A stretch of 64,000 nucleotides of DNA, from positions 3,582,400 through 3,646,399 of the forward strand of contig NZ_CP076718.1 of the NCBI RefSeq assembly GCF_011682235.2, written 5' to 3'. This document shows, one piece after another, positions 1 to 64,000 of this stretch (its first letter is position 1; each line of letters starts with the position of its first letter). The notes beneath the pieces were generated by a model. That model was not told the origin of the DNA. It did not search any database and was given only the letters and a program-made list of their open reading frames with translations. A program made the position numbers and the translations under genes. The stretch comes from Rhodocaloribacter litoris (lineage in GTDB: Bacteria; Bacteroidota; Rhodothermia; Rhodothermales; ISCAR-4553).

Positions 1-453
1 CGGGCCCGCCGTGCCGTGCTCCTGCGGGACGTCGAGACGATCCGGACCCGCCTGGCACGCCTCTTCAACCCTGCGCCGGACCCTCCCCGCCCGCCCCGGC
101 CGGACTACCTCGAACGCATCGCCGTGGACATGCGCGGGCAGGTGCGCGTCATCCCCGTCGAGGAGATCGAGTGCATCACCGCCAGCGGCACGTACGCCGA
201 GTTGCACGTCGGCAAGGACCGCTACGTCATCCGCGAGCGCATGCAGACCCTGGAGGAACGGCTCGACCCTGCACGGTTCATGCGCATCCACCGCAGCGCC
301 ATCGTGCGCCTGGATCTGGTGGAAACCCTGTTCTACAACCCCGGCGGCGACTATGCCGTGCGCCTCAAAAGCGGCAAGAAGCTCAGCGTCAGCCGGAGCC
401 GGCGCAAGGAGCTCGAAGCCCGCCTGGGTCTCGATGCGCTCAAAGGCGAGTGA
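1..453 (+). CDS. LytTR-family response regulator, C-terminal part (5' end outside window)
   Basis: The reading frame is open from the first base, so the start lies upstream. What remains is a complete LytTR DNA-binding domain: a beta-rich stretch containing PVEEIECITASGTYAELHV, then RYVIRERMQTLEERL, then FMRIHRSAIVRLDLVE, and a basic C-terminus (SRSRRKELEARLG). This order matches the AgrA/AlgR/LytR output domain, which binds promoter DNA after phosphorylation of an N-terminal receiver domain. A proline-rich linker (about residues 22-35) precedes it, as expected between receiver and output domains. The receiver and any partner histidine kinase would be upstream of the window. A GTG at 16 is in frame but is probably internal. 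Target genes cannot be inferred. Confidence 0.9.
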   Translation, partial: RARRAVLLRDVETIRTRLARLFNPAPDPPRPPRPDYLERIAVDMRGQVRVIPVEEIECITASGTYAELHVGKDRYVIRERMQTLEERLDPARFMRIHRSAIVRLDLVETLFYNPGGDYAVRLKSGKKLSVSRSRRKELEARLGLDALKGE

Positions 454-520
454 GGGCGACGCCTCCCATGCGGTAGTTTGTGCAAAAAAGCGGCAAATCC
501 GGCCGTCACGGGGCGGGGCG

Positions 521-553
521 TTTGCCCGGGAGAAACCCGAAAGCGTAGATTGT
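521..553 (+). promoter_or_regulatory. Candidate Bacteroidota-type promoter for tRNA-Ser
   Basis: TTTG at 521-524 is followed after 21 bases by TAGATTGT at 546-553. This resembles the TTTG / TAnnTTTG (-33/-7) promoter of Bacteroidota. A start site near 560 would give a short leader before the tRNA at 573. The spacing is slightly long; this is motif matching only. Confidence 0.35.
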
Positions 554-572
554 CGTTACTGGCCCCGGCTTC

Positions 573-661
573 GGAGGGGTGCCGGAGTGGTTGAACGGGG
601 CGGTCTCGAAAACCGTTGTGCCCTTTGCAGGGCACCGTGGGTTCGAATCCCACCCCCTCCG
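573..661 (+). tRNA. tRNA-Ser (anticodon CGA)
   Basis: A class II tRNA. The acceptor stem GGAGGGG (573-579) pairs with CCCCTCC (654-660), with discriminator G at 661. The anticodon loop CTCGAAA places CGA at positions 34-36, which reads UCG serine codons. A long variable arm (GTGCCC/GGGCAC) and a GGTTCGAATCC T-arm are present. The 3' CCA is not encoded. A terminator hairpin follows directly. Confidence 0.97.
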
Positions 662-666
662 CTACA

Positions 667-698
667 GGCGTTCAGGAGAATCTCTGAACGCCTTTTTT
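667..698 (+). terminator. Rho-independent terminator after tRNA-Ser
   Basis: GGCGTTCAG (667-675) pairs perfectly with CTGAACGCC (684-692) across an 8-nt loop. It is followed immediately by a run of six T. Confidence 0.9.
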
Positions 699-783
699 CT
701 TTGTCGCCCGCGCCGTTTCTTTCCCGCGGTCCCGGGGCCCGTGCCCCCGGATGACGTCGTCTTGCCGGTTCCGGTCTGCTATC

Positions 784-3678
784 ATGCGGGTTCATCGTTC
801 GGGTTACCAGCGTCTCCTGGGTCTTGCCCTCGGCATGTGGGCGCTGATCGCGCCGGGTGGGAGGACCGTGCAGGCGCAGGGATTCGTCTACAACGTGGTT
901 TATCGTCCTCCCGAGGCGCGGTACTTCGTGCTGGAGACGCCGCATTTCGAAGTCATCTATGAGGAAGGGGCCGGGGCCGAGGCGCGGGAGACGGCGGCCC
1001 GGCTGGAGGCGAACCTGCCGGCAGTGCAGGCCCTGGTCGGGGCCCGGAGCCGCCTGCGGATGCCGGTGGTGATCAACCGGTTCAACGATCGCTCGAACGG
1101 CTATGTCACGCCGCTGCCGTTCAAGCAGGAGATCGAGGCCGTCAGCATCAAGGGGGCGGTGCTCTCTCCCCGCTATCGTTCGTGGATCCAGACGGTGGCG
1201 CCGCACGAGCTGGTCCATGCGGTGCATGCCGACTTCCAGGAAGGCTTCGGGGTGGGGGAGGTCGTCCGGTGGCTTTCCCCCGACCTTTCCCGCACGCTCA
1301 ACCTGACGATCCCGCCGGGCATCGCCGAGGGGGCGGCGGTGCTGTACGAGAGCAGCCTGGAGGAAGGTCGGGCCGGCCGGCTCAACCATGCCTTCTTCAC
1401 CATGGTGTACCGGGCGGCGCTCATGTCGGATCGACCCTGGAGCCTGGCCCAGATGCTCGAACGGTCCGCCTACACGTTCCCCTTCGACCGGCATTACCTG
1501 GGCGGGGCGTACCTCTTCCGGTTCCTTCACGAGCAAGGGAAGACCGACTTCTTTCCCCGGGCTACCCGGCTGCACTACCGGTTCCCGCTGCTGGGCTACG
1601 GGGTCAACCTCTGGTACGGCGCGCGCACCTGGCCGCGCTCCCTGCGGAAAGCACTCCAGGACTCGCTGCGGGCCGGGGAGGTGCGGCGGGTGGCGGCGCT
1701 CGGGCCGGTCACGGTCCCCACCCGCATCGCCGGGGCGCGGGGCGTCATGCACCACCGGCCCCGCTGGCTCGACGCGCACACGCTCGTCGCCTACGTCTTC
1801 GGCTACGACGTCACGGCCGGCCTCTACCGCATCGACGCCCGCACGGGACGGCGCACGCTCCTCTCGGTGCAGGCGCTGCCGGAGGACCGCTTCTTCAGCT
1901 TCGACGCCGACTCCTCCGCCCTCCTCTTTGCCCGGTACGAGCCCGATCCCCTCGTGCCCATCCGGCGCGTCGCCGAGGTGTTCCGCCTGGAGCTGGCGAC
2001 GGGCCGCGTCACGCGCCTGACGCGGGGCGGGCGCGTCATGACGCCGGCGGCGGCACCGGACGGCGGCGTGTGGGCCCTGCGCAACGAGGGGCAGTACAAC
2101 CGCTGGGTTCGCCTCACCGGCCCCTCGTCCTTCGAGCCGGTTGCGGACTGGACCCGGGCCCGCTTCGTCTCGCTCCATCCTTCCCCGGACGGGAAGGAGG
2201 TGGCTGTCATCGTCAACCTCGAGGGACACCAGGGCCTCTTCCGCGCGACGCTGGATGCCGGCGGCCGGGTCACGCTCGCGCCGTGGGTGGGGTTCGCCGG
2301 TGCCTCGGTCTATGATGCCGCCTGGAGTGCCGACGGGCGCTACCTCCTCTTCACGGCCGACCGCGGCGGCATCGCCAACGTGTATGCGCTCGAAGTGCGG
2401 ACCGGCCAGGTGCGGCGGATGACGAACGCACGCTACGGGGCCATGGAGCCGGCCCTCTCACCGGACGGCCGCACGCTGGCCTTCATCCACTACGAACACG
2501 AGCGCTACGACCTCGTCCGGATCCCCTTCACCTTTGAAGCCGGGCAGGTCGTCCCGCCCGAAGCAACCCGCTTCTTCGACCGGGTGGACTGGGAGGCATG
2601 GCTCCGGGAACCCCCGGCTCCTTCGATGCCGCTGGCGGAGCCGCGGCCGTACCGGTCGCTGGCGCACCTGCGCCCCCGCATGCTCCTGCCCACCTTCCGC
2701 CTCGATGCGCCGGCGGACCGTCCCGGCGACACCCGGCTGGGACCCGGCTACGGCCTGATGCTGCACGGCACCGACCCGCTGCAACGCTGGACCTTCGGCG
2801 CCGAAGGGTTCTTCCAGAAAGAGCGGGTCTGGGGCAGCCTGGCCGTGCGCACGAGCCTGCTGCCGGTGTATCCGATGCTGCGCCTGTTCCGTCGCCCCGA
2901 AACCGTGCGGGCGAACGTCGTCGACGCGGAGGGGCAGACCGTGGAGACGGTGCGCCTGGGACGTGAAGAACGCGGGGGCGACCTGACGTTCTCTTTTCCG
3001 CTGACGCTGGAATCGAACGTGCACCGCACGAGCCTGCTCCTCTCGGTGCAGGGGGGCTACCGGCAGGAACGCCTCTTCGACCGGAACGGCCGCTACCTCA
3101 CCGGCTTCACGGGACGGTACACGGTGAGCCCGGCGCTGAGCTTCGTCTACCGCCTCCGCCGGAACATTCGCGACCTGGTGCCGCATCAGGGGCTCGTGCT
3201 GGGGGGCTTCGCCGAGCGCGACGTGGCCGTCGAAGACGGGCCGGCCCGGGCGGCCCACGTCGGGCAGGCACACCTGTATCTGCCCTGGCTGAAAAGCATC
3301 AACGGAGGACTGCGGCTGCACGCCACCGTGCTCGACCAGAACCGGGGCGGGATCTTCGACCTGGAGGCGTTCATGCCGCGCGGTCACGAGGACGTGTTCC
3401 TGGGACGCGGGACGTTCGTCAAGTACGGCGGCGAATACGTGCAGCCCCTCTGGTTCATCGACAACGGGTTGTTTCTCCTGCCGTTCTATTTCAAAGCCCT
3501 CTACGCCTTCGGTTTCGCCGAAACCCTGCACGACGTCGCACGCCCGGCGGATCGGGTGTCGTCCGTCGGGGCGGGGCTCGGGCTGCAGTTCCGCTTCTTC
3601 TATGTGCTCGACCTCGAATTGCGTGTCGCTGCGGCCTATCGCGTCGAGGACCGGCGCTGGCGCGTGGTCTATCGCTGA
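784..3678 (+). CDS. Envelope protein: HExxH peptidase-like domain, PD40/TolB-like beta-propeller and C-terminal barrel-like region
   Basis: A 964-residue predicted exported protein. The ATG at 784 gives a clean signal peptide ending near VQAQG; an in-frame ATG at 751 would add 11 residues before the basic N-terminus and is less likely. The N-terminal domain has HELVH at residues 141-145 and a downstream GIAEGAAV (Glu182), the layout of gluzincin peptidase-MA-like domains. Residues of about 330-590 hold repeated blocks such as LHPSPDGKEV, AWSADGRYLLF and ALSPDGRTLAF, typical of PD40/TolB propellers. The last 330 or so residues are rich in alternating aromatic and polar residues and may form an outer-membrane barrel. 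Proteolytic activity is a family inference; the substrate is unknown. The gene looks monocistronic. Confidence 0.75.
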   Translation: MRVHRSGYQRLLGLALGMWALIAPGGRTVQAQGFVYNVVYRPPEARYFVLETPHFEVIYEEGAGAEARETAARLEANLPAVQALVGARSRLRMPVVINRFNDRSNGYVTPLPFKQEIEAVSIKGAVLSPRYRSWIQTVAPHELVHAVHADFQEGFGVGEVVRWLSPDLSRTLNLTIPPGIAEGAAVLYESSLEEGRAGRLNHAFFTMVYRAALMSDRPWSLAQMLERSAYTFPFDRHYLGGAYLFRFLHEQGKTDFFPRATRLHYRFPLLGYGVNLWYGARTWPRSLRKALQDSLRAGEVRRVAALGPVTVPTRIAGARGVMHHRPRWLDAHTLVAYVFGYDVTAGLYRIDARTGRRTLLSVQALPEDRFFSFDADSSALLFARYEPDPLVPIRRVAEVFRLELATGRVTRLTRGGRVMTPAAAPDGGVWALRNEGQYNRWVRLTGPSSFEPVADWTRARFVSLHPSPDGKEVAVIVNLEGHQGLFRATLDAGGRVTLAPWVGFAGASVYDAAWSADGRYLLFTADRGGIANVYALEVRTGQVRRMTNARYGAMEPALSPDGRTLAFIHYEHERYDLVRIPFTFEAGQVVPPEATRFFDRVDWEAWLREPPAPSMPLAEPRPYRSLAHLRPRMLLPTFRLDAPADRPGDTRLGPGYGLMLHGTDPLQRWTFGAEGFFQKERVWGSLAVRTSLLPVYPMLRLFRRPETVRANVVDAEGQTVETVRLGREERGGDLTFSFPLTLESNVHRTSLLLSVQGGYRQERLFDRNGRYLTGFTGRYTVSPALSFVYRLRRNIRDLVPHQGLVLGGFAERDVAVEDGPARAAHVGQAHLYLPWLKSINGGLRLHATVLDQNRGGIFDLEAFMPRGHEDVFLGRGTFVKYGGEYVQPLWFIDNGLFLLPFYFKALYAFGFAETLHDVARPADRVSSVGAGLGLQFRFFYVLDLELRVAAAYRVEDRRWRVVYR

Positions 3679-3791
3679 CCGGCCCGGTTCCGGCTCGAAT
3701 TCGGATGAAAACCACGTCACGCGGCGAACATCCCGGTGTGCCTCTTGTTCAACGAGAAGCAGCCGTTTGATCATCGACGGAGTGGGGCCTC

Positions 3792-4166
3792 ATGGAAAAG
3801 CTGATCTGCAAGACCTGCGCTTCGGAAAGCATGATCCCGGTGGAGGTGCAGGTAGAGGGGGACGATTTGATCCTGGACGGGGGCCAGCAGGAATCCTATT
3901 TCTATACCTGTCACGTCTGTGGGGACAACTGGCTCTCGATCAAAGAAACCGCGGGCGACGGGAGCTGCCAGATCACGTTCATTCATCAGATGGGGATGTC
4001 GCCCCTCCTGAAACGGGTGGCCCGCGTCGAGGACCCGTATCTTGCCGTTGAGGAGGCGGGAAGCCACTGGTCGTATTTCATGGGAGATGACGAGATCTCC
4101 GAAGAGGTCTGGAAGGAAAAACTTTCCAGGCGTCGCCGTATCCTCAAGTCGATCTGTACCAATTGA
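3792..4166 (+). CDS. Small zinc-ribbon protein of unknown function
   Basis: 124 residues. CKTC near the N-terminus and CHVC at about residues 40-43 form a two-CxxC zinc ribbon. An acidic and aromatic remainder follows, with a basic C-terminal helix (KEKLSRRRRILKS). There is no signal peptide or membrane segment, so it is presumably cytoplasmic. GGAG at 3779-3782 could serve as ribosome binding site for the ATG at 3792. I do not recognise the family. Zinc binding is the only supportable molecular statement; the ribbon could act in nucleic-acid or protein contacts. It lies between an envelope gene and the blaI-like gene and shares no obvious operon with either. Confidence 0.7.
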   Translation: MEKLICKTCASESMIPVEVQVEGDDLILDGGQQESYFYTCHVCGDNWLSIKETAGDGSCQITFIHQMGMSPLLKRVARVEDPYLAVEEAGSHWSYFMGDDEISEEVWKEKLSRRRRILKSICTN

Positions 4167-4194
4167 CCCGGCGTGCGGCCGGGAGGTGCTTTTT
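4167..4194 (+). terminator. Weak terminator-like hairpin after the zinc-ribbon gene
   Basis: CCCGGC (4167-4172) pairs with GCCGGG (4178-4183) across 5 nt. A short T tract begins about 6 nt later. The stem is short and the T run is displaced, so this is only a candidate. Confidence 0.3.
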
Positions 4195-4318
4195 GAACCG
4201 GCTCCCGGCATCGCGGGAACCCGTGCGGGAGAGCGGGGTGTGCTGAAAAAGCAGCAGCCGGGTGTAACCCTCCTGCCGGGTATGCGTAGCGGGCTGGCAG
4301 GTCTGCACGTCACGAGCC

Positions 4319-4708
4319 ATGGGCGATCCACAGCATTTCGATCTGAGCCGGCGGGAGCGCCAGATCATGGACATCCTCTACCGCCTGGGCCAGGCTACGG
4401 CGGCGGAGGTGATGGAAAGCCTCGCGGACCCGCCCAGCTATTCGGCCGTCCGGGCTCTGTTGCGGATCCTTGAGGAGAAGGGGCACGTGACGCACGAGCA
4501 GGCCGGTCCGCGCTACGTGTACCGGCCGGTGGTGCCGCGAGAGAAAGCCAAAGTGTCGGCGCTGCGGCATGTCTTGTCCACGTTTTTCGGGGGATCCGTC
4601 AGCCAGGCGGTGGCGGCGTTGCTGGATCTGGAGGCGCAGGAACTTTCGGAGGAGGATCTGGAGCGGATTGCCCGGCTCATCGAAGCGGCCAGGAAGGAGG
4701 GGCGCTGA
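4319..4708 (+). CDS. BlaI/MecI/CopY-family transcriptional repressor
   Basis: 129 residues, the usual length for the family. The N-terminal winged helix is recognisable: LSRRERQIMDILYRLGQATAAEV, YSAVRALLRILEEKGHVTHEQ, then RYVYRPVVPREKA. The C-terminal helices resemble the dimerisation and cleavage region of BlaI. Such repressors are released by proteolysis when a membrane BlaR1-type peptidase is activated. The stop codon is followed two bases later by the start of a BlaR1/M56 gene, so the pair is translationally close and clearly one operon. No inverted operator resembling the classical bla/mec site was seen in the 150 bases upstream. The regulated genes need not concern beta-lactams. Confidence 0.9.
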   Translation: MGDPQHFDLSRRERQIMDILYRLGQATAAEVMESLADPPSYSAVRALLRILEEKGHVTHEQAGPRYVYRPVVPREKAKVSALRHVLSTFFGGSVSQAVAALLDLEAQELSEEDLERIARLIEAARKEGR

Positions 4709-4710
4709 TC

Positions 4711-6636
4711 ATGCAGGAATGGCTACAGGCAGCCGGGGATCTCGGCGGCCGGGGGGACGTGCTGCGATGGGGGATGGAGCTGGCCGTCCGGTCGGTGCTG
4801 GTGCTGGGGCTGGCCTGGGGGACGGCGGCGGTGCTGCGCCACCGTGCCGCTGCGCTCCGGCATCTGGTGTGGGCGACGGCGTTCATCGGCCTGCTCGTAT
4901 TGCCGGTGCTCTCCATGGTGTTGCCGGCATGGCACCTGCCCCGGGGGGTGCCGGCGACCCCGTCCGCGGTTTTCGTCATGCCGGGAAGCGTTTCGAGGGC
5001 GTCGACCGGGGCCGTGGACCGGCTGTTGTCGGCGGCGCCGGTCGACGCCGCCGCGTTGCTTTCGGTGCCGGGGGCGCCGGCCGGCCCATGGGAGAACGGT
5101 AGGCCGGGAAGCCCGCAGCGGGGGTGGCCCACACCGGTCCCATGGCTCCTGGCGGGATGGCTGGGGGGGCTGCTGCTCGTGTTCGGGCGCTTCGGGGCGG
5201 GCTGGCTGGCGGCCCGCCGCCTCACCCGCCGGGCCCGTCCGGTGAGCGCGGCGGCCTGGCAGCACGAGCTCGACGAGGTACGGCGCCGGCTCCGGCTTCG
5301 ACGCCGCGTGTGCCTGCTTCAGAGTCCCTTCACGGCGATGCCGGTGACCTGGGGGGTGTGGCGACCGGTGGTGTTGCTGCCCGACGGGGCCGAAACCTGG
5401 AGCGCCGGCCGCCGGCATTGTGTACTGGTGCATGAACTGGCCCACGTCCGGCGCTTCGACTGCCTGACACAGGCCCTCGCCGGCCTGGCCTGTGCGCTCT
5501 ACTGGTTCAACCCGCTGGTCTGGATCGCCGCCGGACGGCTCCGCCGGGAGCAGGAGCAAGCCTGCGACGACGTGGTGCTCGTCGCCGGCACACGGCCTTC
5601 CTCCTATGCCGTGCACCTCGTCGAGATCGCCCGGGCCTACCGGTGCCTGCGGCCGGCGCCGGCCGGTGCGGCCTGGATGGCGCGGCCGTCTCGTCTCGAA
5701 ACACGCATCCGCGCGATCCTCGATCCACGTCCGGGCCGGGTCGTGAGACGCCGCACGGGCACGCTCACCGTCGTGGCGGCGCTCCTGGTGCTGATCCCGC
5801 TGGCGGCTTTTACCCCCTGGGAAAACAGCGCGCCAGGGTCGCCGCCCGCAACGACGGCGGACAACTACCCGGTCGTCCGGGCGTCGGAAGCACCTCCGGC
5901 ACCCGAACGCCCGGTTCCTCCGGTTGCTCCCGTACCCCCGAAGACCCCCGCCGTGCCGGTATCGCCCGTCGCTCCGGTGTTGCCCGCCGCGCCGGTATCG
6001 CCTGCTGCCCCGGATGAGGGCAAAGGGTTCGGTCACGTAGGCAATCCTTCACCTGCTGCGCCGCCCGACCCTGTCCGGGCGCCGGTGAAACCGAACGGCA
6101 TCGTGGGCGGGGAACGCGGGCGCCCCGTCGATTCCGGCACCTCTGCGCACGGGTACGCCGGGCCGGAGCCGGATCGTTTGAGGGCGTTCGAGGCGGCAAG
6201 CAAACGCCTGAAGGCGTTCGATCCGGATGGTTCGACGTGGTCGGAGGAGGAACAGGAACGCCTGGAGGAGGAGCTCGAGGCGGCGATGGAACGCCTGGAG
6301 GAGGAACTCGAAGCGGCGATGGAACGCCTGGAGGAGGAGCTCGAAGCCGCCTTCGAAGCCGAAGTCGTGGATCTCGGTGAGATAGCGGTACGGGTCGAGG
6401 CCGGTGTGACGGAGGCGCTCGCCGCCGAGCGGGCGTACCAGGTCGTCCGGAATCTGCTGAATACCCCGGCGGGAGCCTATCTGTCCGCAGACGACACCGC
6501 TATTCCGGTCCTGATTCGCATCGCGGAAGAAGAACCACATACGGCGGCCGGGCAGCGTGCCCTTGAGTTGCTCTCCCGGAGCGACGACGAGCGGGCCCGG
6601 CGGGCCGTTGAGCGGTTGTGCCCGCAGGAGGAATAG
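4711..6636 (+). CDS. BlaR1-like M56-family membrane metallopeptidase with a coiled-coil C-terminus
   Basis: 641 residues. Hydrophobic segments near residues 20-75 and 145-175 precede the M56 zinc site HELAH at 241-245, with the third-ligand region REQEQACDD at about 279-287. Another membrane segment lies near residue 355. The sensor region is unusual: after a Pro/Ala/Val-rich stretch (about 385-435) there is an acidic coiled coil containing three copies of an 11-residue unit, then an alpha-helical tail. No penicillin-binding SxxK/SxN/KTG domain is visible, so it is probably not a beta-lactam sensor. By family analogy it cleaves the upstream BlaI-type repressor after sensing an envelope signal. 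It is convergent with the Sco gene, 7 bases apart. Confidence 0.85.
   Translation: MQEWLQAAGDLGGRGDVLRWGMELAVRSVLVLGLAWGTAAVLRHRAAALRHLVWATAFIGLLVLPVLSMVLPAWHLPRGVPATPSAVFVMPGSVSRASTGAVDRLLSAAPVDAAALLSVPGAPAGPWENGRPGSPQRGWPTPVPWLLAGWLGGLLLVFGRFGAGWLAARRLTRRARPVSAAAWQHELDEVRRRLRLRRRVCLLQSPFTAMPVTWGVWRPVVLLPDGAETWSAGRRHCVLVHELAHVRRFDCLTQALAGLACALYWFNPLVWIAAGRLRREQEQACDDVVLVAGTRPSSYAVHLVEIARAYRCLRPAPAGAAWMARPSRLETRIRAILDPRPGRVVRRRTGTLTVVAALLVLIPLAAFTPWENSAPGSPPATTADNYPVVRASEAPPAPERPVPPVAPVPPKTPAVPVSPVAPVLPAAPVSPAAPDEGKGFGHVGNPSPAAPPDPVRAPVKPNGIVGGERGRPVDSGTSAHGYAGPEPDRLRAFEAASKRLKAFDPDGSTWSEEEQERLEEELEAAMERLEEELEAAMERLEEELEAAFEAEVVDLGEIAVRVEAGVTEALAAERAYQVVRNLLNTPAGAYLSADDTAIPVLIRIAEEEPHTAAGQRALELLSRSDDERARRAVERLCPQEE
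6256..6354 (+). repeat. Three 33-bp tandem repeats coding a coiled-coil heptad-like unit
   Basis: Units at 6256-6288, 6289-6321 and 6322-6354 begin GAACGCCTGGAGGAGGA. Each encodes ERLEEELEAA plus one residue. Differences are mainly synonymous, indicating recent tandem duplication inside the BlaR1-like gene. Confidence 0.9.
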
Positions 6637-6643
6637 GCCCGCG

Positions 6644-7564
6644 TCAGTTCATCTTTCCCAGCAGCCGCCCGATCGTGGGGAGTACGTCCTCGGGCTGCCA
6701 GCGGTTGCCGCGCCAGATCCGGTGTACGCGGCCGTCCGGGCCGATGAGCACTGTGGTCAGGTTGTGGGCGAAGGTGGTCGATCCTTCCTCCGGGGTGAAG
6801 AAGACACCGTAGGCCGTTGCCAGGGTGTGGATCTCGTCGGCGGGGCCGGTGGCGAAGCGCCAGTTCGACAGGTCCCTGGTGTAGCGCCCGGCGTATTCCC
6901 GGAGGACACTCGGGGTGTCATACGCCGTGTCGAAGCTGATGCTGAGGAGCTGGGCCCGGTCGCCGAACCGCTCGCGCAGGTGCGGTTGCAGGGCCTGGAA
7001 GTGCCGGCTCATGAGCGGGCAGTAGTCCGGGAGCGGGCATCGGGTATAGATGAAGGTCAGGAGCAGCGCCCGGCCCCGGTAGTCGTCGAGGCGGAGGGGT
7101 TGTCCGGCCTGGTCGACCAGGGTGAAGGGGGGGGCGGGGTCGCCGGGTTGGACGAGTGTGGGGGCGGTGGCGGGCCGGGGAGTCGTGCTTTGCCTCGCCG
7201 CCGGGTGCGCGGCGACCGCCTCGTCTGGAAGTCGTCTCAGGCCGGTGATCCACGAGCGCCGGGGTGCGACGTGGAGCGTGAAGGCGACGGCATCCCCGGT
7301 GCCCAGGCCGGCCAGGGCGGTGGTCTCGGCCTCGGCCACCGTGAACGGCATCACCATGGCGTCCATGTAGCCCGGGATTGCCTCGTGTTCGATCAGGACC
7401 GTGCGCGGGTCGTCCGTAAACCCTGCGATGCGCCCGCGCACCTCGTAGGTGCGGTCGGGAAAGCAGGCCGTGAGCCCGAGCAGCATCAAGGCGAGCAGGG
7501 GGCAGCACGCGGGCCGGAAGCAGCGGGGGCGGAGGGGATTGTCAGGCCGTGGCGGCGAGGACAT
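6644..7564 (-). CDS. Sco1/SenC-family copper lipoprotein with N-terminal CusF-like domain
   Basis: 306 residues from the ATG at 7564, which overlaps the end of the upstream receiver gene by 23 bases. The signal sequence ends in a lipobox LTAC (Cys34). Residues of about 38-110 resemble CusF-type copper-binding domains, with the conserved pattern EHEAIPGYMDAMVMPF. A proline-rich linker leads to the thioredoxin-like Sco domain: PPFTLVDQAGQPLRLDDYRG, then LTFIYTRCPLPDYCPLM with Cys176 and Cys182, and a distal His in TTFAHNLTTVLIGPDG. The cysteine pair is spaced CX5C rather than the CX3C of classical Sco1. Sco proteins deliver copper to the CuA site of cytochrome oxidase; no oxidase genes are visible here. 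Attachment to a membrane facing the periplasm is inferred from the lipobox. Confidence 0.88.
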   Translation of the reverse strand: MSSPPRPDNPLRPRCFRPACCPLLALMLLGLTACFPDRTYEVRGRIAGFTDDPRTVLIEHEAIPGYMDAMVMPFTVAEAETTALAGLGTGDAVAFTLHVAPRRSWITGLRRLPDEAVAAHPAARQSTTPRPATAPTLVQPGDPAPPFTLVDQAGQPLRLDDYRGRALLLTFIYTRCPLPDYCPLMSRHFQALQPHLRERFGDRAQLLSISFDTAYDTPSVLREYAGRYTRDLSNWRFATGPADEIHTLATAYGVFFTPEEGSTTFAHNLTTVLIGPDGRVHRIWRGNRWQPEDVLPTIGRLLGKMN

Positions 7565-7928
7565 GCCGGATCGTGTTGATGAGGTCGTCGCGCAGGAAGG
7601 GTTTGCTGACGTAGGCTTCAAAGCCCTCCTCCAGGAAGCGTTCCCGGTCGCCGGGCAGGGCATAGGCCGTCAGGGCGATGGCGGGGGTGTTGCGGTGTTC
7701 GGCATGCTGGCGCAGGCGTTCCAGCAGGTCGATTCCGGTGCGTCGCTCGCCCAGGTTGATGTCGAGCAGGAAGAGGTCGAACCGGTGCCGGTCTGCCAGC
7801 TGGAGCGCTTCGTCGATCCGCATGGCCAGGGTGATCTGGAAATAGGCCCGGAGCTGGTAATCCAGGAGCTTGATCGTATCCAGGTTGTCCTCTACGATCA
7901 GGATATGGGGACGATGCTTTTCTTTCAT
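7542..7928 (-). CDS. Stand-alone CheY-like receiver-domain response regulator
   Basis: 128 residues from the ATG at 7928, which starts right at the receiver fold (HILIVEDN). In-frame starts at 7982 (ATG) and 7994 (TTG) would add 18-22 basic residues; none has a convincing ribosome binding site. The phosphoacceptor is Asp56 in LFLLDINLG, with the acidic pair in VEDN, Thr87 in ALTAY and Lys109 in VSKPF. There is no output domain, so it works as a diffusible phospho-signal or relay protein. It probably shares a transcript with the overlapping Sco gene downstream, although a functional link is not evident. The partner kinase is not in the window. Confidence 0.85.
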   Translation of the reverse strand: MKEKHRPHILIVEDNLDTIKLLDYQLRAYFQITLAMRIDEALQLADRHRFDLFLLDINLGERRTGIDLLERLRQHAEHRNTPAIALTAYALPGDRERFLEEGFEAYVSKPFLRDDLINTIRHVLAATA

Positions 7929-8039
7929 TAATAATGGGAGCTTTTTTAGGCGAGTATGGAGGCGCCGGACAACTGCGCTCATTGATTTGTTCAAACAAAG
8001 TATCGACCGGTAAGACGGACGGAAGTACCGGGGGAGTTC

Positions 8040-10166
8040 TTAAAATCTCCAGTGAATCTGGAAGCGGAGTTCGCGGAGACGGTTTCCAGTCGTTTCGTCG
8101 AGTCCTGTTCCCACCGTCTCCACGTTTTCGAAGTGGGTGGCGGCGTATTTGATCTGTATGGAGAAATGGCTGGCAGGGAGGAGGGTGGCCAGCACATAGA
8201 AGCGCTGGCCCTGCCCGGAGAAGGCCGGCACATAGAGAGTATAGCGCAGATCGTGTTCATAGGCAAACACGCGGGTTTCGAAGTCGTCGGTGTCGAAGAA
8301 AGCGAGGCGTGTGTCGAGCCGGAGGCGTGGGTGGAGGTGCCATTGCACGTCCTGGTACAGCAGCACGCCGTGCGTGGCGGAGCCGCCGGCGAGAAAGGCG
8401 CGGGTGACCTCGGCGCGGGCCCGGAGGCGCAGGGTGCGGCTGAAGGCGTAGTCGCCGTGGAGGCGGAGCGACTGGCGGGTGGCCGGGCGTACGGCATCGA
8501 GGAGGCGACCGCCCGCGTCCGTCGCCGGCACGCCGTCTTCGTCGGTCTCGGTGCGGGCCTGCACGTAGGCATACAACCACCAGCGCGGGTGGTATTCGGC
8601 GACGAGGCGCACTTCGTAGCCGGCCGTGGGGCGTGGCACGCCGAAGCGCAGCCAGGGGAAATGGTACTGGTCGACGTAGCCGGCGAGCCGCCAGTGGCGA
8701 TGCGGGTGGAGTTGCACCCCCAGGTAGAAGCCGGTTTCGTTCCGGGTGGCGCCGTGGCGTTCTCCGAAGGCGAAGCCGTAGGGGCTTACGAAGTCTTTCG
8801 GGAAGTGACGGGCGAGCGCGACCACCGCGGCCCGGTCAGAGAGCCGGGCGTGCAGCCCGCCGAGGCCGCCGGGCACGCCGCCGGGAGCCCGGGCCATCTC
8901 GCCGAAGAGGGTCAGGCCGGCGGCGAGCGGGACGAGGCCGTGCAGCCCGAGCATGGACGCCCGGCGGCCGCGGAGGTCGAAGTGCCGGTAGGGTGCGGCT
9001 TCGGGCCGTAGCGGCGGGTCGAAGGTGGCGTGGTAGCCGGTCACCCCCAGCCGGGCCGGGCCCAGCCGGAGCGTGGCGTCGCCCCCGGCGACGGTCTCCT
9101 GCAGGGTTCCCTTACGGGCCAGTTCCGTCGGGGTGCGGTGCAACCCGGAGGTCGAGATGCCTGCCACCACGGCGGCGGGCGAAGCCGTGTCCGGGAGGGC
9201 TACGGTGGCGTCGACGCGGCGGCGGGAGACGAAGCCGCTGACGGTGAGGGAGGGGACGGGCCGGACGGCGACGGCCAGGCCCCGGAAGAACCGGTTTTCC
9301 TCGGCCGAGCCATAGGGACGCAGGCCCGGGCCGAGCCGTGTGCCGGCCTGCACCGCCTCCCGGCCTTTGCCGGGGGCGAAACTGCGCCAGAGCACCACCC
9401 CCTGCCCGAAGTCTGCCGTGAAGTCACCCACGATGAGGGTGTGCAGCGGGCCGAGGCCGGTGAGGGCCAGGTGGCCGGAGACGTGGTCGTAGCCGTAGGT
9501 TCGCGTCGCCGGGTTCCATTCGAACGCTTCGCCGGGGTCTTTTTCGAGGGTGAGGTTCAGGCCGAGCCGCCGGTTCCGGGCTCGGAAGCGTGTGTAGAGC
9601 CGTTCGGGGGAGCCCCGGTAGGTGGTGCGCGTGGTGTCGCGGTCGAAGCCCCGGCCGAGGTCGAGGCGGCGGGTGATCCGCTGGAGGATCTCGTAGCGAA
9701 GCCCGCCGAGAAGCTTCCGGGGGGGATCCCGGGTGGGGGACGTGCCGAGCGCCAGGTAGGGCCGGGCGGCGGCGAGCACCGTTTCGGTCACCCCTTCCAC
9801 CCGTTGCAGCGCGGCGAGCGTGCGAAAAGGCCCGAACCGTTCACGGTGTCGCACGATGGCGAGCGCGAGGGCCGGGCCAAAGGCCGGGATGTAGGCCAGC
9901 TCTTCGGCGGAGGCGGTGTTGGGGTCGAGGGGGGGTTCGGCGAGCCGGGCGAGTGTTTCGGCGAGCTGCTCCGGGTCTCCCGCTTCGGGGTCCACGTCTT
10001 CCAGGGTGCGTTCCAGCACGTCGTCCACGGTGGCCGTGTCCGGAAGGACCTGGGCCGGGGCGGGTACGGGGACCAGCAGCAGCGCCAGCCCTAGGCACCG
10101 GACGGCCGGGCGGCGGGGGCACACGGGTCCCCGGGGGGGTGGCGGGTGGAAATGCTGCCTTACCAT
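8040..10166 (-). CDS. Helix-hairpin-helix (ComEA-like) domain fused to an outer-membrane beta-barrel-like region
   Basis: 708 residues. The N-terminal signal peptide ends near PAPAQ. Residues of about 75-140 carry ComEA-type helix-hairpin-helix motifs: DPNTASAEELAYIPAFGPALALAIVRHRERFGPF followed by RVEGVTETVLAAARPYL (described here in two pieces). The remaining 560 residues alternate hydrophobic and polar residues, with many Tyr/Arg/Gly, and end in an aromatic residue (IHWRF), as in outer-membrane barrels. ComEA domains bind DNA non-specifically, so a role in DNA uptake or surface DNA binding is possible but unproven. Proteins of this architecture recur in Bacteroidota. The start overlaps the stop of the PorV-like gene by 7 bases, so the two are co-translated. 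Confidence 0.75.
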   Translation of the reverse strand: MVRQHFHPPPPRGPVCPRRPAVRCLGLALLLVPVPAPAQVLPDTATVDDVLERTLEDVDPEAGDPEQLAETLARLAEPPLDPNTASAEELAYIPAFGPALALAIVRHRERFGPFRTLAALQRVEGVTETVLAAARPYLALGTSPTRDPPRKLLGGLRYEILQRITRRLDLGRGFDRDTTRTTYRGSPERLYTRFRARNRRLGLNLTLEKDPGEAFEWNPATRTYGYDHVSGHLALTGLGPLHTLIVGDFTADFGQGVVLWRSFAPGKGREAVQAGTRLGPGLRPYGSAEENRFFRGLAVAVRPVPSLTVSGFVSRRRVDATVALPDTASPAAVVAGISTSGLHRTPTELARKGTLQETVAGGDATLRLGPARLGVTGYHATFDPPLRPEAAPYRHFDLRGRRASMLGLHGLVPLAAGLTLFGEMARAPGGVPGGLGGLHARLSDRAAVVALARHFPKDFVSPYGFAFGERHGATRNETGFYLGVQLHPHRHWRLAGYVDQYHFPWLRFGVPRPTAGYEVRLVAEYHPRWWLYAYVQARTETDEDGVPATDAGGRLLDAVRPATRQSLRLHGDYAFSRTLRLRARAEVTRAFLAGGSATHGVLLYQDVQWHLHPRLRLDTRLAFFDTDDFETRVFAYEHDLRYTLYVPAFSGQGQRFYVLATLLPASHFSIQIKYAATHFENVETVGTGLDETTGNRLRELRFQIHWRF

Positions 10167-10984
10167 AGCACACCGAGCGAGAAGGCGGGGGACCAGCCCA
10201 GCACGCTGTGGTGCTCGGCCGCCACGTCGGCCGCCAGCCGGCCCAGGCGCACGCCCAGCCCGGCGGTGAAGCGGGTCGGCTCGGTGGTGGCGCCGGCACG
10301 GAGAGCAAGGGCCGGCACGGGGGCGAGCTCCAGCCCGGCACGCACCGAGAGGGGGAAGCGCACATCCTTGATCACATCGACCAGGACGCGCAGGCGCTCG
10401 TCCGCCACATAGCCCAGGCCGAGGGCGAGCGTGCGTTCGAACTCCTCGCGACCGGCCAGCTTCGGGCGGTTCAGGTTTGTCGCCTGAAAGCCGGCGTAGA
10501 GGGTGGGCAGGATGCGCACGAGCCAGCCGGCCGAGACGCCCAGGGCTCCGCCGCTGCCGTACCGTGCGATCACGACACGGTAGTACCGGAGCCGGAGGCC
10601 GGCGTACAGCCGCCGTGTCGTGCCGAACGTGAAGCCCCGGGCATAGCCCAGGTCGAGGTGGGTTTCGCGGAACGCCTCAAAGCCGAACGTGCGCGCTCCC
10701 AGCGCGAACGCCCCCGCGCGGGTCGGCTCCACGTACTGGACGGCTCCGAGACGGAGTTCGGGCAGGCCAAAGGCCTGACCGGCGAAGAACGACACGGCCC
10801 GGCCCGGTCGCACCGCCCAGACGGCCGGGTTGGCGTGGCCCCAGGCGTCGTCGTGCAGGGCCGTGGCGGCACCACCGATGGCAACGGCACGCGCCCCGCC
10901 CGTCAACGACTGGGAAAAAGCAGCCGGTGCCGCGAAGGAAAAGAAGACGACAAGACAGGCCAATGGCGGCAGGCAACCCCTCAT
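10160..10984 (-). CDS. PorV/PorQ-like outer-membrane beta-barrel protein
   Basis: 274 residues from the ATG at 10984. The signal peptide ends near AAFSQS, followed by the characteristic ARAVAIGGAATALHDDAWGHANPA, here cited as the GGA-TAL-DDAWG-NPA pattern of PorV/PorQ/FadL-like proteins. The rest alternates in the manner of a barrel and ends LGVLW with a terminal aromatic residue. In Bacteroidota PorV shuttles T9SS cargo at the outer membrane, while PorQ-like relatives have less defined roles. A subtilase with a T9SS-type tail elsewhere in the window makes a T9SS role plausible. It is first in a two-gene unit with the HhH-barrel gene and is divergent from the M16 pair. Confidence 0.65.
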   Translation of the reverse strand: MRGCLPPLACLVVFFSFAAPAAFSQSLTGGARAVAIGGAATALHDDAWGHANPAVWAVRPGRAVSFFAGQAFGLPELRLGAVQYVEPTRAGAFALGARTFGFEAFRETHLDLGYARGFTFGTTRRLYAGLRLRYYRVVIARYGSGGALGVSAGWLVRILPTLYAGFQATNLNRPKLAGREEFERTLALGLGYVADERLRVLVDVIKDVRFPLSVRAGLELAPVPALALRAGATTEPTRFTAGLGVRLGRLAADVAAEHHSVLGWSPAFSLGVLW

Positions 10985-11149
10985 GCTCAATAAACCTTGC
11001 AACAAGGCCCGGCTCCGCGCCATCGGGAAAGTAAGCGCCTCGCACGCAAAGATGCCAGCAGGCCCCGTGTTTTTCGACCGGAGCAGGAAGAAACATTTGG
11101 AACGGGTGAAGTATATTTTCCCCCTTCGCTCCACGGACCCTTTCGAGCC

Positions 11150-12490
11150 ATGCAGCTTTCCGAGACGGCACAGGTACTTCCCGAGGACGTGACCGAGGCG
11201 TTCGCGTTTGTCGAGGCGTCGGGAGGGATCGAGGCTTACCGGCTTCGATCGAACAACCTGCACGTCTTGCTGTTGCCCGAGGCCGCGGCGCCCGTCGTCA
11301 CGTTCATGGTGACGTACCGGGTGGGCAGCCGGAACGAAACCACGGGACTGACGGGAGCCACCCATTTCCTCGAACACCTCATGTTCAAGGGCACCGAGCG
11401 GTTCAGCAAAGAGCGGGGCACGTCCATCTTCAACGTGCTGCAGCGCGTGGGGGCGCAGGTCAACGCCACCACCTGGCTCGACCGGACCAACTATTACGCG
11501 CTGTTGCCGCGGGAACACCTGGCGCTCGCCGTCGAGATCGAGGCGGATCGCATGCGCAACGCCCGGATCCGGGAGGAGGACCTCGAAAGCGAGCGCACGG
11601 TGATTCTGAACGAGCTGGACCGGGGAGAGAACGAGCCCCTGCGCAAGCTCTACCACGCCGTCTGGAGCACCGCGTTCATGGCGCATCCGTACCACCATCC
11701 GACCATCGGGTGGCGGAGCGACGTCGAGCACGTTTCGGCCGAAGGGTTGCGGCATTTCTACGATACCTTCTACTGGCCGGACAACGCCACCGTCAGCATC
11801 ATCGGGGACTTTGACCGGAGCGAGGCGCTCCGGCTCGTTCATCGCCACTTCGGGCCCATCCCGCCGGCGCCCGCACCCGTGCCCGAAGTATACACCCGCG
11901 AGCCGGAGCAGCGCGGCGAGCGCTGCATCGTCGTGCGCCAGGCGGGCCGGCTCGGTGCCGTGATGGTCGCCTTCAAGTCGCCGCCCGCTCTGGATCCCGA
12001 TGCCGACGCGCTCGACGTGCTGGCGACGGCCCTCGCAACCGGCAAGAACAGCCGGCTCTATCGCCACCTCACCGATCGGGGTCTGACGACGCACCTCTAT
12101 GCGAACGCCTCGCGCCTGCGCGACCCCGGCCTCTTCTTCATCCTGGCCATGCTGGCTCCGGACCAGACGCACGCGGGCGTGGAGGCCGCCATCGAAGAGG
12201 TGCTGGATACCGTGCGCCGGGACGGGCTCACCGAAACCGAGCTGGCACGGGCGAAGAACCAGCTCCGGGCCCGGGAAGCCTTCAGCCGGGACGGGCCCTA
12301 CGCCGTGGCAACCCAGCTCAACGAGGCCATCGCCGCCGGCGACTGGAAGCTCTACACCACTTACCTCGACCGCATCGAGCGCGTCACCGCGACGGACGTG
12401 CGCCGCGTGGCACAGGCCTACCTGGTCGAGGATCGCCGCACCGTCGGCCGCTACGTCCCGATTCCCGACAGCCCGACCGCCGATGCCTGA
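11150..12490 (+). CDS. M16B-family zinc metallopeptidase, catalytic subunit
   Basis: 446 residues from the ATG at 11150; upstream in-frame sequence is intergenic. The inverted zinc motif HxxEH appears as HFLEH at residues 72-76, and the distal acidic ligand region is ERTVILNELDR. The second half is the structural repeat of the M16 fold. No signal peptide is evident. It is followed by, and overlaps by 8 bases, a second M16 gene lacking the zinc motif. This is the standard arrangement of heterodimeric M16B peptidases, which degrade short peptides in a closed chamber formed by both subunits. The location may be cytoplasmic or periplasmic. Confidence 0.93.
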   Translation: MQLSETAQVLPEDVTEAFAFVEASGGIEAYRLRSNNLHVLLLPEAAAPVVTFMVTYRVGSRNETTGLTGATHFLEHLMFKGTERFSKERGTSIFNVLQRVGAQVNATTWLDRTNYYALLPREHLALAVEIEADRMRNARIREEDLESERTVILNELDRGENEPLRKLYHAVWSTAFMAHPYHHPTIGWRSDVEHVSAEGLRHFYDTFYWPDNATVSIIGDFDRSEALRLVHRHFGPIPPAPAPVPEVYTREPEQRGERCIVVRQAGRLGAVMVAFKSPPALDPDADALDVLATALATGKNSRLYRHLTDRGLTTHLYANASRLRDPGLFFILAMLAPDQTHAGVEAAIEEVLDTVRRDGLTETELARAKNQLRAREAFSRDGPYAVATQLNEAIAAGDWKLYTTYLDRIERVTATDVRRVAQAYLVEDRRTVGRYVPIPDSPTADA

Positions 12491-13790
12491 TCGGACCGCC
12501 GCCCGCCTCATGCAAACCACGACCCGGCTCAAGCCGCTGGCCGAACGCGTCGAAACGTGCACCGCCGGGGCCGCCCGCCTGCTCGTCCTGCCCACGCCCG
12601 TCCGTTCCATCGTCTCCTTCCGGGGATCGTTCAAAACGTATCCGGACTTTGCCGCCGGGACCGACCTGGTGCAGGACCTGGCCGTGCAGTTGCTCGACAA
12701 GGGCACGCGCCGGCGCGACCGCTTTGCCATCGCCGAGGTGCTCGAGAACCGGGGCGTGGAACTGGACTTCCACACGGACGGCCTGTGGGTGCGTTTCTCC
12801 GGCCGGGCGCTCCGCGACGACCTTCCCGAGGTGATCCCCATCCTGACCGAACAGTTGCGCGAACCCCTGTTCGATCCGGGCGAGTTCGAAAAGGCAAAGG
12901 CCCACCTGGCCGCCTCGCTGGAACGCTCGAGGGAAAGCACGGCCGCGCAGGCATCGGCGGCCCTGGCCCGCCGGCTCTATCCCCGCGCCCACCCCAACTA
13001 CCGGCCCGACCCGGCGGACGACCTGGCCCGCCTGGCTGCCCTCACCGTCGACGACGTCCGCGCCTTCCACGCCCGGCACTTCGGCGCCAACGACCTGACG
13101 ATCGTCTTCGTGGGCGACGTGGACCCCGGCACCGTCGAAGCGCTCGTGCGGGAAGGACCGGGCGCCTGGACCCCCGCTGCGGTGCAGGCTCCCTTCGCCG
13201 AACGAGGACGGGCGGCATCGCCGGGCCGCACCGTCGTCCCCATGCCGGACAAGGAAAACGTGGACGTGCGCATGGGGCATCCCCTCCCCGTCCGGCGCCA
13301 GGACCCGGCCTTCATTCCGCTCTACGTGGCCAACTACATCCTGGGCGGCAACTTCTCGGCCCGGCTCATGAGCACCGTGCGCGACGAGATGGGGCTCACC
13401 TACGGCATCTATTCGACCCTCTACGGCGTCACCACCGAATACGAGGGCCACTGGCAGGTGGACGTCACGCTGAGCCGGGAAAACGTCGAGCGGGGGGTGG
13501 AGGCGACGCTGGCGGAGGTCCGTCGCTTCGTGGAGGCAGGCGTCACCCGGGAAGAACTCGACGAGAAAAAAACGACCATCACCGGCCGCTTCAAGGTGGA
13601 CCTGGCCACCACGGGCGGCCTCGCCGCCAACTTGCTGCGCAACGCCGAGCGCGGCTTCGACGTCGGCTATCTGGACCGTTTCCCCGGTGAGGTCGAAGCC
13701 CTCACGCTGGCACAGGTCAACGAGGCCGTGCAGGCCTACTTCGACCCCGGCCGCTTCCACATCGCCCTGGCCGGCTCGCTCCCGGACTAG
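12483..13790 (+). CDS. M16B-family peptidase, non-catalytic partner subunit
   Basis: 435 residues. The ATG at 12483 overlaps the end of the preceding M16 gene. There is no HxxEH motif. Instead the C-terminal half keeps the substrate-binding segment with MSTVRDEMGLTYGIYS, containing the Arg/Tyr pair typical of inactive M16B partners. Insertion and fold landmarks such as LARLAALTVDDVRAFHARHF match the family. It should dimerise with the preceding product and supply the substrate-binding Arg and Tyr. An alternative ATG at 12510 would remove nine residues. Confidence 0.92.
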   Translation: MPDRTAARLMQTTTRLKPLAERVETCTAGAARLLVLPTPVRSIVSFRGSFKTYPDFAAGTDLVQDLAVQLLDKGTRRRDRFAIAEVLENRGVELDFHTDGLWVRFSGRALRDDLPEVIPILTEQLREPLFDPGEFEKAKAHLAASLERSRESTAAQASAALARRLYPRAHPNYRPDPADDLARLAALTVDDVRAFHARHFGANDLTIVFVGDVDPGTVEALVREGPGAWTPAAVQAPFAERGRAASPGRTVVPMPDKENVDVRMGHPLPVRRQDPAFIPLYVANYILGGNFSARLMSTVRDEMGLTYGIYSTLYGVTTEYEGHWQVDVTLSRENVERGVEATLAEVRRFVEAGVTREELDEKKTTITGRFKVDLATTGGLAANLLRNAERGFDVGYLDRFPGEVEALTLAQVNEAVQAYFDPGRFHIALAGSLPD

Positions 13791-13805
13791 GGCCGGCTCC
13801 TTCCG

Positions 13806-14957
13806 TCAGTGCCCGTTGCCATAGGACGGGGTCCGGCTGGAGCCGTCCATCTCCTCGGGCAACCCCACGGGGTGGACGTACAGCGTCTGCGTCGGGTAGG
13901 CGAAGTCGATGCCTTCCCGGGCGAAACGCTCGTAGAGGGCCAGGTTGATGGCCTGCTGGATGTTCATGTACAGCGTGTAGTCCGGATCGAGCACCCAGTA
14001 GACCACCTCGAAGTTGAGGGACGAGGGGCCGAACTCCTTGAAGTGGGCCCGGTCGAACCGCACCATGTCCTGCGCTTCCACGATCTCCTGGATCATCGCC
14101 GGGATCTTCTCCAGCTTCTCGCGGGGGGTCTGGTAGGTCACCCCGACGCTGAAGACGACGCGCCGTTCGTGCATGCGCTTGAAGTTGCGGATGCGGCTGC
14201 TGAGCAGGTCACTGTTCGAGAAGACGAGCTGCTCCCCCGTCAGGCTGCGGATGCGGGTGGATTTCAGGCCGATGTACTCGACCGTGCCCAGGTGGTTGTC
14301 GACGATGATGAAGTCGCCCACCACGAAGGGTTTGTCGAGCACGATCGAGAGCGAGGCGAACAGGTCGCCCAGGATGTTCTGCACGGCCAGGCCGATGGCC
14401 ACGCCGGCGATGCCCACGCTGGCCACCAGGGCCGTGATGTCGACGCCGAAGTTGTCCAGCGCCACCAGCAGCACCAGCGTCCACAGGCCCAGCCGGGCGA
14501 TGAAGCCCAGCGCCTGCATCGACGTGACGGCGGCCGGGTCCTCGTCGAGTTTCTGGGTCCGGTAGCGTTCGACGTAGAGCGAGATCAGGCCGTTGCCCCA
14601 CTGGATGAGTTGCAGCATCAGCAGGACGAAGGCGATACGCCCGCCCCAGCGGACGATCACCTCCGGCAGTTGCACGATCGCCACGGCCGCATAGAAGGCC
14701 AGGCCGATCAGGAAGTAGGCCCGCGTCCGCTGCAGGATGCTGGCGAGCACGTTGTCGATGTTCGTCCGTGTGCGCTCCGCAAAACGCGTGATGCGCGCCG
14801 TCAGGATCCGCTGCAGGAGGATGAACAGGACGGAGAGGAAAGCCCAGATGCCGATGGCTTTGACCCAGTCCACCAGCTCGGCACCGGCAAGGAGGGTCGG
14901 GGATTCCTGCTGGAGTAGTGCGATGAGGGGAAGTAGTGGGGGGACGAGCGCAGTCAT
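13806..14957 (-). CDS. MscS-family mechanosensitive ion channel
   Basis: 383 residues from the ATG at 14957. Hydrophobic segments near residues 25-50, 70-95 and 105-130 precede the pore-lining helix region, VASVGIAGVAIGLAVQNILGD in outline, and the MscS beta-domain signature DKPFVVGDFII...GTVEYIGLKSTRIRSL. A mixed alpha/beta C-terminal domain follows. Such channels release solutes on hypo-osmotic shock at the inner membrane. The gene is 20 bases downstream of the PspC-domain gene on the same strand, so both may form one envelope-stress operon. Length is somewhat greater than E. coli MscS because of an extra N-terminal helix. Confidence 0.92.
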   Translation of the reverse strand: MTALVPPLLPLIALLQQESPTLLAGAELVDWVKAIGIWAFLSVLFILLQRILTARITRFAERTRTNIDNVLASILQRTRAYFLIGLAFYAAVAIVQLPEVIVRWGGRIAFVLLMLQLIQWGNGLISLYVERYRTQKLDEDPAAVTSMQALGFIARLGLWTLVLLVALDNFGVDITALVASVGIAGVAIGLAVQNILGDLFASLSIVLDKPFVVGDFIIVDNHLGTVEYIGLKSTRIRSLTGEQLVFSNSDLLSSRIRNFKRMHERRVVFSVGVTYQTPREKLEKIPAMIQEIVEAQDMVRFDRAHFKEFGPSSLNFEVVYWVLDPDYTLYMNIQQAINLALYERFAREGIDFAYPTQTLYVHPVGLPEEMDGSSRTPSYGNGH

Positions 14958-14977
14958 ATCCTGTGGTTGTCCGTCGG

Positions 14978-15667
14978 TCAACTGTCGCGGATGATACGGA
15001 TGCGTTCCTCGGGGGTCAGTTTGGAAGGTTTTTCCGGTCCCGGCATGATCATCGCCAGGATGATGTAGGCCAGGATGAAGGGGCCGCCGGAGGCGATGGT
15101 ACCGATGACGAAGGCGATGCGCACGAGGGTCGGATCGATGTTGAAGTATTCGGCGATGCCGGCACAGACCCCCGAGATCTTCTTGTTGCGGGATTTCCGG
15201 AGGCGGCGTTTCTCCGTCAGCGACGGGGTGCTCTGGCGTTCCGACGTGGAGGCCGTCCGGCTGCGGCTGCGCTGTTGCCGGGCGGCGGCCTTCGCGCGGG
15301 CGCGGGCGCGCTTCTTCTTGCGGTCCGGGCTCCACGAGAGCACGCCGAAGCCGAGGAGGATGATCAGGATGCCTGCCAGCCAGGGGAGCATCGCGGCCAG
15401 CAGGCTGAAGTCGAGGCCGTTCCAGAGGCCCAGTTGCTGGAAGAGGTAGCCGACGCCGACGAGGATCAGCGAGAGCCCGGCGATGGTCGGCAGGTTGAAC
15501 GGCCCCTTGGTGCGGGTCTCTTCCTCGAAAAGCAGGGCTTCGAGCTCTTCTTCCGAGAGCTCCTCCAGTTCGGCCAGGCTGTCTTCACCCGTTTCCTCGA
15601 ACGAGAGGGAGCCGGTGGCCTCGTCGTGTTCCTGCTCTGGCTGCGGTCTGTGGGTGCGCGTCTTCAT
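14978..15667 (-). CDS. PspC-domain membrane protein with LiaI/LiaF-like N-terminal segment
   Basis: 229 residues. An acidic N-terminus (SLAELEELSEEELEALLFEEE) precedes two hydrophobic helices (about residues 60-110) of LiaI/LiaF transmembrane type. A very basic linker (KKKRARARAKAAARQQ) follows, and then a PspC domain: KISGVCAGIAEYFNIDPTLVRI, a membrane helix, and MPGPEKPSKL. PspC proteins participate in envelope-stress sensing, but no PspA is visible here. It is followed on the same strand by an MscS channel gene. Orientation and partner cannot be derived from sequence. Confidence 0.85.
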   Translation of the reverse strand: MKTRTHRPQPEQEHDEATGSLSFEETGEDSLAELEELSEEELEALLFEEETRTKGPFNLPTIAGLSLILVGVGYLFQQLGLWNGLDFSLLAAMLPWLAGILIILLGFGVLSWSPDRKKKRARARAKAAARQQRSRSRTASTSERQSTPSLTEKRRLRKSRNKKISGVCAGIAEYFNIDPTLVRIAFVIGTIASGGPFILAYIILAMIMPGPEKPSKLTPEERIRIIRDS

Positions 15668-15743
15668 GCTTGGCGGGCTCTGCGTTGATCCGGCAGCGTG
15701 GTACGGCCCGGGTTTCGGATCGGACGCATCACGCGTCCGGAGG

Positions 15744-16349
15744 TTACGGCGACGTTGCCGGGCGGAGGGTTTCGTACTCGGTGACGATCACCGAGACCGG
15801 TACGTCATGCGGTTCGGCCGGGACCGTCTCCAGCAGGCATGCATCGTATACCGGGCAGACGGTCGGTACGGTGAGGCCGGCCAGGAAGGCATCGTAGTAA
15901 CCGTAGCCGTGGCCGAGGCGGTAGCCGTTACGACCGGCGCCCAGGGCCGGGACGATCACCAGGTCGAGCGCTTCGGGCGGAACGCTTTCGCCGTTGACCG
16001 GTTCGTCGATGCCCCACCGGTTCGGGCGCAGGGCGCCTGCTCCGGTGAAGCGCACATGCCGTAGACGCGGCCGGCCCCGTCCAGGTTGCTCTGTCGTATC
16101 AACGACGGGCAGCACGATTTGTTTATCGGCGGCCTGCAGGTGGGCGATGAGCGGGCGCGTATCCACTTCGCGCCGGGTCACGAGCGGCCAGTAGATGTGA
16201 ATCGTCCTGGCGTGCTGCAGTTCCGGCAGGGCCAGCACCCGCTCGATGATGGCCTGCGACCGCGCCGCGTAGGCGGCCTCGTCGAGACCGGCCCGAAGGG
16301 CCCGCAACCGGGCCCGCAGGGCTTCCTTGGTCGGGACAAAGGACGTCAT
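15744..16349 (-). CDS. 5-formyltetrahydrofolate cyclo-ligase
   Basis: 201 residues from the ATG at 16349; an ATG at 16373 would overlap the divergent gene. It catalyses ATP-dependent conversion of 5-formyl-THF to 5,10-methenyl-THF. Family marks are the N-terminal KEALRARLRALR helix, the central IHIYWPLVTRREVDTRPLI, and the C-terminal ATP/folate-binding block LDLVIVPALGAGRNGYRLGHGYGYYDAFL (shown only in outline), with the conserved GRNGYRLGHGYGYYD. Only 22 bases separate it from the divergent AhpD-like gene, so their promoters must overlap one another or the coding sequences. It is the only one-carbon gene at this spot; gcvT lies 16 kb away. Confidence 0.93.
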   Translation of the reverse strand: MTSFVPTKEALRARLRALRAGLDEAAYAARSQAIIERVLALPELQHARTIHIYWPLVTRREVDTRPLIAHLQAADKQIVLPVVDTTEQPGRGRPRLRHVRFTGAGALRPNRWGIDEPVNGESVPPEALDLVIVPALGAGRNGYRLGHGYGYYDAFLAGLTVPTVCPVYDACLLETVPAEPHDVPVSVIVTEYETLRPATSP

Positions 16350-16371
16350 CCTACACAAACCGGCAACCGCC

Positions 16372-16749
16372 ATGGGTGAAACGACACCGCCGGACCGGCT
16401 GGCCGCCTTTGAGGCCTACCGGGAACGCATGAACCGGCGCATTCTCGAAGAAAAGAACCATCTGGGCACCAAACGGTTCTTCAACCTCGACAGCGCGGCC
16501 TACCGGGACGGCGCCCTCGACGCGCGAACCAAGGAGCTCCTGGGCCTGGTGGCCTCCATGGTGCTCCGCTGCAACGACTGCGTCGACTACCACCTGATCC
16601 GGTGCGTCCGGGCCGGCTTCACGGACGAAGAGCTCGACGAAGCCCTGCACGTCGCCCTCGTCGTGGGCGGCTCCATCGTGATCCCGCACCTGCGCCACGC
16701 CGTCGAGACGATCGACCTGCTGCGGGCGCGTGAAAATACCGAGGATTAG
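16372..16749 (+). CDS. Carboxymuconolactone decarboxylase / AhpD-like protein
   Basis: 125 residues from the ATG at 16372. The core is the AhpD fold with the redox pair in VLRCNDCVDYHLIRC (CxxC followed by a histidine three residues on), then a helical segment ending IPHLRHAVETIDLL. Members act as peroxidase-linked thiol reductants or as decarboxylases; the intact CxxC...H favours a redox role. Both cysteines are present. The gene is divergent from the folate cyclo-ligase and followed by a 173-base gap containing a promoter-like motif for ffh. Substrate cannot be assigned. Confidence 0.85.
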   Translation: MGETTPPDRLAAFEAYRERMNRRILEEKNHLGTKRFFNLDSAAYRDGALDARTKELLGLVASMVLRCNDCVDYHLIRCVRAGFTDEELDEALHVALVVGGSIVIPHLRHAVETIDLLRARENTED

Positions 16750-16803
16750 CCCGAAAGGCTCCGGGAGAAGCCCGCCACGCGGCACAAGAGCCGGCGGATC
16801 ACG

Positions 16804-16834
16804 TTGGAAAAAGCCGCGGAAAAGTTTAACTTCA
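16804..16834 (+). promoter_or_regulatory. Candidate promoter upstream of the ffh operon
   Basis: TTG at 16804-16806 is followed, after 20 bases, by TAACTTCA at 16827-16834. This approximates the Bacteroidota -33 / -7 elements. It lies in the only intergenic gap before ffh. Motif match only. Confidence 0.35.
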
Positions 16835-16922
16835 CCTGTCTGTGCAAAGGTGTGAATCGGGAGGCCGGCTTCCCGGCTCCGCCACCTGCCGGCATGACTT
16901 CACGAGCGACCCGAAGACCTCC

Positions 16923-18272
16923 ATGTTTGAGAGTCTCAGCGAAAAACTCGAAGGCGCACTCAAAAGCATCAGCGGCCAGGGGCGCATCAACGAGCTGAAC
17001 GTCGCGCAGACGATGCGCGAGATTCGGCGGGCGCTGCTGGATGCGGATGTCAACTATCAGGTGGCCCGCGACTTCACCGAGCGGGTGAAGGAGAAGGCCC
17101 TGGGTGCCGAGGTGCTTCGCTCGGTCTCACCCGGCCAGCAGCTCGTGAAGATCGTCTATGACGAACTCGTCCACTTCCTCGGCGAGACGAACGTCGACAT
17201 CACGTACGCGCCTGCGCCCCCCACCGTGATCCTGGTGGCGGGCCTGCAGGGCTCCGGCAAGACGACGTTCTGTGCCAAGCTGGCCGCCCACCTCAAGAGC
17301 AAGGGGCGCGCTCCCATGATCGCGGCCGCCGACGTGTACCGCCCGGCGGCCGTCGAACAGCTCAAGACGCTGGCCGCCACGATCGACGTGCCGGTCTATT
17401 CGGTGGAGGAGGAGGGCCGCGTGGTGCAGGATGCCGTGCGCGTGGCCCGGGAGGCCGTCGCCGAGGCCCGGCGCACCGCCCGCGACGTGCTCATCATCGA
17501 CACGGCCGGCCGCCTGCACATCGACGAGCGGATGATGCGGGAGGTCGAAGACATCAAGCGGGCCGTCGGGCCGCACGAGATCCTCTTCGTCGTCGACAGC
17601 ATGACGGGGCAGGACGCCGTCAACACGGCGCTCGAGTTCAACAAGCGGCTCGACTATGACGGCGTCGTGCTCACCAAGCTCGACGGCGACACCCGCGGCG
17701 GGGCGGCCCTCTCGATCCGCTCCGTCGTCCACAAGCCGATCAAGTTTGCTTCCACCGGCGAGAAGCTCGACGCCCTGACGCCGTTCTACCCGGACCGCAT
17801 GGCCCAGCGCATCCTCGGCATGGGCGACGTGGTCTCGTTCGTGGAACGGGCGCAGGAACAGTTCGACGCCGAACAGGCCGAGAAGCTGCAACGCAAGATC
17901 CGGTCCGAGGAGTTCAACCTCGAAGACTTCATGGACCAGCTGCAGAAGCTCAAGAAGATGGGCTCGCTGCGCGAGCTGATCGGCATGATCCCCGGGGTGG
18001 GGCGGCAGGTCCGGGATCTCGACATCGACGACGACGCCTTCAAACACATCGAGGCCATGATCAACGCGATGACGCCCGAGGAGCGCCGTCACCCCGAGAT
18101 CATCAACGGGAGCCGGCGCCGGCGCATCGCCCTGGGAAGTGGCGTGGAGGTGCGGGACGTGAACCAGCTCCTGAAGCAGTTCCGCGAGATGAAGAAGATG
18201 ATGAAGACCATGACGAAGCTCATGGGCAAGGGCCGCGCCATCAACCTGTCCCAGTTGCTGGGCGGGCGATAG
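16923..18272 (+). CDS. ffh: Signal recognition particle protein Ffh (SRP54)
   Basis: 449 residues from the ATG at 16923, which gives the canonical MFESLSEKL start. N domain (about 1-100), G domain with [10 protein letters not shown] (107-116), [26 protein letters not shown] and the closing [11 protein letters not shown], then a Met-rich M domain ([15 protein letters not shown]) that binds 4.5S RNA and signal peptides. It targets nascent inner-membrane proteins to FtsY at the membrane. The length is normal. It leads a translation-related gene run with rpsP, rimM, trmD and rplS, an arrangement known from many bacteria. No 4.5S RNA was found in the gap before it. Confidence 0.98.
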
Positions 18273-18331
18273 ATCGACCCTGCGACCGGAAGCAGTCGTT
18301 ATCAGGAACCCAAAATAGAGACACACGAGAC

Positions 18332-19063
18332 GTGGCAGTTAAACTCCGTTTACGCCGAATGGGGCGCAAGAAGCGCCCGATCTATGCCGTGGTGGCAGCC
18401 GACGTGCGCAGCCCGCGCGACGGCCGGTTCATCGAAGACCTGGGGCGCTACCGGCCGCTGACCGAGCCGGCGACCGTCGAGCTGCGTGACGAGCGCGTGC
18501 TCTACTGGCTCGAACGCGGCGCGCAGCCGACGGAGACCGTCCGGAGCCTCCTCAGCCGCCAGGGGCTCCTGCTGGCACTCCATCTGAAGCGCAAGGGGGT
18601 GGCCGAGGAGGAGATCTGGCAGGCCGTCGAGGCGCACCGCACGGAGCGGGCCGAGAAGGACCGGCAGCGCGTCAAGCTGACCCCGCAGGAGCGTCGCCGG
18701 CAGGCCCTGGAGGCCGAGCGTAAGGCCGTCGAGGCCCGCGAGGCCGAGGAAGCCCGCAAGCGTGCCGAAGCCGAGGCGCGGGCCAAGGCCGAAGCCGAGG
18801 AGGCCCGGCGCAAGGCCGCCGAGGAGCGGGCCAGGGCTGCCGCCGAAGCCCAGGCCGCCCAGGAGGCCGCCAACCGGGCCCAGGCTGAAGCCGACGCCGC
18901 CGAGGCCCAGGCCGAAACGCCCGTCGAGGCGGAGGCCGGAGAGACGGCGGAGGCGAGCACCGAACCCGCGGCTGCGCCCGGGGCCGAAACGGAGACCGGC
19001 GCCGAACCGAAGGCGGAAACCGGGGCCGAGGCCGACGCCGGCGAGGCCGAGAAGAAAGACTGA
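18332..19063 (+). CDS. rpsP: 30S ribosomal protein S16 with a long Ala/Glu-rich C-terminal extension
   Basis: 243 residues from a GTG at 18332. The first 85 or so residues are ordinary S16: [34 protein letters not shown] and [12 protein letters not shown]. Usual bacterial S16 is about 80-90 residues; here about 150 more follow. They form a charged, probably helical region ([20 protein letters not shown] and similar), then a Pro/Thr/Glu/Ala-rich, likely disordered tail ending in EKKD. S16 binds 16S rRNA in the 30S body, and the extension would project from the ribosome. C-terminal extensions of S16 occur in Bacteroidota, but this one is long. Followed by rimM, the 16S maturation factor. Confidence 0.95.
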
Positions 19064-19122
19064 AAGGACCGCCGGCGGTGAGGCCGGAAACGGGCCGCGT
19101 CGACCCTGACGCCCACACCCCC

Positions 19123-19656
19123 ATGAAACCGGACAACCTGTTGCTCGTCGGGCGCGTCTACCGGGCGCACGGGATCCGGGGTGAGGTCAAGGTGATCCCG
19201 GAGACGGACGATCCGGAGCGCTTCACCGCGCTGGCGACCGTCTACCTGGGCACCACGCCGGAGCGGGTCGTGCCCCACCGCATCGAGACGGTTCGCTTCC
19301 AGCAGACGCGGCGCGGCCTGCTCGTCGTGCTCAAGGTCGAGGGGGTCGATACGCGCGAGGCGGCCGAGGCCCTCCGCCCCCTGGGCGTCTTCGCCAGCCG
19401 GGAGGACCTGCCCCCCCTGGGCGAAGACGAGTTCTTTTACAGCGACCTGGTCGGGCTTCGCGTCGTCGCCGAAGGCGAGGAGGGGATCGTGGGGCACGTC
19501 GAGGACGTGCTCGAACTGCCGGCCCATCCGGTGCTGCTCGTACGGCGTCCCGGCGGGGCCGAGGCGATGGTGCCGGCCGTCCCCGCCTTCATCGCAGCCA
19601 TCGACTTCGACGCCGGCGAGGTCGTCGTGCGGCCCATCGAAGGGCTCTTTGCGTAA
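19123..19656 (+). CDS. rimM: 16S rRNA processing protein RimM
   Basis: 177 residues from the ATG at 19123. An in-frame GTG at 19078 would add 15 non-conserved residues. The N-terminal RimM domain shows [19 protein letters not shown] and [10 protein letters not shown]. The C-terminal PRC-barrel domain shows [31 protein letters not shown] and [19 protein letters not shown]. RimM assists maturation of the 30S head and binds S19. It sits in the conserved order rpsP-rimM-trmD-rplS, which supports the assignment and probable co-transcription. Confidence 0.95.
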
Positions 19657-19703
19657 GACGGGGCACGCCCCCGGCCGCCGCCGGCACGTCCCACGTTTTG
19701 CGC

Positions 19704-20447
19704 ATGATGAGAATTGACATTGTGACCGCGCTGCCGGAGATCGTGAAGGGACCACTCGATCACAGCATCCTCCGGCGCGCCCGGCAGAAAGGGCTCGTGG
19801 ACATCCGCGTCCACGACCTGCGCGACTATGCCGCCGACCGGCACCGCACCGTCGACGACTACCCGTTCGGCGGCGGCGGCGGGATGGTGCTGAAGCCGGA
19901 ACCGATCTTTGCCTGTATTGAAGCGTTGAAGGCCGACGCCGAAGCGGCCGGACACCCCGTCGACGAGGTGATCTATCTCACCCCCGACGGAGCCGTGTTC
20001 GACCAGCCGACGGCCAATGCCCTGTCCCTCAAGCACCATCTGGTGCTGCTGGCCGGGCATTACAAAGGCGTCGATCAGCGTGTGCGCGACGCGCTCGTCA
20101 CGCGTGAGCTCTCCATCGGAGACTATGTGCTCAGCGGGGGCGAGCTGCCCGCCCTCGTCGTGGTCGACGCCATCGTGCGGCTGATCCCGGGCGTCCTCGG
20201 CGACGCGGCCTCGGCGCTCTCCGACTCGTTCCAGGACGGGCTGCTCGACGCACCGGTCTATACCCGCCCGGCTACCTTCCGCGGGATGAGGGTGCCCGAG
20301 GTGCTCCGCTCCGGCGACCATCGCCGGGTGGCGGCCTGGCGCGAAGCCGAGCGCCTGCGCAAAACCCGCGAACGCCGCCCCGACCTGCTCGAAGAGGAGA
20401 CGGCTCGCCCGGCCCCCCCGCGCCGGGACCTGCCGCCTTCGTCATGA
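19704..20447 (+). CDS. trmD: tRNA (guanine-N1)-methyltransferase TrmD
   Basis: About 247 residues, starting at the ATG pair at 19704/19707; a TTG at 19698 is also in frame. It methylates G37 of tRNAs carrying G at position 36, using S-adenosylmethionine. Diagnostic segments are [43 protein letters not shown] and [20 protein letters not shown], the trefoil-knot SAM site. The C-terminal helix carries [12 protein letters not shown]. Length matches the family. The final 20 or so residues are Pro/Arg-rich and less conserved. Confidence 0.96.
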
Positions 20448-20534
20448 GCCGCCGTCGCGGCGCTGCACGATACACATAACGGCTCGCCCCGGCGGCGGGC
20501 ATGACGTTCTCAAACGGTAACAAAGCCTGTAGAT

Positions 20535-20541
20535 AGGAGGT
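20535..20541 (+). promoter_or_regulatory. Strong Shine-Dalgarno of rplS
   Basis: AGGAGGT lies 5 bases before the rplS ATG at 20547. It stands out because most genes in this window lack a recognisable Shine-Dalgarno. Confidence 0.85.
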
Positions 20542-20546
20542 ACGCC

Positions 20547-20897
20547 ATGGCTACCGACATGATGAAACTGGTTGAGGCGACCCAGCTCCGGGACGACATC
20601 CCCGACTTTGCCCCCGGTGATACCGTCAACGTCCATGTGCGGGTGATCGAGGGGGACAAGGAACGCATCCAGCAGTTCCAGGGCGTCGTCATCGCTTTCA
20701 AGGGATCCGGAGCCCGCCGGACGTTCACCGTGCGCAAGGTTTCGAACGGGGTGGGGGTCGAGCGGATCTTTCCCCTCTATTCGCCCAAGCTGGCCAAGAT
20801 CGAGGTGGTGCGGCACGGGCGCGTTCGCCGGGCCAAGCTCTACTACCTGCGAGAGCGGCGCGGCAAGTCCGCCCGCATCCGGGAACGCCGCCGCTAG
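20547..20897 (+). CDS. rplS: 50S ribosomal protein L19
   Basis: 116 residues, typical of the family. Recognisable blocks are [54 protein letters not shown] and [19 protein letters not shown]19 lies at the 30S-50S interface. It ends the ffh-rpsP-rimM-trmD-rplS run and is followed by a strong terminator, consistent with the operon ending here. The start is fixed by the AGGAGGT five bases upstream. Confidence 0.98.
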
Positions 20898-20926
20898 GCT
20901 CCGGGGCACGACCTGCCCGCGTGCCT

Positions 20927-20962
20927 GCCGCCGGTGGCCGCGCTCCGGCGGTGCTTTTTTTT
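20927..20962 (+). terminator. Rho-independent terminator after rplS
   Basis: CCGCCGG (20928-20934) pairs with CCGGCGG (20945-20951) across a 10-nt loop. A run of eight T follows after TGC. Confidence 0.9.
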
Positions 20963-20973
20963 GATACGGTTCG

Positions 20974-21789
20974 ATGCGACTGGCGATCTGGAACGAGCCC
21001 GCTGCCGAGTTTCTCGTCTCGGCCCTTGCGACCGGCGCCGTCGAGGCGCCCGTGGAGGTGGTGCGCGGCACCCGGGCCGACTGCGAGCGCTGGTTGCGGG
21101 CCGGTGCGGTGGAGGTGGCCCTGCTGCCGACGCTGAACGTGCTCCGGCAGACCGACGCCTACGACGTGTTGCCGGCGGTGGCGCTCTCCACCTGGGCCTA
21201 TCCCTTCGCCCGCCTGGTCACGAAGGCGAAGCTCGACCGGCCCCTGCGGACGCTCGCCGTCGACCCCCGGTACGTGCAGGAGGTGCTCGTCGCCCGGATC
21301 ATCCTGCGGGAACACTACGGCAACGAACCCCGCCTCACCCCCTATGACAACCCCACGCTGCAGGTCCTGCTCGAAGCGGAAGAGGACGCCGCCCTGCTCA
21401 CCGGCACCGACGTGCCGGCCCTCCAGACGTCCCGGTACGCGATGGACCTCGGCCAGGAATGGTACGAACTCGCCAACTACCCGATGGTGTGGGGGCTCTT
21501 CGCCGTGCGCAAGGGCGAGGTGGACGTGCCCTTCGCCCGTGCCGTGCGCGACGTGGTGGCCGCCGCCGACACACACCGCGACCTTTGGATCCGCACCCGA
21601 GAAACCTATCCCGAACTCCACGACTTCTACCTGGAACAGCTCCGCGTTCGCCTCGACGACCTGGCCATCGCCAGCCTGACCAACTTTCGAGAATACCTCT
21701 TCTTCTACGGCGTCACGGACGAGGTGCCCGGGCTGCCGCTCGTCGAGATCGCCGAAGACGACGAGCCGGGACGGAAACCGCTCCTCTGA
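20974..21789 (+). CDS. mqnA: MqnA/MqnD-family menaquinone (futalosine pathway) protein, probably chorismate dehydratase
   Basis: 271 residues with a periplasmic-binding-protein-like fold but no signal peptide. The layout RLAIWNEPAAEFLV, AGAVEVALLPTLNVLRQTDAYDVLP and RTLAVDPRYVQEVLVARIIL fits MqnA, which dehydrates chorismate to 3-[(1-carboxyvinyl)oxy]benzoate at the start of the futalosine route. The C-terminal EYLFFYGVTDEVPG is also of this type. MqnD relatives are similar in fold, so the exact enzyme is less sure than the family. No other mqn gene is in the window. The gene starts 11 bases after the rplS terminator and precedes smpB on the same strand. Confidence 0.7.
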   Translation: MRLAIWNEPAAEFLVSALATGAVEAPVEVVRGTRADCERWLRAGAVEVALLPTLNVLRQTDAYDVLPAVALSTWAYPFARLVTKAKLDRPLRTLAVDPRYVQEVLVARIILREHYGNEPRLTPYDNPTLQVLLEAEEDAALLTGTDVPALQTSRYAMDLGQEWYELANYPMVWGLFAVRKGEVDVPFARAVRDVVAAADTHRDLWIRTRETYPELHDFYLEQLRVRLDDLAIASLTNFREYLFFYGVTDEVPGLPLVEIAEDDEPGRKPLL

Positions 21790-21825
21790 TCGCCGCGGCG
21801 ACGGGCCGCGCAACCCCCTTTTCTC

Positions 21826-22290
21826 ATGGGTGAAGGCATCAAACTGGTCACCACCAACCGCAAGGCGCGCCACGAGTATACCATCGAGGAGACGCTGGAA
21901 GCGGGACTGGTGCTCGAAGGCACGGAGGTCAAGTCCCTGCGCGAAGGACGGGCCAACCTGCAGGATGCCTACTGCGCCGTAGACGGGGGCGAGATGTTCC
22001 TCTACCAGTGCCACATCTCGCCGTACCGGCATGGCAACCAGTTCAACCACGACCCGCTGCGCGTGCGCAAGCTGCTGCTGCACCGCCGGGAGATCGACCG
22101 GTGGAGCCGGGCTGCACAGCAGAAGGGCTATACCATCATCCCGCTGAAGCTCTACTTCCGTAACGGCGTGGCCAAGGTCGAGATCGGCCTGGCACGGGGC
22201 AAGAAGCTCTACGACAAACGCGCCGACATCGCCGAGCGGGAGTCGAAACGCCGGCTCGAGCGCATCAAGCGCGGCGGGCGGGTCGATTGA
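21826..22290 (+). CDS. smpB: SsrA-binding protein SmpB
   Basis: 154 residues. The oligonucleotide-binding barrel is evident from TTNRKARHEYTIEETLEAGLVL, EGTEVKSLREGRANLQDAY, FLYQCHISPYRHGN and IPLKLYFRNGVAKVEIGLARGKKLYDKR, each within the expected positions. The basic C-terminal tail ADIAERESKRRLERIKRG enters the ribosomal mRNA channel. SmpB carries tmRNA to stalled ribosomes for trans-translation. The tmRNA gene itself is not in this window. Confidence 0.97.
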   Translation: MGEGIKLVTTNRKARHEYTIEETLEAGLVLEGTEVKSLREGRANLQDAYCAVDGGEMFLYQCHISPYRHGNQFNHDPLRVRKLLLHRREIDRWSRAAQQKGYTIIPLKLYFRNGVAKVEIGLARGKKLYDKRADIAERESKRRLERIKRGGRVD

Positions 22291-22380
22291 CGACAGGGCA
22301 AATCGACGGTAGACGGGAACGCGGCGCGGCGTCGCCGGTGCATACCTCTGGTTTTCCAAGAGATGAGGGAGAGACCCGGC

Positions 22381-24579
22381 ATGCCCGCCTTCCGACGACT
22401 GCCCGCCCTGATCGTGACGTCCCTGCTGGCGATTTCGGCGTGGGCGCAAACGGCGACGTTCCGGGAAGGGGTCCAGGCCTTCGAGGCCGGGCGGTTCCCC
22501 GAGGCCGCCGGTGCCCTGGCTGCCGTGCCGGCAACGGATCCGCACTACGCCGAAGCGCAGTATTACCTCGCCCGCCTTTTCCTCCAGACGCCGCTGCGCG
22601 ACCCGGACCGGGCGAAGGAGGCCATCGAAAACGCCCTCCGGCGTGATCCCGACAACGTCCGCTACCTGGAGGTCGAACTCTGGCGCCGGTATTTTCATAC
22701 CGCGTCGTTCCTGCCCCTGTACCAGGCAAAGAAGCGGATCGACCTGGCGGAGCGCATCCTCGAGCGGGAGCCGGAGAACGCCGTGGCCCATTTCGTTCTG
22801 GGAGCCTGGGCGTACGAAGGCTTCCGGCAGCAGTACCACGGCGTGCAGTTCCCCGGCCCGGGGCACCAGCGCCGCCTGCTCTCGGAGGAGGCGGCCGCCC
22901 TGACCGATGCGGCCTATCTGCTCGAACCCCGGCTTGTGGACACCGGGGACGGTCCGGCCATCGCCTTCGTCGACGCGATCCATGCCGGCTTCGAGGTGCC
23001 GGTCACCTCGATGCGCCGGGCCGGACGCGAAGCCTACGCGGAGGCCCTGCACCACCTGCGCCGGGCGCTGGCCGCCAACCCCGCCTGGCCCGACGTGTAT
23101 GCCGTGCTGGCGGCGGCCTTCGCCCTCCGGGGCGCCCATGCCGACGCCTTCGGCGTGCTCGACACGATGCGCATCCACCTCCCCGACCGGGCAGAGACCT
23201 GGCTCTACCGCGGGTATTTCGAACACCGGACCGGACGATATGCCGCCGCCGCTGCCAGCTTCGACGAAGGCCTGGCCCGCCTGCCGGCCCCCGAACGCCG
23301 CGCCTTTCTCGATGTTGCCTACTTCCTGCCCCTGGTCGAGCAGGTCTGGTACGAGGCGGATTCGGCCGGGTATGCCGCCGGGTTCTGGGAAAGCCGGGAC
23401 CCACGCTACCTCACCCCGGTGAATGAACGCCTCCTCGAACACTTCGCCCGGCTGGTCTATGCCGACCTGCGCTTCGGCGACCGGGAAAAGGGCCTGCGTG
23501 GGTGGGAGACCGAGCCCGGCCAGGTGATCGTGCGCTACGGTGAGCCGCCGGCCGAAGCCCGCTACGGCACGCGGAGCGACGCCTATCTGATTTTTCATTA
23601 CGGCGACGACCTCTACTTCAAGTTCATGGACCTGGCCCGGGGCGGGCACTTCACCTTTTATTCCCCCTCGGCCCTCGATTTCGCCGGCTTCAAACCCGCC
23701 CGCGGCCTGATCGAGAACGACTTCGCCGTTCGGGGGCCGGAGACGTTCCGAAAACGGCCGGACCGGTTCACGTACGAACCGCCCGGCCGTGTGGCGATGC
23801 CGTACCTGACCGGCGCGTTCCGGGGGAGCGACGGGAAAACGGATCTCTACGTGGCCTACGGGATTCCGGTGGAGGAAGACGGCGCCGGTACGCCGGCGGT
23901 GCGGGCCGGGGCTTTTCTGATCCGGGGAAACGAAGGGGTGGTGCACGCACAGTCCCGCCTGCTGGACCGGAGGACGGCCGGCGCTTCCGGCATGTGGGTC
24001 GATGCCTGCCGGCTCTCGGTCGAGCCCGGCACCTACACCCTGGCCCTCGAGTTCGAGCCGGTGGGGGGAGGCGATCGGGTGGGGCAGGAGCGGGAGCGGA
24101 TCACCGTGCCCGGCTTCGCCGGTACGGCGCTGCAGCTGAGCGACGTGCTGCTGGCCTACACGGTCGAAGAGGAGGCTTCCCCTGAGACCCTGCCGGGCTG
24201 GATCTCGCGCCGGGGCCTGGCCATACGCCCGGCGCCCGGAAGGGGCTTCTCCGCCGGGCAGCCCGTCTACCTCTATTTCGAGGTGTATGGCCTGCAGCCG
24301 GCACCGGACGGCCTGGCCCGGTATGCCGTCGAGGCGGTGCTCGTACGCAGCGACGAAGCCGGGGGGCTGGAGCGGCTCATCCGGCAGGCCTTCGGCGGGG
24401 CCCGGGAGGCGGGCGTCTCGGTGCGCTTCGAAGGCCAGAGCCGGAGCCGCGAAGACGGCCAGTACCTCGTCCTCGATACCACCACACAGCCTCCCGGTCG
24501 CTACGTGCTCGTCCTCCGCCTGACCGACCTCCTCCGCAACGAAACGGTGGAACGCCGTCGCACCCTGCAGCTCGGCTGA
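22381..24579 (+). CDS. Secreted TPR protein with GWxTD domain (first of a tandem pair)
   Basis: 732 residues from the ATG at 22381, preceded by GGGAGAG. An ATG at 22363 is also in frame. The signal peptide ends at AWAQ. TPR-like helices follow (FREGVQAFEAGRFPEAAGAL, AKEAIENALRRDPDNVRYLE). Near residues 330-400 is the GWxTD signature: FWESRDPRYLTPVNERLLEH and GWETEPGQVIVRYGEP. The C-terminal half is beta-rich with APGRGFSAGQPVYLYFEVYG. GWxTD proteins are known mainly in Bacteroidota and relatives, with function undefined. A close paralogue follows 169 bases downstream, sharing TPR, GWxTD and C-terminal blocks. Confidence 0.85.
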   Translation: MPAFRRLPALIVTSLLAISAWAQTATFREGVQAFEAGRFPEAAGALAAVPATDPHYAEAQYYLARLFLQTPLRDPDRAKEAIENALRRDPDNVRYLEVELWRRYFHTASFLPLYQAKKRIDLAERILEREPENAVAHFVLGAWAYEGFRQQYHGVQFPGPGHQRRLLSEEAAALTDAAYLLEPRLVDTGDGPAIAFVDAIHAGFEVPVTSMRRAGREAYAEALHHLRRALAANPAWPDVYAVLAAAFALRGAHADAFGVLDTMRIHLPDRAETWLYRGYFEHRTGRYAAAAASFDEGLARLPAPERRAFLDVAYFLPLVEQVWYEADSAGYAAGFWESRDPRYLTPVNERLLEHFARLVYADLRFGDREKGLRGWETEPGQVIVRYGEPPAEARYGTRSDAYLIFHYGDDLYFKFMDLARGGHFTFYSPSALDFAGFKPARGLIENDFAVRGPETFRKRPDRFTYEPPGRVAMPYLTGAFRGSDGKTDLYVAYGIPVEEDGAGTPAVRAGAFLIRGNEGVVHAQSRLLDRRTAGASGMWVDACRLSVEPGTYTLALEFEPVGGGDRVGQERERITVPGFAGTALQLSDVLLAYTVEEEASPETLPGWISRRGLAIRPAPGRGFSAGQPVYLYFEVYGLQPAPDGLARYAVEAVLVRSDEAGGLERLIRQAFGGAREAGVSVRFEGQSRSREDGQYLVLDTTTQPPGRYVLVLRLTDLLRNETVERRRTLQLG

Positions 24580-24748
24580 AACCGGGCCGAACGAAAAGCG
24601 CCGTTTGTTCTGCGGGGCGGGAATCATGGCGTTCGGGGTCGCGTATGACGGGATAGGAAATTTTGCCTTTCGAAAGCGAGCGCCGGTGCGTAAGCTACGC
24701 CGCGGTGCCCCGCGATCCGGTGGAAAAGCTCATTGAGGTCGTAGTCCC

Positions 24749-27199
24749 ATGCGACGTGTGCTCCTTTTGCTTCTGCTCCTTGCCCCGGTGATCGGCGGTG
24801 CCCTGCCGCTCCGGGCGCAACCGGCCGACCCGATGGAACAGGGCATCCTCGCGTTCCGGGCCGGCGACTATGCCCGGGCGGTGGCCGCCTTCGAGCAGGC
24901 CGTCAAAAACGACCCGCAAAACGCCGAGGCCTATTTCCTGCTCGCCCGCATCTATTTCGAAACCCCGCTCCGGGATACGGGCAAGGCCGGTCGTTTCATC
25001 GACAGGGCCCTGGAGGTCGAGCCGGAAAACGTGAAGTATCTCGTGGCCAAGCTCGAACAGCTGCGCCTGGATTCGTGGAACTTCATCGTGGACAAGATCC
25101 GTGAGCAGCAGCGGCGCGACCTGGCCCGCAAGATCCTCCGGCTCGATTCGACGAATGCCTTCGCCCACGAGGAGCTCGGCCGGGCCTACATCCGCGACTT
25201 CTGGCGCTATCGCAACGCCTTCATGTATCCCACGTTTGCCTTCCGGCAGTTCAACGGGCGGGACCCACTCCAGGCCGACCCGTTGCTCGGGTTCCAGTCC
25301 GAGTTCGCCCAGTTCGACCCGACCACCGGCGGGAGCCAGCTGGAGATCGTCGAGGCCTCGCGGGAACCGCTGGGAGATCCGTCGGACCCCAACCTGGTCT
25401 TTCTGGCCGACGAGTTCGACCTGGAGGCGCTCCAGGCGCAGGGCGTGCCCGTGCAGGACCTGTCGCGGCGGGCCCAGCGGGCCTACGACCTGGCCATCGG
25501 CCATCTGCGCAAGGCCCTGGAGCACGATCCCCGGAAGCGGGCCGTCTACGACGACATGATGCGCATCTTCGCCCTGAAGGGGGCCTACCCGGAAGCGCTG
25601 GAGATGCTCCAGCAGATGTACGTCTATTTTCCCGAGGATCCCGCCCTCTGGACCTACCTCGGCCTGGCGCATTATCGCAGCGGCAACGCGGTGGCGGCGG
25701 CCAAGGCCTTCCAGACGGCCTTTCAGTACATGGATCCCGAAATGGCCGACGCCTACACCCGTCTCGACGAGATCCTTCCCGAGGAGGAACGGAAAAAGTA
25801 TGAGGCCGATCGGGCCGGCTATGCCTCCCGCTTCTGGACGAGCAAGGATCCGCGCTACCTCACGCCCTACAACGAACGCAAGCTCGAACACTACGCCCGC
25901 CTCACCTATGCCGACCTGCTCTACGGGTCACCCAAGTTGAAGCTGAGGGGCTGGAATACCGAGCGCGGCCGTATCCTCGTGCGCTACGGCATTCCCAAGA
26001 CCGATGTGATCATCATGCCGAGCCAGACGCGAGGCCAGCAACGGGGACTCAACCCCATCGCAGCCTCGGCACCGCCTCCGGATGCGGACATCGCGGCGGA
26101 TCCGGCCAACCTGCAGACGGGCCTGCAACAGTTCACTGGTAACTTTGAAAGTGACTTCGACGTGACCGTCGAAGCCAATACGTTCAACGTCTGGGACTAC
26201 GGCGACTTTCGCTTCGTCTTCGAGGATCCCTTCCGAAACGGCGAGTTTCGGCTCTACAGCCCTTCGGCCGACGCTATCGCCGCCGGCAGCCTTCCCTGGC
26301 TGAACGACTACGAGATACGGGCCCGGGAAACCTTCCGCCGGATACCGGAGCGGTATGAGTACGCCCCGCCCGGCCGCCAGGTGGAGATCCCCTACCTGGT
26401 CTCGGCTTTCAAAGGCGAGAACGGGCAGGCCGATCTCTACGTCCATTTCGGCATCCCGATCAACCACTATGACCCGGAAGCCGGGATGATCAACCTCACG
26501 GCCAATGCAGGTACCTTCCTGGTCAGCAGCGAACGGGATATGCTTGCCGAACGCCGCCGGACCATCTACGGCCTGCGCACCGATCAGATCGTCAGTTTCT
26601 CGGAGACCAACCTCTGGATCGACGGGCAGGTGCTGGCGGCCCCGCCCGGGGAACACGACGTGTCCGTCGAGTTTGAGACGGCCGGCGGGGGCACGGTGGC
26701 CGTGCAGCGCCGCCGCGTGCGTGTGCCGGACTTCACGGCCGGCACGCTCCAGCTCAGCGACGTGATGCTGGCCTACCGCGTGGAGGAGGCACCGGACGGC
26801 AAGCCCGTGCTCCCGTCGGACGTCGTGCGCCACGGCCTCTCCATCCAGGCGGCACCCTGGAGCGTCTTCTCGCACCGGCAGCCCATCTACCTCTACTTCG
26901 AGGTCTACAACCTGACGCAGGCCGGCGACGGGACGACCCATTATGAGATCGAAGCCGTGCTGCGGCCCAAGGACACCAGCGGCGGCCTCGGCAAACTCGT
27001 CAAGGGCCTCTTCGGTGGAGGGGACAAGGGGGTGTCCGTCAGCCTGCCCGGTGAAGGCCGCACGCCGGACGAGCATCACTACCTCATCCTCGATGCCTCC
27101 AACCAGGAGCCGGGGCGGCTCTACACGCTCCACCTCAGGGTGCGCGACCAGGTCTCCGGCAAATCGGTCGAGAAGGAGATGGACCTGTTTCTGGAGTAG
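24749..27199 (+). CDS. Secreted TPR protein with GWxTD domain (second of a tandem pair)
   Basis: 816 residues. The signal peptide is very hydrophobic (VLLLLLLLAPVIGGALP) and ends near LRAQ. TPR repeats include FRAGDYARAVAAFEQAVKND and LYFPEDPALWTYLGLAHYRSG-like blocks. The GWxTD core has FWTSKDPRYLTPYNERKLEH and GWNTERGRILVRYGIP. An insertion of about 50 residues rich in Asp/Pro/Gln follows and is absent from the upstream paralogue. The end shares WSVFSHRQPIYLYFEVYNL and LDASNQEPGRLYTLHLRVRD with it. A gene duplication is clear. The product is predicted to be exported; its role is unknown. It is convergent with purE. Confidence 0.85.
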   Translation: MRRVLLLLLLLAPVIGGALPLRAQPADPMEQGILAFRAGDYARAVAAFEQAVKNDPQNAEAYFLLARIYFETPLRDTGKAGRFIDRALEVEPENVKYLVAKLEQLRLDSWNFIVDKIREQQRRDLARKILRLDSTNAFAHEELGRAYIRDFWRYRNAFMYPTFAFRQFNGRDPLQADPLLGFQSEFAQFDPTTGGSQLEIVEASREPLGDPSDPNLVFLADEFDLEALQAQGVPVQDLSRRAQRAYDLAIGHLRKALEHDPRKRAVYDDMMRIFALKGAYPEALEMLQQMYVYFPEDPALWTYLGLAHYRSGNAVAAAKAFQTAFQYMDPEMADAYTRLDEILPEEERKKYEADRAGYASRFWTSKDPRYLTPYNERKLEHYARLTYADLLYGSPKLKLRGWNTERGRILVRYGIPKTDVIIMPSQTRGQQRGLNPIAASAPPPDADIAADPANLQTGLQQFTGNFESDFDVTVEANTFNVWDYGDFRFVFEDPFRNGEFRLYSPSADAIAAGSLPWLNDYEIRARETFRRIPERYEYAPPGRQVEIPYLVSAFKGENGQADLYVHFGIPINHYDPEAGMINLTANAGTFLVSSERDMLAERRRTIYGLRTDQIVSFSETNLWIDGQVLAAPPGEHDVSVEFETAGGGTVAVQRRRVRVPDFTAGTLQLSDVMLAYRVEEAPDGKPVLPSDVVRHGLSIQAAPWSVFSHRQPIYLYFEVYNLTQAGDGTTHYEIEAVLRPKDTSGGLGKLVKGLFGGGDKGVSVSLPGEGRTPDEHHYLILDASNQEPGRLYTLHLRVRDQVSGKSVEKEMDLFLE

Positions 27200-27253
27200 C
27201 GGCCGGGTGCCGTGTGCCCGCTCCCTCGAAGGGAGGGAACCGCAGGGACGGGG

Positions 27254-27778
27254 TCACGGCCCGCTGGCTTCCGGCCGGGCTTTTTCCCGGACGCGGGCGT
27301 CCATCGCCTGCACCTGTTCGATGAGGGCGGCCTTGTAGTCGATCATCTTCTGGAGCAGGGCGGGGTCGCCGGCGGCCAGGATCTGCACCGCCAGCAGGCC
27401 GGCGTTCTTACCGCCCCCGATGGCCACCGTTGCCACGGGGACGCCGCCGGGCATCTGGACGACCGACAGCAACGAGTCGAGCCCGTTGAGGTGGCGGCTC
27501 GGGACGGGCACGCCGATGACGGGCAGCGGGGTGCTCGCCGCCAGCATGCCGGGCAGATGGGCGGCGCCGCCCGCACCGGCGACGAGGACCTTCAGCCCGC
27601 GCTGGTGGGCCGTCTCGGCATAGGCCTGCATGACGGCCGGGGTCCGGTGAGCCGAAAGTACCCGCACCTCGTACGGTACTTCGAACGCGTCCAGCACCCG
27701 GGCCACCGGCTCCATCACCGGCCAGTCGGACTCGCTGCCCATGGCAATCCCGACGAGCGGGGAAACGGGGTTCGGCAT
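27254..27778 (-). CDS. purE: N5-carboxyaminoimidazole ribonucleotide mutase PurE
   Basis: 174 residues from the ATG at 27778. Class I PurE signatures are [49 protein letters not shown] and [20 protein letters not shown] (abridged); the active-site Ser, Asp and His are present. It converts N5-CAIR, made by PurK, into CAIR in purine synthesis. The conserved C-terminal [20 protein letters not shown] is present. It lies 47 bases after purK on the same strand, the common purK-purE pairing. Confidence 0.96.
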
Positions 27779-27825
27779 CGGTCTGCAGCGTTTGTTTCGC
27801 AGGGAAGGTTGGGAGGCGGGGACCT

Positions 27826-28962
27826 TCAGAGACGGATGAGGCCGGCGGCCCGTTCGGCGCGGGCGCGCGTCTCGACGGGCGAGGAGCCGGTGGCCGTAAC
27901 GTGGCCCATCTTCCGCCTCGGGCGCACCTCGCGCTTGCCATAGATGTGCACGGCCACATCCCCGATGGCCAGCGCCTCCGTGAGGCCCTCGGTGCAGGGA
28001 GGGCCGGAGCGGGTGCCCAGGACGTTCACCATGACCGCGCACGGCACACGCAGCGAGGGATCGCCCAGGGGCCAGCCCAGCACGGCCCGAACGTGGTTCT
28101 CGAACTGGGACGTGTGGCAGGCCTCGATGGAATAGTGGCCGGTGTTGTGCGGGCGCGGTGCCAGCTCGTTGATCAGGATCCGCCCCTCCGGCAGCTCGAA
28201 GAGCTCGACGGCCGTCAGGCCGACGCCCCGGACCGCCTCCACGGCGCGAAGGGCGATACGCCGGGCTTCCGCTTCGACCTCCGTCGCGATGCCGGCCGGC
28301 ACCACGACGGCATGGCACCGGTGGTCCTTCTGTTCGGTGAGGGCGACCGGGTAGACCACGTGCTCCCCGTCCGGGCGACGGGCGACGAGTACGGAGAGCT
28401 CGCGCACGAAGGCGAGGTGGCGTTCGACGAGCAGCCCGTCCGCTTCGGCCAGCCGGTCCCAGGCGGCGGCCAGGCCGGCGTCGTCGTGCGCGGTGGCGTT
28501 GCCATAGCCGTCGTACGAGCCGCGCCGGCGTTTCAGGACGACCGGGTAGGAGAAGCGGGCAGCCGCGGCCCGGGCCTCGTCCAGGGTGGCGCACAGGGCG
28601 AAATCGGGCACCGGCAGGCCCTGCTCGGCCAGGGTCGTCTTCTGGATACCCTTGTCGCGGATCAGGTGGAGCGTGGCCGGGTCGGGCCAGAGCGCGACGC
28701 CCTCGGGCAGTACGGGGCTCAGGTGCTCGGCCGGTGCCCACTCGCTTTCGACGGTCACCACCGTGCAGGCCGCCGCGAACGCGCGCAACACGTCCGGGTC
28801 GGTCCAGTCGTCGTAGATGACCTCCCCGAGGCCGTCCATGGGGCCGGAAGGCTTCGGGGCCAGGCACCGCACGCGCAGTCCCATGCGGAGGGCGGCCAGG
28901 GCCGTCATGCGCCCGAGCTGGCCGTCGCCCAGGATGCCGAGGGTGGGGAAAGGAGCCGCCAT
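27826..28962 (-). CDS. purK: N5-carboxyaminoimidazole ribonucleotide synthase PurK
   Basis: 378 residues, normal length. It is an ATP-grasp enzyme forming N5-CAIR from AIR, ATP and bicarbonate. Evidence: N-terminal [17 protein letters not shown], nucleotide-binding [19 protein letters not shown], and the metal/phosphate region [20 protein letters not shown] followed by [15 protein letters not shown]. The C-terminus holds [18 protein letters not shown]. It is upstream of purE on the same strand, and the two act consecutively. The 133-base gap before it must carry its promoter unless it is read through from ftsK. Confidence 0.96.
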
Positions 28963-29095
28963 TGGCTGAGGGTCGGTGATCGGAATGCGTTCCGGAGGAT
29001 CGACGAGGGAAAATTAAGGGCTCGGGGAAAAAGTCGTGGGGGACGGGGGCCCGGCGTGTGCCAACTTTCCTTGAAGTCCACCGCGGCGGGGGGTG

Positions 29096-31581
29096 TCACG
29101 TCATGGACCGGAGCAGTTCGTCGAGTTGCTGTTCGTCTTCGACGAGGACCTGCCGGGCCTTGGAGCCCTCGAAGGGGCCGACGATGCCGGCCTCTTCGAG
29201 CTGGTCCACGATGCGGGCCGCCCGTGAGTAGCCGACCGAGAGCCGCCGCTGCAGCAACGAGACCGAACCCTGCTGGCTCCGGACGATGATGCGGGCCGCT
29301 TCTTCGAAAAGTTCGTCCCGCTCGTCGGAGCCGCCGGTGGTGCCGGTGGGGCTTTCCTTTTCCTCGACTTCCGGCAGGATGTAGGGCTCGCCGCCGGGCT
29401 GGTCGCCGATGAAGTGGGTCAGGCGGTCCACCTCCTCCATCGATACGAAGGGGCCCTGCAGGCGCATCATCCGGCTGCCGAGCATGAAGAGCAGGTCGCC
29501 GTTGCCGACGAGTCCTTCGGCGCCGTTCTGGTCCAGGATGGTTCGCGAATCGATCTTCGTGGCCACCTTGAAGGCGATCCGGGCGGGGAAGTTGGCTTTG
29601 ATGAGCCCGGTGATCACGTCCACCGACGGGCGCTGGGTGGCCAGGATGAGGTGGATGCCCACGGCCCGGGCCATCTGGGCCAGCCGGGCAATGGGGCCTT
29701 CGATGTCCTTGCCGGCCGTCATCATCAGGTCGGCCAGTTCGTCCACCACCACGACGATGTAGGGCAGGTGACGATGGCCTTCTTCGGGGGAAAGGCTGCC
29801 TTCACGGAAGCGCCGGTTGTAGTCCACGATGCCGCGCACGCGGGCTTTCGAGAGGAGGTCGTAGCGTTCCTCCATCTCCTTCTCACAGCATTTCAGGGCG
29901 ACGAGGGCCTGCGAAAAGTCGGTGATGATCGGCTCGTCCACCCCGGGCGGGGTGGCGCCATAGTGTTCGGCAATGCGGATGTAGGGCTGCAGTTCGATCT
30001 TTTTTGGATCGATCATCACGAACTTGAGGTGGGAGGGGGGGCAGGCGTAGAGCAGCCCGGCGATGAACGCGTTCAGGCTCACCGACTTGCCCGAGCCCGT
30101 GGCGCCGGCGATGAGCAGGTGGGGCATCTTCGTCAGGTCCTGGATGAAGACCTCCCCCTCGATCGTCTTGCCGATGACCAGCGGCAGTTCCATCCGGGCG
30201 TCTCGGAACCGGGCCGTGCCGATGACGTCGCGGATGCGGACGAGCTCGCGATGGCGGTTCGGGATCTCGACGCCGATGGCCGACTTGCCGGGGATGGGGG
30301 CGATCATGCGGATGCCGCGGGCCGCCATGGCCATGGCCAGGTCGTCTTCCAGCGCCGTGATCCGGCTGATCTTGACGCCGGGCGCCGGGGTCAGTTCGTA
30401 GAGCGTCACCGTCGGCCCGACGATGGCGTTGATGCCGGTGATCTCGATGTTGTACGTGGCGAGCTTGTCCAGGAGGATGCGCTTGTTCTCCTCGAGTTCG
30501 TTATAGTCGATCTTGAGGTCGTTCTCGTCGGCCGCGTCGAGCAGGTCGAGGCCGGGCATCTCGAAGGGGACCGTCTCGGTGTCGGGGTCCGCCATGTTTT
30601 CGAGGACGTCGGTCTTTTCCTCTTCGATGCGGGCACGGACCTTGAGTTCGAGCTCGGGGGACGGGGGTTCGTCGGGGGGCGGGGGTTCCGGCGCCGGGCG
30701 TTCGGGGCGGGGGGGGGGGGGGGGGAGACCGGCCGGTCGGTCTCCGGGGCCTGGGCTGGCCTGGCGGCGGGGGGCGGCTCCGGTGGAGGGGAGGGGGCGG
30801 GGACAGGCTTCGGAGGGGGCGATTTTGCCCGGGCGGCTTCGCGGGCGGCCCGGGCCTGCTCGCGGGCGGCCCGGCGTTCCTCCCGGAGACGGTGGCGTTC
30901 GGCGCGGCGGGCCTCCCGGCGGGTGCGGGCCTGCGTGCGCCAGGCTTCGAGGCGGGCGCCCAGCGCGCGGACGAACTCCTCGACGCGGTCCATCGACCGC
31001 TGGATGTCGTGGTCGACGAGCAGGAGGGCCGTCACGACGAGGAAAAGGAAGATGAGGATGAAGGAGCCGGCACTGCCGAAGACCTGCTGCATCCAGCCGG
31101 CTGCGCCGATCCCCCAGCCGCCGCCCCAGCGCAGCAGGTCTGTCGAGAGTGTTTGCCCGAGCCAGCCGAAGAGGCAGGCCAGGACGAACGTGGAGACGCC
31201 GAGGAGGGCGGTCAGGGTGGGGAGGTAGACGGGGGTGCGGTTGCGGAAGAGGACGTAGCCCCAGGCAAAGAGCAGGCCCGTCGGGATGAGGACGGTGTAC
31301 CCCAGTGCCTGCGGTACCAGGAGGCGGGCCAGGGCCGCCCCGATGAGCCCGAGGGCATTCTGTGCCCGGTTCTCACCGGGGTGAAGCAGGGCGTCGAAGG
31401 AAAAGCGGCGGGCCAGGCCGTCGTCAGCCGGGTTGTAGGTGAGCACGGCCAGGGCCAGCAACACCCCCAGCCCCATCAGGATGAGGCCGAGCACTTCCTT
31501 CTTTCGCTGCTGCGGCAGCCGCCCGGCCTTCGTATTGTTCCGCGCGGCCCCGCGCTTCTTTCTTCGCGCCGATGATGCCAT
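29096..31581 (-). CDS. ftsK: DNA translocase FtsK/SpoIIIE, split into two frames at a poly-C tract
   Basis: The start at 31581 gives a basic N-terminus, four to five membrane helices, and a charged Arg/Ala-rich then Pro-rich linker. The motor continues in another frame: alpha/beta domains, Walker A GATGSGKSVSLNAFI, VDELADLMMTAGKDIE, and a C-terminal winged-helix gamma domain (SVSLLQRRLSVGYSRAARIV). The frames join only if one C is added to (or two removed from) a coding-strand tract of 17 C at 30725-30709. Read from just past the tract, the second frame continues as PERPAPEPPPPDEPP and an acidic linker. FtsK couples chromosome segregation at dif to division and is usually important, so a sequence error, transcript slippage or a phase-variable tract is more likely than a dead gene. 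An internal ATG at 30595 could start a soluble motor. Confidence 0.85.
30709..30725 (+). repeat. Homopolymer of 17 G inside ftsK
   Basis: An uninterrupted run of 17 G, read as C17 on the coding strand. It is exactly where the membrane half and motor half of ftsK change frame. A length of 15 or 18 would make the gene continuous. Confidence 0.95.
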
Positions 31582-31645
31582 GTCTGAAAACTACGACAGC
31601 GTGGGCCCTGAATCCAACCGCCTGCGGTAGCCGGGCGGCCCCGCC

Positions 31646-32422
31646 TCAGTCCCGGGCACGCAGGGCGGGCGATTCGCTCAGCGCGGACTCGGCCCGGGCG
31701 GGGTCGTAGCGTACCAGGCGGCTCTCTTCGAAGTACGGCAGAACGGGGAGGTAGTCTACCCGGGCGCAGTAGGCCACGTCGTCCGCAAAGCCCTGTTCGT
31801 AGAGGCGCTGGGCATGGTTGCAGCGGCGCAGGGCGGCGAAGAGGTCGTTGCCGTCGTGCCGGTAGAGCGTGAAGGCGATGTGGGCCGAGTCGGACACGTG
31901 GGCCGGCTCCTGGCCGTCCCAGAGCAGGTGCAGCAGCAGCCCGGCACAGAGGGTGTCCTCCAGGGCGATGCGGTTCCGCCAGCCGGCGCACACGATCACC
32001 ACGTCCAGCCCCTGTTCCCGGGCGAAGTCGACCACGCGGCGTGCGTTGAGGAAACACCCGACGACCAGGTGTTCGGCTGCCCGTGCGTTGGCGATGGCCG
32101 CCGTGCCGTTGGTCGTGTTCAGGATGAGCGTCTTGTCCTCGACCACGTCCGGCGTGTATTCGAGGGGGGAGTTGCCCAGGTGGTAGCCCTCGATCTTGTC
32201 GCCGCCGCGCTCGCCGCCCATCAGGAAGCTGGACTGGTCCAGGTTGGCCGCAATCTTGCCGGCTTCCGCCATGTCGGCCGCAGGCACGACGGCCCGCGCC
32301 CCGTTGCTCAGGGCGGTGACGATGGTGGAGCTGGTCCGCAAGACGTCGATCACAATGACGGTGTGGCCCTTGACGTCTTCCTCCGTCAGCGTGTTACCTG
32401 TCAGGAATACTTCAACTTTCAT
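31646..32422 (-). CDS. comB: 2-phosphosulfolactate phosphatase family protein (ComB-like)
   Basis: 258 residues from the ATG at 32422. The ComB fold is recognised from KGHTVIVIDVLRTSSTIVTA, GERGGDKIEGYHLGNSPLEY, LILNTTNGTAAIANA, VVIVCAGWRNRIALEDTLCAG and the end YLPVLPYFEESRLVRY. ComB removes phosphate from 2-phosphosulfolactate in coenzyme M synthesis in archaea and in sulfolactate formation in some bacteria. No comA or comC homologue is visible here, so the substrate is uncertain. It lies between gcvT and ftsK, all on the minus strand. The start has a pyrimidine-rich leader and no Shine-Dalgarno. Confidence 0.85.
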   Translation of the reverse strand: MKVEVFLTGNTLTEEDVKGHTVIVIDVLRTSSTIVTALSNGARAVVPAADMAEAGKIAANLDQSSFLMGGERGGDKIEGYHLGNSPLEYTPDVVEDKTLILNTTNGTAAIANARAAEHLVVGCFLNARRVVDFAREQGLDVVIVCAGWRNRIALEDTLCAGLLLHLLWDGQEPAHVSDSAHIAFTLYRHDGNDLFAALRRCNHAQRLYEQGFADDVAYCARVDYLPVLPYFEESRLVRYDPARAESALSESPALRARD

Positions 32423-32518
32423 GGGAGAAAAGGAGAGGTACCGCACCGGTTCGATACAGTCGGATCGCATCGCTGGTAAGGTACAGCCTGTGAAGGCGGA
32501 TCACCCGGTCGGTTGCCG

Positions 32519-33637
32519 TTATTTTTTATGAAAAGGAGGACGGGTGACGACGGCCGGGAGCGTGCGCCCGCGGGCCGAGACGCCCAGCCGGGTGCCGGGA
32601 GTGGTGAAGGCCGGGTCGTTCGGCACGTAGCCGAGGCCGATGCCCCGGCCCAGCACGGGGGACTGGCTGCCGCTCGTGACGATGCCGACGGCTTCCCCGG
32701 TGCCGTCAAGGATCGGGTAGCCCGGCCGGGGCAGGCCGCGCTCTTCGACGACGAAGCCGATGAGCCGGCGGGCCGGACCCTGCTCGCGCACGGCAAGGAG
32801 GGCCTCCCGCCCGACGAACGGCCCCTTGTCGAACTTGACGAGCCAGCCCAGCCCGGCTTCGAGCGGGTTAGTCTCTTCCGTGAGGTCGTTCCCGTAGAGG
32901 CAGTAGCCGGCTTCCAGGCGGAGCGTGTCCCGGGCGCCGAGGCCGGCAGGCTGGAGCCCGTGCGGCGCGCCGGCCTCCATCAGCAGGTGCCACAGGCGCG
33001 GGGCGTCTTCCGGCCGGGCGTAGAGCTCGAAGCCCGGCTCGCCCGTGTATCCGGTGTGCGAGAGGATCACCCGGTCGCAGCCCGGAAACGTCCCGGCTTC
33101 CAGCTGTACGAAGTGGTAAAACTTGATGTCGCCGGCGGCGACGCCGGTGACCGCCTGCACGATGTCGTGGGCGCGGGGACCCTGGATCGCAAGCAGGGCC
33201 ACCTCGTCCGAAGCGTCGGCCAGCGTGGCCCCCATCGGGTTGTGCTCCTGCATCCAGGCAAAATCCTTCTCGATGTTGGCGGCGTTGACCACCAGCATGT
33301 ACTCCTCGGGTCCCAGCCGGTAGACGAGCAGGTCATCCACGATGCCGCCGTCGGGCCGGCACATGACGGTGTACATGGCGCGGCCGTCGGTCAGGCGGGC
33401 GGCGTCGTTGGTGACCAGGTGCTGCACGAAGTCGAAGGCCCGGGGGCCGCGCACGAAGAATTCACCCATGTGGCTGACGTCGAACAGGCCGGCCGCCTGC
33501 CGGACGGCCAAGTGCTCGTTCAGGATGCCGCTGTATTGCAACGGCATCTCGAAACCGGCAAAGGGGGTCATGCGGGCGCCCAGGGCGCGGTGCACGTCGT
33601 GGAGCGGCGTCTGTTTGAGGGTTTCCGTCGAAGCCAT
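32519..33637 (-). CDS. gcvT: Glycine cleavage system aminomethyltransferase (T protein)
   Basis: 372 residues from the ATG at 33637; in-frame ATGs at 33676 and 33703 would add poorly conserved residues. T-protein marks: TPLHDVHRALGARMTPFAGF, LFDVSHMGEFFVRGP, GGIVDDLLVYRLGPEEYMLV, SHTGYTGEPGFELY and LGARDTLRLEAGYCLYGNDL (in part). The C-terminal domain ends RTLPAVVTRPPFHKK. It transfers the methylene group from the aminomethyl-lipoyl H protein to tetrahydrofolate, releasing ammonia. Genes for the H and P proteins are not in the window. It is 85 bases downstream of tyrA. Confidence 0.96.
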   Translation of the reverse strand: MASTETLKQTPLHDVHRALGARMTPFAGFEMPLQYSGILNEHLAVRQAAGLFDVSHMGEFFVRGPRAFDFVQHLVTNDAARLTDGRAMYTVMCRPDGGIVDDLLVYRLGPEEYMLVVNAANIEKDFAWMQEHNPMGATLADASDEVALLAIQGPRAHDIVQAVTGVAAGDIKFYHFVQLEAGTFPGCDRVILSHTGYTGEPGFELYARPEDAPRLWHLLMEAGAPHGLQPAGLGARDTLRLEAGYCLYGNDLTEETNPLEAGLGWLVKFDKGPFVGREALLAVREQGPARRLIGFVVEERGLPRPGYPILDGTGEAVGIVTSGSQSPVLGRGIGLGYVPNDPAFTTPGTRLGVSARGRTLPAVVTRPPFHKK

Positions 33638-33722
33638 CGGGCGGCGGTCGTTTTTTTCTCGCAGCGGTTGTTCCATGATACACCGGTAACCGGCCAGAGT
33701 CAACGCGGGAGACGGCCGAAGG

Positions 33723-34829
33723 TTAAAGCCGGTAGGCCCGGTAGCCGGCGTCTTCGAGGGCGCGGACGGCCGCGTCCGCCGCCGCGGTTCCGGCGAAGCC
33801 GAGGCGGAACGTGCCGCCGGTGCCCTCGCGCAACTTCAATAACTCGATGTCCTTGATGCTGAGCCCGGCCTCGAACAGGGTGCGTGTGATGTCCAGCAGC
33901 GCACCGGGCCGGTCTTCGACGTAGACGAAGACGTCGACGAGGGGATGCAGGAACCCCTTCGTGTTCCGCGGGATGGTCTCGCGCACCGACCGGGCCCGGT
34001 CGAAGGCGGAGGCCAGGGCGTCGAGGTCTTCCTCGATGAGGCGGTTACGCAGCTTCTGCAGCCCCGCCATGAACCCGGCCAGGGCGTCGAGGATGGGGCC
34101 TTCGTTGGCAAGCAGGATGTCCCGCCAGATGTCGAAGGGAGAGGAGGCGATGCGCGTCAGGTCGCGGAAGCCGCCGGCGGCCAGGCGCAGGAAATGATCG
34201 TCGTCCTCGTGGTGTGTGGCGGCGTAGTTCATCAGCGTCACCGCCAGCAGCTGCGGCAGATGGCTGACCACGGCGGCGATGCGGTCGTGACGCTCGGCTT
34301 CCAGGAGCAGGACGCGGGCGCCCGTGGCCCGGATCAGGCTGACGAACGCGTCGTAGCGGATCTGAAACGCCTCCGGTGGCGTGTCCTCCGGAGGGCAGAG
34401 CACGTAGGTGGCGTTCTCGAACAGGAAGGCGTCGGCGTGTTCGACCCCGCTGTGCTCGGCCCCGGCCATCGGATGGCCTCCGATGAAGGGATTCTCCGGT
34501 GGGAGGACGGCCCGGGCATGCCGCACGACGGGGCCCTTCACCGAGCCCACGTCCGTGACGAGTACGCCGGGCCGCAACAGGGGGGCGAGTGCATCGATCA
34601 GCCGCAGGCTCGCGGCAATCGGCACGGCCAGCACCACCAGGTCGGCCCCGGCGACGGCCGCCTCGAGTGACCCGGCGGCCTCGTCCACGATGCCGCGTGC
34701 GGTGGCCCGGGCCAGCACGTCCTCCCGGTCGTAACCGGCCAGCGTCACCTCCGGCCGGTGTCGCTTCCAGGCCAGGCCGAGCGATCCCCCGATCAGTCCC
34801 ACGCCCACCAGGGCAATCCGTTCGATCAT
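33723..34829 (-). CDS. tyrA: Prephenate dehydrogenase with C-terminal ACT domain
   Basis: 368 residues. The Rossmann start IERIALVGVGLIGGSLGLAW binds NAD(P). VTDVGSVKGPVV and FIGGHPMAGAEHSGVEHA are prephenate dehydrogenase motifs including the catalytic His. GFRDLTRIASSPFDIWRDIL lies in the helical dimerisation domain. An ACT domain (DVFVYVEDRPGALLDITRTL and following) starts near residue 290 and probably mediates tyrosine feedback. The reaction oxidatively decarboxylates prephenate to 4-hydroxyphenylpyruvate. It begins the minus-strand run tyrA-gcvT-comB-ftsK and is divergent from the sulfotransferase gene. Confidence 0.94.
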   Translation of the reverse strand: MIERIALVGVGLIGGSLGLAWKRHRPEVTLAGYDREDVLARATARGIVDEAAGSLEAAVAGADLVVLAVPIAASLRLIDALAPLLRPGVLVTDVGSVKGPVVRHARAVLPPENPFIGGHPMAGAEHSGVEHADAFLFENATYVLCPPEDTPPEAFQIRYDAFVSLIRATGARVLLLEAERHDRIAAVVSHLPQLLAVTLMNYAATHHEDDDHFLRLAAGGFRDLTRIASSPFDIWRDILLANEGPILDALAGFMAGLQKLRNRLIEEDLDALASAFDRARSVRETIPRNTKGFLHPLVDVFVYVEDRPGALLDITRTLFEAGLSIKDIELLKLREGTGGTFRLGFAGTAAADAAVRALEDAGYRAYRL

Positions 34830-34947
34830 GCAGGAGAGTGGCTTGTTTAGCGTTGAGTTTTTCGGGCGATAAATCCTACGTTGGGGGCAAAACAGGTTGC
34901 CGGGCGTGGTCCCCGTCCAGAGAGATTTCCGTCGTTTCCGTTCGCCG

Positions 34948-35883
34948 ATGCATACCTTTCCCGAGGGCTATGAGGCTTCCTCCCGAAACCGCGGGTGTCC
35001 CCGGCCTCTCTACGTGTTTTTTGGTCATCACTACTGTGGAACGACCTGGATCACCCGCATCCTGCAGGAGGCGTGCGCCTACCTGGGGTGGCGCTTCCGG
35101 GTGATCCACCATCCCGGAGATTGGGCGACGTATGGTTCGCTCGGACGATTTGTTTCCGCCGAGCGCCCGGACGTGCTGGTCTGTACGCAGGCCACCCTGC
35201 AGCAACCCGGCGAACTGCCGGCTTTCCGGGCCTTTCACGTCGTGCGCGACCCCCGGGACGTGGTCGTGCTGCGCTACCGGCAGCACCTGAAGCGCCCCCT
35301 GCCGGAGCACCTGCGCGAACGGGCCCGTCAGGGCCGGATGGCCGGCCACCTGGCCCATTGTGCACGCCTGCAGGAGTTGCCGGCGGCAGAAGGACTGCTG
35401 CTCGAAATGGCCTACAGCGAGCATTTTTTCCGGCACATGCGGGAGTGGGATTATGGCCGGCCCGAGGTCCTCGAACTGAAGTACGAAACCCTCTTCGCCC
35501 GCCCGGAAGCCACCTTCTGGCAGGTTTTCTCGTTCCTGGGGTTCCTGGTCCCCGTGCAGCCGGGGCCGCTCTACGGCCTGTCGCTGCGGTTCAACCGGTG
35601 GTATGACGGGGCGGTGCGCCGGCTTCCTTCCTTCGTCGAGCGCCGGTGTCCCCGGCTCGTGCGGGGGCGGTTGCCGGCAGGGTGGGTGACGGACATCGTC
35701 CGGCGCGTCCTCGCCGGCCGGAGCCATCCCGGCGAGGGGCCGGAGCGCAGCTTGCCGGAGCGGATGGCGCCCCCGCCCCTGTGGCGAACCTGCTTCGACG
35801 AGATGCACATCGCGTATTTCAAGGAAAAGTATAATAACTTACTGATCCAGCTCGGCTACGAGACCGATCCCGGCTGGTGCTGA
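34948..35883 (+). CDS. Sulfotransferase-domain protein
   Basis: 311 residues from the ATG at 34948; an ATG at 34897 is in frame but adds an odd basic leader. The 5'-phosphosulfate loop is VFFGHHYCGTTWITRIL, and the 3'-phosphate-binding segment is FHVVRDPRDVVVLRYRQH, both diagnostic of PAPS-dependent sulfotransferases. LELKYETLFARPEATF is also typical. The acceptor may be a lipid, glycan or small molecule; nothing nearby says which. The C-terminal 80 residues are more diverged. There is no signal peptide. It is divergent from tyrA and 48 bases upstream of the rhomboid gene. Confidence 0.85.
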   Translation: MHTFPEGYEASSRNRGCPRPLYVFFGHHYCGTTWITRILQEACAYLGWRFRVIHHPGDWATYGSLGRFVSAERPDVLVCTQATLQQPGELPAFRAFHVVRDPRDVVVLRYRQHLKRPLPEHLRERARQGRMAGHLAHCARLQELPAAEGLLLEMAYSEHFFRHMREWDYGRPEVLELKYETLFARPEATFWQVFSFLGFLVPVQPGPLYGLSLRFNRWYDGAVRRLPSFVERRCPRLVRGRLPAGWVTDIVRRVLAGRSHPGEGPERSLPERMAPPPLWRTCFDEMHIAYFKEKYNNLLIQLGYETDPGWC

Positions 35884-35931
35884 CGGGCGGGAGGCAGCCG
35901 GGACCCCGGAACGCTCCGCAACGAGAAGACC

Positions 35932-36711
35932 ATGCTTTTTCCCATCGGCGACGACGACCGCAAGCTCACCCGCCCGGCTTATGTCACAACCGGGCTGATC
36001 CTGGCCAACCTGGCCGTGTTCTTTCTGTTGCAGCAGGCCGGAGCCAACGCGGCCTTCACCTATGGCTGGAGTGTGATTCCCTGGGAGATCACCCGGGGCG
36101 AGGATCTGGTCCGGCCCGTCATGGTCCGTCTCGGGGCGGAGGCGGTGTCGGTGCCTCAGGCCCCCGGTCCCTCGCCGATCTACCTGACGATCCTGACCGC
36201 CATGTTCATGCACGGCGGCTACATGCATCTCTTCGGCAACCTGATCTACCTGTGGATCTTCGGGGACAACGTGGAGCACCGGTTCGGCAGCGGGGTGTTT
36301 CTGCTGTTCTACCTGGTCAGCGGGGTGGCTGCCACCTTCACGCAGATTGCCCTCGATCCGCAGGGGGTGGTGCCCAACCTGGGGGCCTCCGGGGCCATTT
36401 CCGGTGTGCTCGGGGCCTATCTGGTGCTGTTTCCCCGCAACCGGGTCTACGCCATCTTCATGTTTTTCTATGTGGTTTCCGTCCCTGCCGTGGTGGCCAT
36501 CGGGTTGTGGATCGTGTTGCAGTTCATCAACGGCTGGGGGGCCATCATGCTGTCCGAGCAGACGCTGGGCGGTGTTGCCTACGGGGCCCACATCGGCGGG
36601 TTCTTTGCGGGAGTGCTCCTGGCGCTCGTCCTGCGGCGCCTCGTCCGCGAGGAGCGGCCGCACGTGTTCTCCGCCTTTGCGGCCCGGGAGGGCGCCCGGC
36701 GCTACTGGTAG
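35932..36711 (+). CDS. Rhomboid-family intramembrane serine protease
   Basis: 259 residues with six to seven hydrophobic segments. The catalytic Ser lies in NLGASGAISGVLGAY and the catalytic His in VAYGAHIGGFFAG. MFMHGGYMHLFGNLIYLWIF carries the conserved HxxxN-type oxyanion region. The loop-1 region after the first helix is long (about residues 45-85), as in many bacterial rhomboids. It cleaves within membrane helices of unknown substrates at the inner membrane. A strong hairpin follows the stop and separates it from the convergent clpC. Confidence 0.93.
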   Translation: MLFPIGDDDRKLTRPAYVTTGLILANLAVFFLLQQAGANAAFTYGWSVIPWEITRGEDLVRPVMVRLGAEAVSVPQAPGPSPIYLTILTAMFMHGGYMHLFGNLIYLWIFGDNVEHRFGSGVFLLFYLVSGVAATFTQIALDPQGVVPNLGASGAISGVLGAYLVLFPRNRVYAIFMFFYVVSVPAVVAIGLWIVLQFINGWGAIMLSEQTLGGVAYGAHIGGFFAGVLLALVLRRLVREERPHVFSAFAAREGARRYW

Positions 36712-36742
36712 GGGCCTTCACTTCCCTCCGGCCTTGACGAAA

Positions 36743-36785
36743 CGGCCCCGTCACCCGGAGGCGACGGGGCCGTGTTGTTTGCGGG
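36743..36785. terminator. Shared terminator between rhomboid gene and clpC
   Basis: CGGCCCCGTC (36743-36752) pairs perfectly with GACGGGGCCG (36763-36772) across 10 nt. A T-rich stretch (TGTTGTTT) follows on the plus strand and TTT follows on the minus strand, so it may serve both convergent genes. Confidence 0.75.
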
Positions 36786-36795
36786 GCAGGCCGGG

Positions 36796-39369
36796 CTATT
36801 CCTGGGCCTCTTCGGCCTTCTCTTCCGCCGAGGTGTCTTTGGCTTCCGGTGCCTCCGGCTCGTCCTCGGCCCGGGCTCTCTTTTTCGCCTTCTTCGTCCG
36901 GAAGATCAGCTCCGACGGGTTCTTCTTCTCGTCGTAGGTGATCTCGAGCGTGTCCCCTTCGGAAAGGTTGGCGCTGAGGATGGCTTCGGCCATGGGGTCC
37001 TCGACGTACTTCTGGATCGCCCGGCGCAGCGGGCGCGCGCCGAACTTGGCGTCGTAGCCCTTTTCGACGAGGAAGTCCTTCGCCGGTTTTTGCAGATCCA
37101 CCTCGATGCCGAGGTCATGGGCGCGCTTGAACAGGTCGGCGGCCATGATGTCGATGATCTGGTAGATGTGCTTCTTCTCCAGCGGGTGGAAGACGATCAC
37201 GTCGTCGATGCGGTTGAGGAACTCGGGGTTGAAGACCCGCTTGAGGGCGTCCTCGACCGTGCTCTTGAGCGTCTGGTAGTTGAACTCGGTTTCGGACTGC
37301 GTGAAGCCGATGCCCTTGCCGAGGTTCTTGATGTCCCGGGCCCCGATGTTCGAGGTCATGATGACGATGGTGTTCCGGAAGTCGACCCGGCGGCCGAGGC
37401 CGTCGGTGAGAATGCCGTCGTCGAGGACCTGGAGCAGGATGTTGAACACGTCCGGGTGGGCCTTCTCGATCTCGTCGAGCAGGACGACGGAGTACGGCTT
37501 GCGGCGGACCTTCTCGGTGAGCTGGCCGCCCTCTTCATAGCCGACGTAGCCCGGCGGCGCACCCACGAGACGGCTCACGGAGAACTTCTCCATGTACTCG
37601 CTCATGTCGATGCGGATGAGGGCGTCCTGCGAGTCGAAGAGGTATTCGGTGAGCATCTTGGCCAGCTCCGTCTTCCCGACGCCGGTGGGGCCGAGGAAGA
37701 TGAACGAGCCGATGGGGCGCTTCGGGTCCTTGAGGCCGGCGCGGGTGCGGCGGATGGCCTTGGCGAGCTTCTCGATGGCCTCGTCCTGGCCGATGACGCG
37801 CCGCTTCAGTTCCTCTTCCATGCGGAGCAGCTTCTTCGTCTCCGGCTCGGAAATCTTGTCCACCGGGATGCCCGTCATCATGGCCACGACCTCGGCGATG
37901 TCCTTCGCCGTGACGTCGTGCACCTCGGTTTCGGCCTTGCGTTCCCACTCGCGCTTGGCCTCTTCGAGCTGTTCCTGGAGCTTCTTCTCCTTGTCGCGCA
38001 GCCGGGCCGCCTCTTCGAACTTCTGGCTCTTGACGACCCGGTTCTTTTCCTCGCGGACGGCTTCGATCTCCTCTTCGAGGGCGACGATCTCCTTCGGCAC
38101 GCGGATGTTGTTCAGGTGCACGCGGGCGCCGGCCTCGTCCATCACGTCGATGGCCTTGTCCGGCAGGAACCGGTCGGTGATGTAGCGCTCGGAGAGCTTG
38201 ACCGTCAGCTCGATGGCCTCGTCCGTGTAGCGGACGTTGTGGTGCTCCTCGTACTTGTCCTTGATGTTGCGCAGGATGGCGATCGTCTCCTCCGGCGTGG
38301 AGGGGTCGACCAGGATTTTCTGGAAGCGGCGGTCGAGGGCGCCGTCCTTTTCAATGTACTGGCGGTATTCGTCGAGCGTGGTGGCGCCGATGCACTGGAT
38401 CTCGCCGCGGGCCAGCGCCGGCTTGAACATGTTCGAGGCGTCGAGGCTGCCCGAGGCCCCGCCGGCGCCGACGATCGTGTGCAGTTCGTCGATGAAGAGG
38501 ATCACGTCCGGGCTCTTTTCGAGCTCGTTCATGACGGCCTTCATGCGCTCCTCGAACTGGCCCCGGTACTTGGTGCCGGCCACGAGGGCGGCCAGGTCCA
38601 GCGTGACGATGCGCTTGTCGTAGAGCACCCGGCTGACCTTCCGCTGCACGATCCGCATGGCCAGGCCCTCGGCGATGGCCGTCTTTCCGACGCCGGGCTC
38701 GCCGATGAGCACCGGGTTGTTCTTCTTGCGCCGGCTCAGCACCTGGGCCACACGCTCGATCTCACGCTCGCGGCCCACGACCGGGTCCAGCTTTCCTTCT
38801 TCGGCCAGCTTCGTCAGGTCCCTTCCGAAATTGTCCAGGACCGGGGTTTTGCTCTTTTCCATTTTGCTACGCTCTTTGTATCCGGACGAGGAACGGCCGC
38901 TCGGACCACTGCCGCCCCGGGCCGAGGCCTTGCCACTGATGATCGAGTCGAGTTCGGTTCGAACGGCGTCGTACGTGATCGAGAAGCCCTGTTGCAGAAT
39001 TTGCGCGGCGATGTTCTCGTCGTCCCGGAGCAGGCTCAGCAACAGGTGTTCGGTACCGATGACGTCACTCTTGTACAGCTTGGCTTCCAGGTAGGTGATC
39101 TTGAGGACCTTTTCGGCCTGTTTCGTGAGGGGGATGTTGCCTACGGTGAGGGTGCCGCCCGTCGAGCGGACGGTGTCTTCGATGGCTTTCTTGAGCTTGT
39201 AGAGATCACAGCCGAGGTTCCGCAGGATCTTGACGGCAATGCCTTCGCCTTCACGAATGATGCCGAGGAGCAGGTGCTCGGTCCCGATGTAGTCGTGGCC
39301 GAGGCGGATGGCTTCCTCTCGGCTGAAGGAGATCACGTCGCGAACCCGGTTTGAAAAATTTCCTTCCAT
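36796..39369 (-). CDS. clpC: ATP-dependent Clp protease ATP-binding subunit ClpC
   Basis: 857 residues from the ATG at 39369 ([20 protein letters not shown]). Two N-terminal Clp repeats ([20 protein letters not shown] and [20 protein letters not shown]) bind adaptors and substrates. AAA1 has Walker A GEPGVGKT and [13 protein letters not shown] coiled-coil M domain with a UvrB/C-like motif ([19 protein letters not shown]) separates it from AAA2, with [17 protein letters not shown] and SNIGARDI. The ClpP-binding loop is expected near the [11 protein letters not shown] region onward. The C-terminal 25 residues are Glu/Ala-rich. ClpC unfolds damaged proteins for ClpP; clpP is not in the window. 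Confidence 0.96.
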
Positions 39370-39563
39370 GTTGAAAATGTCTGTGTCGTGGCGGACACGC
39401 CGGGCCATCCTCCCGTTGTGTCCCCGGCTTGAACGGGTGCAGGGCAAATACCAGACCAACGGCCCGGGCTAGGGCTCACTACGCGCAAGCCTTTCAAAAG
39501 ATGCCGAACGGGGGCGGGGGACTCGGTCAAAAGCGGGCGTGCAAGGCACAGGTACCCGACACG

Positions 39564-39591
39564 CCGGCACCGGACCAGGACCCGGTGCCGG
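39564..39591 (-). terminator. Strong hairpin without U-tract downstream of the IscA-type gene
   Basis: CCGGCACCGG and CCGGTGCCGG form a perfect 10-bp stem with an 8-nt loop, 45 bases after the iscA/erpA stop on the minus strand. No T run follows, so termination is only possible, perhaps factor-dependent. Confidence 0.35.
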
Positions 39592-39635
39592 AAAGCCCGG
39601 CAGCCGCTACGACCGCCGGCGCGATTCCCCTCGGG

Positions 39636-39992
39636 TCAGGCGGCGAAGCTGGAGCCGCATCCGCAGGTGGAAACCGCATTCGGGTTGTCGAACGTGAACC
39701 CGCGGGCGTTGAGGCCGTCGTGGTAGTCGATCACGGTGCCCATCAGGTAGAGCCCGTGCCGTTTGTCCATGTAGATGACGATGCCGTCTTGCTCGAACTC
39801 GGCATCGTGCTCGCGCTTCTTGTCGAAGCCGAGGATGTAGCTCATGCCCGAACAACCACCGCCGCGCACCCCGACCCGCAGGCTGAAGCCCTCGGGAATC
39901 TCTTTGGTCTGCATGATCTTCTTGATCTCCTCGGCGGCGCGAGGGGTCAGGGTGACGGGGGCCGGCGGGGCCTGGGTTGCCGTTGCACTCAT
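39636..39992 (-). CDS. Iron-sulfur cluster assembly protein, IscA/ErpA (HesB) family
   Basis: 118 residues from the ATG at 39992. A-type carrier features: VTLTPRAAEEIKKIMQ, LRVGVRGGGCSGMSYILGF and the C-terminal pair in NAVSTCGCGSSFAA, giving the three conserved cysteines. A short Ala/Thr/Pro-rich leader precedes the fold. A-type carriers take [2Fe-2S] or [4Fe-4S] clusters from the assembly scaffold to apoproteins. Whether it is IscA, ErpA or SufA cannot be decided, and no isc/suf genes are nearby. It precedes clpC on the same strand with a 266-base gap, so co-transcription is doubtful. Confidence 0.93.
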   Translation of the reverse strand: MSATATQAPPAPVTLTPRAAEEIKKIMQTKEIPEGFSLRVGVRGGGCSGMSYILGFDKKREHDAEFEQDGIVIYMDKRHGLYLMGTVIDYHDGLNARGFTFDNPNAVSTCGCGSSFAA

Positions 39993-40215
39993 GCGTAGCT
40001 CGACGGATCGTGGTCGGTTCTGTAGGGCCTCTCTTGCAACGTTGGCTCTACGGGGCTGTTCCGGCCGGATGGAGGAATAATTGGTGGACCGGCGATGCCG
40101 GCCGCCGGTACGGTATCGCCCCGGTTCGCCCGGGGGAGGCCCGTTCCGGTCGGCCGGCGGCACCGGCAAGAAATTCCTTTTCGCCGGGCTGTCCGGAAAA
40201 AGCGTCGCCGGCTGT

Positions 40216-43200
40216 TCAGTCGAGCGGTCGGGCGAGCACGACGGGGGCTTTGTAGGCTTCGCGTGTGCCGGCGTCGGCGGCGATGGCTTCGAGGTGGACG
40301 ACGTAGATGCCGACGCGCAGGGGGCGGGCGTGGTCGTCGAGGCCGTCCCAGAACAGGGTGCCGGAACGCCCGGCGAGCGCGGCCGCTTCGAGGGTCCGCA
40401 CGAGCCGGCCGCCGGCGTCGAAGATGCGGGCGCGGACGAGCGCGGGGGCCTGGCGCAGGGTATACCGGATGGCCGTCACGTCTTCGTGGCCGTCGCGGTC
40501 CGGCGAGAAGGGTGAGGGTTCGACGACGAGGCCGGGAGCCGCCCGGGGTTCACCGGGGCGGAGGTAGACGCTGTTGCGGGCGCCCGGGGTGCCGCCGGCC
40601 GGGGCGACGCTGCTCGTCCAGTTGGAGGCCAGGCCGGCGGGGGCGTCCGGGTCGATGCGTTCGAGGGCCGTGCCGCGCCGTTCCCGGAGGCCCGGGTGGT
40701 GCCAGGCGGGGTCGTAGGCGACCTCGTCGACGATGGTGCCGTCCGGCCGGTGGAGGCGGACGAGGTCGCCCGCGTTGTCCAGGGCGAGGCTGCGCCGCAG
40801 GGGCAGGAGCACGAGGCCGGGGTCGCCGGCCGGCAGGGTGGGGAAGGGGCGTTCGAGGACGAGGCGGAGGCTGTCGTCCGGCGTACCGGGCGGCACGCCG
40901 TAGACGACGGCGAAGCCGCCCGGCGGCAGGGCCACCGGGGTGAAGGCGATGCGCAGGGTATCGGCCCGGCCCTGCTCGTCCGGCCGGCCCGTCAGCAGCA
41001 GGCCGTTGAGGGCCAGGGGTTCGCCCGTCCGGTTGAACAGTTCGAAGTACTCGGGCTGGTCCGGGCGCCCGTCGCCGGGGTCGGCCCGCGGCTCGTAGAG
41101 GATCTCGTTGACGACCAGCTCGCCGGGCTGCGGCGGACGGGCCGTCACGGGGGCGACGCTGTTCGGGCGGCCGGGCGTGCCGCCGGCCGGGGCGGTGGCA
41201 CTGGCCCAGTTGGTTGCCGCCTGCGCCGGCGCGTCCGGGTCGATGCGTTCGAGGGCCACCCCCTGCGTGGTGGCGCGTGCCGCGTCGTGCCAGGCGGGGT
41301 CGTAGACGACCTCGTCGACGACGGTGCCGTCCGGCCGGTGGAGGCGGACGAGGTCCCCGTCGTTGCGCAGCCCGAGCGTGGCCGCCCGCACGGGCAGCAG
41401 CGTGACACCCAGGCGGCGGTAGTCCTCGGGGAAGGCCAGCACCAGCGACGACTGGGCATAGAGGGCGTCCTCGTCGAGGACTTTCGGCTCGGCGAAGACC
41501 ACGGCAAAACCACCCGGCGCGATGGCCACCGGATCCGCTGCCAGCCGGGTCGTATCGGCGGCACCCGTCTCGTCGGGCACATTCGTTCGGAAGAGGCCGC
41601 GGAGGCTGATGAGGTGGCCGCTGCGGTTGAAGAGCTCGATGTATTCCGGCTGGTCGATGAACCCGTCGCGGGGGTCGGCCCGCGGCTCGTAGAGGATCTC
41701 GTTGACGACGACGTCGCCCGGGGCAGCCTGGCGGGCCAGCGGCACCGTGGCCTCGGCCAGCACGTTGCCGGTCAGGTCGGCCACGTCGCGCACGGTGAGC
41801 ATGAGCGGGTTCGGCTGCGAGAGGCCCGGGAGCCCGGCGTCGAACGTGAGGCGGACCCGCGTGTCCCCTTCGGCCAGCACAAGGGCGGCAGGCCCCGTCC
41901 CGTCGAGCGCGAAGTCGCCGGGCGTGACGGTGGCGGGGTCCAGCGGCTCGGAGAAGAACACCTCGGCGTGCCGTTCGCCGACCTGGTCGGCGAAGAAGGG
42001 GTGCGGCGGGGTGGTGTCCGGCGCGAAGAGGGTGTTCACGGCGCCGGGAGTGCCCCCGCGCGGATCGGTGGAGGTGCCCCAGTTCAACGCCAGGTTCGAA
42101 GGACCGGCCGGGTCCCGCCGCTCCAGCGCGGCGCCTCCCGCCCCGCCCCAGCCGGGCCGGTAGGCCACCGAGTCGAGCACCGTCTCTTCGAAGAAGAGCA
42201 CGACGGCGTCGCCCGCGTTGTTGAGCGCGGGGAAGTTCTCGACCGGGAGGAAGGGGACGCCGGGGAAGGCGGCTGCGAAGGCGGTGCTGTCCTGCGCGAG
42301 CACGGCGAAGCCGCCGGGGGGCAGCGCCGTTGTTTCGGTGGTGAGGGGGACGGGGCTGTTTCGGTCGTCGGCGAGGCGGAAGGCGCGCAGGTCGAGCGTG
42401 TGGCCGGTGCGGTTGAGGAGTTCGACGTACTCGCTGCCGCCGGGGGGCGGGGCGTAGAGGATCTCGTTGACGACCACCTCCCCCCGGGCAGGCGTCACCG
42501 GCGCGAGCACCGTGAACGCCCGTACGTCTTCGGCCAGGATGTTTCCGAAGAAATCAGCCACGTCGCGGACGACGAGCCGGTAGGTGCCCGGCGGGAGCGG
42601 CATGGCCAGGACGAGCGTGGCGGTGGCTTCGTCGACGGAGACCGTCTCCGGCGTCACCGTCCCGCCGTTCTCGATGGTGAAGTCGCCGGGCGTGACGGTG
42701 GCGGGGTCCAGCGGCTCGGAGAACGTCACCGTGAGGGTGTCGCCCGTCCGGGCCGGAAGGGCGGAGAGCAGGGCGGGCGGGGTGGTGTCCGGCGCGAAGA
42801 GGGTGTTCACGGCGCCGGGAGTGCCCCCGCGCGGATCGGTGGAGGTGCCCCAGTTCAACGCCAGGTTCGAAGGACCGGCCGGGTCCCGCCGCTCCAGCGC
42901 GGCGCCTCCCGCCCCGCCCCAGCCGGGCCGGTAGGCCACCGAGTCGAGCACCGTCTCTTCGAAGAAGAGCACGACGGCGTCGCCCGCGTTGTTGAGCGCG
43001 GGGAAGTTCTCGACCGGGAGGAAGGGGACGCCGGGGAAGGCGGCTGCGAAGGCGGTGCTGTCCTGCGCGAGCACGGCGAAGCCGCCGGGGGGCAGCGCCG
43101 TTGTTTCGGTGGTGAGGGGGACGGGGCTGTTTCGGTCGTCGGCGAGGCGGAAGGCGCGCAGGTCGAGCGTGTGGCCGGTGCGGTTGAGGAGTTCGACGTA

Positions 43201-44544
43201 CTCGCTGCCGCCGGGGGGCGGGGCGTAGAGGATCTCGTTGACGACGACGTCGCCCGGCGCCGGGACGAAAGGCTCCCCGGAGAAGGTGAACGCGGCGGCG
43301 GCCTCCTCGAGCACGTTGCCGAACGGGTCGGCGAGGTCGTGCACGGTGAGCGTATAGGTGATGCCGGGCGCCAGCGGCGGAAAAACCTCCAGCATGACCA
43401 CCTCCGCATAGGGAAACTCCGGGATCATCGGGTTCAGGATACCGGTGACGGTGACGTTCTCCGAGAGGGTGAAGGCTCCGGGATCCAGGCCGACCGGCTC
43501 GTCGAAGGTGACGTGCACCTCCGTGGCCGAGATGGCTTCGGCGCCGAGGAGCACGGGCGGCGTCTCATCCGCCACCACGGTCACCGTGACGGTGGTGTCC
43601 CGCAGGACGTTGCCGGCCAGGTCGGCGATGTCACGGAGCCGCACGTCGTAGTCGCCCGAAGGGAGGAAGGTGGCGAGTTGTATGGAAATCCCGTCCGTCT
43701 CGTTGACGCCCGAGACAGGGGACATCGACACGATCCGGTCGATGCCCGGGACGGAGACGTCGTCCCCGTCGATGCTGCTGAAGTCGATCAACTCGGAGAA
43801 GCGGGCGAAGAAGCCTGGCAACGTGACCTCGTACGTCACGCCGGTGACGACGGGCGGCGTCGTGTCCTCGAGGCCGGGCGTGACCACCAGGTCGTCGAAG
43901 AAGTATCCCCGGTTGCGGGTGGCGGAATGCTTGACCCACAGCCCGAAGTGGCTGCCGGTGGTGACGGGCGTTCCCGTCTCGGCGACGGCCAGCACGGGGG
44001 CGCCGTCGAGCGTCACGGTCCAGTCTCCCGCTTCGGTGCGGGTGACGGTGACGCCGAGCGTGCGGGCCTCGTCCGTGACGACGTCGGGGGCGGACTGGCC
44101 GAGCAGGGTACGGCCCCCGGCAACGTCCGGGTCGCTGCGGTAGAGACGGACGTCACGGCTGTTGGTGCCGAGCTGGAGGTGGTAGCCGCGCACCGCTCCC
44201 GTCAGGTCCGGCCCGTCGGCCAGGAGGAAGATGCGTACGAGGTTGAAGTTGCTCAGCGCCCCGCCTTCGTAGCGGAAGGTGAGCGCCCACCGGCCGTAGG
44301 CCTGTGTGGAGGCCGTTGCCAGGTAGAGCGTGTCGGCCGCGGTGGGGCCGTCGGAGCGCAGCGCGAAGTCGTCCCCGAACGGCACCACCGCCCAGTGTGC
44401 CGTGGTGCCTGTCCACGCCGGGTCCTGCGTGAAGTCGCCGTCGGCGAAGGTCTCGACGAACTGGGCGGCGGCCGGGCCGGCTCCGCCGAAGGCGGCGGCC
44501 AGCAGCAGCCGGGCAAGCAGATGCCTCGTCCGCGTGGTATGCAT
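40216..44544 (-). CDS. Large secreted multi-domain protein with four lamin-tail (LTD) domains, Ig-like domains and FlgD-like C-terminus
   Basis: 1442 residues. After a signal peptide (ending near GPAAAQ) comes a beta-sandwich region (about 29-225) like LamG-type glycan-binding folds. Ig-like SbsA-type domains (DTTPPVVTGVTYEV, DETPPVLLGAEAIS, FSEPLDPATVTPGDF) alternate with LTD domains starting VVNEILY and containing EYVELLNRTGHTLDLRAF. There are four LTDs. The middle two, with flanks, are encoded by a perfect 470-bp direct repeat. The C-terminal 90 residues (PSPFSPDRDGHEDVTAIRYT and LFWDGLDDHARPLRVGIYVV) are a FlgD Ig-like/CHU-type tail, often used for export or anchoring. The substrate is unknown; a cell-surface adhesive or nucleic-acid-associated role is possible. 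A hairpin lies 8 bases before its start. Confidence 0.85.
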   Translation of the reverse strand: MHTTRTRHLLARLLLAAAFGGAGPAAAQFVETFADGDFTQDPAWTGTTAHWAVVPFGDDFALRSDGPTAADTLYLATASTQAYGRWALTFRYEGGALSNFNLVRIFLLADGPDLTGAVRGYHLQLGTNSRDVRLYRSDPDVAGGRTLLGQSAPDVVTDEARTLGVTVTRTEAGDWTVTLDGAPVLAVAETGTPVTTGSHFGLWVKHSATRNRGYFFDDLVVTPGLEDTTPPVVTGVTYEVTLPGFFARFSELIDFSSIDGDDVSVPGIDRIVSMSPVSGVNETDGISIQLATFLPSGDYDVRLRDIADLAGNVLRDTTVTVTVVADETPPVLLGAEAISATEVHVTFDEPVGLDPGAFTLSENVTVTGILNPMIPEFPYAEVVMLEVFPPLAPGITYTLTVHDLADPFGNVLEEAAAAFTFSGEPFVPAPGDVVVNEILYAPPPGGSEYVELLNRTGHTLDLRAFRLADDRNSPVPLTTETTALPPGGFAVLAQDSTAFAAAFPGVPFLPVENFPALNNAGDAVVLFFEETVLDSVAYRPGWGGAGGAALERRDPAGPSNLALNWGTSTDPRGGTPGAVNTLFAPDTTPPALLSALPARTGDTLTVTFSEPLDPATVTPGDFTIENGGTVTPETVSVDEATATLVLAMPLPPGTYRLVVRDVADFFGNILAEDVRAFTVLAPVTPARGEVVVNEILYAPPPGGSEYVELLNRTGHTLDLRAFRLADDRNSPVPLTTETTALPPGGFAVLAQDSTAFAAAFPGVPFLPVENFPALNNAGDAVVLFFEETVLDSVAYRPGWGGAGGAALERRDPAGPSNLALNWGTSTDPRGGTPGAVNTLFAPDTTPPHPFFADQVGERHAEVFFSEPLDPATVTPGDFALDGTGPAALVLAEGDTRVRLTFDAGLPGLSQPNPLMLTVRDVADLTGNVLAEATVPLARQAAPGDVVVNEILYEPRADPRDGFIDQPEYIELFNRSGHLISLRGLFRTNVPDETGAADTTRLAADPVAIAPGGFAVVFAEPKVLDEDALYAQSSLVLAFPEDYRRLGVTLLPVRAATLGLRNDGDLVRLHRPDGTVVDEVVYDPAWHDAARATTQGVALERIDPDAPAQAATNWASATAPAGGTPGRPNSVAPVTARPPQPGELVVNEILYEPRADPGDGRPDQPEYFELFNRTGEPLALNGLLLTGRPDEQGRADTLRIAFTPVALPPGGFAVVYGVPPGTPDDSLRLVLERPFPTLPAGDPGLVLLPLRRSLALDNAGDLVRLHRPDGTIVDEVAYDPAWHHPGLRERRGTALERIDPDAPAGLASNWTSSVAPAGGTPGARNSVYLRPGEPRAAPGLVVEPSPFSPDRDGHEDVTAIRYTLRQAPALVRARIFDAGGRLVRTLEAAALAGRSGTLFWDGLDDHARPLRVGIYVVHLEAIAADAGTREAYKAPVVLARPLD
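42005..42474. repeat. 470-bp direct repeat, copy 1 (within the LTD gene)
   Basis: The plus-strand sequence from 42005 to 42474 recurs at 42776-43245, offset exactly 771 bp (257 codons), with no mismatch seen by eye. It covers one LTD domain and its flanks. Confidence 0.9.
42776..43245. repeat. 470-bp direct repeat, copy 2 (within the LTD gene)
   Basis: Partner of 42005-42474. Identity stops sharply at both ends (different codons after the shared GTTGACGAC), while the outer two LTD domains of the gene have clearly diverged sequence. Confidence 0.9.
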
Positions 44545-44552
44545 GGGCCATG

Positions 44553-44577
44553 TCGTGCAGGGGGCCTCCCTGCACGA
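44553..44577 (-). promoter_or_regulatory. Hairpin just upstream of the LTD gene start
   Basis: CGTGCAGGG (44554-44562) pairs with CCCTGCACG (44568-44576) over a 5-nt loop, with one further T-A pair. On the minus strand it sits 8 bases before the ATG at 44544, where a ribosome would bind. No T tract follows. It may modulate translation or terminate read-through from the M20 gene. Confidence 0.35.
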
Positions 44578-44645
44578 GCGTTTCAGGGCGGGTCCGTACT
44601 TAAAGGGTACGAGAGAAAACGCCAGAGTCTACCGGGACACGGTCG

Positions 44646-45881
44646 TCAGCCGAGGGGGCGGTTGCGGAGGTGGTTGACGAGCACGTGCGCCATGAGCCGG
44701 GCGGTGGGGGCCAGGGCCCGTTCGTCCACGTCGAAGCAGGCGTCATGGAGCGGGTGGCTGGTCGCCGGGCCGGAGGACGTGCCGACCCGGATCAACGCGC
44801 CGGGCACTGCTTCCAGGTAATAGGCGAAGTCTTCGGCCCCCAGGCTGGGACGGGGGATCTCGAAGATGGCCGAGGGGCCATCCGCTTCCAGGATAGTGCG
44901 GCGCACGTTGTCGATGAGGCGCGGGTCGTTGACGACCGCCGGTGCCCCGTCGTCGATGTCGACCTCGATGCGGGCGCGGTGCAGGGCGCCGATCTCGGAG
45001 GCTGCACGGGACAGGTAGGCTTTCAGGAGGTCCCGGTCTTCGCGCACGGTGCACCGGAGCGTCCCGCCGAAGGCGACCCGGTCGGGGATGACGTTGTCGG
45101 CCTCGCCGCCGTGGATGCGCGTGATGGCCAGCACGGCGTCGTTGCGTGCGTCGGTGACGCGGCCGACGAGCTGGTAGAACGTGTTCATGATCTGTGTGGC
45201 CACCCAGATCGTGTCGACCGACTGGTGGGGGCGGGCCGAGTGGCCGGTCGAAGGGCCCTGAACCAGGACGCGGAACCGATCCGCCGAGGCGGTGGCCGGG
45301 CCGGTGATGAGGCCGTAGACGCCCACCGGCAGTGTGGGGTCGACGTGGATGGCGTAGACGGCTTCCAGCCCGTCGAGCACGCCCTCGCGCATCATGAGCG
45401 GAGCGCCGCTGGGGATGCCCTCCTCGTTCGGCTGGAAGAAGACACGGACCGTGCCGTGCAGGCGGTCGCGCAGGCGGGCCAGCAGCAGGGCCACCCCGAG
45501 GCCGACGGTCGTATGCACGTCGTGGCCGCAGAGGTGGGCCACCCCCGGCCGCTGCGAGGCGTAGGGCACCTGCTTGCCGTCCTGGATGGGCAACGCGTCC
45601 ATGTCCGCCCGGAACCCGACGGCGGGACCGGGATGGGCCCCTTTGATGTCCACGTACAGGCCGGTGACGGCCACGGGACCCTCCGGCACCAGCCCGTGCA
45701 TCTCCAGCACCTCGCGGATGAACCGGGCGGTTTCGAACTCCTGCAGCCCGAGCTCCGGATTCATGTGCAGGTGATGGCGAATGGCCGTCAACAGCGTGGG
45801 CAGGTCCTGCCGGATCTCCGGCGGGGTATCCTCCCGGAGGACCCGGGTGATCGCCGCGGGCAGGATCGGTTCTTCGGACAT
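44646..45881 (-). CDS. M20-family amidohydrolase (N-acyl amino acid / hippurate hydrolase-like)
   Basis: 411 residues. Metal-binding and catalytic motifs: RADMDALPIQ, HLCGHDVHTTVGLG, and FFQPNEEGIPSGAPLM (adjacent Glu pair), with distal His residues in SLGAEDFAYYLEAVPGAL and the final TSHPLHDACFDVDERAL. The dimerisation domain spans about 190-305 with GPSTGHSARPHQSVDTIWVA. M20D enzymes cleave N-acyl groups from amino acids or conjugates; specificity is not predictable. No signal peptide is present. It is separated by 263 featureless bases from the upstream von Willebrand-type gene and by 101 bases from the LTD gene downstream. Confidence 0.92.
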   Translation of the reverse strand: MSEEPILPAAITRVLREDTPPEIRQDLPTLLTAIRHHLHMNPELGLQEFETARFIREVLEMHGLVPEGPVAVTGLYVDIKGAHPGPAVGFRADMDALPIQDGKQVPYASQRPGVAHLCGHDVHTTVGLGVALLLARLRDRLHGTVRVFFQPNEEGIPSGAPLMMREGVLDGLEAVYAIHVDPTLPVGVYGLITGPATASADRFRVLVQGPSTGHSARPHQSVDTIWVATQIMNTFYQLVGRVTDARNDAVLAITRIHGGEADNVIPDRVAFGGTLRCTVREDRDLLKAYLSRAASEIGALHRARIEVDIDDGAPAVVNDPRLIDNVRRTILEADGPSAIFEIPRPSLGAEDFAYYLEAVPGALIRVGTSSGPATSHPLHDACFDVDERALAPTARLMAHVLVNHLRNRPLG

Positions 45882-46144
45882 CGGTCTGGCGTTACGTTTT
45901 CTTCTGAGGATGGCAAGGTCAGGGGGGGCGGTTTACCCTTCGCCTGCATGGTGCACCGTCACCCCGGCGGATCCCGGCCCGGTCGGAGTACGTCGGGCAG
46001 GGGGCGCGATCGCCGTCGTTACGGACGTGCCGGCCGGTCATTCGTTCCGTGCGGTTCGTTCATCCCGGGCAGATCGGTTCTCCTTCGCCGCGCCGGCTTC
46101 CGCTGTTGAATCCGTGCCCCGATCCCTTTTACGCCGGCGCGGCG

Positions 46145-48313
46145 TCAGACCATGCCGCTGCGCTTGCGCAGGAACCATTCCGCCGTCAGCAGGAGGATCG
46201 CGAGGATCAGGAACGGATAGCGTTGCCAGAGGCGTGTTTCCGACGTTTCCTCAATCACGACGGGGGTGAACAGGCCCGAGGACGAGAGCCGCTCCGGGAG
46301 GGTGCCCAGGTCGCCGGGGAAGAAGAAGTTGCCGCCGGAGCGCTCGGCGATCTGGCGCAGCAGGGCCGTGTTGGCCTGCGTTTCCCTGTATTCGAGTGTC
46401 AGGGCGCCGACGCTGAAGGTGCCCCGGTCGGTACCCAGTTCGGTGCCCTCGCGCAGGGCGCGGGCGGTGTAGCGATAGGTTCCCTCGGGCAGGGAGCCGA
46501 GGTCGAGCACGTAGCGGCCGTGGCCGGCGGCCTCCATGCGGTAGGGGAGGCGGGTGCTGTCCGGCGTGACGACCTCCACCTCCACGGCGGCGTCATCCAC
46601 GGGGTTGAGGCTTTCGTCGTAGACCTGCCCGTTGAGCAGGACGGCCTCGCCGCCGCCGAAGAGGTCTTCGGCGGGGCGGACGCGCACGCGCCGGTCGTCT
46701 TCGCGTGTGGCGACCCACTGGACCAGGTTTTCGAACACCGCAGGCCAGAACGGGGCTACCGCCTCCAGGTCTTCCGGCACGTTCTTCCAGCGCCAGGTAC
46801 CGGCGCCGAGCAGGGCGGCCGAGCGGCTTCCCCCGCGCTGCCGGACGACGAGCAGCGGGTCGTTCAGGGCGACGCCGCGCACCTCGATGCGGGCCAGCAC
46901 GCGGGCGTCCGGGCTGGCCTGCCAGCGGCTCTCGCTGCAGAAGAGCGGCGGCAGGCGGCGCAGGAGCGAGGCCGGCACCTCCGGCACGTCGAGGATGGGG
47001 TGGCGTTCGCCCTCCGGGGTGAGCAGCGGCACGGCCTCGATGGTGCCGGTCCGCACGGCCTGCGGCACCGCCGGCAGGACGTCGCCCAGGTGCCGTTGCA
47101 ACGCGCGCAGGTCCGTCCGGGGATGATACAGGAAGAGGAACGGGGTGCCTGCTTCGGCCGCGGCCGCCACCCGGTCGAGGAGGGCCGTGTCGGCCCCGGG
47201 TCCCGGATAGCCCGCCAGCAGGATCAGGTCGAAGTCGCTGAAAGAGGCAGGCGGCGTGCCCTCGTAGAAGGCGCCGGCGGCCTTCTGGACGAATGAGACC
47301 ACCTCCGTGTTCTCGTCCCCGTCGAGGAGCTGGCGCAGCGCGGCCAGGTCCGGGTTCGGCGGGCCGGCCAGCAACAGGAGGCGCCGCCGGCTTTTCAACA
47401 CCTGCACCGTCACCGTCTCGGCATTGTTGCGGTAGGTCAGCTCGCCCGGCAACCGGGTCACGACCACCTGGAGCCGGTGCAGCCCCTCGGCCTCCGGCGT
47501 GTACGTCAGGTCCACCGGCACCTCCGCCGTCCCTTCGGGCAGGGTGACCGGGACGGACTGGAGCACCGCGCCGTCTTTCATCAGCGAAACCGTCACCCGC
47601 TCTCCGGGATAATCCCGCACCCGCACGCCGACCTGCACCGGCAGCACGGTGCCGACGTAGGCCAGCTCGTTCGTCGTGATGCGCCGGATCTGCACGTCCC
47701 GGCGGGCCGTCGTATCGCCTGCGACGACGGTGTGGACGGGGACGGGGAAGCGCTCGGCCACGTAGAGCGGGTTGCGCCCGGTGTTGTAGAGCCCGTCCGA
47801 GACGAGCAGGACGCCCCGGAGGTTCTCGCCCTTGAGGGCCTCGCGCACGTAGTCGAGCGCATACGCGATGTTCGTCCGGGCCCCTTCGAAACGGAGCGAG
47901 TCGAAGCGGGCCGGGGTTTCCGGCAGCGGGCGCACGTCGTCGCTGAAGGCGAAGGAGCGGACGGTGCCGTCGAGGGCGTCTTCCGGCAGGCGGCGCAGCG
48001 CTTCCCGCACCGTGGTCGCCAGGTTCACAGGGTCGCCGGCTTCATCCTCCTGCACCAGCCCCAGGCTCTGGCTGTCGTCGACGAGTACGGCCAGCACGGG
48101 CGGCCGCTCTCGTGCCTCGAAACGCCGCAGGATGGGCTCGAACAGCAGGAAAAGAACCACGAAAAGCGCCAGAAAGCGCAACCCCCCCAGCAGGACGCGC
48201 CGCCCCGCCGGCAACGCCGGCACCGTCTGCCGGTACGCCCAGTACGTCAACCCGGCGGCCCCGAACAGGCATAACACCAGCAACCACGGACTGAAACCGA
48301 ATGAGAGGGACAT
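46145..48313 (-). CDS. Membrane protein with von Willebrand A-like domain and GATase1-like region
   Basis: 722 residues. Two N-terminal membrane helices (about 8-27 and 39-62) are followed by a VWA-like domain: VLAVLVDDSQSLGL, FSDDVRPL and VLLVSDGLYNTGRNPLYVAE. A beta-rich, Ig-like region follows. The central segment LLLLAGPPNPDLAALRQLL and LILLAGYPGPGAD resembles the glutamine-amidotransferase-like fold seen in related membrane proteins. A C-terminal helix (YPFLILAILLLTAEWFLRKR) re-enters the membrane. Proteins of this layout accompany MoxR/BatA-type aerotolerance clusters in Bacteroidota, but no such partners are adjacent. Function is unknown; binding of metal or peptide at the VWA site is inferred. 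Confidence 0.75.
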   Translation of the reverse strand: MSLSFGFSPWLLVLCLFGAAGLTYWAYRQTVPALPAGRRVLLGGLRFLALFVVLFLLFEPILRRFEARERPPVLAVLVDDSQSLGLVQEDEAGDPVNLATTVREALRRLPEDALDGTVRSFAFSDDVRPLPETPARFDSLRFEGARTNIAYALDYVREALKGENLRGVLLVSDGLYNTGRNPLYVAERFPVPVHTVVAGDTTARRDVQIRRITTNELAYVGTVLPVQVGVRVRDYPGERVTVSLMKDGAVLQSVPVTLPEGTAEVPVDLTYTPEAEGLHRLQVVVTRLPGELTYRNNAETVTVQVLKSRRRLLLLAGPPNPDLAALRQLLDGDENTEVVSFVQKAAGAFYEGTPPASFSDFDLILLAGYPGPGADTALLDRVAAAAEAGTPFLFLYHPRTDLRALQRHLGDVLPAVPQAVRTGTIEAVPLLTPEGERHPILDVPEVPASLLRRLPPLFCSESRWQASPDARVLARIEVRGVALNDPLLVVRQRGGSRSAALLGAGTWRWKNVPEDLEAVAPFWPAVFENLVQWVATREDDRRVRVRPAEDLFGGGEAVLLNGQVYDESLNPVDDAAVEVEVVTPDSTRLPYRMEAAGHGRYVLDLGSLPEGTYRYTARALREGTELGTDRGTFSVGALTLEYRETQANTALLRQIAERSGGNFFFPGDLGTLPERLSSSGLFTPVVIEETSETRLWQRYPFLILAILLLTAEWFLRKRSGMV

Positions 48314-48540
48314 GGACTTTCGCTGTTTGAGGCTACCGGACGAGGGGTTCTATGATGGAGCTGCGTTCGGGTTGCGGGTTGAAAACCGGCAGGTCGAACG
48401 TGGCAGGGTTTTCGGACCCGGTGCCCTCCGGACCTTCGTGGCGACCGGATCGGGCGCGTCCCTGTGCCCGCCGGGCTCCGTCTTCGCCCCGGGCTCATCC
48501 GGGGGCCGGGATCGGAGGGCAGGCGTATCCCCGGTCCCGT

Positions 48541-50217
48541 TCAACGCACGACGACCAGTTTGCCGTGCCGGGTAAGGGTAGCCGTTTCCAGGGTAAAGAG
48601 GTAGAGGCCCGGTGCGAGGCCGGTGGGGTCGAACGGGATACGGTTCAGGCCGGGCGAGAGGGCGCCTTCGAAGGGTACGGCGACGCGGCGCCCCAGCAGG
48701 TCATAGACATGCAGGCGGGCGTCCGGGAGCGTCACCGGCGAGCGGACTTCGAAGACGGCCGGCCCGGTGAGGGGGCTGGGGTAGGTGTCCACCCGCAGGA
48801 CGGCCGGCGGCGTGCGCCCGTTTTCCACGGGCGTCGCCAGGGCTTCGGCCAGGGCGACGGCGGCGTCGGCGTCGACGAGGCCCCAGCCCAGGGTGTTGTC
48901 CGGGTTGCCGGCCCGGCTGGCGGTGCTGCGCAGGATGTCCCGGACGGTTGCCGGGTCCAGGTCCGGGTTGACCTGCAGGAGCAGCGCCACGATCCCCGCC
49001 ACCATCGGAGCGGAGAAGGAGGTGCCTTGGGAGAGCCCGTACCCGGTGTCGGAGGCGGCCAGGTGCACCCTCATACCCAGGGCGGCCACGTCCGGCTTGA
49101 TGCGCCCGTCGGCGGTGGGGCCGACGGAGCTGAAGAAGGCCCGGACCCCGTTTGCGTCGACGGCCCCGACGGCGATGACCGAGTCGCCGTCGGCCGGCGA
49201 GGTGATGATCCGCCAGGTGGTGTGCCCGCTGTTGCCGGCGCTGGCGACCACCACGATGCCGAGCTGTGCGGCCCGGTCGGCGGCCTGCGTCGTGACCGGC
49301 GTGTCCCCGTCCATGTCGGCGGGGGTGTAGCTGTGCTGCCCTTCGTCGAACTCGGAGTAGCCGAGCGAGACGTTGACCACGTCGACGCCCATCGTCTCCA
49401 TCCATTCGAGCCCGGCCACGAAGTTGTCCTCCTCCTGGTTCGTCTCGGGGGGGGTGTACTCGGTGCGGGCGTGGAGGATCTCCGCCCCGTAGGCAGGCCC
49501 GATCAGGTTACCCTCGTCGAAGCCGGCGGCGACCGAGAGGACGGCGCGTCCGTGGCGGCTGCCGTCGTCCGGCAGCCCGGTGAAGTCCCGGCTTTCGAGG
49601 AAGCGGCCTTCGGCGAGCATCCGGGTGAAGGCCGGGTGGGCGGAGAGGTCTCCCAGGCCCGTGTCGATGATGCCCAGCCGCACCCCGGCGCCGTTGAGAC
49701 CGCGCTCGAGCGGTGGCAGGGCGTTGACCAGGGCGAGTTGCGTCTCGGAGGCGCCGTAGTCCAGCCGTGCCGGGCGGGGGCGGGCCGGTCGCCACGGTGC
49801 TTCGACGAGCGGGGGCGGGGGGGGCGTCCGGGCCGGCAGGAGGCGGCCCACCGGGCGCACGGCCTTCACGAAGGGCAGGGCGCGCACCGCAGCCGCCTCG
49901 CCGGCCGCCAGGTAGGCGCTCACGGCATTGAGCCAGCGGCTCTGCACGCGGGGCACCACGCCCCGTTCGCGGAGGGCCGACAGGTAGGCCGCCGACACGG
50001 GCCGGTCCGCTTCGGGATCGAGGCGGTGGCCCCGCCGGGCACGCCGCGCGACGGCATCCGGGTGCACCCACACCCGGGTCGTCTCCGCCTCCGGACCCCG
50101 GTCGGCCAGGAAGATCCAGTACTTGACCGAGTCGGCGGCTACGTCCGGGACCTGCCGGGCGTGGGCCGGCGAGATCCCCAGGACGACCAGCAGCAGGCAC
50201 AGCAGGCGTGGCTTCAT
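48541..50217 (-). CDS. Secreted S8 subtilisin-like serine protease with T9SS-type C-terminal sorting tail
   Basis: 558 residues. The signal peptide ends near AHARQ. A pro-region of about 120 residues precedes the catalytic domain: Asp in LGIIDTGLGDL, His in DGSRHGRAVLSVAAG, Asn in VVVASAGNSGHTTW, and Ser in GTSFSAPMVAGIVAL. The His loop reads HGRAVLS rather than the usual HGTxVAG. The last 80 residues (TYPSPLTGPAVFEVRSP, LHVYDLLGRRVAVPFEG, GLAPGLYLFTLETATLTRHGKLVV) match the type A sorting domain cut off during T9SS secretion. The product is therefore probably exported to the surface or medium. The substrate is unknown. Confidence 0.92.
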   Translation of the reverse strand: MKPRLLCLLLVVLGISPAHARQVPDVAADSVKYWIFLADRGPEAETTRVWVHPDAVARRARRGHRLDPEADRPVSAAYLSALRERGVVPRVQSRWLNAVSAYLAAGEAAAVRALPFVKAVRPVGRLLPARTPPPPPLVEAPWRPARPRPARLDYGASETQLALVNALPPLERGLNGAGVRLGIIDTGLGDLSAHPAFTRMLAEGRFLESRDFTGLPDDGSRHGRAVLSVAAGFDEGNLIGPAYGAEILHARTEYTPPETNQEEDNFVAGLEWMETMGVDVVNVSLGYSEFDEGQHSYTPADMDGDTPVTTQAADRAAQLGIVVVASAGNSGHTTWRIITSPADGDSVIAVGAVDANGVRAFFSSVGPTADGRIKPDVAALGMRVHLAASDTGYGLSQGTSFSAPMVAGIVALLLQVNPDLDPATVRDILRSTASRAGNPDNTLGWGLVDADAAVALAEALATPVENGRTPPAVLRVDTYPSPLTGPAVFEVRSPVTLPDARLHVYDLLGRRVAVPFEGALSPGLNRIPFDPTGLAPGLYLFTLETATLTRHGKLVVVR

Positions 50218-50241
50218 GGCGGAGACGGTTCGTTTTGCGGG

Positions 50242-51213
50242 TCAGAGGTACGGCAGGGCCAGATAGACCATGTAGCCGGTGAAGCCCAGCACCAGCACGG
50301 TCCCTTCGAGCCGGGAGATCCGGTAGCCCGTCCAGGCCAGCGGAAGCAGCAGCAGGCCGAACGCCATCATCACGGGAAAATGGATGGTGATCGCGTCCGC
50401 CTCCACGTGCAGCGGCCGGATGAGCGCGATGAGGCCGACCACGAAGAGAATGTTGAGCAGGTTGCTTCCCAGAATGTTTCCGACCGTCATTTCGGGTTCC
50501 CGGCGAAAGGCGCACAGGACCGAGGCGGCCAGTTCGGGCAGGCTGGTGCCGACGGCCACGACGGTCAGCCCGATGACCACGTGGCTGATCTGAAGCGCTT
50601 CGGCGATGTTGACCGCCGCCGAAACCATCAGCCGGGCGCCCAGGGCCAGCCCGGCCACGCCGCCAAGGAGGTACAGGCTTTTCTTCCACATCGGGAGGAG
50701 TTCGACAGGGGTGTTGCCGTCCGTGGCGGCCAGCAACTCCCGGGCGACTTCCGCCTTGCTCGTCTCCGTCCGGGCGTCCAGAACCAGATAGGCCAGGAAG
50801 CCGGCCAACCCCGCCACGAGCAGCACGCCGTCCAGGCGGCTGATGGTGCCGTCCCAGGCCATGGCGTAGAAGGCCGCCATGACGAGCATCATCAGCGGGT
50901 ATTCCTTGCGCAGCGCCGGGGGTTGCACGGCCAGCGGGTAGACCATGGCGCTCATGCCCAGGATCAGGGCGATGTTGGCAATGTTCGAGCCGACGATGTT
51001 GCCCAGGGCAAGGCTGTCTTCATCCCACAGTGCGGCGAAAAAGTTGACCAGGAACTCGGGCATGGAGGTACCCAGGGCCACGACCGTCAGGCCCACGACC
51101 ATCCGCCGGATGCCGAAGCGCAGGGCCAGGCTCATGGCGCCTTTGATGAGCCATTCCGCACCGTAATAGAGGGCTCCCAGACCGGCGAGGAAGAGGAGGA
51201 TCTGGAGGAGCAT
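50242..51213 (-). CDS. Calcium/sodium antiporter, CaCA family (YrbG-like)
   Basis: 323 residues with about ten hydrophobic helices in two inverted halves. The alpha-repeat signatures occur twice: VGLTVVALGTSMPEFLVNFF with GNIVGSNIANIALIL, and IGLTVVAVGTSLPELAASVL with GNILGSNLLNILFVVGL. The acidic residues in the two signatures coordinate calcium. A soluble loop of about 40 residues lies between the halves. It exchanges Ca2+ for Na+ or H+ at the inner membrane. Followed on the same strand by the subtilase gene 24 bases on and preceded by the cytidine deaminase gene 21 bases upstream, so the three may be co-transcribed. Confidence 0.95.
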   Translation of the reverse strand: MLLQILLFLAGLGALYYGAEWLIKGAMSLALRFGIRRMVVGLTVVALGTSMPEFLVNFFAALWDEDSLALGNIVGSNIANIALILGMSAMVYPLAVQPPALRKEYPLMMLVMAAFYAMAWDGTISRLDGVLLVAGLAGFLAYLVLDARTETSKAEVARELLAATDGNTPVELLPMWKKSLYLLGGVAGLALGARLMVSAAVNIAEALQISHVVIGLTVVAVGTSLPELAASVLCAFRREPEMTVGNILGSNLLNILFVVGLIALIRPLHVEADAITIHFPVMMAFGLLLLPLAWTGYRISRLEGTVLVLGFTGYMVYLALPYL

Positions 51214-51234
51214 GAGGATTCCGGGAACGGGTGA

Positions 51235-52035
51235 TCAGAGAGCAGGCTTGCGCAGGGCGCCCCCGGAGAAGAAACCGGGCAACAGCGCCTCGGGCCGGGA
51301 CGAAGCCGGAGGGGCGGCGCCGCGGTCCATCCAAAGCACGAGGGCGGGGGCCTGTTCCGTTAAGAGTTGACGACAGGCGCCGCAGGGGGTGCCGTCCGGG
51401 TCGCGGAGGCAGGAGAGGTAGAGGGTGTGCAGCTTCGTCAGGCCATACGTGACGGCCGTGCCGAGGGCGTTGCGTTCGGCGCAGAGGATCCGCGCCCAGT
51501 CTTCGTGCTCGACGTTGACGCCCGGTACGAGCCCCTCGGCGGTTTCGAGCACGCAGCCGACGGGGAAGTTGGAGGCCGGGACGTGGGCGCGACGGGCCAC
51601 CTCGCGGGCCAGGCGGAGGCCTGCGCCGGGATCATCGGGCCGCTCGACGTCGAGGAAGGGGGAGAGCAGGCCGGCGGGGGCGGGAAGCGGGCCGGTGCCC
51701 GGCCGGACGAAGGCGTCCGGCCCGGCGGGGGTGAACGTCCCGGCGGGGGTCGCCGTCATGAAGGCCGCCTCGCCGGCGTCGGAGGCGTGGCTGAGGACGG
51801 CCGCCACCACGTCGTGCCGTCGGGCGGCCACGGCCGTCGTGAAGGCGTTCAGCAGGGCGGGGATCGTCAAGGAGAATGATGCGCTCTCGACGCGCACCCC
51901 CGGCACGAGCCGGCCGTCCTCGAGCAGGAGTACTGCGCCCGCCGGGCGGTTCGAGTAGGGTACGTGCGACCGGGCGGCCGCCTGCCGGGCCTGCCGGCGA
52001 AGCACCTCCAGCACCGAAGACGGAATGTTCTTCAT
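51235..52035 (-). CDS. Two-domain cytidine deaminase with an inactive-looking N-terminal half
   Basis: 266 residues. The second half is a complete cytidine deaminase domain: ASNFPVGCVLETAEG, NVEHEDWARILCAERNALG with zinc ligand Cys and catalytic Glu, and DGTPCGACRQLLTE with the other two Cys. This three-Cys pattern is the tetrameric type. The first half starts like the same fold (ARSHVPYSNRPAGAVLLLEDG and GVRVESASFSLTIPALLNAF) but lacks the CAE and PCxxC motifs. E. coli Cdd has the opposite order, catalytic domain first. The product should deaminate cytidine/deoxycytidine for pyrimidine salvage. The start codon is 6 bases from a solitary CRISPR repeat on the same transcriptional strand. Confidence 0.88.
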   Translation of the reverse strand: MKNIPSSVLEVLRRQARQAAARSHVPYSNRPAGAVLLLEDGRLVPGVRVESASFSLTIPALLNAFTTAVAARRHDVVAAVLSHASDAGEAAFMTATPAGTFTPAGPDAFVRPGTGPLPAPAGLLSPFLDVERPDDPGAGLRLAREVARRAHVPASNFPVGCVLETAEGLVPGVNVEHEDWARILCAERNALGTAVTYGLTKLHTLYLSCLRDPDGTPCGACRQLLTEQAPALVLWMDRGAAPPASSRPEALLPGFFSGGALRKPAL

Positions 52036-52041
52036 AATATT

Positions 52042-52175
52042 ATTTCAACCCTCATCCGCCCCGGAGGGCGGATGCGATGCGCCGCCGGCACAGGGCGGGG
52101 CCTCCCACAAAACCCCGCATGGCGCTCCGGGCAAGGCCCGTGCTACGGCCGGGAGAATATCACCGTGTCACCTGT
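52042..52175 (-). repeat. Leader-like segment plus solitary CRISPR repeat (copy A), abutting the cytidine deaminase start
   Basis: The repeat at 52042-52078 differs from the array consensus at two positions (52049 and the last base 52078). On its 5' side in minus-strand direction is a 97-bp segment (52079-52175) that recurs next to repeat B, differing there by one substitution and a 3-bp insertion. No spacer follows the repeat: six bases later comes the cytidine deaminase ATG. The order segment-repeat is that of a CRISPR leader and its first repeat, so I interpret the segment as a duplicated leader. Confidence 0.7.
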
Positions 52176-52295
52176 TCCGACGGCTCGCTAGCACTACTTG
52201 CGTCGAGGTCCGAGGTTTCTCGTGCCACACCTGGATCGCCGATTGGCCGCACCTCGTTGGCTACACAATCGACGATGCTGAGAGGCAAGCGCTGT
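52176..52295. other. Gene-free spacer between the two leader-repeat units
   Basis: 120 bases with no recognised gene, repeat or terminator. Open frames crossing it are short or run through the CRISPR repeats and lack coding character. Confidence 0.5.
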
Positions 52296-52478
52296 CAGAG
52301 GGGGGATGCGATCCGTGGTGACGTCGCAACGGTATCGCCGCATTTCAATCCTCATCCGCCCCGGAGGGCGGATGCGATGCGCCGCCGGCACAGGGCGGGG
52401 CCTCCCACAAAACCCCGCATAGCGCTCCGGGCAAGGCCGCCCGTGCTACGGCCGGGAGAATATCACCGTGTCACCTGT
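52296..52478 (-). CRISPR. Mini-array: leader-like segment, repeat B, one 29-nt spacer-like sequence and a degenerate repeat
   Basis: Read on the minus strand: a 100-bp leader-like segment (52478-52379), then repeat B (52378-52342, one mismatch at its first base), then 29 nt (52341-52313). Next comes a partial repeat matching only the GTCGCATCC-side half (about 52312-52296). It resembles a one-spacer array with a decayed terminal repeat. The 29-nt element is shorter than the 35-38 nt spacers of the main array. Confidence 0.6.
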
Positions 52479-52526
52479 GCTTTTGGCGGCGCTTCCGTTG
52501 TACCTGCTGGCGACGGCGCGGTTTCT

Positions 52527-52927
52527 GTGCCTATGTGCATCCGCCCCGAAGGGCGGATGCGACGTGCGCTCGTCCGGCAGCCTGATCTCCTGCTGCACGT
52601 CATTTCAATCCTCATCCGCCCCGGAGGGCGGATGCGACTGCTCATGGCGTGTTCTCCATGCCGGGTTGGTCGAATTTCAATCCTCATCCGCCCCGGAGGG
52701 CGGATGCGACGTGGCTGGCCTGTATCTCGGGGCCATCAGCAGCCTATTTCAATCCTCATCCGCCCCGGAGGGCGGATGCGACTGCTCATGGCGTGTTCTC
52801 CATGCCGGGTTGGTCGAATTTCAATCCTCATCCGCCCCGGAGGGCGGATGCGACCAGACGCGGCGCAGCTACGACGACGCCGCCATACGCATTTCAATCC
52901 TCATCCGCCCCGGAGGGCGGATGCGAC
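52527..52927 (-). CRISPR. Type I-C CRISPR array: five perfect 37-bp repeats, one degenerate terminal repeat, five spacers
   Basis: Perfect repeats at 52602-52638, 52674-52710, 52746-52782, 52818-52854 and 52891-52927. On the plus strand they begin ATTTCAATCC and end GGATGCGAC. The reverse complement runs GTCGC...ATTGAAAT, the type I-C form, so the array is transcribed on the minus strand like the cas genes. The repeat has an internal 9-bp stem (CATCCGCCC/GGGCGGATG). Spacers are 38, 35, 35, 35 and 36 nt from low to high coordinate. The spacers at 52639-52673 and 52783-52817 are identical. The repeat at 52527-52563 has lost its ATTGAAAT end, as terminal repeats often do. The high-coordinate (leader) end joins the cas4 stub with no leader between. 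The 48 bases at 52479-52526 hold nothing recognised. Confidence 0.95.
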
Positions 52928-53145
52928 TCGACCCGCGCGTGCGCCCGTCGGCCGCGCAGCGTGAAGACGTTCTCGCTCCAGACCTGCTCGACGTGGATGA
53001 GGGCGCACTGGCGCGGGCAGTACACGTAGTGCTGGAGCGCCGAGATGGGCACCAGCTCGGTCTCGTCCCAGACCGGCGCCTCGTCCCAGACCGGCCCCGG
53101 ATCCGAACCGGATCGGGCATCGTTCAGGTGGTTGCCATCCGTCAT
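52894..53145 (-). pseudogene. cas4: cas4, N-terminal fragment ending inside a CRISPR repeat
   Basis: 83 codons from the ATG at 53145. The text ELVPISALQHYVYCPRQC, then ALIHVEQVWSENVFTLRGRR and AHARV is the conserved start of Cas4, including the first iron-sulfur cysteines (CPRQC). Cas4 homology stops after about 50 residues, precisely at the repeat starting at 52927. The frame continues through the repeat (ESHPPSGADED) and stops at TGA within its ATTGAAAT end. The RecB-type nuclease core and the C-terminal cysteine cluster are missing, and no cas1 or cas2 follows. Two 18-bp tandem copies at 53063-53098 duplicate VWDEAP/GP near the start. Functionally it must be dead for adaptation. Confidence 0.85.
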
Positions 53146-53161
53146 CAAAAAAAAAACGGGC

Positions 53162-53395
53162 ATGGTTTCTATCAGGAAGCGCGTGCGGGTACAGCCCGGC
53201 GGGGTCGTGTCTGTGCAGGATGCTTCGCTGCCGGAAGGTGCCGAAGCGGAGGTCATCGTCCGGCTCGGAGATACCGCGGAAGCAGAGCCTCCCCCGCTGC
53301 CGCTGGCCGGTATCGTTGGGAGCGGGCCGAGGTTGTTCGCAAGCCCTGAACAGATCGATCAGCACCTCCGAACCCTCCGCGACGAATGGGATTGA
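53162..53395 (+). CDS. Antitoxin-like protein paired with VapC
   Basis: 77 residues from the ATG at 53162, with the strand opposite to the cas genes. The N-terminus (MVSIRKRVRVQPGGVVSVQD) and EAEVIVRLGD suggest a short beta-rich DNA-binding antitoxin of AbrB/MazE kind, followed by a C-terminal stretch LFASPEQIDQHLRTLRDEWD that could wrap the toxin. The stop overlaps the toxin start by 10 bases, the usual antitoxin-toxin coupling. It starts only 16 bases from the divergent cas4 stub, so both share a very short promoter region containing an A10 run. The antitoxin family assignment rests mainly on context. Confidence 0.7.
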   Translation: MVSIRKRVRVQPGGVVSVQDASLPEGAEAEVIVRLGDTAEAEPPPLPLAGIVGSGPRLFASPEQIDQHLRTLRDEWD

Positions 53396-53829
53396 TCGAC
53401 GATCTGATCGGTCGCCGTGTGTACCTCGATGCCAACGTGTTCATCTATGCCGTAGAAGGACACGAGCCGTTCCAGGGGTTGCTTGGTAGGCTGTTCGGTG
53501 AGGTCGCGCACCAGGCCCTTCTGGCCTTCACCAGTGAACTGACACTGGCTGAAGTGTTGGTATGGCCTTTTCGTGAAGCCAGGGTGGATCTTGCAAGGCA
53601 CTACCGTTCGGTTGTTCAGACACACGAAGGCCTGACGGTTGTGCCGATCACGCGCTCGGTTCTCGTCGAAGCAGCCCGGCTTCGCGCCGCGACCATGCTC
53701 AAACTGCCCGATGCCATTCACGTGGCGACAGCCTTGCAGGCGGACTGCGAGGTGTTTCTCACCAACGACGCACGCCTACAGGGCCCCCCGGGCCTCGAGG
53801 TTATGCGGCTCGCTGACGCGCTGCCGTAG
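53386..53829 (+). CDS. VapC-like PIN-domain toxin
   Basis: 147 residues. PIN-domain acidic residues appear as YLDANVFIYAVEG, SELTLAEVLVWPF, LKLPDAIHVATAL and VFLTNDARL. This four-acid layout belongs to VapC ribonucleases, which cut tRNA or rRNA when released from the antitoxin. Translation is coupled to the antitoxin gene through an overlap. The stop is 3 bases from the convergent cas7 stop, so the pair is wedged tightly between cas7 and the cas4 stub. The specific RNA target is unknown. Confidence 0.88.
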   Translation: MGLIDDLIGRRVYLDANVFIYAVEGHEPFQGLLGRLFGEVAHQALLAFTSELTLAEVLVWPFREARVDLARHYRSVVQTHEGLTVVPITRSVLVEAARLRAATMLKLPDAIHVATALQADCEVFLTNDARLQGPPGLEVMRLADALP

Positions 53830-53832
53830 GCC

Positions 53833-54741
53833 TCACCCCACGAGTCGCGTCAGCGTCACGCCGGCCGGCAGGTTGTCCTCGTCGACGAGTACCTCGTAAT
53901 CGCTGAAGGCACGCGGGACGTCCACGCCATCCCGCTTCCGGGGGCGGATGCGGTCGAGGAGCGTGTGCGCCGGGGCGTTGCCGAGCCGGTTTTCGTGGGA
54001 GAAGACGTACAGGCCCCGGAGCGCCGTCAGGCCCCGCGAGGCGGAGCGGTCCAGGTCCCAGCACATCGTCAGCGCCTGCCAGAAGAGCGCCAGGTCGTCC
54101 GCATCGAAGCCGGTCTGCGCGGCCAGCATCGGGTTGTAGAAGCCGAAGCCCAGGTACAGGCCGTAGGGCACGATGGCCTTGCGGCCCATCTCGGTCTGCT
54201 TGCCGCGGGCTGTGGCGCCGTCGTCCGTCTCCACGAGCTGCACCGCGTCTTCCGGGCGCGTCACGGCCACGCGCGTGATCGAGAGATCCATCGGGACGAT
54301 GGGGTCCACGGAGCGGGCGAACGTCAGTTGGAGCGGCCCCCGCACCTGCCCGCAGTTGACGCCGGTGGTCATCACCGCGCCGAACGTGCGCACGTCGTAG
54401 AAATTGGCGCACATCCACGTGCGCGCCTTGTCGATGGTGGCGAGGTCCTGCTTGGCCCCGGTCGATTCCAGGTCGAGCGCCTGGTAGGCCCTTTCGTGCT
54501 GGTTGTTGAGCACGCCCAGGCGTTCGACGTAAATCTTGTATCGTTCCTCCGTGCCGCGCGAGGCGTCCACGAAGTCGCGGATCTTGCGCTTGATGCAGAC
54601 ATCGGTGACGAGGCCCTGCATGGTTTCGGGGTCCACGCGGGGCAGGTTGCCGGCGTCCGGGTCGCCGTTGGGGTTGCCGTCGGTCACGTCAAAGAGGAAA
54701 GCGAAGTCGTGGCGGCGCTGAGGGTCGAGGTGTGCGTTCAT
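53833..54741 (-). CDS. cas7: Type I-C Cas7 (Csd2) backbone subunit
   Basis: 302 residues from the ATG at 54741. Csd2/Cas7 hallmarks: RRHDFAFLFDVTDGNPNGDP, GLVTDVCIKRKIRDFV, YDVRTFGAVMTTG, GQVRGPLQLTFARSVDPI, KAIVPYGLYLGFGFYNP, and a C-terminal Csd2-type tail. Several copies coat the crRNA spacer to form the Cascade backbone. It is the last intact cas gene of the operon, 86 bases after cas8c. The vapC stop is 3 bases beyond its stop. No defects were seen. Confidence 0.95.
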   Translation of the reverse strand: MNAHLDPQRRHDFAFLFDVTDGNPNGDPDAGNLPRVDPETMQGLVTDVCIKRKIRDFVDASRGTEERYKIYVERLGVLNNQHERAYQALDLESTGAKQDLATIDKARTWMCANFYDVRTFGAVMTTGVNCGQVRGPLQLTFARSVDPIVPMDLSITRVAVTRPEDAVQLVETDDGATARGKQTEMGRKAIVPYGLYLGFGFYNPMLAAQTGFDADDLALFWQALTMCWDLDRSASRGLTALRGLYVFSHENRLGNAPAHTLLDRIRPRKRDGVDVPRAFSDYEVLVDEDNLPAGVTLTRLVG

Positions 54742-54827
54742 GGTGCTCAGGGTGTTTGCTGGGTGAAAAAAGGGAAAGAATGGGGGCATGGTTGGCGTGC
54801 CGACCGGGCGGGCCGTGCCGGCGCAGG

Positions 54828-56531
54828 TCAGTCGCCGGCTGCCTCCGCGGTCGCCTCGGCCGGTTCATCGCCGTCCGTCTTGCGGGGGCGGTGCTTCTGC
54901 TGGTAGAAGCCGATGGCGAAGAGGCCCTGTTCTTCGAGGGAGAGCGTGCGCGGGAAGCCATCGAGGTGGCTCATGATCTCGCCGAGCATCTGCTCGAAGT
55001 GGTGGTGCAGGCCGGGCTTTTCCTTGCGGAGCTTGCCCAGGTGGGCCTGAGCCTTGCGCAGGAGCACGCCGAAGACGCTGGCGGGCGTGGCGGAGGCCGA
55101 GCCGTAGAAGCGGTCCACGAGGGTGGCTTTGGGGCTGATGGCGTTGCGCTGGATGTCGTCCAGCACGGCGAGCAGGCGACCGCACTGGTAAGCGGCGCTC
55201 GGTTGGTCCGGGGTGAGGGCTTCGTGTACCATGCGTTCCTCCGATAGGTCAGGTTGGGATAGCAGGACGAGTTTGATGAGGGCGGCGCGGGGGCGTGTCA
55301 TGGCGTGCTCGCCGTCGGTGCGGGCCCGCTGGACGGCCCGGTGCAGGAGCGAGAGTGGGAGCGGCCGGCCGGTGAGGGCGTGCTCCAGGAGCAGCGGCAC
55401 GACCTGCGGAGGCAGCTTATCCCAATCAGGTCGTCCCTTTTTGATTGGGACCAGGGATGCGGCCAAGTTTTCTAGCTTGAGCGGCGGCGAGAGCCCGCGG
55501 TGGTTGAGGATGCGCTGGTGCTCGAAGTAGCGGGCCAGGTGGTGCTGTACCTCGTCCACGGTCATCGTCAGCCAGCTACGCACCACCATGCGCTTGTTCG
55601 ATGTGACGGCCAGCGCGTAGAAGTCGTTCGCGCGGACGGTCCCCGGCAGTGTGCCGGACTGCGGGGCGCGCAGTAGCCCCCGGACCTGCTCCTCGTCCGG
55701 GTCGGTGAAGAGCTTCATCACGTCGAAGTCGGTTGCCTCACGGGTCCAGAAGATCCAGTGCAGCCCGCCGAGGGACAGGTGATGTTTCGGGCTCTTGAGC
55801 AGGTAGGCGAGCGCCTCGCCGTACATCCGCGCGCACCGCTGGCACATCGGCGCGATCTCCGACCGGCTCAGGCCGTACGACTCGAAGGCATCCTTGTTGG
55901 CCGAGACGAGCGGGGCGGCGTCCGGCCCCACGCGTACATCCACCGGATGCACCTGGACAATCGGTTTCTCCTCGCCGCACAGCATGCACCGGGCGGTGAG
56001 GGTGCTGTCCTCGGCGGCGCGTTCGTCCTCGTGGTTCTGCCACCAGGCCTGCACCTCCGGCAGGTCTGTCAGGAACGTCTCCCCGACGCGGGGCGCGATG
56101 AGGTCGCCGGGTTTCATCTCCGCCGTCGCCGGGTGCGCCCGTGCCGCCTCGATCTCCTCGTCGAGGAAGCGGAGGAAGGCGTCCGTCGCCGGGTGGTGTA
56201 CGGACAGCGCGCACGCCTCGGCGAGCCGGCGGTACGCCGTGTGGCGCTCGTCCGCCTGCGCCCGTGCCTTCTCCGTGTCGGCATCGGGCCGCCCGAGGAC
56301 GTACGACGGCTTGTCCACGAAGAGCAGCGCCCGTGTCCCGGAGGTACGCTTCAGGGTGGGCGCGACGATCTCCACGTAATCCTCCTTGCCCGTCTCGGCC
56401 CGTTCGATGTTCAGAAAACGGCCGTCCTCGTCGAGGGCAAGGATCCACGGGACACGCTGTTTTTTGTGGTAGGCCGGAACCAGTTCACCGGCCAGGCGCG
56501 CGTGCAGGTCGCGAAGTCGTTCGAGGATCAT
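54828..56531 (-). CDS. cas8c: Type I-C Cas8c (Csd1) large subunit
   Basis: 567 residues. The N-terminal half begins LERLRDLHARLAGELVPAYH and continues PWILALDEDGRFLNIERAE, as in Csd1. CMLCGEEKPIVQVHP with a later MCQRCARMYGEAL gives the Cys pairs common to this family. The C-terminal helical region ends EQGLFAIGFYQQKHRPRK. Cas8c recognises the PAM and helps recruit Cas3 to the target DNA; an internal start can encode Cas11c in type I-C. The gene starts 12 bases after cas5c. The last 20 residues are Glu/Ala-rich. The frame is intact. Confidence 0.94.
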   Translation of the reverse strand: MILERLRDLHARLAGELVPAYHKKQRVPWILALDEDGRFLNIERAETGKEDYVEIVAPTLKRTSGTRALLFVDKPSYVLGRPDADTEKARAQADERHTAYRRLAEACALSVHHPATDAFLRFLDEEIEAARAHPATAEMKPGDLIAPRVGETFLTDLPEVQAWWQNHEDERAAEDSTLTARCMLCGEEKPIVQVHPVDVRVGPDAAPLVSANKDAFESYGLSRSEIAPMCQRCARMYGEALAYLLKSPKHHLSLGGLHWIFWTREATDFDVMKLFTDPDEEQVRGLLRAPQSGTLPGTVRANDFYALAVTSNKRMVVRSWLTMTVDEVQHHLARYFEHQRILNHRGLSPPLKLENLAASLVPIKKGRPDWDKLPPQVVPLLLEHALTGRPLPLSLLHRAVQRARTDGEHAMTRPRAALIKLVLLSQPDLSEERMVHEALTPDQPSAAYQCGRLLAVLDDIQRNAISPKATLVDRFYGSASATPASVFGVLLRKAQAHLGKLRKEKPGLHHHFEQMLGEIMSHLDGFPRTLSLEEQGLFAIGFYQQKHRPRKTDGDEPAEATAEAAGD

Positions 56532-56543
56532 GAGGGCCTCCGT

Positions 56544-57191
56544 TCAACGTGGATCGTACAGTTCCTGCGGGACGTGGAGCACGCCGCGTTCGAGGCGGGC
56601 GCGGAAAAACAAGGGGTGGCCGCGTCCGTCGTCGCCGTAGCGAAGGTCGAAGAGCATGCGCCCGAGGTCCTCGGTGCGGTCGATGGGCTGCTCCGTGCCG
56701 TCGGGCTCTGCGAAGCCGGCGCTGAACTCGCGGCAGCCCAGGTAGGGGTGGTGGAAGCATTGCCCGCGGGCGACGCGGCGGCGGAACTGGTCGCGGTACT
56801 TGGCCGGGTGCGCGTCGCCCGTGCGGGTGCGCAGGTGCACGTCGGCCTCGATGAGGTAAGCCACATCGCGGAGGGCGAGCGTGTGCCGCTGGGTGCGGTC
56901 GAGGTCGGTGAAGTAGCCGCCGCCGCTCTCGGCCCAGCCTTTCGCCGCGCGCTCGGAGGCCTTCGTGTTGACCTCGTTGCGGAGCAGGGAGATGCGGCGG
57001 ATGGGCCGGAGGACGTGGATGCACTGCACGCGCCATTCAAACTCGGGCTTCCAGAAGATGGCCTCCAGGATGCCGCGCGCGGCCGAGGGGGTCATCACGT
57101 CGTACGTCACGCGCTCGACCTTCATCTCTGGGCGGGTGAAGCAGGCGTATTCGCCCCAGACCTTCACGCGGACCGGTGTGTAATCGGGCAT
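56544..57191 (-). CDS. cas5c: Type I-C Cas5 (Cas5d), crRNA-processing subunit
   Basis: 215 residues. It begins TPVRVKVWGEYACFTRPEMK and continues VERVTYDVMTPSAARGILEA, a clear Cas5 RAMP start, then IFWKPEFEWRVQCIHVLRPI. In type I-C, Cas5 replaces Cas6 and cleaves the repeat RNA, leaving an 11-nt 5' handle, and stays bound to the handle in Cascade. The absence of cas6 is therefore normal. It sits 25 bases after cas3 and 12 before cas8c, so it is in the same transcript. The catalytic Tyr/Lys/His set was not resolved by eye. Confidence 0.94.
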   Translation of the reverse strand: MPDYTPVRVKVWGEYACFTRPEMKVERVTYDVMTPSAARGILEAIFWKPEFEWRVQCIHVLRPIRRISLLRNEVNTKASERAAKGWAESGGGYFTDLDRTQRHTLALRDVAYLIEADVHLRTRTGDAHPAKYRDQFRRRVARGQCFHHPYLGCREFSAGFAEPDGTEQPIDRTEDLGRMLFDLRYGDDGRGHPLFFRARLERGVLHVPQELYDPR

Positions 57192-57216
57192 GGGTCGTTC
57201 GGGTTGGCTGGGTGGG

Positions 57217-59399
57217 TTAGATCACGGGGTCGTCGAGGAGCGGAAATTCCATCTGCAGGCCGCGCAGGTCGTCGTAGACGCCGTGCCAGACCCACACGCC
57301 GGGCACCCATTCCTCGCACAGGCGCTGCGCGACGGCCTGTTCGTGGAGGCGGGCGCGCAGGCTCACGAGGAACGGTTGCAATGCCCGGTAGTCTGGCCGG
57401 AAGGCCTGCCCCTGCCGCCGGATGCGGTCGAGCACGGCCTGCCGCACGCCGGGCCGCCCGGGCGGGTCGTAGGGCACCACGACGGGCACCGTGTCGTCCG
57501 GGATGAGCCGGTAGGCCCGGGCAACCTGCTCGAAGTTGAAGGCGGCCCACTTGTCCAGGATGTTTTCCTCGTCGAGCGCCTCGCGCAGATTCCCGTAGAG
57601 CAGGCGGAAATACCTCAGGGGGAGCTCCGGGTCGTCGAGGTCCGGCGGTGGGTCGGTGGCGAGGAGGGTTCGGGTGACGGAGGTGCCGGACTTGTAGGCG
57701 CCGAGGGGGAGCCCACCCTGCTCGGGGTCGAAGATCACCACGCGCCCGGCATCGAGCCGGCCCTCGCGGTTGCAGCGTCCGGCGGCCTGGATGATGCGGT
57801 CGAGCGGGCCGAGGGCGCGGAGGACGAGGGGGAAGTCGAGGTCCACGCCCGCCTCGACCACCTGCGTGGAGATGAGGTGCACAGGCTCGCGCCGGGCCAG
57901 GCGCTGCCGCACGTCCGCGAGCACCACGCGCCGGTGCGCCCCGCAGAGCAGGGTCGAGAGGTGGAGCACGTCCCGCCCGTCCGCTTCGTCCAGCAGCGCC
58001 ATCGCATCCCGGATGGTGTTCAGCACCACCATCGCCTGCGCTTCCTCGAAGAGCGTTGCCGCCACCCGGGGCCACGGCCACGGCGTCTGCACGTCGATCT
58101 CGTACCGGACGCGCCGCAGCCGGTCGAACACCGAGGCCGGGTCGGGCAGGATCTCGCGGACGTTCGGGAGGCCCGGGAAGCCGGGGCGCTCCGCCAGGGC
58201 GGGCTGCGTGGCGGTGCTCAGGACGAGGGTCACGCCGTAGGCCTCCACCAGGTGCGCCAGCGCGTCGAGCGTGGGCCGCAGCAGGCGCGGGGGGAGGGTC
58301 TGCACCTCGTCGAGGATGAGGACGCTTCCGGCGAGGTTGTGCAGCTTGCGGACGCGGGAGTTCCGGTTGGCGAACAGGCTTTCGAGGAGCTGGACGGTCG
58401 TCGTCACGATGATGGGGGCGTCCCAGTTCTCGGCGGCCAGGCGCGCCCGGCGTTCCGACGCCGACTCGGTGCCCGGCGCTTCGCGGCTGTAGGCGGCGCT
58501 GTGGTGTTCGAGCACGGCCTCGTCGCCGAACAGCGCGCGGTACACGTCGGCGTTCTGCTCGATGATGCTCGTGTACGGCAGGGCGACGATCACGCGGCGC
58601 TTGCCGTGGCGGAGGGCGTGCCGCAGGGCGAAGGCCATGGCCGAGCGCGTCTTGCCGGCCCCCGTGGGCGCCGTCAGGGAAAAGATGCCGGGGGCATCGT
58701 GGGCCCGAGCCAGGCACGCGGCATAGACCTCCCGCCGGACTTCGTTGACCGGCCCCGTTTTGCCTTCCATCAGGGCCCGCTGCTGCGTTTCGAACCGGGA
58801 CCAGAGCACGGGCAGGTCCACACGGGCCGTCCGGACGGTGGCCTTCTCCGGCTGGAAATGCTGTTCCGTGTCGAGGCAGTCGGCATCGACCAGGGCGCTG
58901 TGGAGCATGCGGGTCCAGAAGGCCAGCCTTCGCCGGTGGGAGGAGGGGTCGGGTGCCCCGACGAATGCGGGCAGGTCGTCCGGGCCGGGCGTGGGCACCC
59001 GGCCTTCGAGCAGGCGGCGGGCTCGCGCGAGCGCCTCCACGACCCGGGGTTCGCTACGCTTTCTCTCGATCCGCTCCCGCAGGTGTTCCTGGTCCACCAG
59101 GCCGCCGTGGTGTCCGGCCACGTTGAAGGCCAGCGGTGGCAGCACCTCGGCGGCCTCCAGCATTCCCGCGCTGGAGTGGTCGGGGCCGCGGGGCGTGTCG
59201 GTTTCGCCGCGCAGGTAGGCCTGTACGTCGGGCGCGACCTTGCCGGCGTCGTGCCACCTGCCGAGCCAGTCGCCGAAGCCGCGCTGCCGAAGGCGGCGGC
59301 GAACGTCCGGGCGCGGCAGGCCACGCCTTCCAGGTGGTCGAGCAGCGACTGCGGGGTGCCGTCGGGACCGGCCGAATGGGCGATCAGCGTGTCGGGCAT
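57217..59399 (-). pseudogene. cas3: cas3 (HD nuclease/helicase) with a frameshift in the HD domain
   Basis: Two frames make up one Cas3. The first starts at 59399 with PDTLIAHSAGPDGTPQSLLD and HLEGVACRARTFAAAFG. The second, read from about 59280 downwards, supplies RGFGDWLGRWHDAGKVAPDV and DHSSAG, the remaining HD-nuclease motifs, then the helicase: Walker A TAPTGAGKTRSAMA, LILDEVQTLPPRLL and QAAGRCNREGR. The switch near 59275-59283 needs one added base. The local sequence (TTCGGCAGCGCGGC) is not a homopolymer, so it is less likely a sequencing slip than the one in ftsK. The downstream frame could start at the ATG at 59163 but would then lack HDAGK and DHSSAG. Cas3 degrades DNA after Cascade binding. 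Confidence 0.85.
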
Positions 59400-59414
59400 G
59401 GCATGACGGGGTTC

Positions 59415-60434
59415 TCAGGGGTGACGGGATTCGTCGAGGGTTCCGACGCCGGCATAGAGGGCGGCCATGCGCCGGGCCTCACGGGCGATGCGGTGGCGCA
59501 GCTCCGGCGGTGAGATGACTTCGGCCTCGCCGCCGTAGGAGAGCACCCAGCGGGCCACGTCGGCCAGGCCGGCTACCTCCATGTGGAGGTCCAGACTGCC
59601 ATCCGGGCGCATGAACATCATCTGGCTCTCGTGCCAGCGTTCTTCGCGGATCCAGCGGGCTTGATAGGGAGAGAAACGAATGTGGACGGCGTAGCGACGT
59701 TCGCCCCGGTGCATACCGAAGGCGGGACCCAGGTAGGCGTCCAGGTCGAACGTTGCATCCCGGACGAACACCTCGTTTCGTATTTCGAAGGCTTGTATCC
59801 GGTCGACGCGAAAGTCGCGCATGGCCTGCCGCAGGCGACAGTAGGCGATCAGGTAGCCCCGGCCCTGGTAAGAGAGCAGGTGGTAGGGTTCCACGTCACG
59901 CTCGGTTTCCTGGCCCCGGCTGTTCGAATAGTAGCGCATCCGAACGACGCGCTGGCTTGCAATGGCTTCCGAAAGGGCCTCCAGGTAGGGCAACGGGGTG
60001 GCCGGTCCCGGCCCGCGTTCGAAGCGGATCGTACGCGAGAGCGTCTCCGGCTCGACGCGGATCGTTTCGGGCAGGTGATCGGACAGGCGCTCCATCACCC
60101 GTTCGAGCAGATCGGCATGCGCGGTGTCTCCCAGGGCGTCCAGGGCATGGCGGGCCACGAGAAAGGCGGCGAACTCGGTGCGAGTCAGGGACAGGATCGG
60201 CAGGTTGCCGAAAGGCTCCGTCAGCACGTAGGACCGTTTCCGTCGGTCAAAGGTCAGCGGGACCCCGATCTGCCGCAGGTATTCGAGATCGCTGGCAATG
60301 GTGCGGGAGGATACTTCGAACGCTTCGGCGGCCAGAGCCTGGGTCAGACGACGACCCGTGCGAAGCCATTCGAGCAGTTTCTGAAGTCGCCAGAGTTGTG
60401 GTCCCGATGGGGAGGAGCGGGGAACCCTTGGCAT
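59415..60434 (-). CDS. WYL-domain transcriptional regulator at the head of the cas operon
   Basis: 339 residues from the ATG at 60434. The N-terminal helix-turn-helix is DeoR-like (WLRTGRRLTQALAAEAFEVS, then SRTIASDLEYLRQIGVPLTF). The WYL core follows (RVVRMRYYSNSRGQETERDV and YLIAYCRLRQAMRDFRVDRI), then a WCX-type C-terminal extension (VHIRFSPYQARWIREERW). WYL regulators sense ligands, perhaps nucleic-acid fragments, and several control CRISPR-Cas expression. Its stop lies 15 bases before cas3, so it is probably co-transcribed and may autoregulate the operon from the 274-base upstream gap. It is intact, unlike cas3 and cas4. Confidence 0.9.
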   Translation of the reverse strand: MPRVPRSSPSGPQLWRLQKLLEWLRTGRRLTQALAAEAFEVSSRTIASDLEYLRQIGVPLTFDRRKRSYVLTEPFGNLPILSLTRTEFAAFLVARHALDALGDTAHADLLERVMERLSDHLPETIRVEPETLSRTIRFERGPGPATPLPYLEALSEAIASQRVVRMRYYSNSRGQETERDVEPYHLLSYQGRGYLIAYCRLRQAMRDFRVDRIQAFEIRNEVFVRDATFDLDAYLGPAFGMHRGERRYAVHIRFSPYQARWIREERWHESQMMFMRPDGSLDLHMEVAGLADVARWVLSYGGEAEVISPPELRHRIAREARRMAALYAGVGTLDESRHP

Positions 60435-60708
60435 AAGCGATTCGGGAAATCCGGGGATATTTGTAAAACACACGGATGCGCGAAAAATAACCTGTGCGCA
60501 GGGTGTACGGGCATGAATACGACCATTACCTTGAAATCCGACTTCAGGGTAAAAGAAAAAATTGTCCGGTGCTGTGCGGGGATCGGCCGGTCTCCCCCAC
60601 AACCCACACAACCGCCCGCGATTTCCTTGCCCGCCGGTGTAACCGGGTTGCCCGGAAGTCATCTTTTTTTGTAAAGTCCGGGGTATGGATCGGTAGCCGG
60701 AGCATCAC
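60435..60708. promoter_or_regulatory. Divergent intergenic region between WYL-cas operon and multicopper oxidase
   Basis: 274 bases that must hold the promoters of both divergent units. It contains several AT-rich patches (around 60480-60492, 60540-60562 and 60662-60680) in an otherwise GC-rich context. No clear -33/-7 pair or inverted operator was identified. Confidence 0.4.
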
Positions 60709-62883
60709 GTGCGTAACAAGTCCGCAAGGTGGGGGGGCGTGGCGGCCCTGCTGGGGTGGCTCGTGCTGGTGCCGGGCGCCCGGGGCGGCGTGTCCTTCCC
60801 GGACGGCCCGTGCGACGATCGTCCCGGCGGGCCGGACCCCGCCGGCACCGACCTCTACTGCATCGAGCTGGTGCCGGTGCCGGCCCTGCGGGCGGTGCGG
60901 GCCCGGCTGGAGCTGGGCTGGGCCGGCTCGCCCTTCACCGTTGCCGTCGATGCCGCCGGGACGTTCCGCTACCGGCTCACGGCCCACGTCGAGGGCCTGC
61001 CCGATCCGTCGACGCTGGGGCCGTATACCGCCTATGTGGCCTGGGCCACGACGCCCGTGCTCGATCCGGTAGTGAAACTCGGCACCGTGCACAACGGGCG
61101 CGTACCGCTGGGGGAGGTCGCCTTCAACAAGTTCCTGATTCTCGTCACGGCCGAAGCTTCGGCAGACGTCACGGCACGGGCGGGCCGGCTGGTTCTGCGC
61201 GGGCGTTCGCCGAGCAGCCTGATGGAGGTGCACGACCTCATGTCCACCGCGCCGGCGGTCCTCATCCCGCCCGCCACGGAAGCACGGGCCGGTCACGGGC
61301 ACGAGCACGGTCACACGTCCGGCTGGACGATGCCGCCCATGCCGGCGGGGCAGCCGATGATGCCGGGGATGCGCGGCCTCACGCCGCAGGTGGCGCCGTT
61401 TCTGCCGGGGGCTGCGGGCGCGGTGCCGGAGGCGGTCCCACGCCGCCTGGTTACCCTGGCCGACGGCGACACCTTGCACCTGGAGGCCGGTCTCGTCCGT
61501 CGTACGATCCGCGGGCGCTCTCTGCTGATGTACGGCTTCAACGGGCAGTATCCCGGCCCGTTGCTGCACGTGCCGGAACGGGCCACCGTCGTCGTCCACT
61601 TCACCAACCAGACGACGTGGCCCACCGCCATACACTGGCACGGCGTCCGCCTCGACAACCGCTTCGACGGCGTGCCGGGCGTGACGCAGGAGCCCGTGAT
61701 GCCGGGGGCGTCGTTCACCTACCGGGTCTTCTTCCCCGACGCCGGCATCTACTGGTACCACCCGCACCATCGTGAGGACGTGCAGCAGGACCTCGGCCTC
61801 TATGGCAACCTGCTCGTCCGCCCGGTCCGCGACGACTACTTCGGCCCCGTCCACCGCGAAGCCGTGCTCATGCTGGACGACCTCCTGCTCGGGGACGAAG
61901 GTCTCGTCCCCTACGGTGAGGCCTCGGCCAACTTCATGCTGATGGGGCGCTTCGGCAACGTCTTCCTCGTCAACGGCGAGCCCGACTTCCGGCTCGACGT
62001 GCAGCGTGGCGAGGTCGTCCGCTTCTTCCTGACCAATGCCTCGAACACGCGGACCTTCAACCTCTCCTTCGGTGACCTGCCCGTCAAGGTCGTCGGCTCG
62101 GACGTGGGCAAGTACGAACGGGAGGTGTGGGCGGAGAGCGTCGTCATCGCCCCGGCGGAGCGGTACATCGTCGAGGTGCGGTTCCCCGAGCCGGGCACGG
62201 TGCCGATGCTCAACCGCGTGCAGGCCGTCCACCATCGCCTCGGCCGGTTCGTCCCGGAGGTGGACACGCTCGCCCGCGTGCAGGTCGGCATCCGGCCGGC
62301 GACGCCCGATTACACCGCCACGTTCGAGCGGCTCCGCGAGCATGCCGACGTGGCCGCCGACCTGGCGGCCTACCGCGCGGCCTTCGACCGTCCCGTCGAT
62401 CACACGCTGATCCTGACGCTGGAAGTGCAGGACCTGCCGCTGCCCGTCCGCCAGCTCATGCGCCTGGACGCCGTCTATGCCAATCCCGTCGAATGGAGCG
62501 AAACGATGCCCGTGATGAACTGGATCGCCACGGGCCGGGAAGTCCGATGGCTCCTGCGCGACCCCGCCACGGGCCGGGAAAACATGGATATCGACTGGCG
62601 CTTTCAACGGGGGGACGTCGTGAAGCTTCGCCTCATCAACGACCGGAACGCTTTCCATGCGATGCAGCATCCGGTCCACCTGCACGGCCAGCGTTTTCTC
62701 GTGCTCTCCGTCGGCGGCGTGCCGAACGACAACCTCGTCTGGAAAGACACGGTGCTCCTGCCCGCCGGCGCTACGGCGGATATTCTGGTGGACATGTCGA
62801 ATCCGGGCGACTGGATGCTTCACTGCCACATTGCCGAACACCTGGAGTCGGGGATGAAGATGGTGTTTTCGGTGGAAGAATAG
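60709..62883 (+). CDS. Secreted multicopper oxidase with extra N-terminal domain and Met/His-rich segment
   Basis: 724 residues from a GTG at 60709 with GGAG nearby upstream. A signal peptide ends near PGARGG. A domain of about 165 residues that I do not recognise follows. Then comes a His/Met-rich stretch (about 195-222) with HGHEHGH and MPPMPAGQPMMPGM, and then the cupredoxin domains. All four copper motifs are present: HWHGVRLDN, WYHPHHRED, HPVHLHGQRF and HCHIAEHLESGM, the last giving a Met axial type 1 ligand. Such enzymes oxidise Cu(I), Fe(II), Mn(II) or phenolics with reduction of O2 to water. The Met-rich segment favours a metal (copper) oxidase role. It is separated from the downstream amidohydrolase by a strong hairpin. 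Confidence 0.92.
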   Translation: MRNKSARWGGVAALLGWLVLVPGARGGVSFPDGPCDDRPGGPDPAGTDLYCIELVPVPALRAVRARLELGWAGSPFTVAVDAAGTFRYRLTAHVEGLPDPSTLGPYTAYVAWATTPVLDPVVKLGTVHNGRVPLGEVAFNKFLILVTAEASADVTARAGRLVLRGRSPSSLMEVHDLMSTAPAVLIPPATEARAGHGHEHGHTSGWTMPPMPAGQPMMPGMRGLTPQVAPFLPGAAGAVPEAVPRRLVTLADGDTLHLEAGLVRRTIRGRSLLMYGFNGQYPGPLLHVPERATVVVHFTNQTTWPTAIHWHGVRLDNRFDGVPGVTQEPVMPGASFTYRVFFPDAGIYWYHPHHREDVQQDLGLYGNLLVRPVRDDYFGPVHREAVLMLDDLLLGDEGLVPYGEASANFMLMGRFGNVFLVNGEPDFRLDVQRGEVVRFFLTNASNTRTFNLSFGDLPVKVVGSDVGKYEREVWAESVVIAPAERYIVEVRFPEPGTVPMLNRVQAVHHRLGRFVPEVDTLARVQVGIRPATPDYTATFERLREHADVAADLAAYRAAFDRPVDHTLILTLEVQDLPLPVRQLMRLDAVYANPVEWSETMPVMNWIATGREVRWLLRDPATGRENMDIDWRFQRGDVVKLRLINDRNAFHAMQHPVHLHGQRFLVLSVGGVPNDNLVWKDTVLLPAGATADILVDMSNPGDWMLHCHIAEHLESGMKMVFSVEE

Positions 62884-62887
62884 CGTC

Positions 62888-62925
62888 CCCGGGCCTCCCG
62901 GTGCGTACCCGCCGGGAGGCCCGGG
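62888..62925 (+). terminator. Perfect 14-bp hairpin after the multicopper oxidase
   Basis: CCCGGGCCTCCCGG (62888-62901) pairs with CCGGGAGGCCCGGG (62912-62925) across 10 nt. There is no T tract, so intrinsic termination is uncertain; it may stabilise the 3' end or act with Rho. Confidence 0.5.
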
Positions 62926-62960
62926 CCCGCCTGCCCGTCTCACCCAACCTGCTTCGAACC

Positions 62961-64000
62961 ATGCGCCCGCTTTTGCTGACCCTGCTCGCCCTCCTCGCCT
63001 GCCTGCCGGCGACGGCACAGCGCCCCGGCTTTTCCGACGAGGTGCGCCGTTTCATCCGCGTGGAAGCGCCCGTGGTGGTGCTGCGCGACGTCAAGCTCAT
63101 CGACGGCACCGGTGCTCCGGCCCGGATGCACCAGACCATCGTCGTCGAGGGGGACCGGATCGCGGCCGTCGGGCCGGTGGAGGAGGTGAGGGTGCCGGAG
63201 GGAGCGGCGGTGCTGGAACTGGCGGGGCATACGGTCTTTCCGGGCTTTGTCGGGTTGCACAACCACACGTTCTACACGACGGCCTCGCGGCGCGTCCAGC
63301 TCAATTACAGCGCCCCCGTGCTGTACCTGGCCTCCGGCGTCACGACGATCCGCACCACGGGCAGCTATGCCCCCTACAGCGAGATCAACCTGAAACGTTC
63401 CATCGAGGCCGGTGAGATGGTCGGGCCGCGAATGTTCATCACCGGGCCGTACCTCACCGGGGGGGAAGGGATGACGTACATGACGCGGCTTTCCGGGCCG
63501 GAGGACGCCCGGCGCGTCGTGCGCTACTGGGCCGAGGAAGGCGTCGACTGGTTCAAAGCCTACACGCTCATCACCCGCGACGAGCTGGCCGCCGCCATCG
63601 ACGAGGCGCACCGGCACGGCCTGAAAGTGACCGGCCACCTCTGTTCCGTCTCGTTCACCGAGGCCGTTGAACTCGGCATCGACAACCTGGAGCACGGCTT
63701 CTTCACCAACACGGACTACGACGACGACAAGCCCGCCGACCGGTGCCCCGATGACTTCCGCGAATCCCTGCTGGAGGTCGACCTCGACGGCGAGGCCGTG
63801 CGGGAGACGTTTCGTGTGATGATCGAGCACGATGTGCCGATGACGTCGACGCTGGCCGTCTACGAGCTGATCGTCCCGGATCGGCCGCCCCTCGAACAGC
63901 GGGTGCTCGATGCGATGGCCCCGGAGGTGCGCGAGGAATACCTGGCCACACGCGAGCGGATCAGGGAACGGGGCGGCGACTTCTGGGCGCGGCTCTTCAA
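62961..64000 (+). CDS. Exported amidohydrolase-family protein (3' end outside window)
   Basis: The frame opens with an ATG at 62961 and runs to the window edge without a stop (346 codons seen). The signal peptide ends LPATAQ. The start VVLRDVKLIDGTGAPARMHQ, VVEGDRIAAVGP and HTVFPGFVGLHNHTFY give the metal HxH of the amidohydrolase superfamily. Further ligands are expected in WFKAYTLI (Lys), VTGHLCSVSF (His) and LEHGFFTN (His). This is close to imidazolonepropionase-like or prolidase-type exported hydrolases in Bacteroidota. Substrate unknown. The 77-base gap from the multicopper oxidase contains a hairpin. Confidence 0.88.
   Translation, partial: MRPLLLTLLALLACLPATAQRPGFSDEVRRFIRVEAPVVVLRDVKLIDGTGAPARMHQTIVVEGDRIAAVGPVEEVRVPEGAAVLELAGHTVFPGFVGLHNHTFYTTASRRVQLNYSAPVLYLASGVTTIRTTGSYAPYSEINLKRSIEAGEMVGPRMFITGPYLTGGEGMTYMTRLSGPEDARRVVRYWAEEGVDWFKAYTLITRDELAAAIDEAHRHGLKVTGHLCSVSFTEAVELGIDNLEHGFFTNTDYDDDKPADRCPDDFRESLLEVDLDGEAVRETFRVMIEHDVPMTSTLAVYELIVPDRPPLEQRVLDAMAPEVREEYLATRERIRERGGDFWARLF

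Follow-up and report, generated by a model that had tools for sequence, protein, structure and literature searches.

Gene content around cdd

The window analysed here, that is, the whole stretch of 64,000 nucleotides from Rhodocaloribacter litoris to which positions refer unless stated otherwise, carries on its minus strand the gene cdd (51235-52035), which encodes a two-domain cytidine deaminase and is followed 21 bp downstream by a Na/Ca exchanger gene. The order of cdd, the exchanger gene and the next gene is preserved with respect to relatives, and the start of cdd agrees with the starts in those relatives. On the same strand, the cdd ATG at 52035 is preceded by a 6-bp gap, AATATT (52036-52041), and this in turn by a unit (52042-52175) composed of a 37-bp type I-C CRISPR repeat and a 97-bp segment, so that the minus-strand order is segment (52175-52079), repeat (52078-52042), gap and start codon. 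The preliminary description of this DNA had placed such a unit 6 bp before the cdd start, with the segment preceding the repeat and no spacer following it, and its order and coordinates are borne out. The repeat agrees with the array consensus, GTCGCATCCGCCCTCCGGGGCGGATGAGGATTGAAAT, at 35 of 37 positions; it deviates only at positions 1 (G>A) and 30 (A>G), the second of which is the single change in its handle, and the hairpin is intact. Since the best match to it in the rest of the window, outside the I-C locus, reaches only 22/37, its presence is not attributable to chance.

The unit had also been called solitary, a term that calls for some qualification, as a second copy of repeat and segment lies at 52342-52478 and a short array at 52602-52927, both on the minus strand. 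In the second copy, the repeat (52342-52378) matches the consensus at 36 of 37 positions and the segment (52379-52478) differs from the first copy by one mismatch and a 3-nt insertion. The two units are separated by a unique stretch of 166 bp (52176-52341), which contains a 17-nt repeat-like fragment at 52296-52312 and for which a search of 114 genomes of the order returned nothing but short matches at chance level. Beyond the second segment, the flank continues on the minus strand from 52479 to 52526 and reaches a degenerate last array repeat that has lost its 3' handle (52527-52563), followed by the remaining array of five perfect repeats. The Rfam family CRISPR-DR9 matches these five repeats and both repeats of the duplicated units on the minus strand, with scores below the gathering threshold. 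One 35-nt spacer is present twice in the short array, at 52639-52673 and 52783-52817, and a search with two array spacers against viral contigs returned no exact matches.

The remaining cas genes are likewise on the minus strand and comprise the 5' part of a truncated cas4, broken off at the first repeat (52928-53145), cas7c (53833-54789), cas8c (54828-56531), cas5c, which encodes the I-C pre-crRNA endonuclease (56544-57191), and an open frame of cas3 (57217-59163). The combination of cas3, cas5c, cas8c and cas7c with I-C repeats ending in GGATTGAAAT assigns the locus to type I-C. As regards adaptation, cas1, cas2 and a leader are absent, the truncated cas4 being directly followed by the array; elsewhere in the R. 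litoris genome, Cas1 matches occur at distances of about 0.95 and 2.3 Mb. The I-C system would be unable to acquire spacers with its own module, and its interference is probably impaired. Two further large CRISPR arrays are present elsewhere in the genome, one at G000:C1 2672000-2690000 (L064) with the repeat GTTTCAATACCTAAAAGGTGCGATTAAAAG and the other at G000:C1 1326000-1340000 (L065) with the I-E-like repeat CCTATCCCCACGCCCGTGGGGGTGAACCG.

The homologous locus in Roseithermus sacchariphilus

An intact I-C locus, about 96% identical to that of R. litoris, is found in Roseithermus sacchariphilus (CP030158.1, hereafter G008), which belongs to a different family of the same order. It consists of cas3-5-8-7, a gene pair on the plus strand, cas4-cas1-cas2, a 164-bp leader, 40 perfect repeats, a degenerate terminal repeat and the 97-bp segment; cas1 and cas2 were called by profile, and cas4 by its position and by the similarity of its N-terminus to the fragment in the window. 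Homology between both loci is continuous from 52928 through cas7, cas8, cas5 and cas3 into a WYL gene (to about 60224), and it breaks at 52928, inside cas4 and exactly at a repeat. Relative to G008, R. litoris lacks cas1, cas2, the remainder of cas4, the leader and the part of the array next to it, which leaves its own array leaderless with five repeats, and the G008 leader sequence is absent from the window. In addition, a frameshift of one base in the HD domain (about 59270) shortens the cas3 frame.

The cas7, cas8, cas5 and cas3 genes share 95-96% DNA identity between these members of different families, whereas the host cdd proteins are just 58% identical, which indicates that the I-C locus has moved horizontally. 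The dN/dS values between the two species are low (0.05 for cas7 and 0.11 for cas5) and mostly reflect shared history. Two parts of the module diverge more. A PIN-domain gene and a small partner lie on the plus strand between cas7 and cas4 (53163-53829); G008 likewise carries plus-strand sequence there, with a DNA identity of 62-71% as against about 95% in the flanking cas genes, which would fit an exchange of the pair or its rapid evolution. Similarly, the WYL regulator gene (59430-60224) shows about 59-63% identity over much of its length between loci that are otherwise about 96% identical.

The comparison with G008 bears directly on the nature of the segment before cdd, which had been taken for leader-like. 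The first copy is identical at 97 of 97 positions to L058 5124-5220 of G008, where it lies past the degenerate last repeat, with the true leader some 3 kb away in the interval from cas2 to the first repeat. This position identifies the segment as the leader-distal flank of the I-C array. It does not stand upstream of a leader-proximal repeat beside cas1 and cas2, and a local alignment of the segment with the G008 leader revealed no similarity (score 11.0, against a shuffled mean of 10.7). The same arrangement is preserved in the window, in which 52379-52526 follows the degenerate terminal repeat at 52527-52563 on the transcribed strand just as, in G008, 5124-5268 follows the homologous degenerate repeat at 5269-5305 (L058), the last part of this trailer (52479-52526) being about 88% identical between the species. 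Read in this way, the unit beside cdd (repeat and 97-bp flank) is the duplicate of a trailer unit that has been doubled in the R. litoris genome.

Other explanations for the segment as such were discarded. It is not a dispersed genomic repeat, as just two of the 114 genomes of the order have it, both at their I-C loci, and it is found nowhere else in the R. litoris genome; in wider databases, GTDB genomes gave one exact 22-mer match, plasmids no more than a weak partial one, and viral contigs none. Nor does its perfect conservation require special constraint, because exact runs are common along the aligned module, with fifteen of 80-191 nt. A structured RNA within the 97 bp was likewise rejected, as neither strand folds in excess of shuffled sequences (z about 0); the repeat hairpin probably accounts for the modest value of z = -1.9 obtained with repeat and segment together.

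The site where this locus resides can be deduced from the relatives. In 12 of the 29 cdd loci of relatives that were checked, a divergent tRNA-Leu(TAA) gene lies 38-189 bp upstream of cdd, and in one more at 1,173 bp. In R. litoris, the tRNA-Leu(TAA) gene (G000:C1:3646929-3647015) is still divergent and about 12.5 kb from cdd, and the intervening stretch of about 12.4 kb holds the I-C locus, a multicopper oxidase gene and an apparent amidohydrolase gene, the latter called by reading the sequence. The native upstream region of cdd has been displaced. The simplest reading is that DNA was inserted between the tRNA gene and cdd, at once or stepwise, which left the I-C trailer end abutting cdd and replaced all but a few bases of the former upstream sequence.

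Taken together, these comparisons of sequence and position point to 52042-52175 as the trailer end, distal to the leader, of a type I-C CRISPR-Cas locus that arrived by horizontal transfer, was inserted between tRNA-Leu(TAA) and cdd at the expense of the native cdd upstream sequence and has since decayed, with its trailer unit duplicated, and as neither a leader nor an element placed there as a promoter; we give this reading a probability of roughly 0.87. In the course of events that it proposes, the I-C locus would have landed with its trailer end against cdd, and later decay would have removed the leader, cas1, cas2 and most of cas4 and frameshifted cas3. Against it, the trailer identity relies on a single intact homologous locus, that is, on one comparison together with the orientation of the repeats, the degenerate one included; the repeat that bounds the segment on its far side in G008 is itself decayed; and neither the origin of the 166-bp stretch nor that of the trailer duplication is explained by it.

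Expression of cdd and rival readings of the repeat

With the native upstream sequence replaced, cdd would probably be transcribed either by minus-strand read-through from the cas genes, across the cas4 fragment, the array and the trailer, or from a promoter within 300 bp upstream. The minus strand from cas7 to cdd showed no terminator-like (intrinsic) site, and read-through into cdd is therefore possible. The repeat hairpin would be a passive part of any such mRNA; more precisely, a cdd mRNA starting upstream of 52078 would include the intact I-C repeat hairpin.

The earlier proposal was that a CRISPR leader-repeat unit may have been captured as the promoter of cdd, and that Cas5c could then process the cdd leader and so tie nucleotide salvage to CRISPR RNA processing. 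The unchanged hairpin 6 bp from the cdd ATG, the intact Cas5c with permitted residues at its catalytic positions and the displacement of the native upstream region are all in its favor. Its premise that a leader brings a promoter does not apply, though, because the segment is a trailer, and the true leader has been deleted from the R. litoris genome. A minus-strand search upstream of cdd for promoters of the sigma-70 and Bacteroidota types gave no match, a weak negative given how insensitive such scans are: the true G008 leader scored nothing either, and the Bacteroidota-type motif also found nothing upstream of cdd in relatives. Moreover, the arrangement is known from one genome only, so that neither its conservation nor selection on it can be assessed, and no sequence evidence for selection or use of the cdd-side repeat was found. 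We regard the captured promoter as very improbable. By contrast, a more modest possibility deserves some weight, although it remains unlikely: the insertion would be passive but with a side effect, in that cdd would owe its expression to read-through or to a promoter in 52079-52341, and a cut by Cas5c after the hairpin would leave a 17-nt 5' UTR (AGGGUUGAAAUAAUAUU). It has been established that type I-C Cas5 cuts pre-crRNA 11 nt before the spacer, i.e., 11 nt before the 3' end of the repeat (PMC5965380; PMC3727216), which favors this course, as do the lack of an intrinsic terminator on the minus strand from the cas genes to cdd and the fact that the genome has its own cas5c. The window Cas5c aligns with solved Cas5c chains, and F46, K131 and Y132 fall at the positions taken as catalytic, of which the lysine is invariant while phenylalanine and tyrosine are natural replacements (PMC3727216). 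With these allowed substitutions, and with an intact hairpin followed by an 11-nt 3' handle bearing one change, the R. litoris enzyme looks competent to cut the cdd-side hairpin. The leaderless array and the frameshifted cas3, which suggest a decaying locus, and the altered handle (A30G) speak against such a side effect. The A30G change was also considered as an attenuator; it shifts the pairing of an AGGG run and leaves the overall energy unchanged. Less probable again is that the cdd operon, which serves nucleotide salvage, depends on a CRISPR RNA-processing enzyme, its transcription running through the trailer repeat and Cas5c cleavage there setting its 5' end and its expression.

A regulatory function of a different kind, in which the trailer repeats yield guide-like or decoy RNA in the manner of CreTA or of solitary repeat (Racr) units, also seems highly doubtful. 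Ectopic repeats with regulatory or decoy roles have been described, including a type I-C Racr (PMC9458426, PMC10651486), and R. litoris does have two extra repeats outside its array and a PIN-domain, toxin-like gene about 1.1 kb away. On the other hand, its repeats are hardly degenerate, unlike CreA repeats, and the unit lies near other repeats in a chromosomal cas locus rather than in a phage or plasmid. A mini-array guide against a target in the window was sought among the sequences that follow both trailer repeats; since their TTC-adjacent matches in the window are no better than those of shuffled controls, a CreTA-like guide function (PMC9458426) is unsupported, and there is no support for a Racr-like decoy role (PMC10651486) either. 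The trailer-end reading accounts for the adjacency of the hairpin to cdd by the place where the transferred locus landed. What the preliminary description had singled out is thus a real feature under the wrong label, and mostly an ordinary relic.

Relation to known repeat systems

The assignment of the unit to a trailer corrects a leader call that would imply a false promoter, and it illustrates that an intact processing hairpin can remain directly before a housekeeping operon when a CRISPR locus decays. If the hairpin were indeed cut in the cdd mRNA, a CRISPR processing enzyme would be at work on the transcript of a metabolic gene in a natural setting, something for which a small search of the literature returned no precedent among Cas processing enzymes. 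Engineered control of mRNA by Cas proteins and their repeats does exist (PMC10115826): the translational switches of the CARTRIDGE and Csy4 systems resemble the situation at cdd in that translation can be controlled through a repeat hairpin placed in an mRNA and the Cas enzyme that processes it, but they are synthetic and operate in mammalian cells, whereas a natural equivalent at cdd is hypothetical. Racr and other solitary repeat units, RacrIC1 among them, share with it a lone I-C repeat hairpin near a gene; they differ in that they reside in phages and plasmids without nearby repeats, while the R. litoris unit forms the terminal part of a CRISPR locus on the chromosome. CreTA is similar in having repeats outside the array near cas genes, and differs in that the R. 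litoris repeats are scarcely decayed, with no target complementarity found in the window and no CreT-like RNA identified. The closest counterpart is the type I-C array trailer of R. sacchariphilus (CP030158.1), which has the same repeat and cas genes and the same 97-bp flank after a degenerate last repeat; in R. litoris, this flank and its repeat are duplicated and abut cdd, at the end of an array that has lost its leader, cas1, cas2 and most of cas4.

Follow-up and report, generated by a model that had tools for sequence, protein, structure and literature searches.

In the type I-C Cas3 of N. lactamica, two metals are held by H8, H25, H52, D53, H118, and H119, according to PMC11417383. Cas3 of types I-A and I-D is split, with the nuclease and the helicase on separate polypeptides and the split between the domains (PMC10212523). 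Degraded cas loci with cas3 pseudogenes, frameshifts, and partial deletions are known in Salmonella, Escherichia, and Shigella (PMC2886076). The locus in this study was compared with each of them. Its helicase and part of its HD domain align by sequence with N. lactamica Cas3 (PDB 8zns and 8g9u); however, it has no single frame holding all six ligands. Unlike in types I-A and I-D, the split lies inside the HD domain and one part is left without a start codon. As in the degraded loci of PMC2886076, lesions stand beside otherwise recognizable cas genes, but those loci are of other subtypes and from other bacteria, whereas here the adaptation module and the leader were deleted. A paper about this locus was not found in a literature search.

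The window is the whole stretch of DNA that was analyzed, 64,000 nucleotides of the Rhodocaloribacter litoris genome (G000:C1:3582400-3646399), which is a single contig of 4.5 Mb and 99.9% complete. The minus strand order is a WYL-domain regulator, cas3, cas5c, cas8c, cas7, an antisense PIN-domain pair, a cas4 remnant, and a CRISPR array. The type I-C assignment was based on cas5c (56544..57191, TIGR01876), cas8c/csd1 (54828..56531, TIGR01863 and Cas_Csd1), and cas7c/csd2 (53833..54789, TIGR02589), which lie in one operon, are full length, and all score above the curated cut-offs of the three TIGR models. Other cas8c genes are known to contain an internal start for Cas11. Upstream of the operon is a WYL/WCX-domain HTH regulator (59415..60662, minus strand; Pfam WYL and WCX). 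The locus of Roseithermus sacchariphilus MEBiC09517 (L034, CP030158.1) has the same gene order from regulator to trailer, the same repeat, and a PIN-type pair in the same antisense position. It differs in having an intact cas3 of 727 aa in one frame, a cas4-cas1-cas2 module, a leader, and about 40 repeats. By blastn, positions 60224-52928 of the window matched this locus at 90.2% nucleotide identity, though the two genomes belong to different families; the DNA-level match includes only the part of the regulator from 60224 downstream, so that the edge of similarity falls inside this gene. Horizontal exchange of the CRISPR cassette with Roseithermus appears likely from this comparison.

The PIN-domain pair lies on the plus strand between cas7 and the cas4 remnant. 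It consists of a toxin-like gene (53386..53829, PF01850) and a preceding putative antitoxin ORF (53045..53395) with no family match. A similar PIN-type ORF was seen by eye at the equivalent place in L034. The pair (53045-53829) may be an addiction module carried along with the cas operon.

The frame opened by the cas3 start codon, ATG 59399, begins with MPDTLIAHSAGPDGTPQSLLDHLEGVACRARTFAAAFGSA. Its first 40 or so residues are those typical of a type I-C Cas3, and the Met, the HD N-terminus, and the first two metal-ligand histidines (His8 and His22, assigned from N. lactamica Cas3 by position and motif) fall in 59280..59399 of the minus strand. Nonsense follows up to a stop at 58770. The resulting ORF of 209 aa (58770..59399) had no match among NCBIfam and Pfam families. 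A second frame runs without a stop from 59478 to 57217 and contains GFGDWLGRWHDAGK; HDAGK, DHSSAG, AGHHGG, the RecA-like helicase, and the C-terminal domain are read in it (57217..59277). This frame matched TIGR01596 cas3_HD (positions 33-177 of the 178 in the model), TIGR01587 cas3_core, DEAD, and Cas3-like_C_2. No single frame thus holds the complete HD domain together with the helicase. The earlier note had placed the start and the HD N-terminus in one frame and HDAGK, DHSSAG, and the helicase in another, and the ORFs and family matches bear this out. The frame break within the HD nuclease domain of cas3 is confirmed.

The site of the break was located by comparison with relatives and by codon usage. 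DNA alignment of cas3 with L034 covered 696 positions at 89% identity and showed a single gap, which lies on the window side between 59279 and 59278. The cas3 of a Rhodothermales MAG (L035) is likewise one unbroken frame across the site. A two-strand codon-usage scan to which the site was not given placed the frame change at 59286. The one-base loss is hence assigned to 59278..59286, in agreement with the earlier claim of a missing base near 59275-59283. The site had also been called non-homopolymeric; this holds for the window as it stands, with base runs of at most 2 within 59265-59304.

Related cas3 loci were then surveyed, using the best 80 of 576 confirmed ones. An HD.GK-type motif lay in the same open frame in 77 of these 80. 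One further locus, L105, missed only the motif pattern and aligned in a single frame over residues 2 to 715; the region is therefore unbroken in 78/80. The exceptions, in which the motif is not in frame, are L086 and L094, and both represent a conserved split in Chlorobium. With 78 of the best 80 relatives in one frame, the break in the window cas3 is confirmed, at the level of sequence comparison, as more than chance.

The consequence for the protein was read from the distribution of the six HD metal ligands. Their equivalents are divided 2+2+2 among the product of the start frame, a startless stretch with the HD pair, and the ORF opened by ATG 59163; the first four were assigned by position and motif, as the phmmer alignment began at residue 30 of the second-frame query. 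No ATG-, GTG-, or TTG-started polypeptide holding all six could be read from the window sequence. The second frame has no ATG, GTG, or TTG before HDAGK, and CTG occurs only at 59418, at 59319, and, after HDAGK, at 59214. Its first start is ATG 59163, which opens a helicase-only ORF of 648 aa (57217..59163, minus strand) without HDAGK and DHSSAG. Because no single polypeptide carries all six ligands, target degradation by the window Cas3 should be lost. The claim that the locus cannot degrade targets is upheld in this form, as a loss predicted from ligands spread over three pieces, and we infer that interference is lost at the type I-C locus. Translation from the cas3 start would yield a dead peptide of 209 aa, and initiation at ATG 59163 would yield at most a helicase without a complete HD nuclease.

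The age of the lesion was estimated from the part of cas3 after the break. Codons of the window, Roseithermus, and L035 were compared, and changes were polarized. The window branch had 16 synonymous and 5 nonsynonymous changes, and the Roseithermus branch had 22 and 16, respectively; 26 differing positions (14 nonsynonymous and 12 synonymous) were not polarizable and were dropped. Against a neutral expectation of 0.735 nonsynonymous, 5 of 21 gives P = 2.9e-6 with these 26 positions dropped. In the worst case, with all 14 dropped nonsynonymous and none of the 12 dropped synonymous changes on the window branch, P = 0.011; in a cruder worst case, with all 26 counted as nonsynonymous, P = 0.16. 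Under simple assumptions, an unconstrained share of more than about 10 to 20% of the window branch is unlikely. Relaxed selection on cas3, expected only if the lesion is old, was not found, and the second frame is still free of stops over its 753 codons. Pairwise dN/dS against Roseithermus was 0.107 for cas5c, 0.28 for cas8c, and 0.054 for cas7. The helicase frame was under selection until recently; hence, the frameshift is either young or a consensus error. An old pseudogene is disfavored by the substitution pattern of the window branch, and the substitutions do not point to a long-standing loss of interference.

The second lesion of the locus is a deletion. Past 52928, the window passes at a clean junction from within cas4 straight into a repeat, beginning at its first base, where Roseithermus has 1,959 nt between the breakpoint (15196) and the first repeat (17155). 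The cas4 gene is cut to about a third, and only its 5' part is left of the cas4-cas1-cas2 module (52928..53256, minus strand; TIGR00372 model positions 2-43 of 180, PF01930 below cut-off). In place of the leader, the array is preceded by the cas4 remnant. The earlier claim that adaptation genes were lost stands, as the locus has neither cas1 nor cas2; the Cas1 matches of this genome all lie elsewhere, at one locus at 2.68 Mb and another at 1.33 Mb. That the frameshift fits this loss, as had also been suggested, does not follow: the two are separate lesions, the deletion with a cas4-repeat junction to itself, and nothing places one before the other. Relative to the intact homologue, the locus is degraded by both a one-base loss in cas3 and a cas4-to-repeat deletion. 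The earlier note's reading is thus supported in part. Its claim that the locus can assemble Cascade is not among the supported points, since the deletion took the leader too and crRNAs would have to come from transcription running on from the cas operon. A sigma-70 consensus scan, which may not suit this organism, found no promoter-like site in 52500-54000.

The array (52527..52927, minus strand) consists of five perfect 37-nt repeats, a degenerate terminal repeat, and five spacers, two of which are identical. Its repeat is identical to that of Roseithermus, and the two arrays have no spacer in common. All four distinct spacers matched only the array in a search of the genome at up to 3 mismatches; self-targeting as a driver of cas3 loss was rejected on this ground. 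Exact 23-base stretches from two of the four gave no match in IMG/VR. The repeated spacer lies in 52602-52854, where the repeat-spacer stretch is 100% identical. The array trailer with a lone repeat is duplicated about 300 bp apart (52042-52175 and 52342-52478), and the Roseithermus array is followed by a similar trailer. At the junction 52927/52928, the cas4 remnant exactly abuts the first base of the first repeat (52891..52927). This base is the position where Cas1-Cas2 normally acts. The junction may have arisen by chance, by microhomology with a lost spacer, or by aberrant integration.

The background of frame breaks was estimated in 464 kb, made up of the window and 20 stretches of 20 kb from the same genome, two of which were its other CRISPR loci. 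The codon-usage scan gave 56 same-strand frame-change junctions, of which 5 were flagged; in simulations, it recovered 37 of 72 one-base losses. Two of the flags were cas3 and the type I-E cas1; the other three came from the 18 random stretches. By eye and without a family search, these three were an IS3-type overlapping pair, an ordinary boundary between genes, and a HEPN-like gene. The last, at L132:1899, adjoins a nucleotidyltransferase-like ORF. The type I-E cas1 is frame-broken, with positions 2-208 and 206-268 of the Cas1e model matched in different frames (L125:14628-15540; G000:C1 about 1,333,300). In the random stretches, unexplained breaks number about 1 per 180 kb at this sensitivity, while cas genes contain two. 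So low a background speaks for a good consensus, with the reservation that few stretches were sampled and that decay may be faster in cas genes than in others.

The genome has two further type I loci. The type I-B locus has cas1b, cas4, and a Cas3 of 870 aa matched by the HD model over its whole length, and the type I-E locus has a Cas3 of 958 aa in which HD was matched. Cas3 recruitment is subtype-specific; hence, backup in trans by either protein was judged unlikely.

Taken together, the cas3 break and the lost acquisition genes look like ordinary, recent immune-system decay. We consider it probable that the type I-C locus was horizontally shared and is decaying through the cas4-to-repeat deletion and a separate, recent one-base loss in cas3. 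A single deletion would have removed cas1, cas2, the leader, and all of cas4 but its 5' third, which it left joined to the first base of a CRISPR repeat. Separately and recently, the loss of one base would have split the first two HD ligands from the remaining HD domain and the helicase. A sequencing or assembly error would give the same picture in cas3: the organism would have an intact gene and a working, spacer-frozen type I-C system, and only the deletion of the adaptation module and leader would be real. The lack of stops after the break and the purifying selection on the window branch are as a consensus error would look, and the similar break in the type I-E cas1 could have a shared technical cause. 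However, the completeness of the single-contig genome, the fall of two of its rare unexplained breaks in cas genes, and the short base runs at the site in the window speak against an error, which we regard as rather unlikely. We infer that the organism itself, and not only its assembly, lacks the base.

Two other readings would accept the lesion and leave the locus a function. A Cascade without nuclease and with frozen spacers, with or without the helicase from ATG 59163, could have been repurposed and kept as a DNA-binding silencer. The full-length cas5c, cas8c, and cas7 with their low dN/dS fit such a role; however, equally low values are expected from an operon that was functional until recently, the leader is lost, no host target is visible among the four distinct spacers at up to 3 mismatches, and the sigma-70 scan of 52500-54000, with a consensus possibly unsuited to the organism, offered no promoter-like site. 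Such repurposing is very unlikely. The break could also be bridged, by recoding at the site or by rebuilding the HD domain from two polypeptides, and a split inside this domain is indeed kept in Chlorobiaceae (18 of the 18 loci tested). There, however, the C part has its own ATG at the break, with a Shine-Dalgarno-like motif in most loci; the window has no such start, as its second frame is without ATG, GTG, or TTG before HDAGK, and this speaks against bridging. No slippery heptamer of the form X-XXY-YYZ was visible by eye at 59270-59290, and the combination of slippery sequence and stimulator that marks programmed frameshifting was, again by eye, not found at the shift. Bridging is likewise very unlikely. 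Counted as one possibility, a spacer-frozen Cascade silencer expressed by read-through with the ATG-59163 helicase, or an HD domain rebuilt from two polypeptides, would in our analysis have only a very small chance of being correct.

If the probable reading of recent decay is real, the locus would be a snapshot of CRISPR decay, with lesions in adaptation and interference beside an intact sister locus of 90% identity. From the substitution data, the break in cas3 would date to the final part of the branch. It would also caution against counting the three type I loci of this genome as three working systems.

The split cas3 of L086 and L094, two Chlorobium MAGs, was followed further. In both, the gene is divided between HD motif II and DHSSAG. 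A genus search gave any match in 31 of 65 genomes, and a family search that repeated the genus gave 35 of 86. The 18 loci tested are those whose match reaches back to residue 1 or 2 in the C part; weaker matches start further in. The HD domain is split in all 18: the N-terminal ORF stops at TAA or TGA, and a second ORF, overlapping it by 8 or 14 nt, starts with ATG and reads MGKIDHS or a close variant. GGAGG or GAGGAG, which is Shine-Dalgarno-like, lies just upstream of the C-part ATG in 16/18. The N ORF is about 79-84 aa from its ATG and holds motifs I-II, and the C ORF is 662-668 aa where complete and non-chimeric. The split loci are L086:898-3145, L094:3111-5346, L149-L161, and L169-L173. 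Between L086 and L094, dS was 0.48 and dN 0.023 for the N half, and 0.20 and 0.022, respectively, for the C half; in this one pair tested, both halves are under purifying selection. A description of this split was not found in a literature search. It makes testable an HD nuclease built from two coupled polypeptides. Degraded cas loci are already known (PMC2886076), and the HD split of Chlorobiaceae is the more interesting by-product of this study. L160 and L161 are chimeric Chlorobium cas3 genes, which begin with a split-type N fragment and the opening codons of the C part and continue as another Cas3 that has an HD motif itself.
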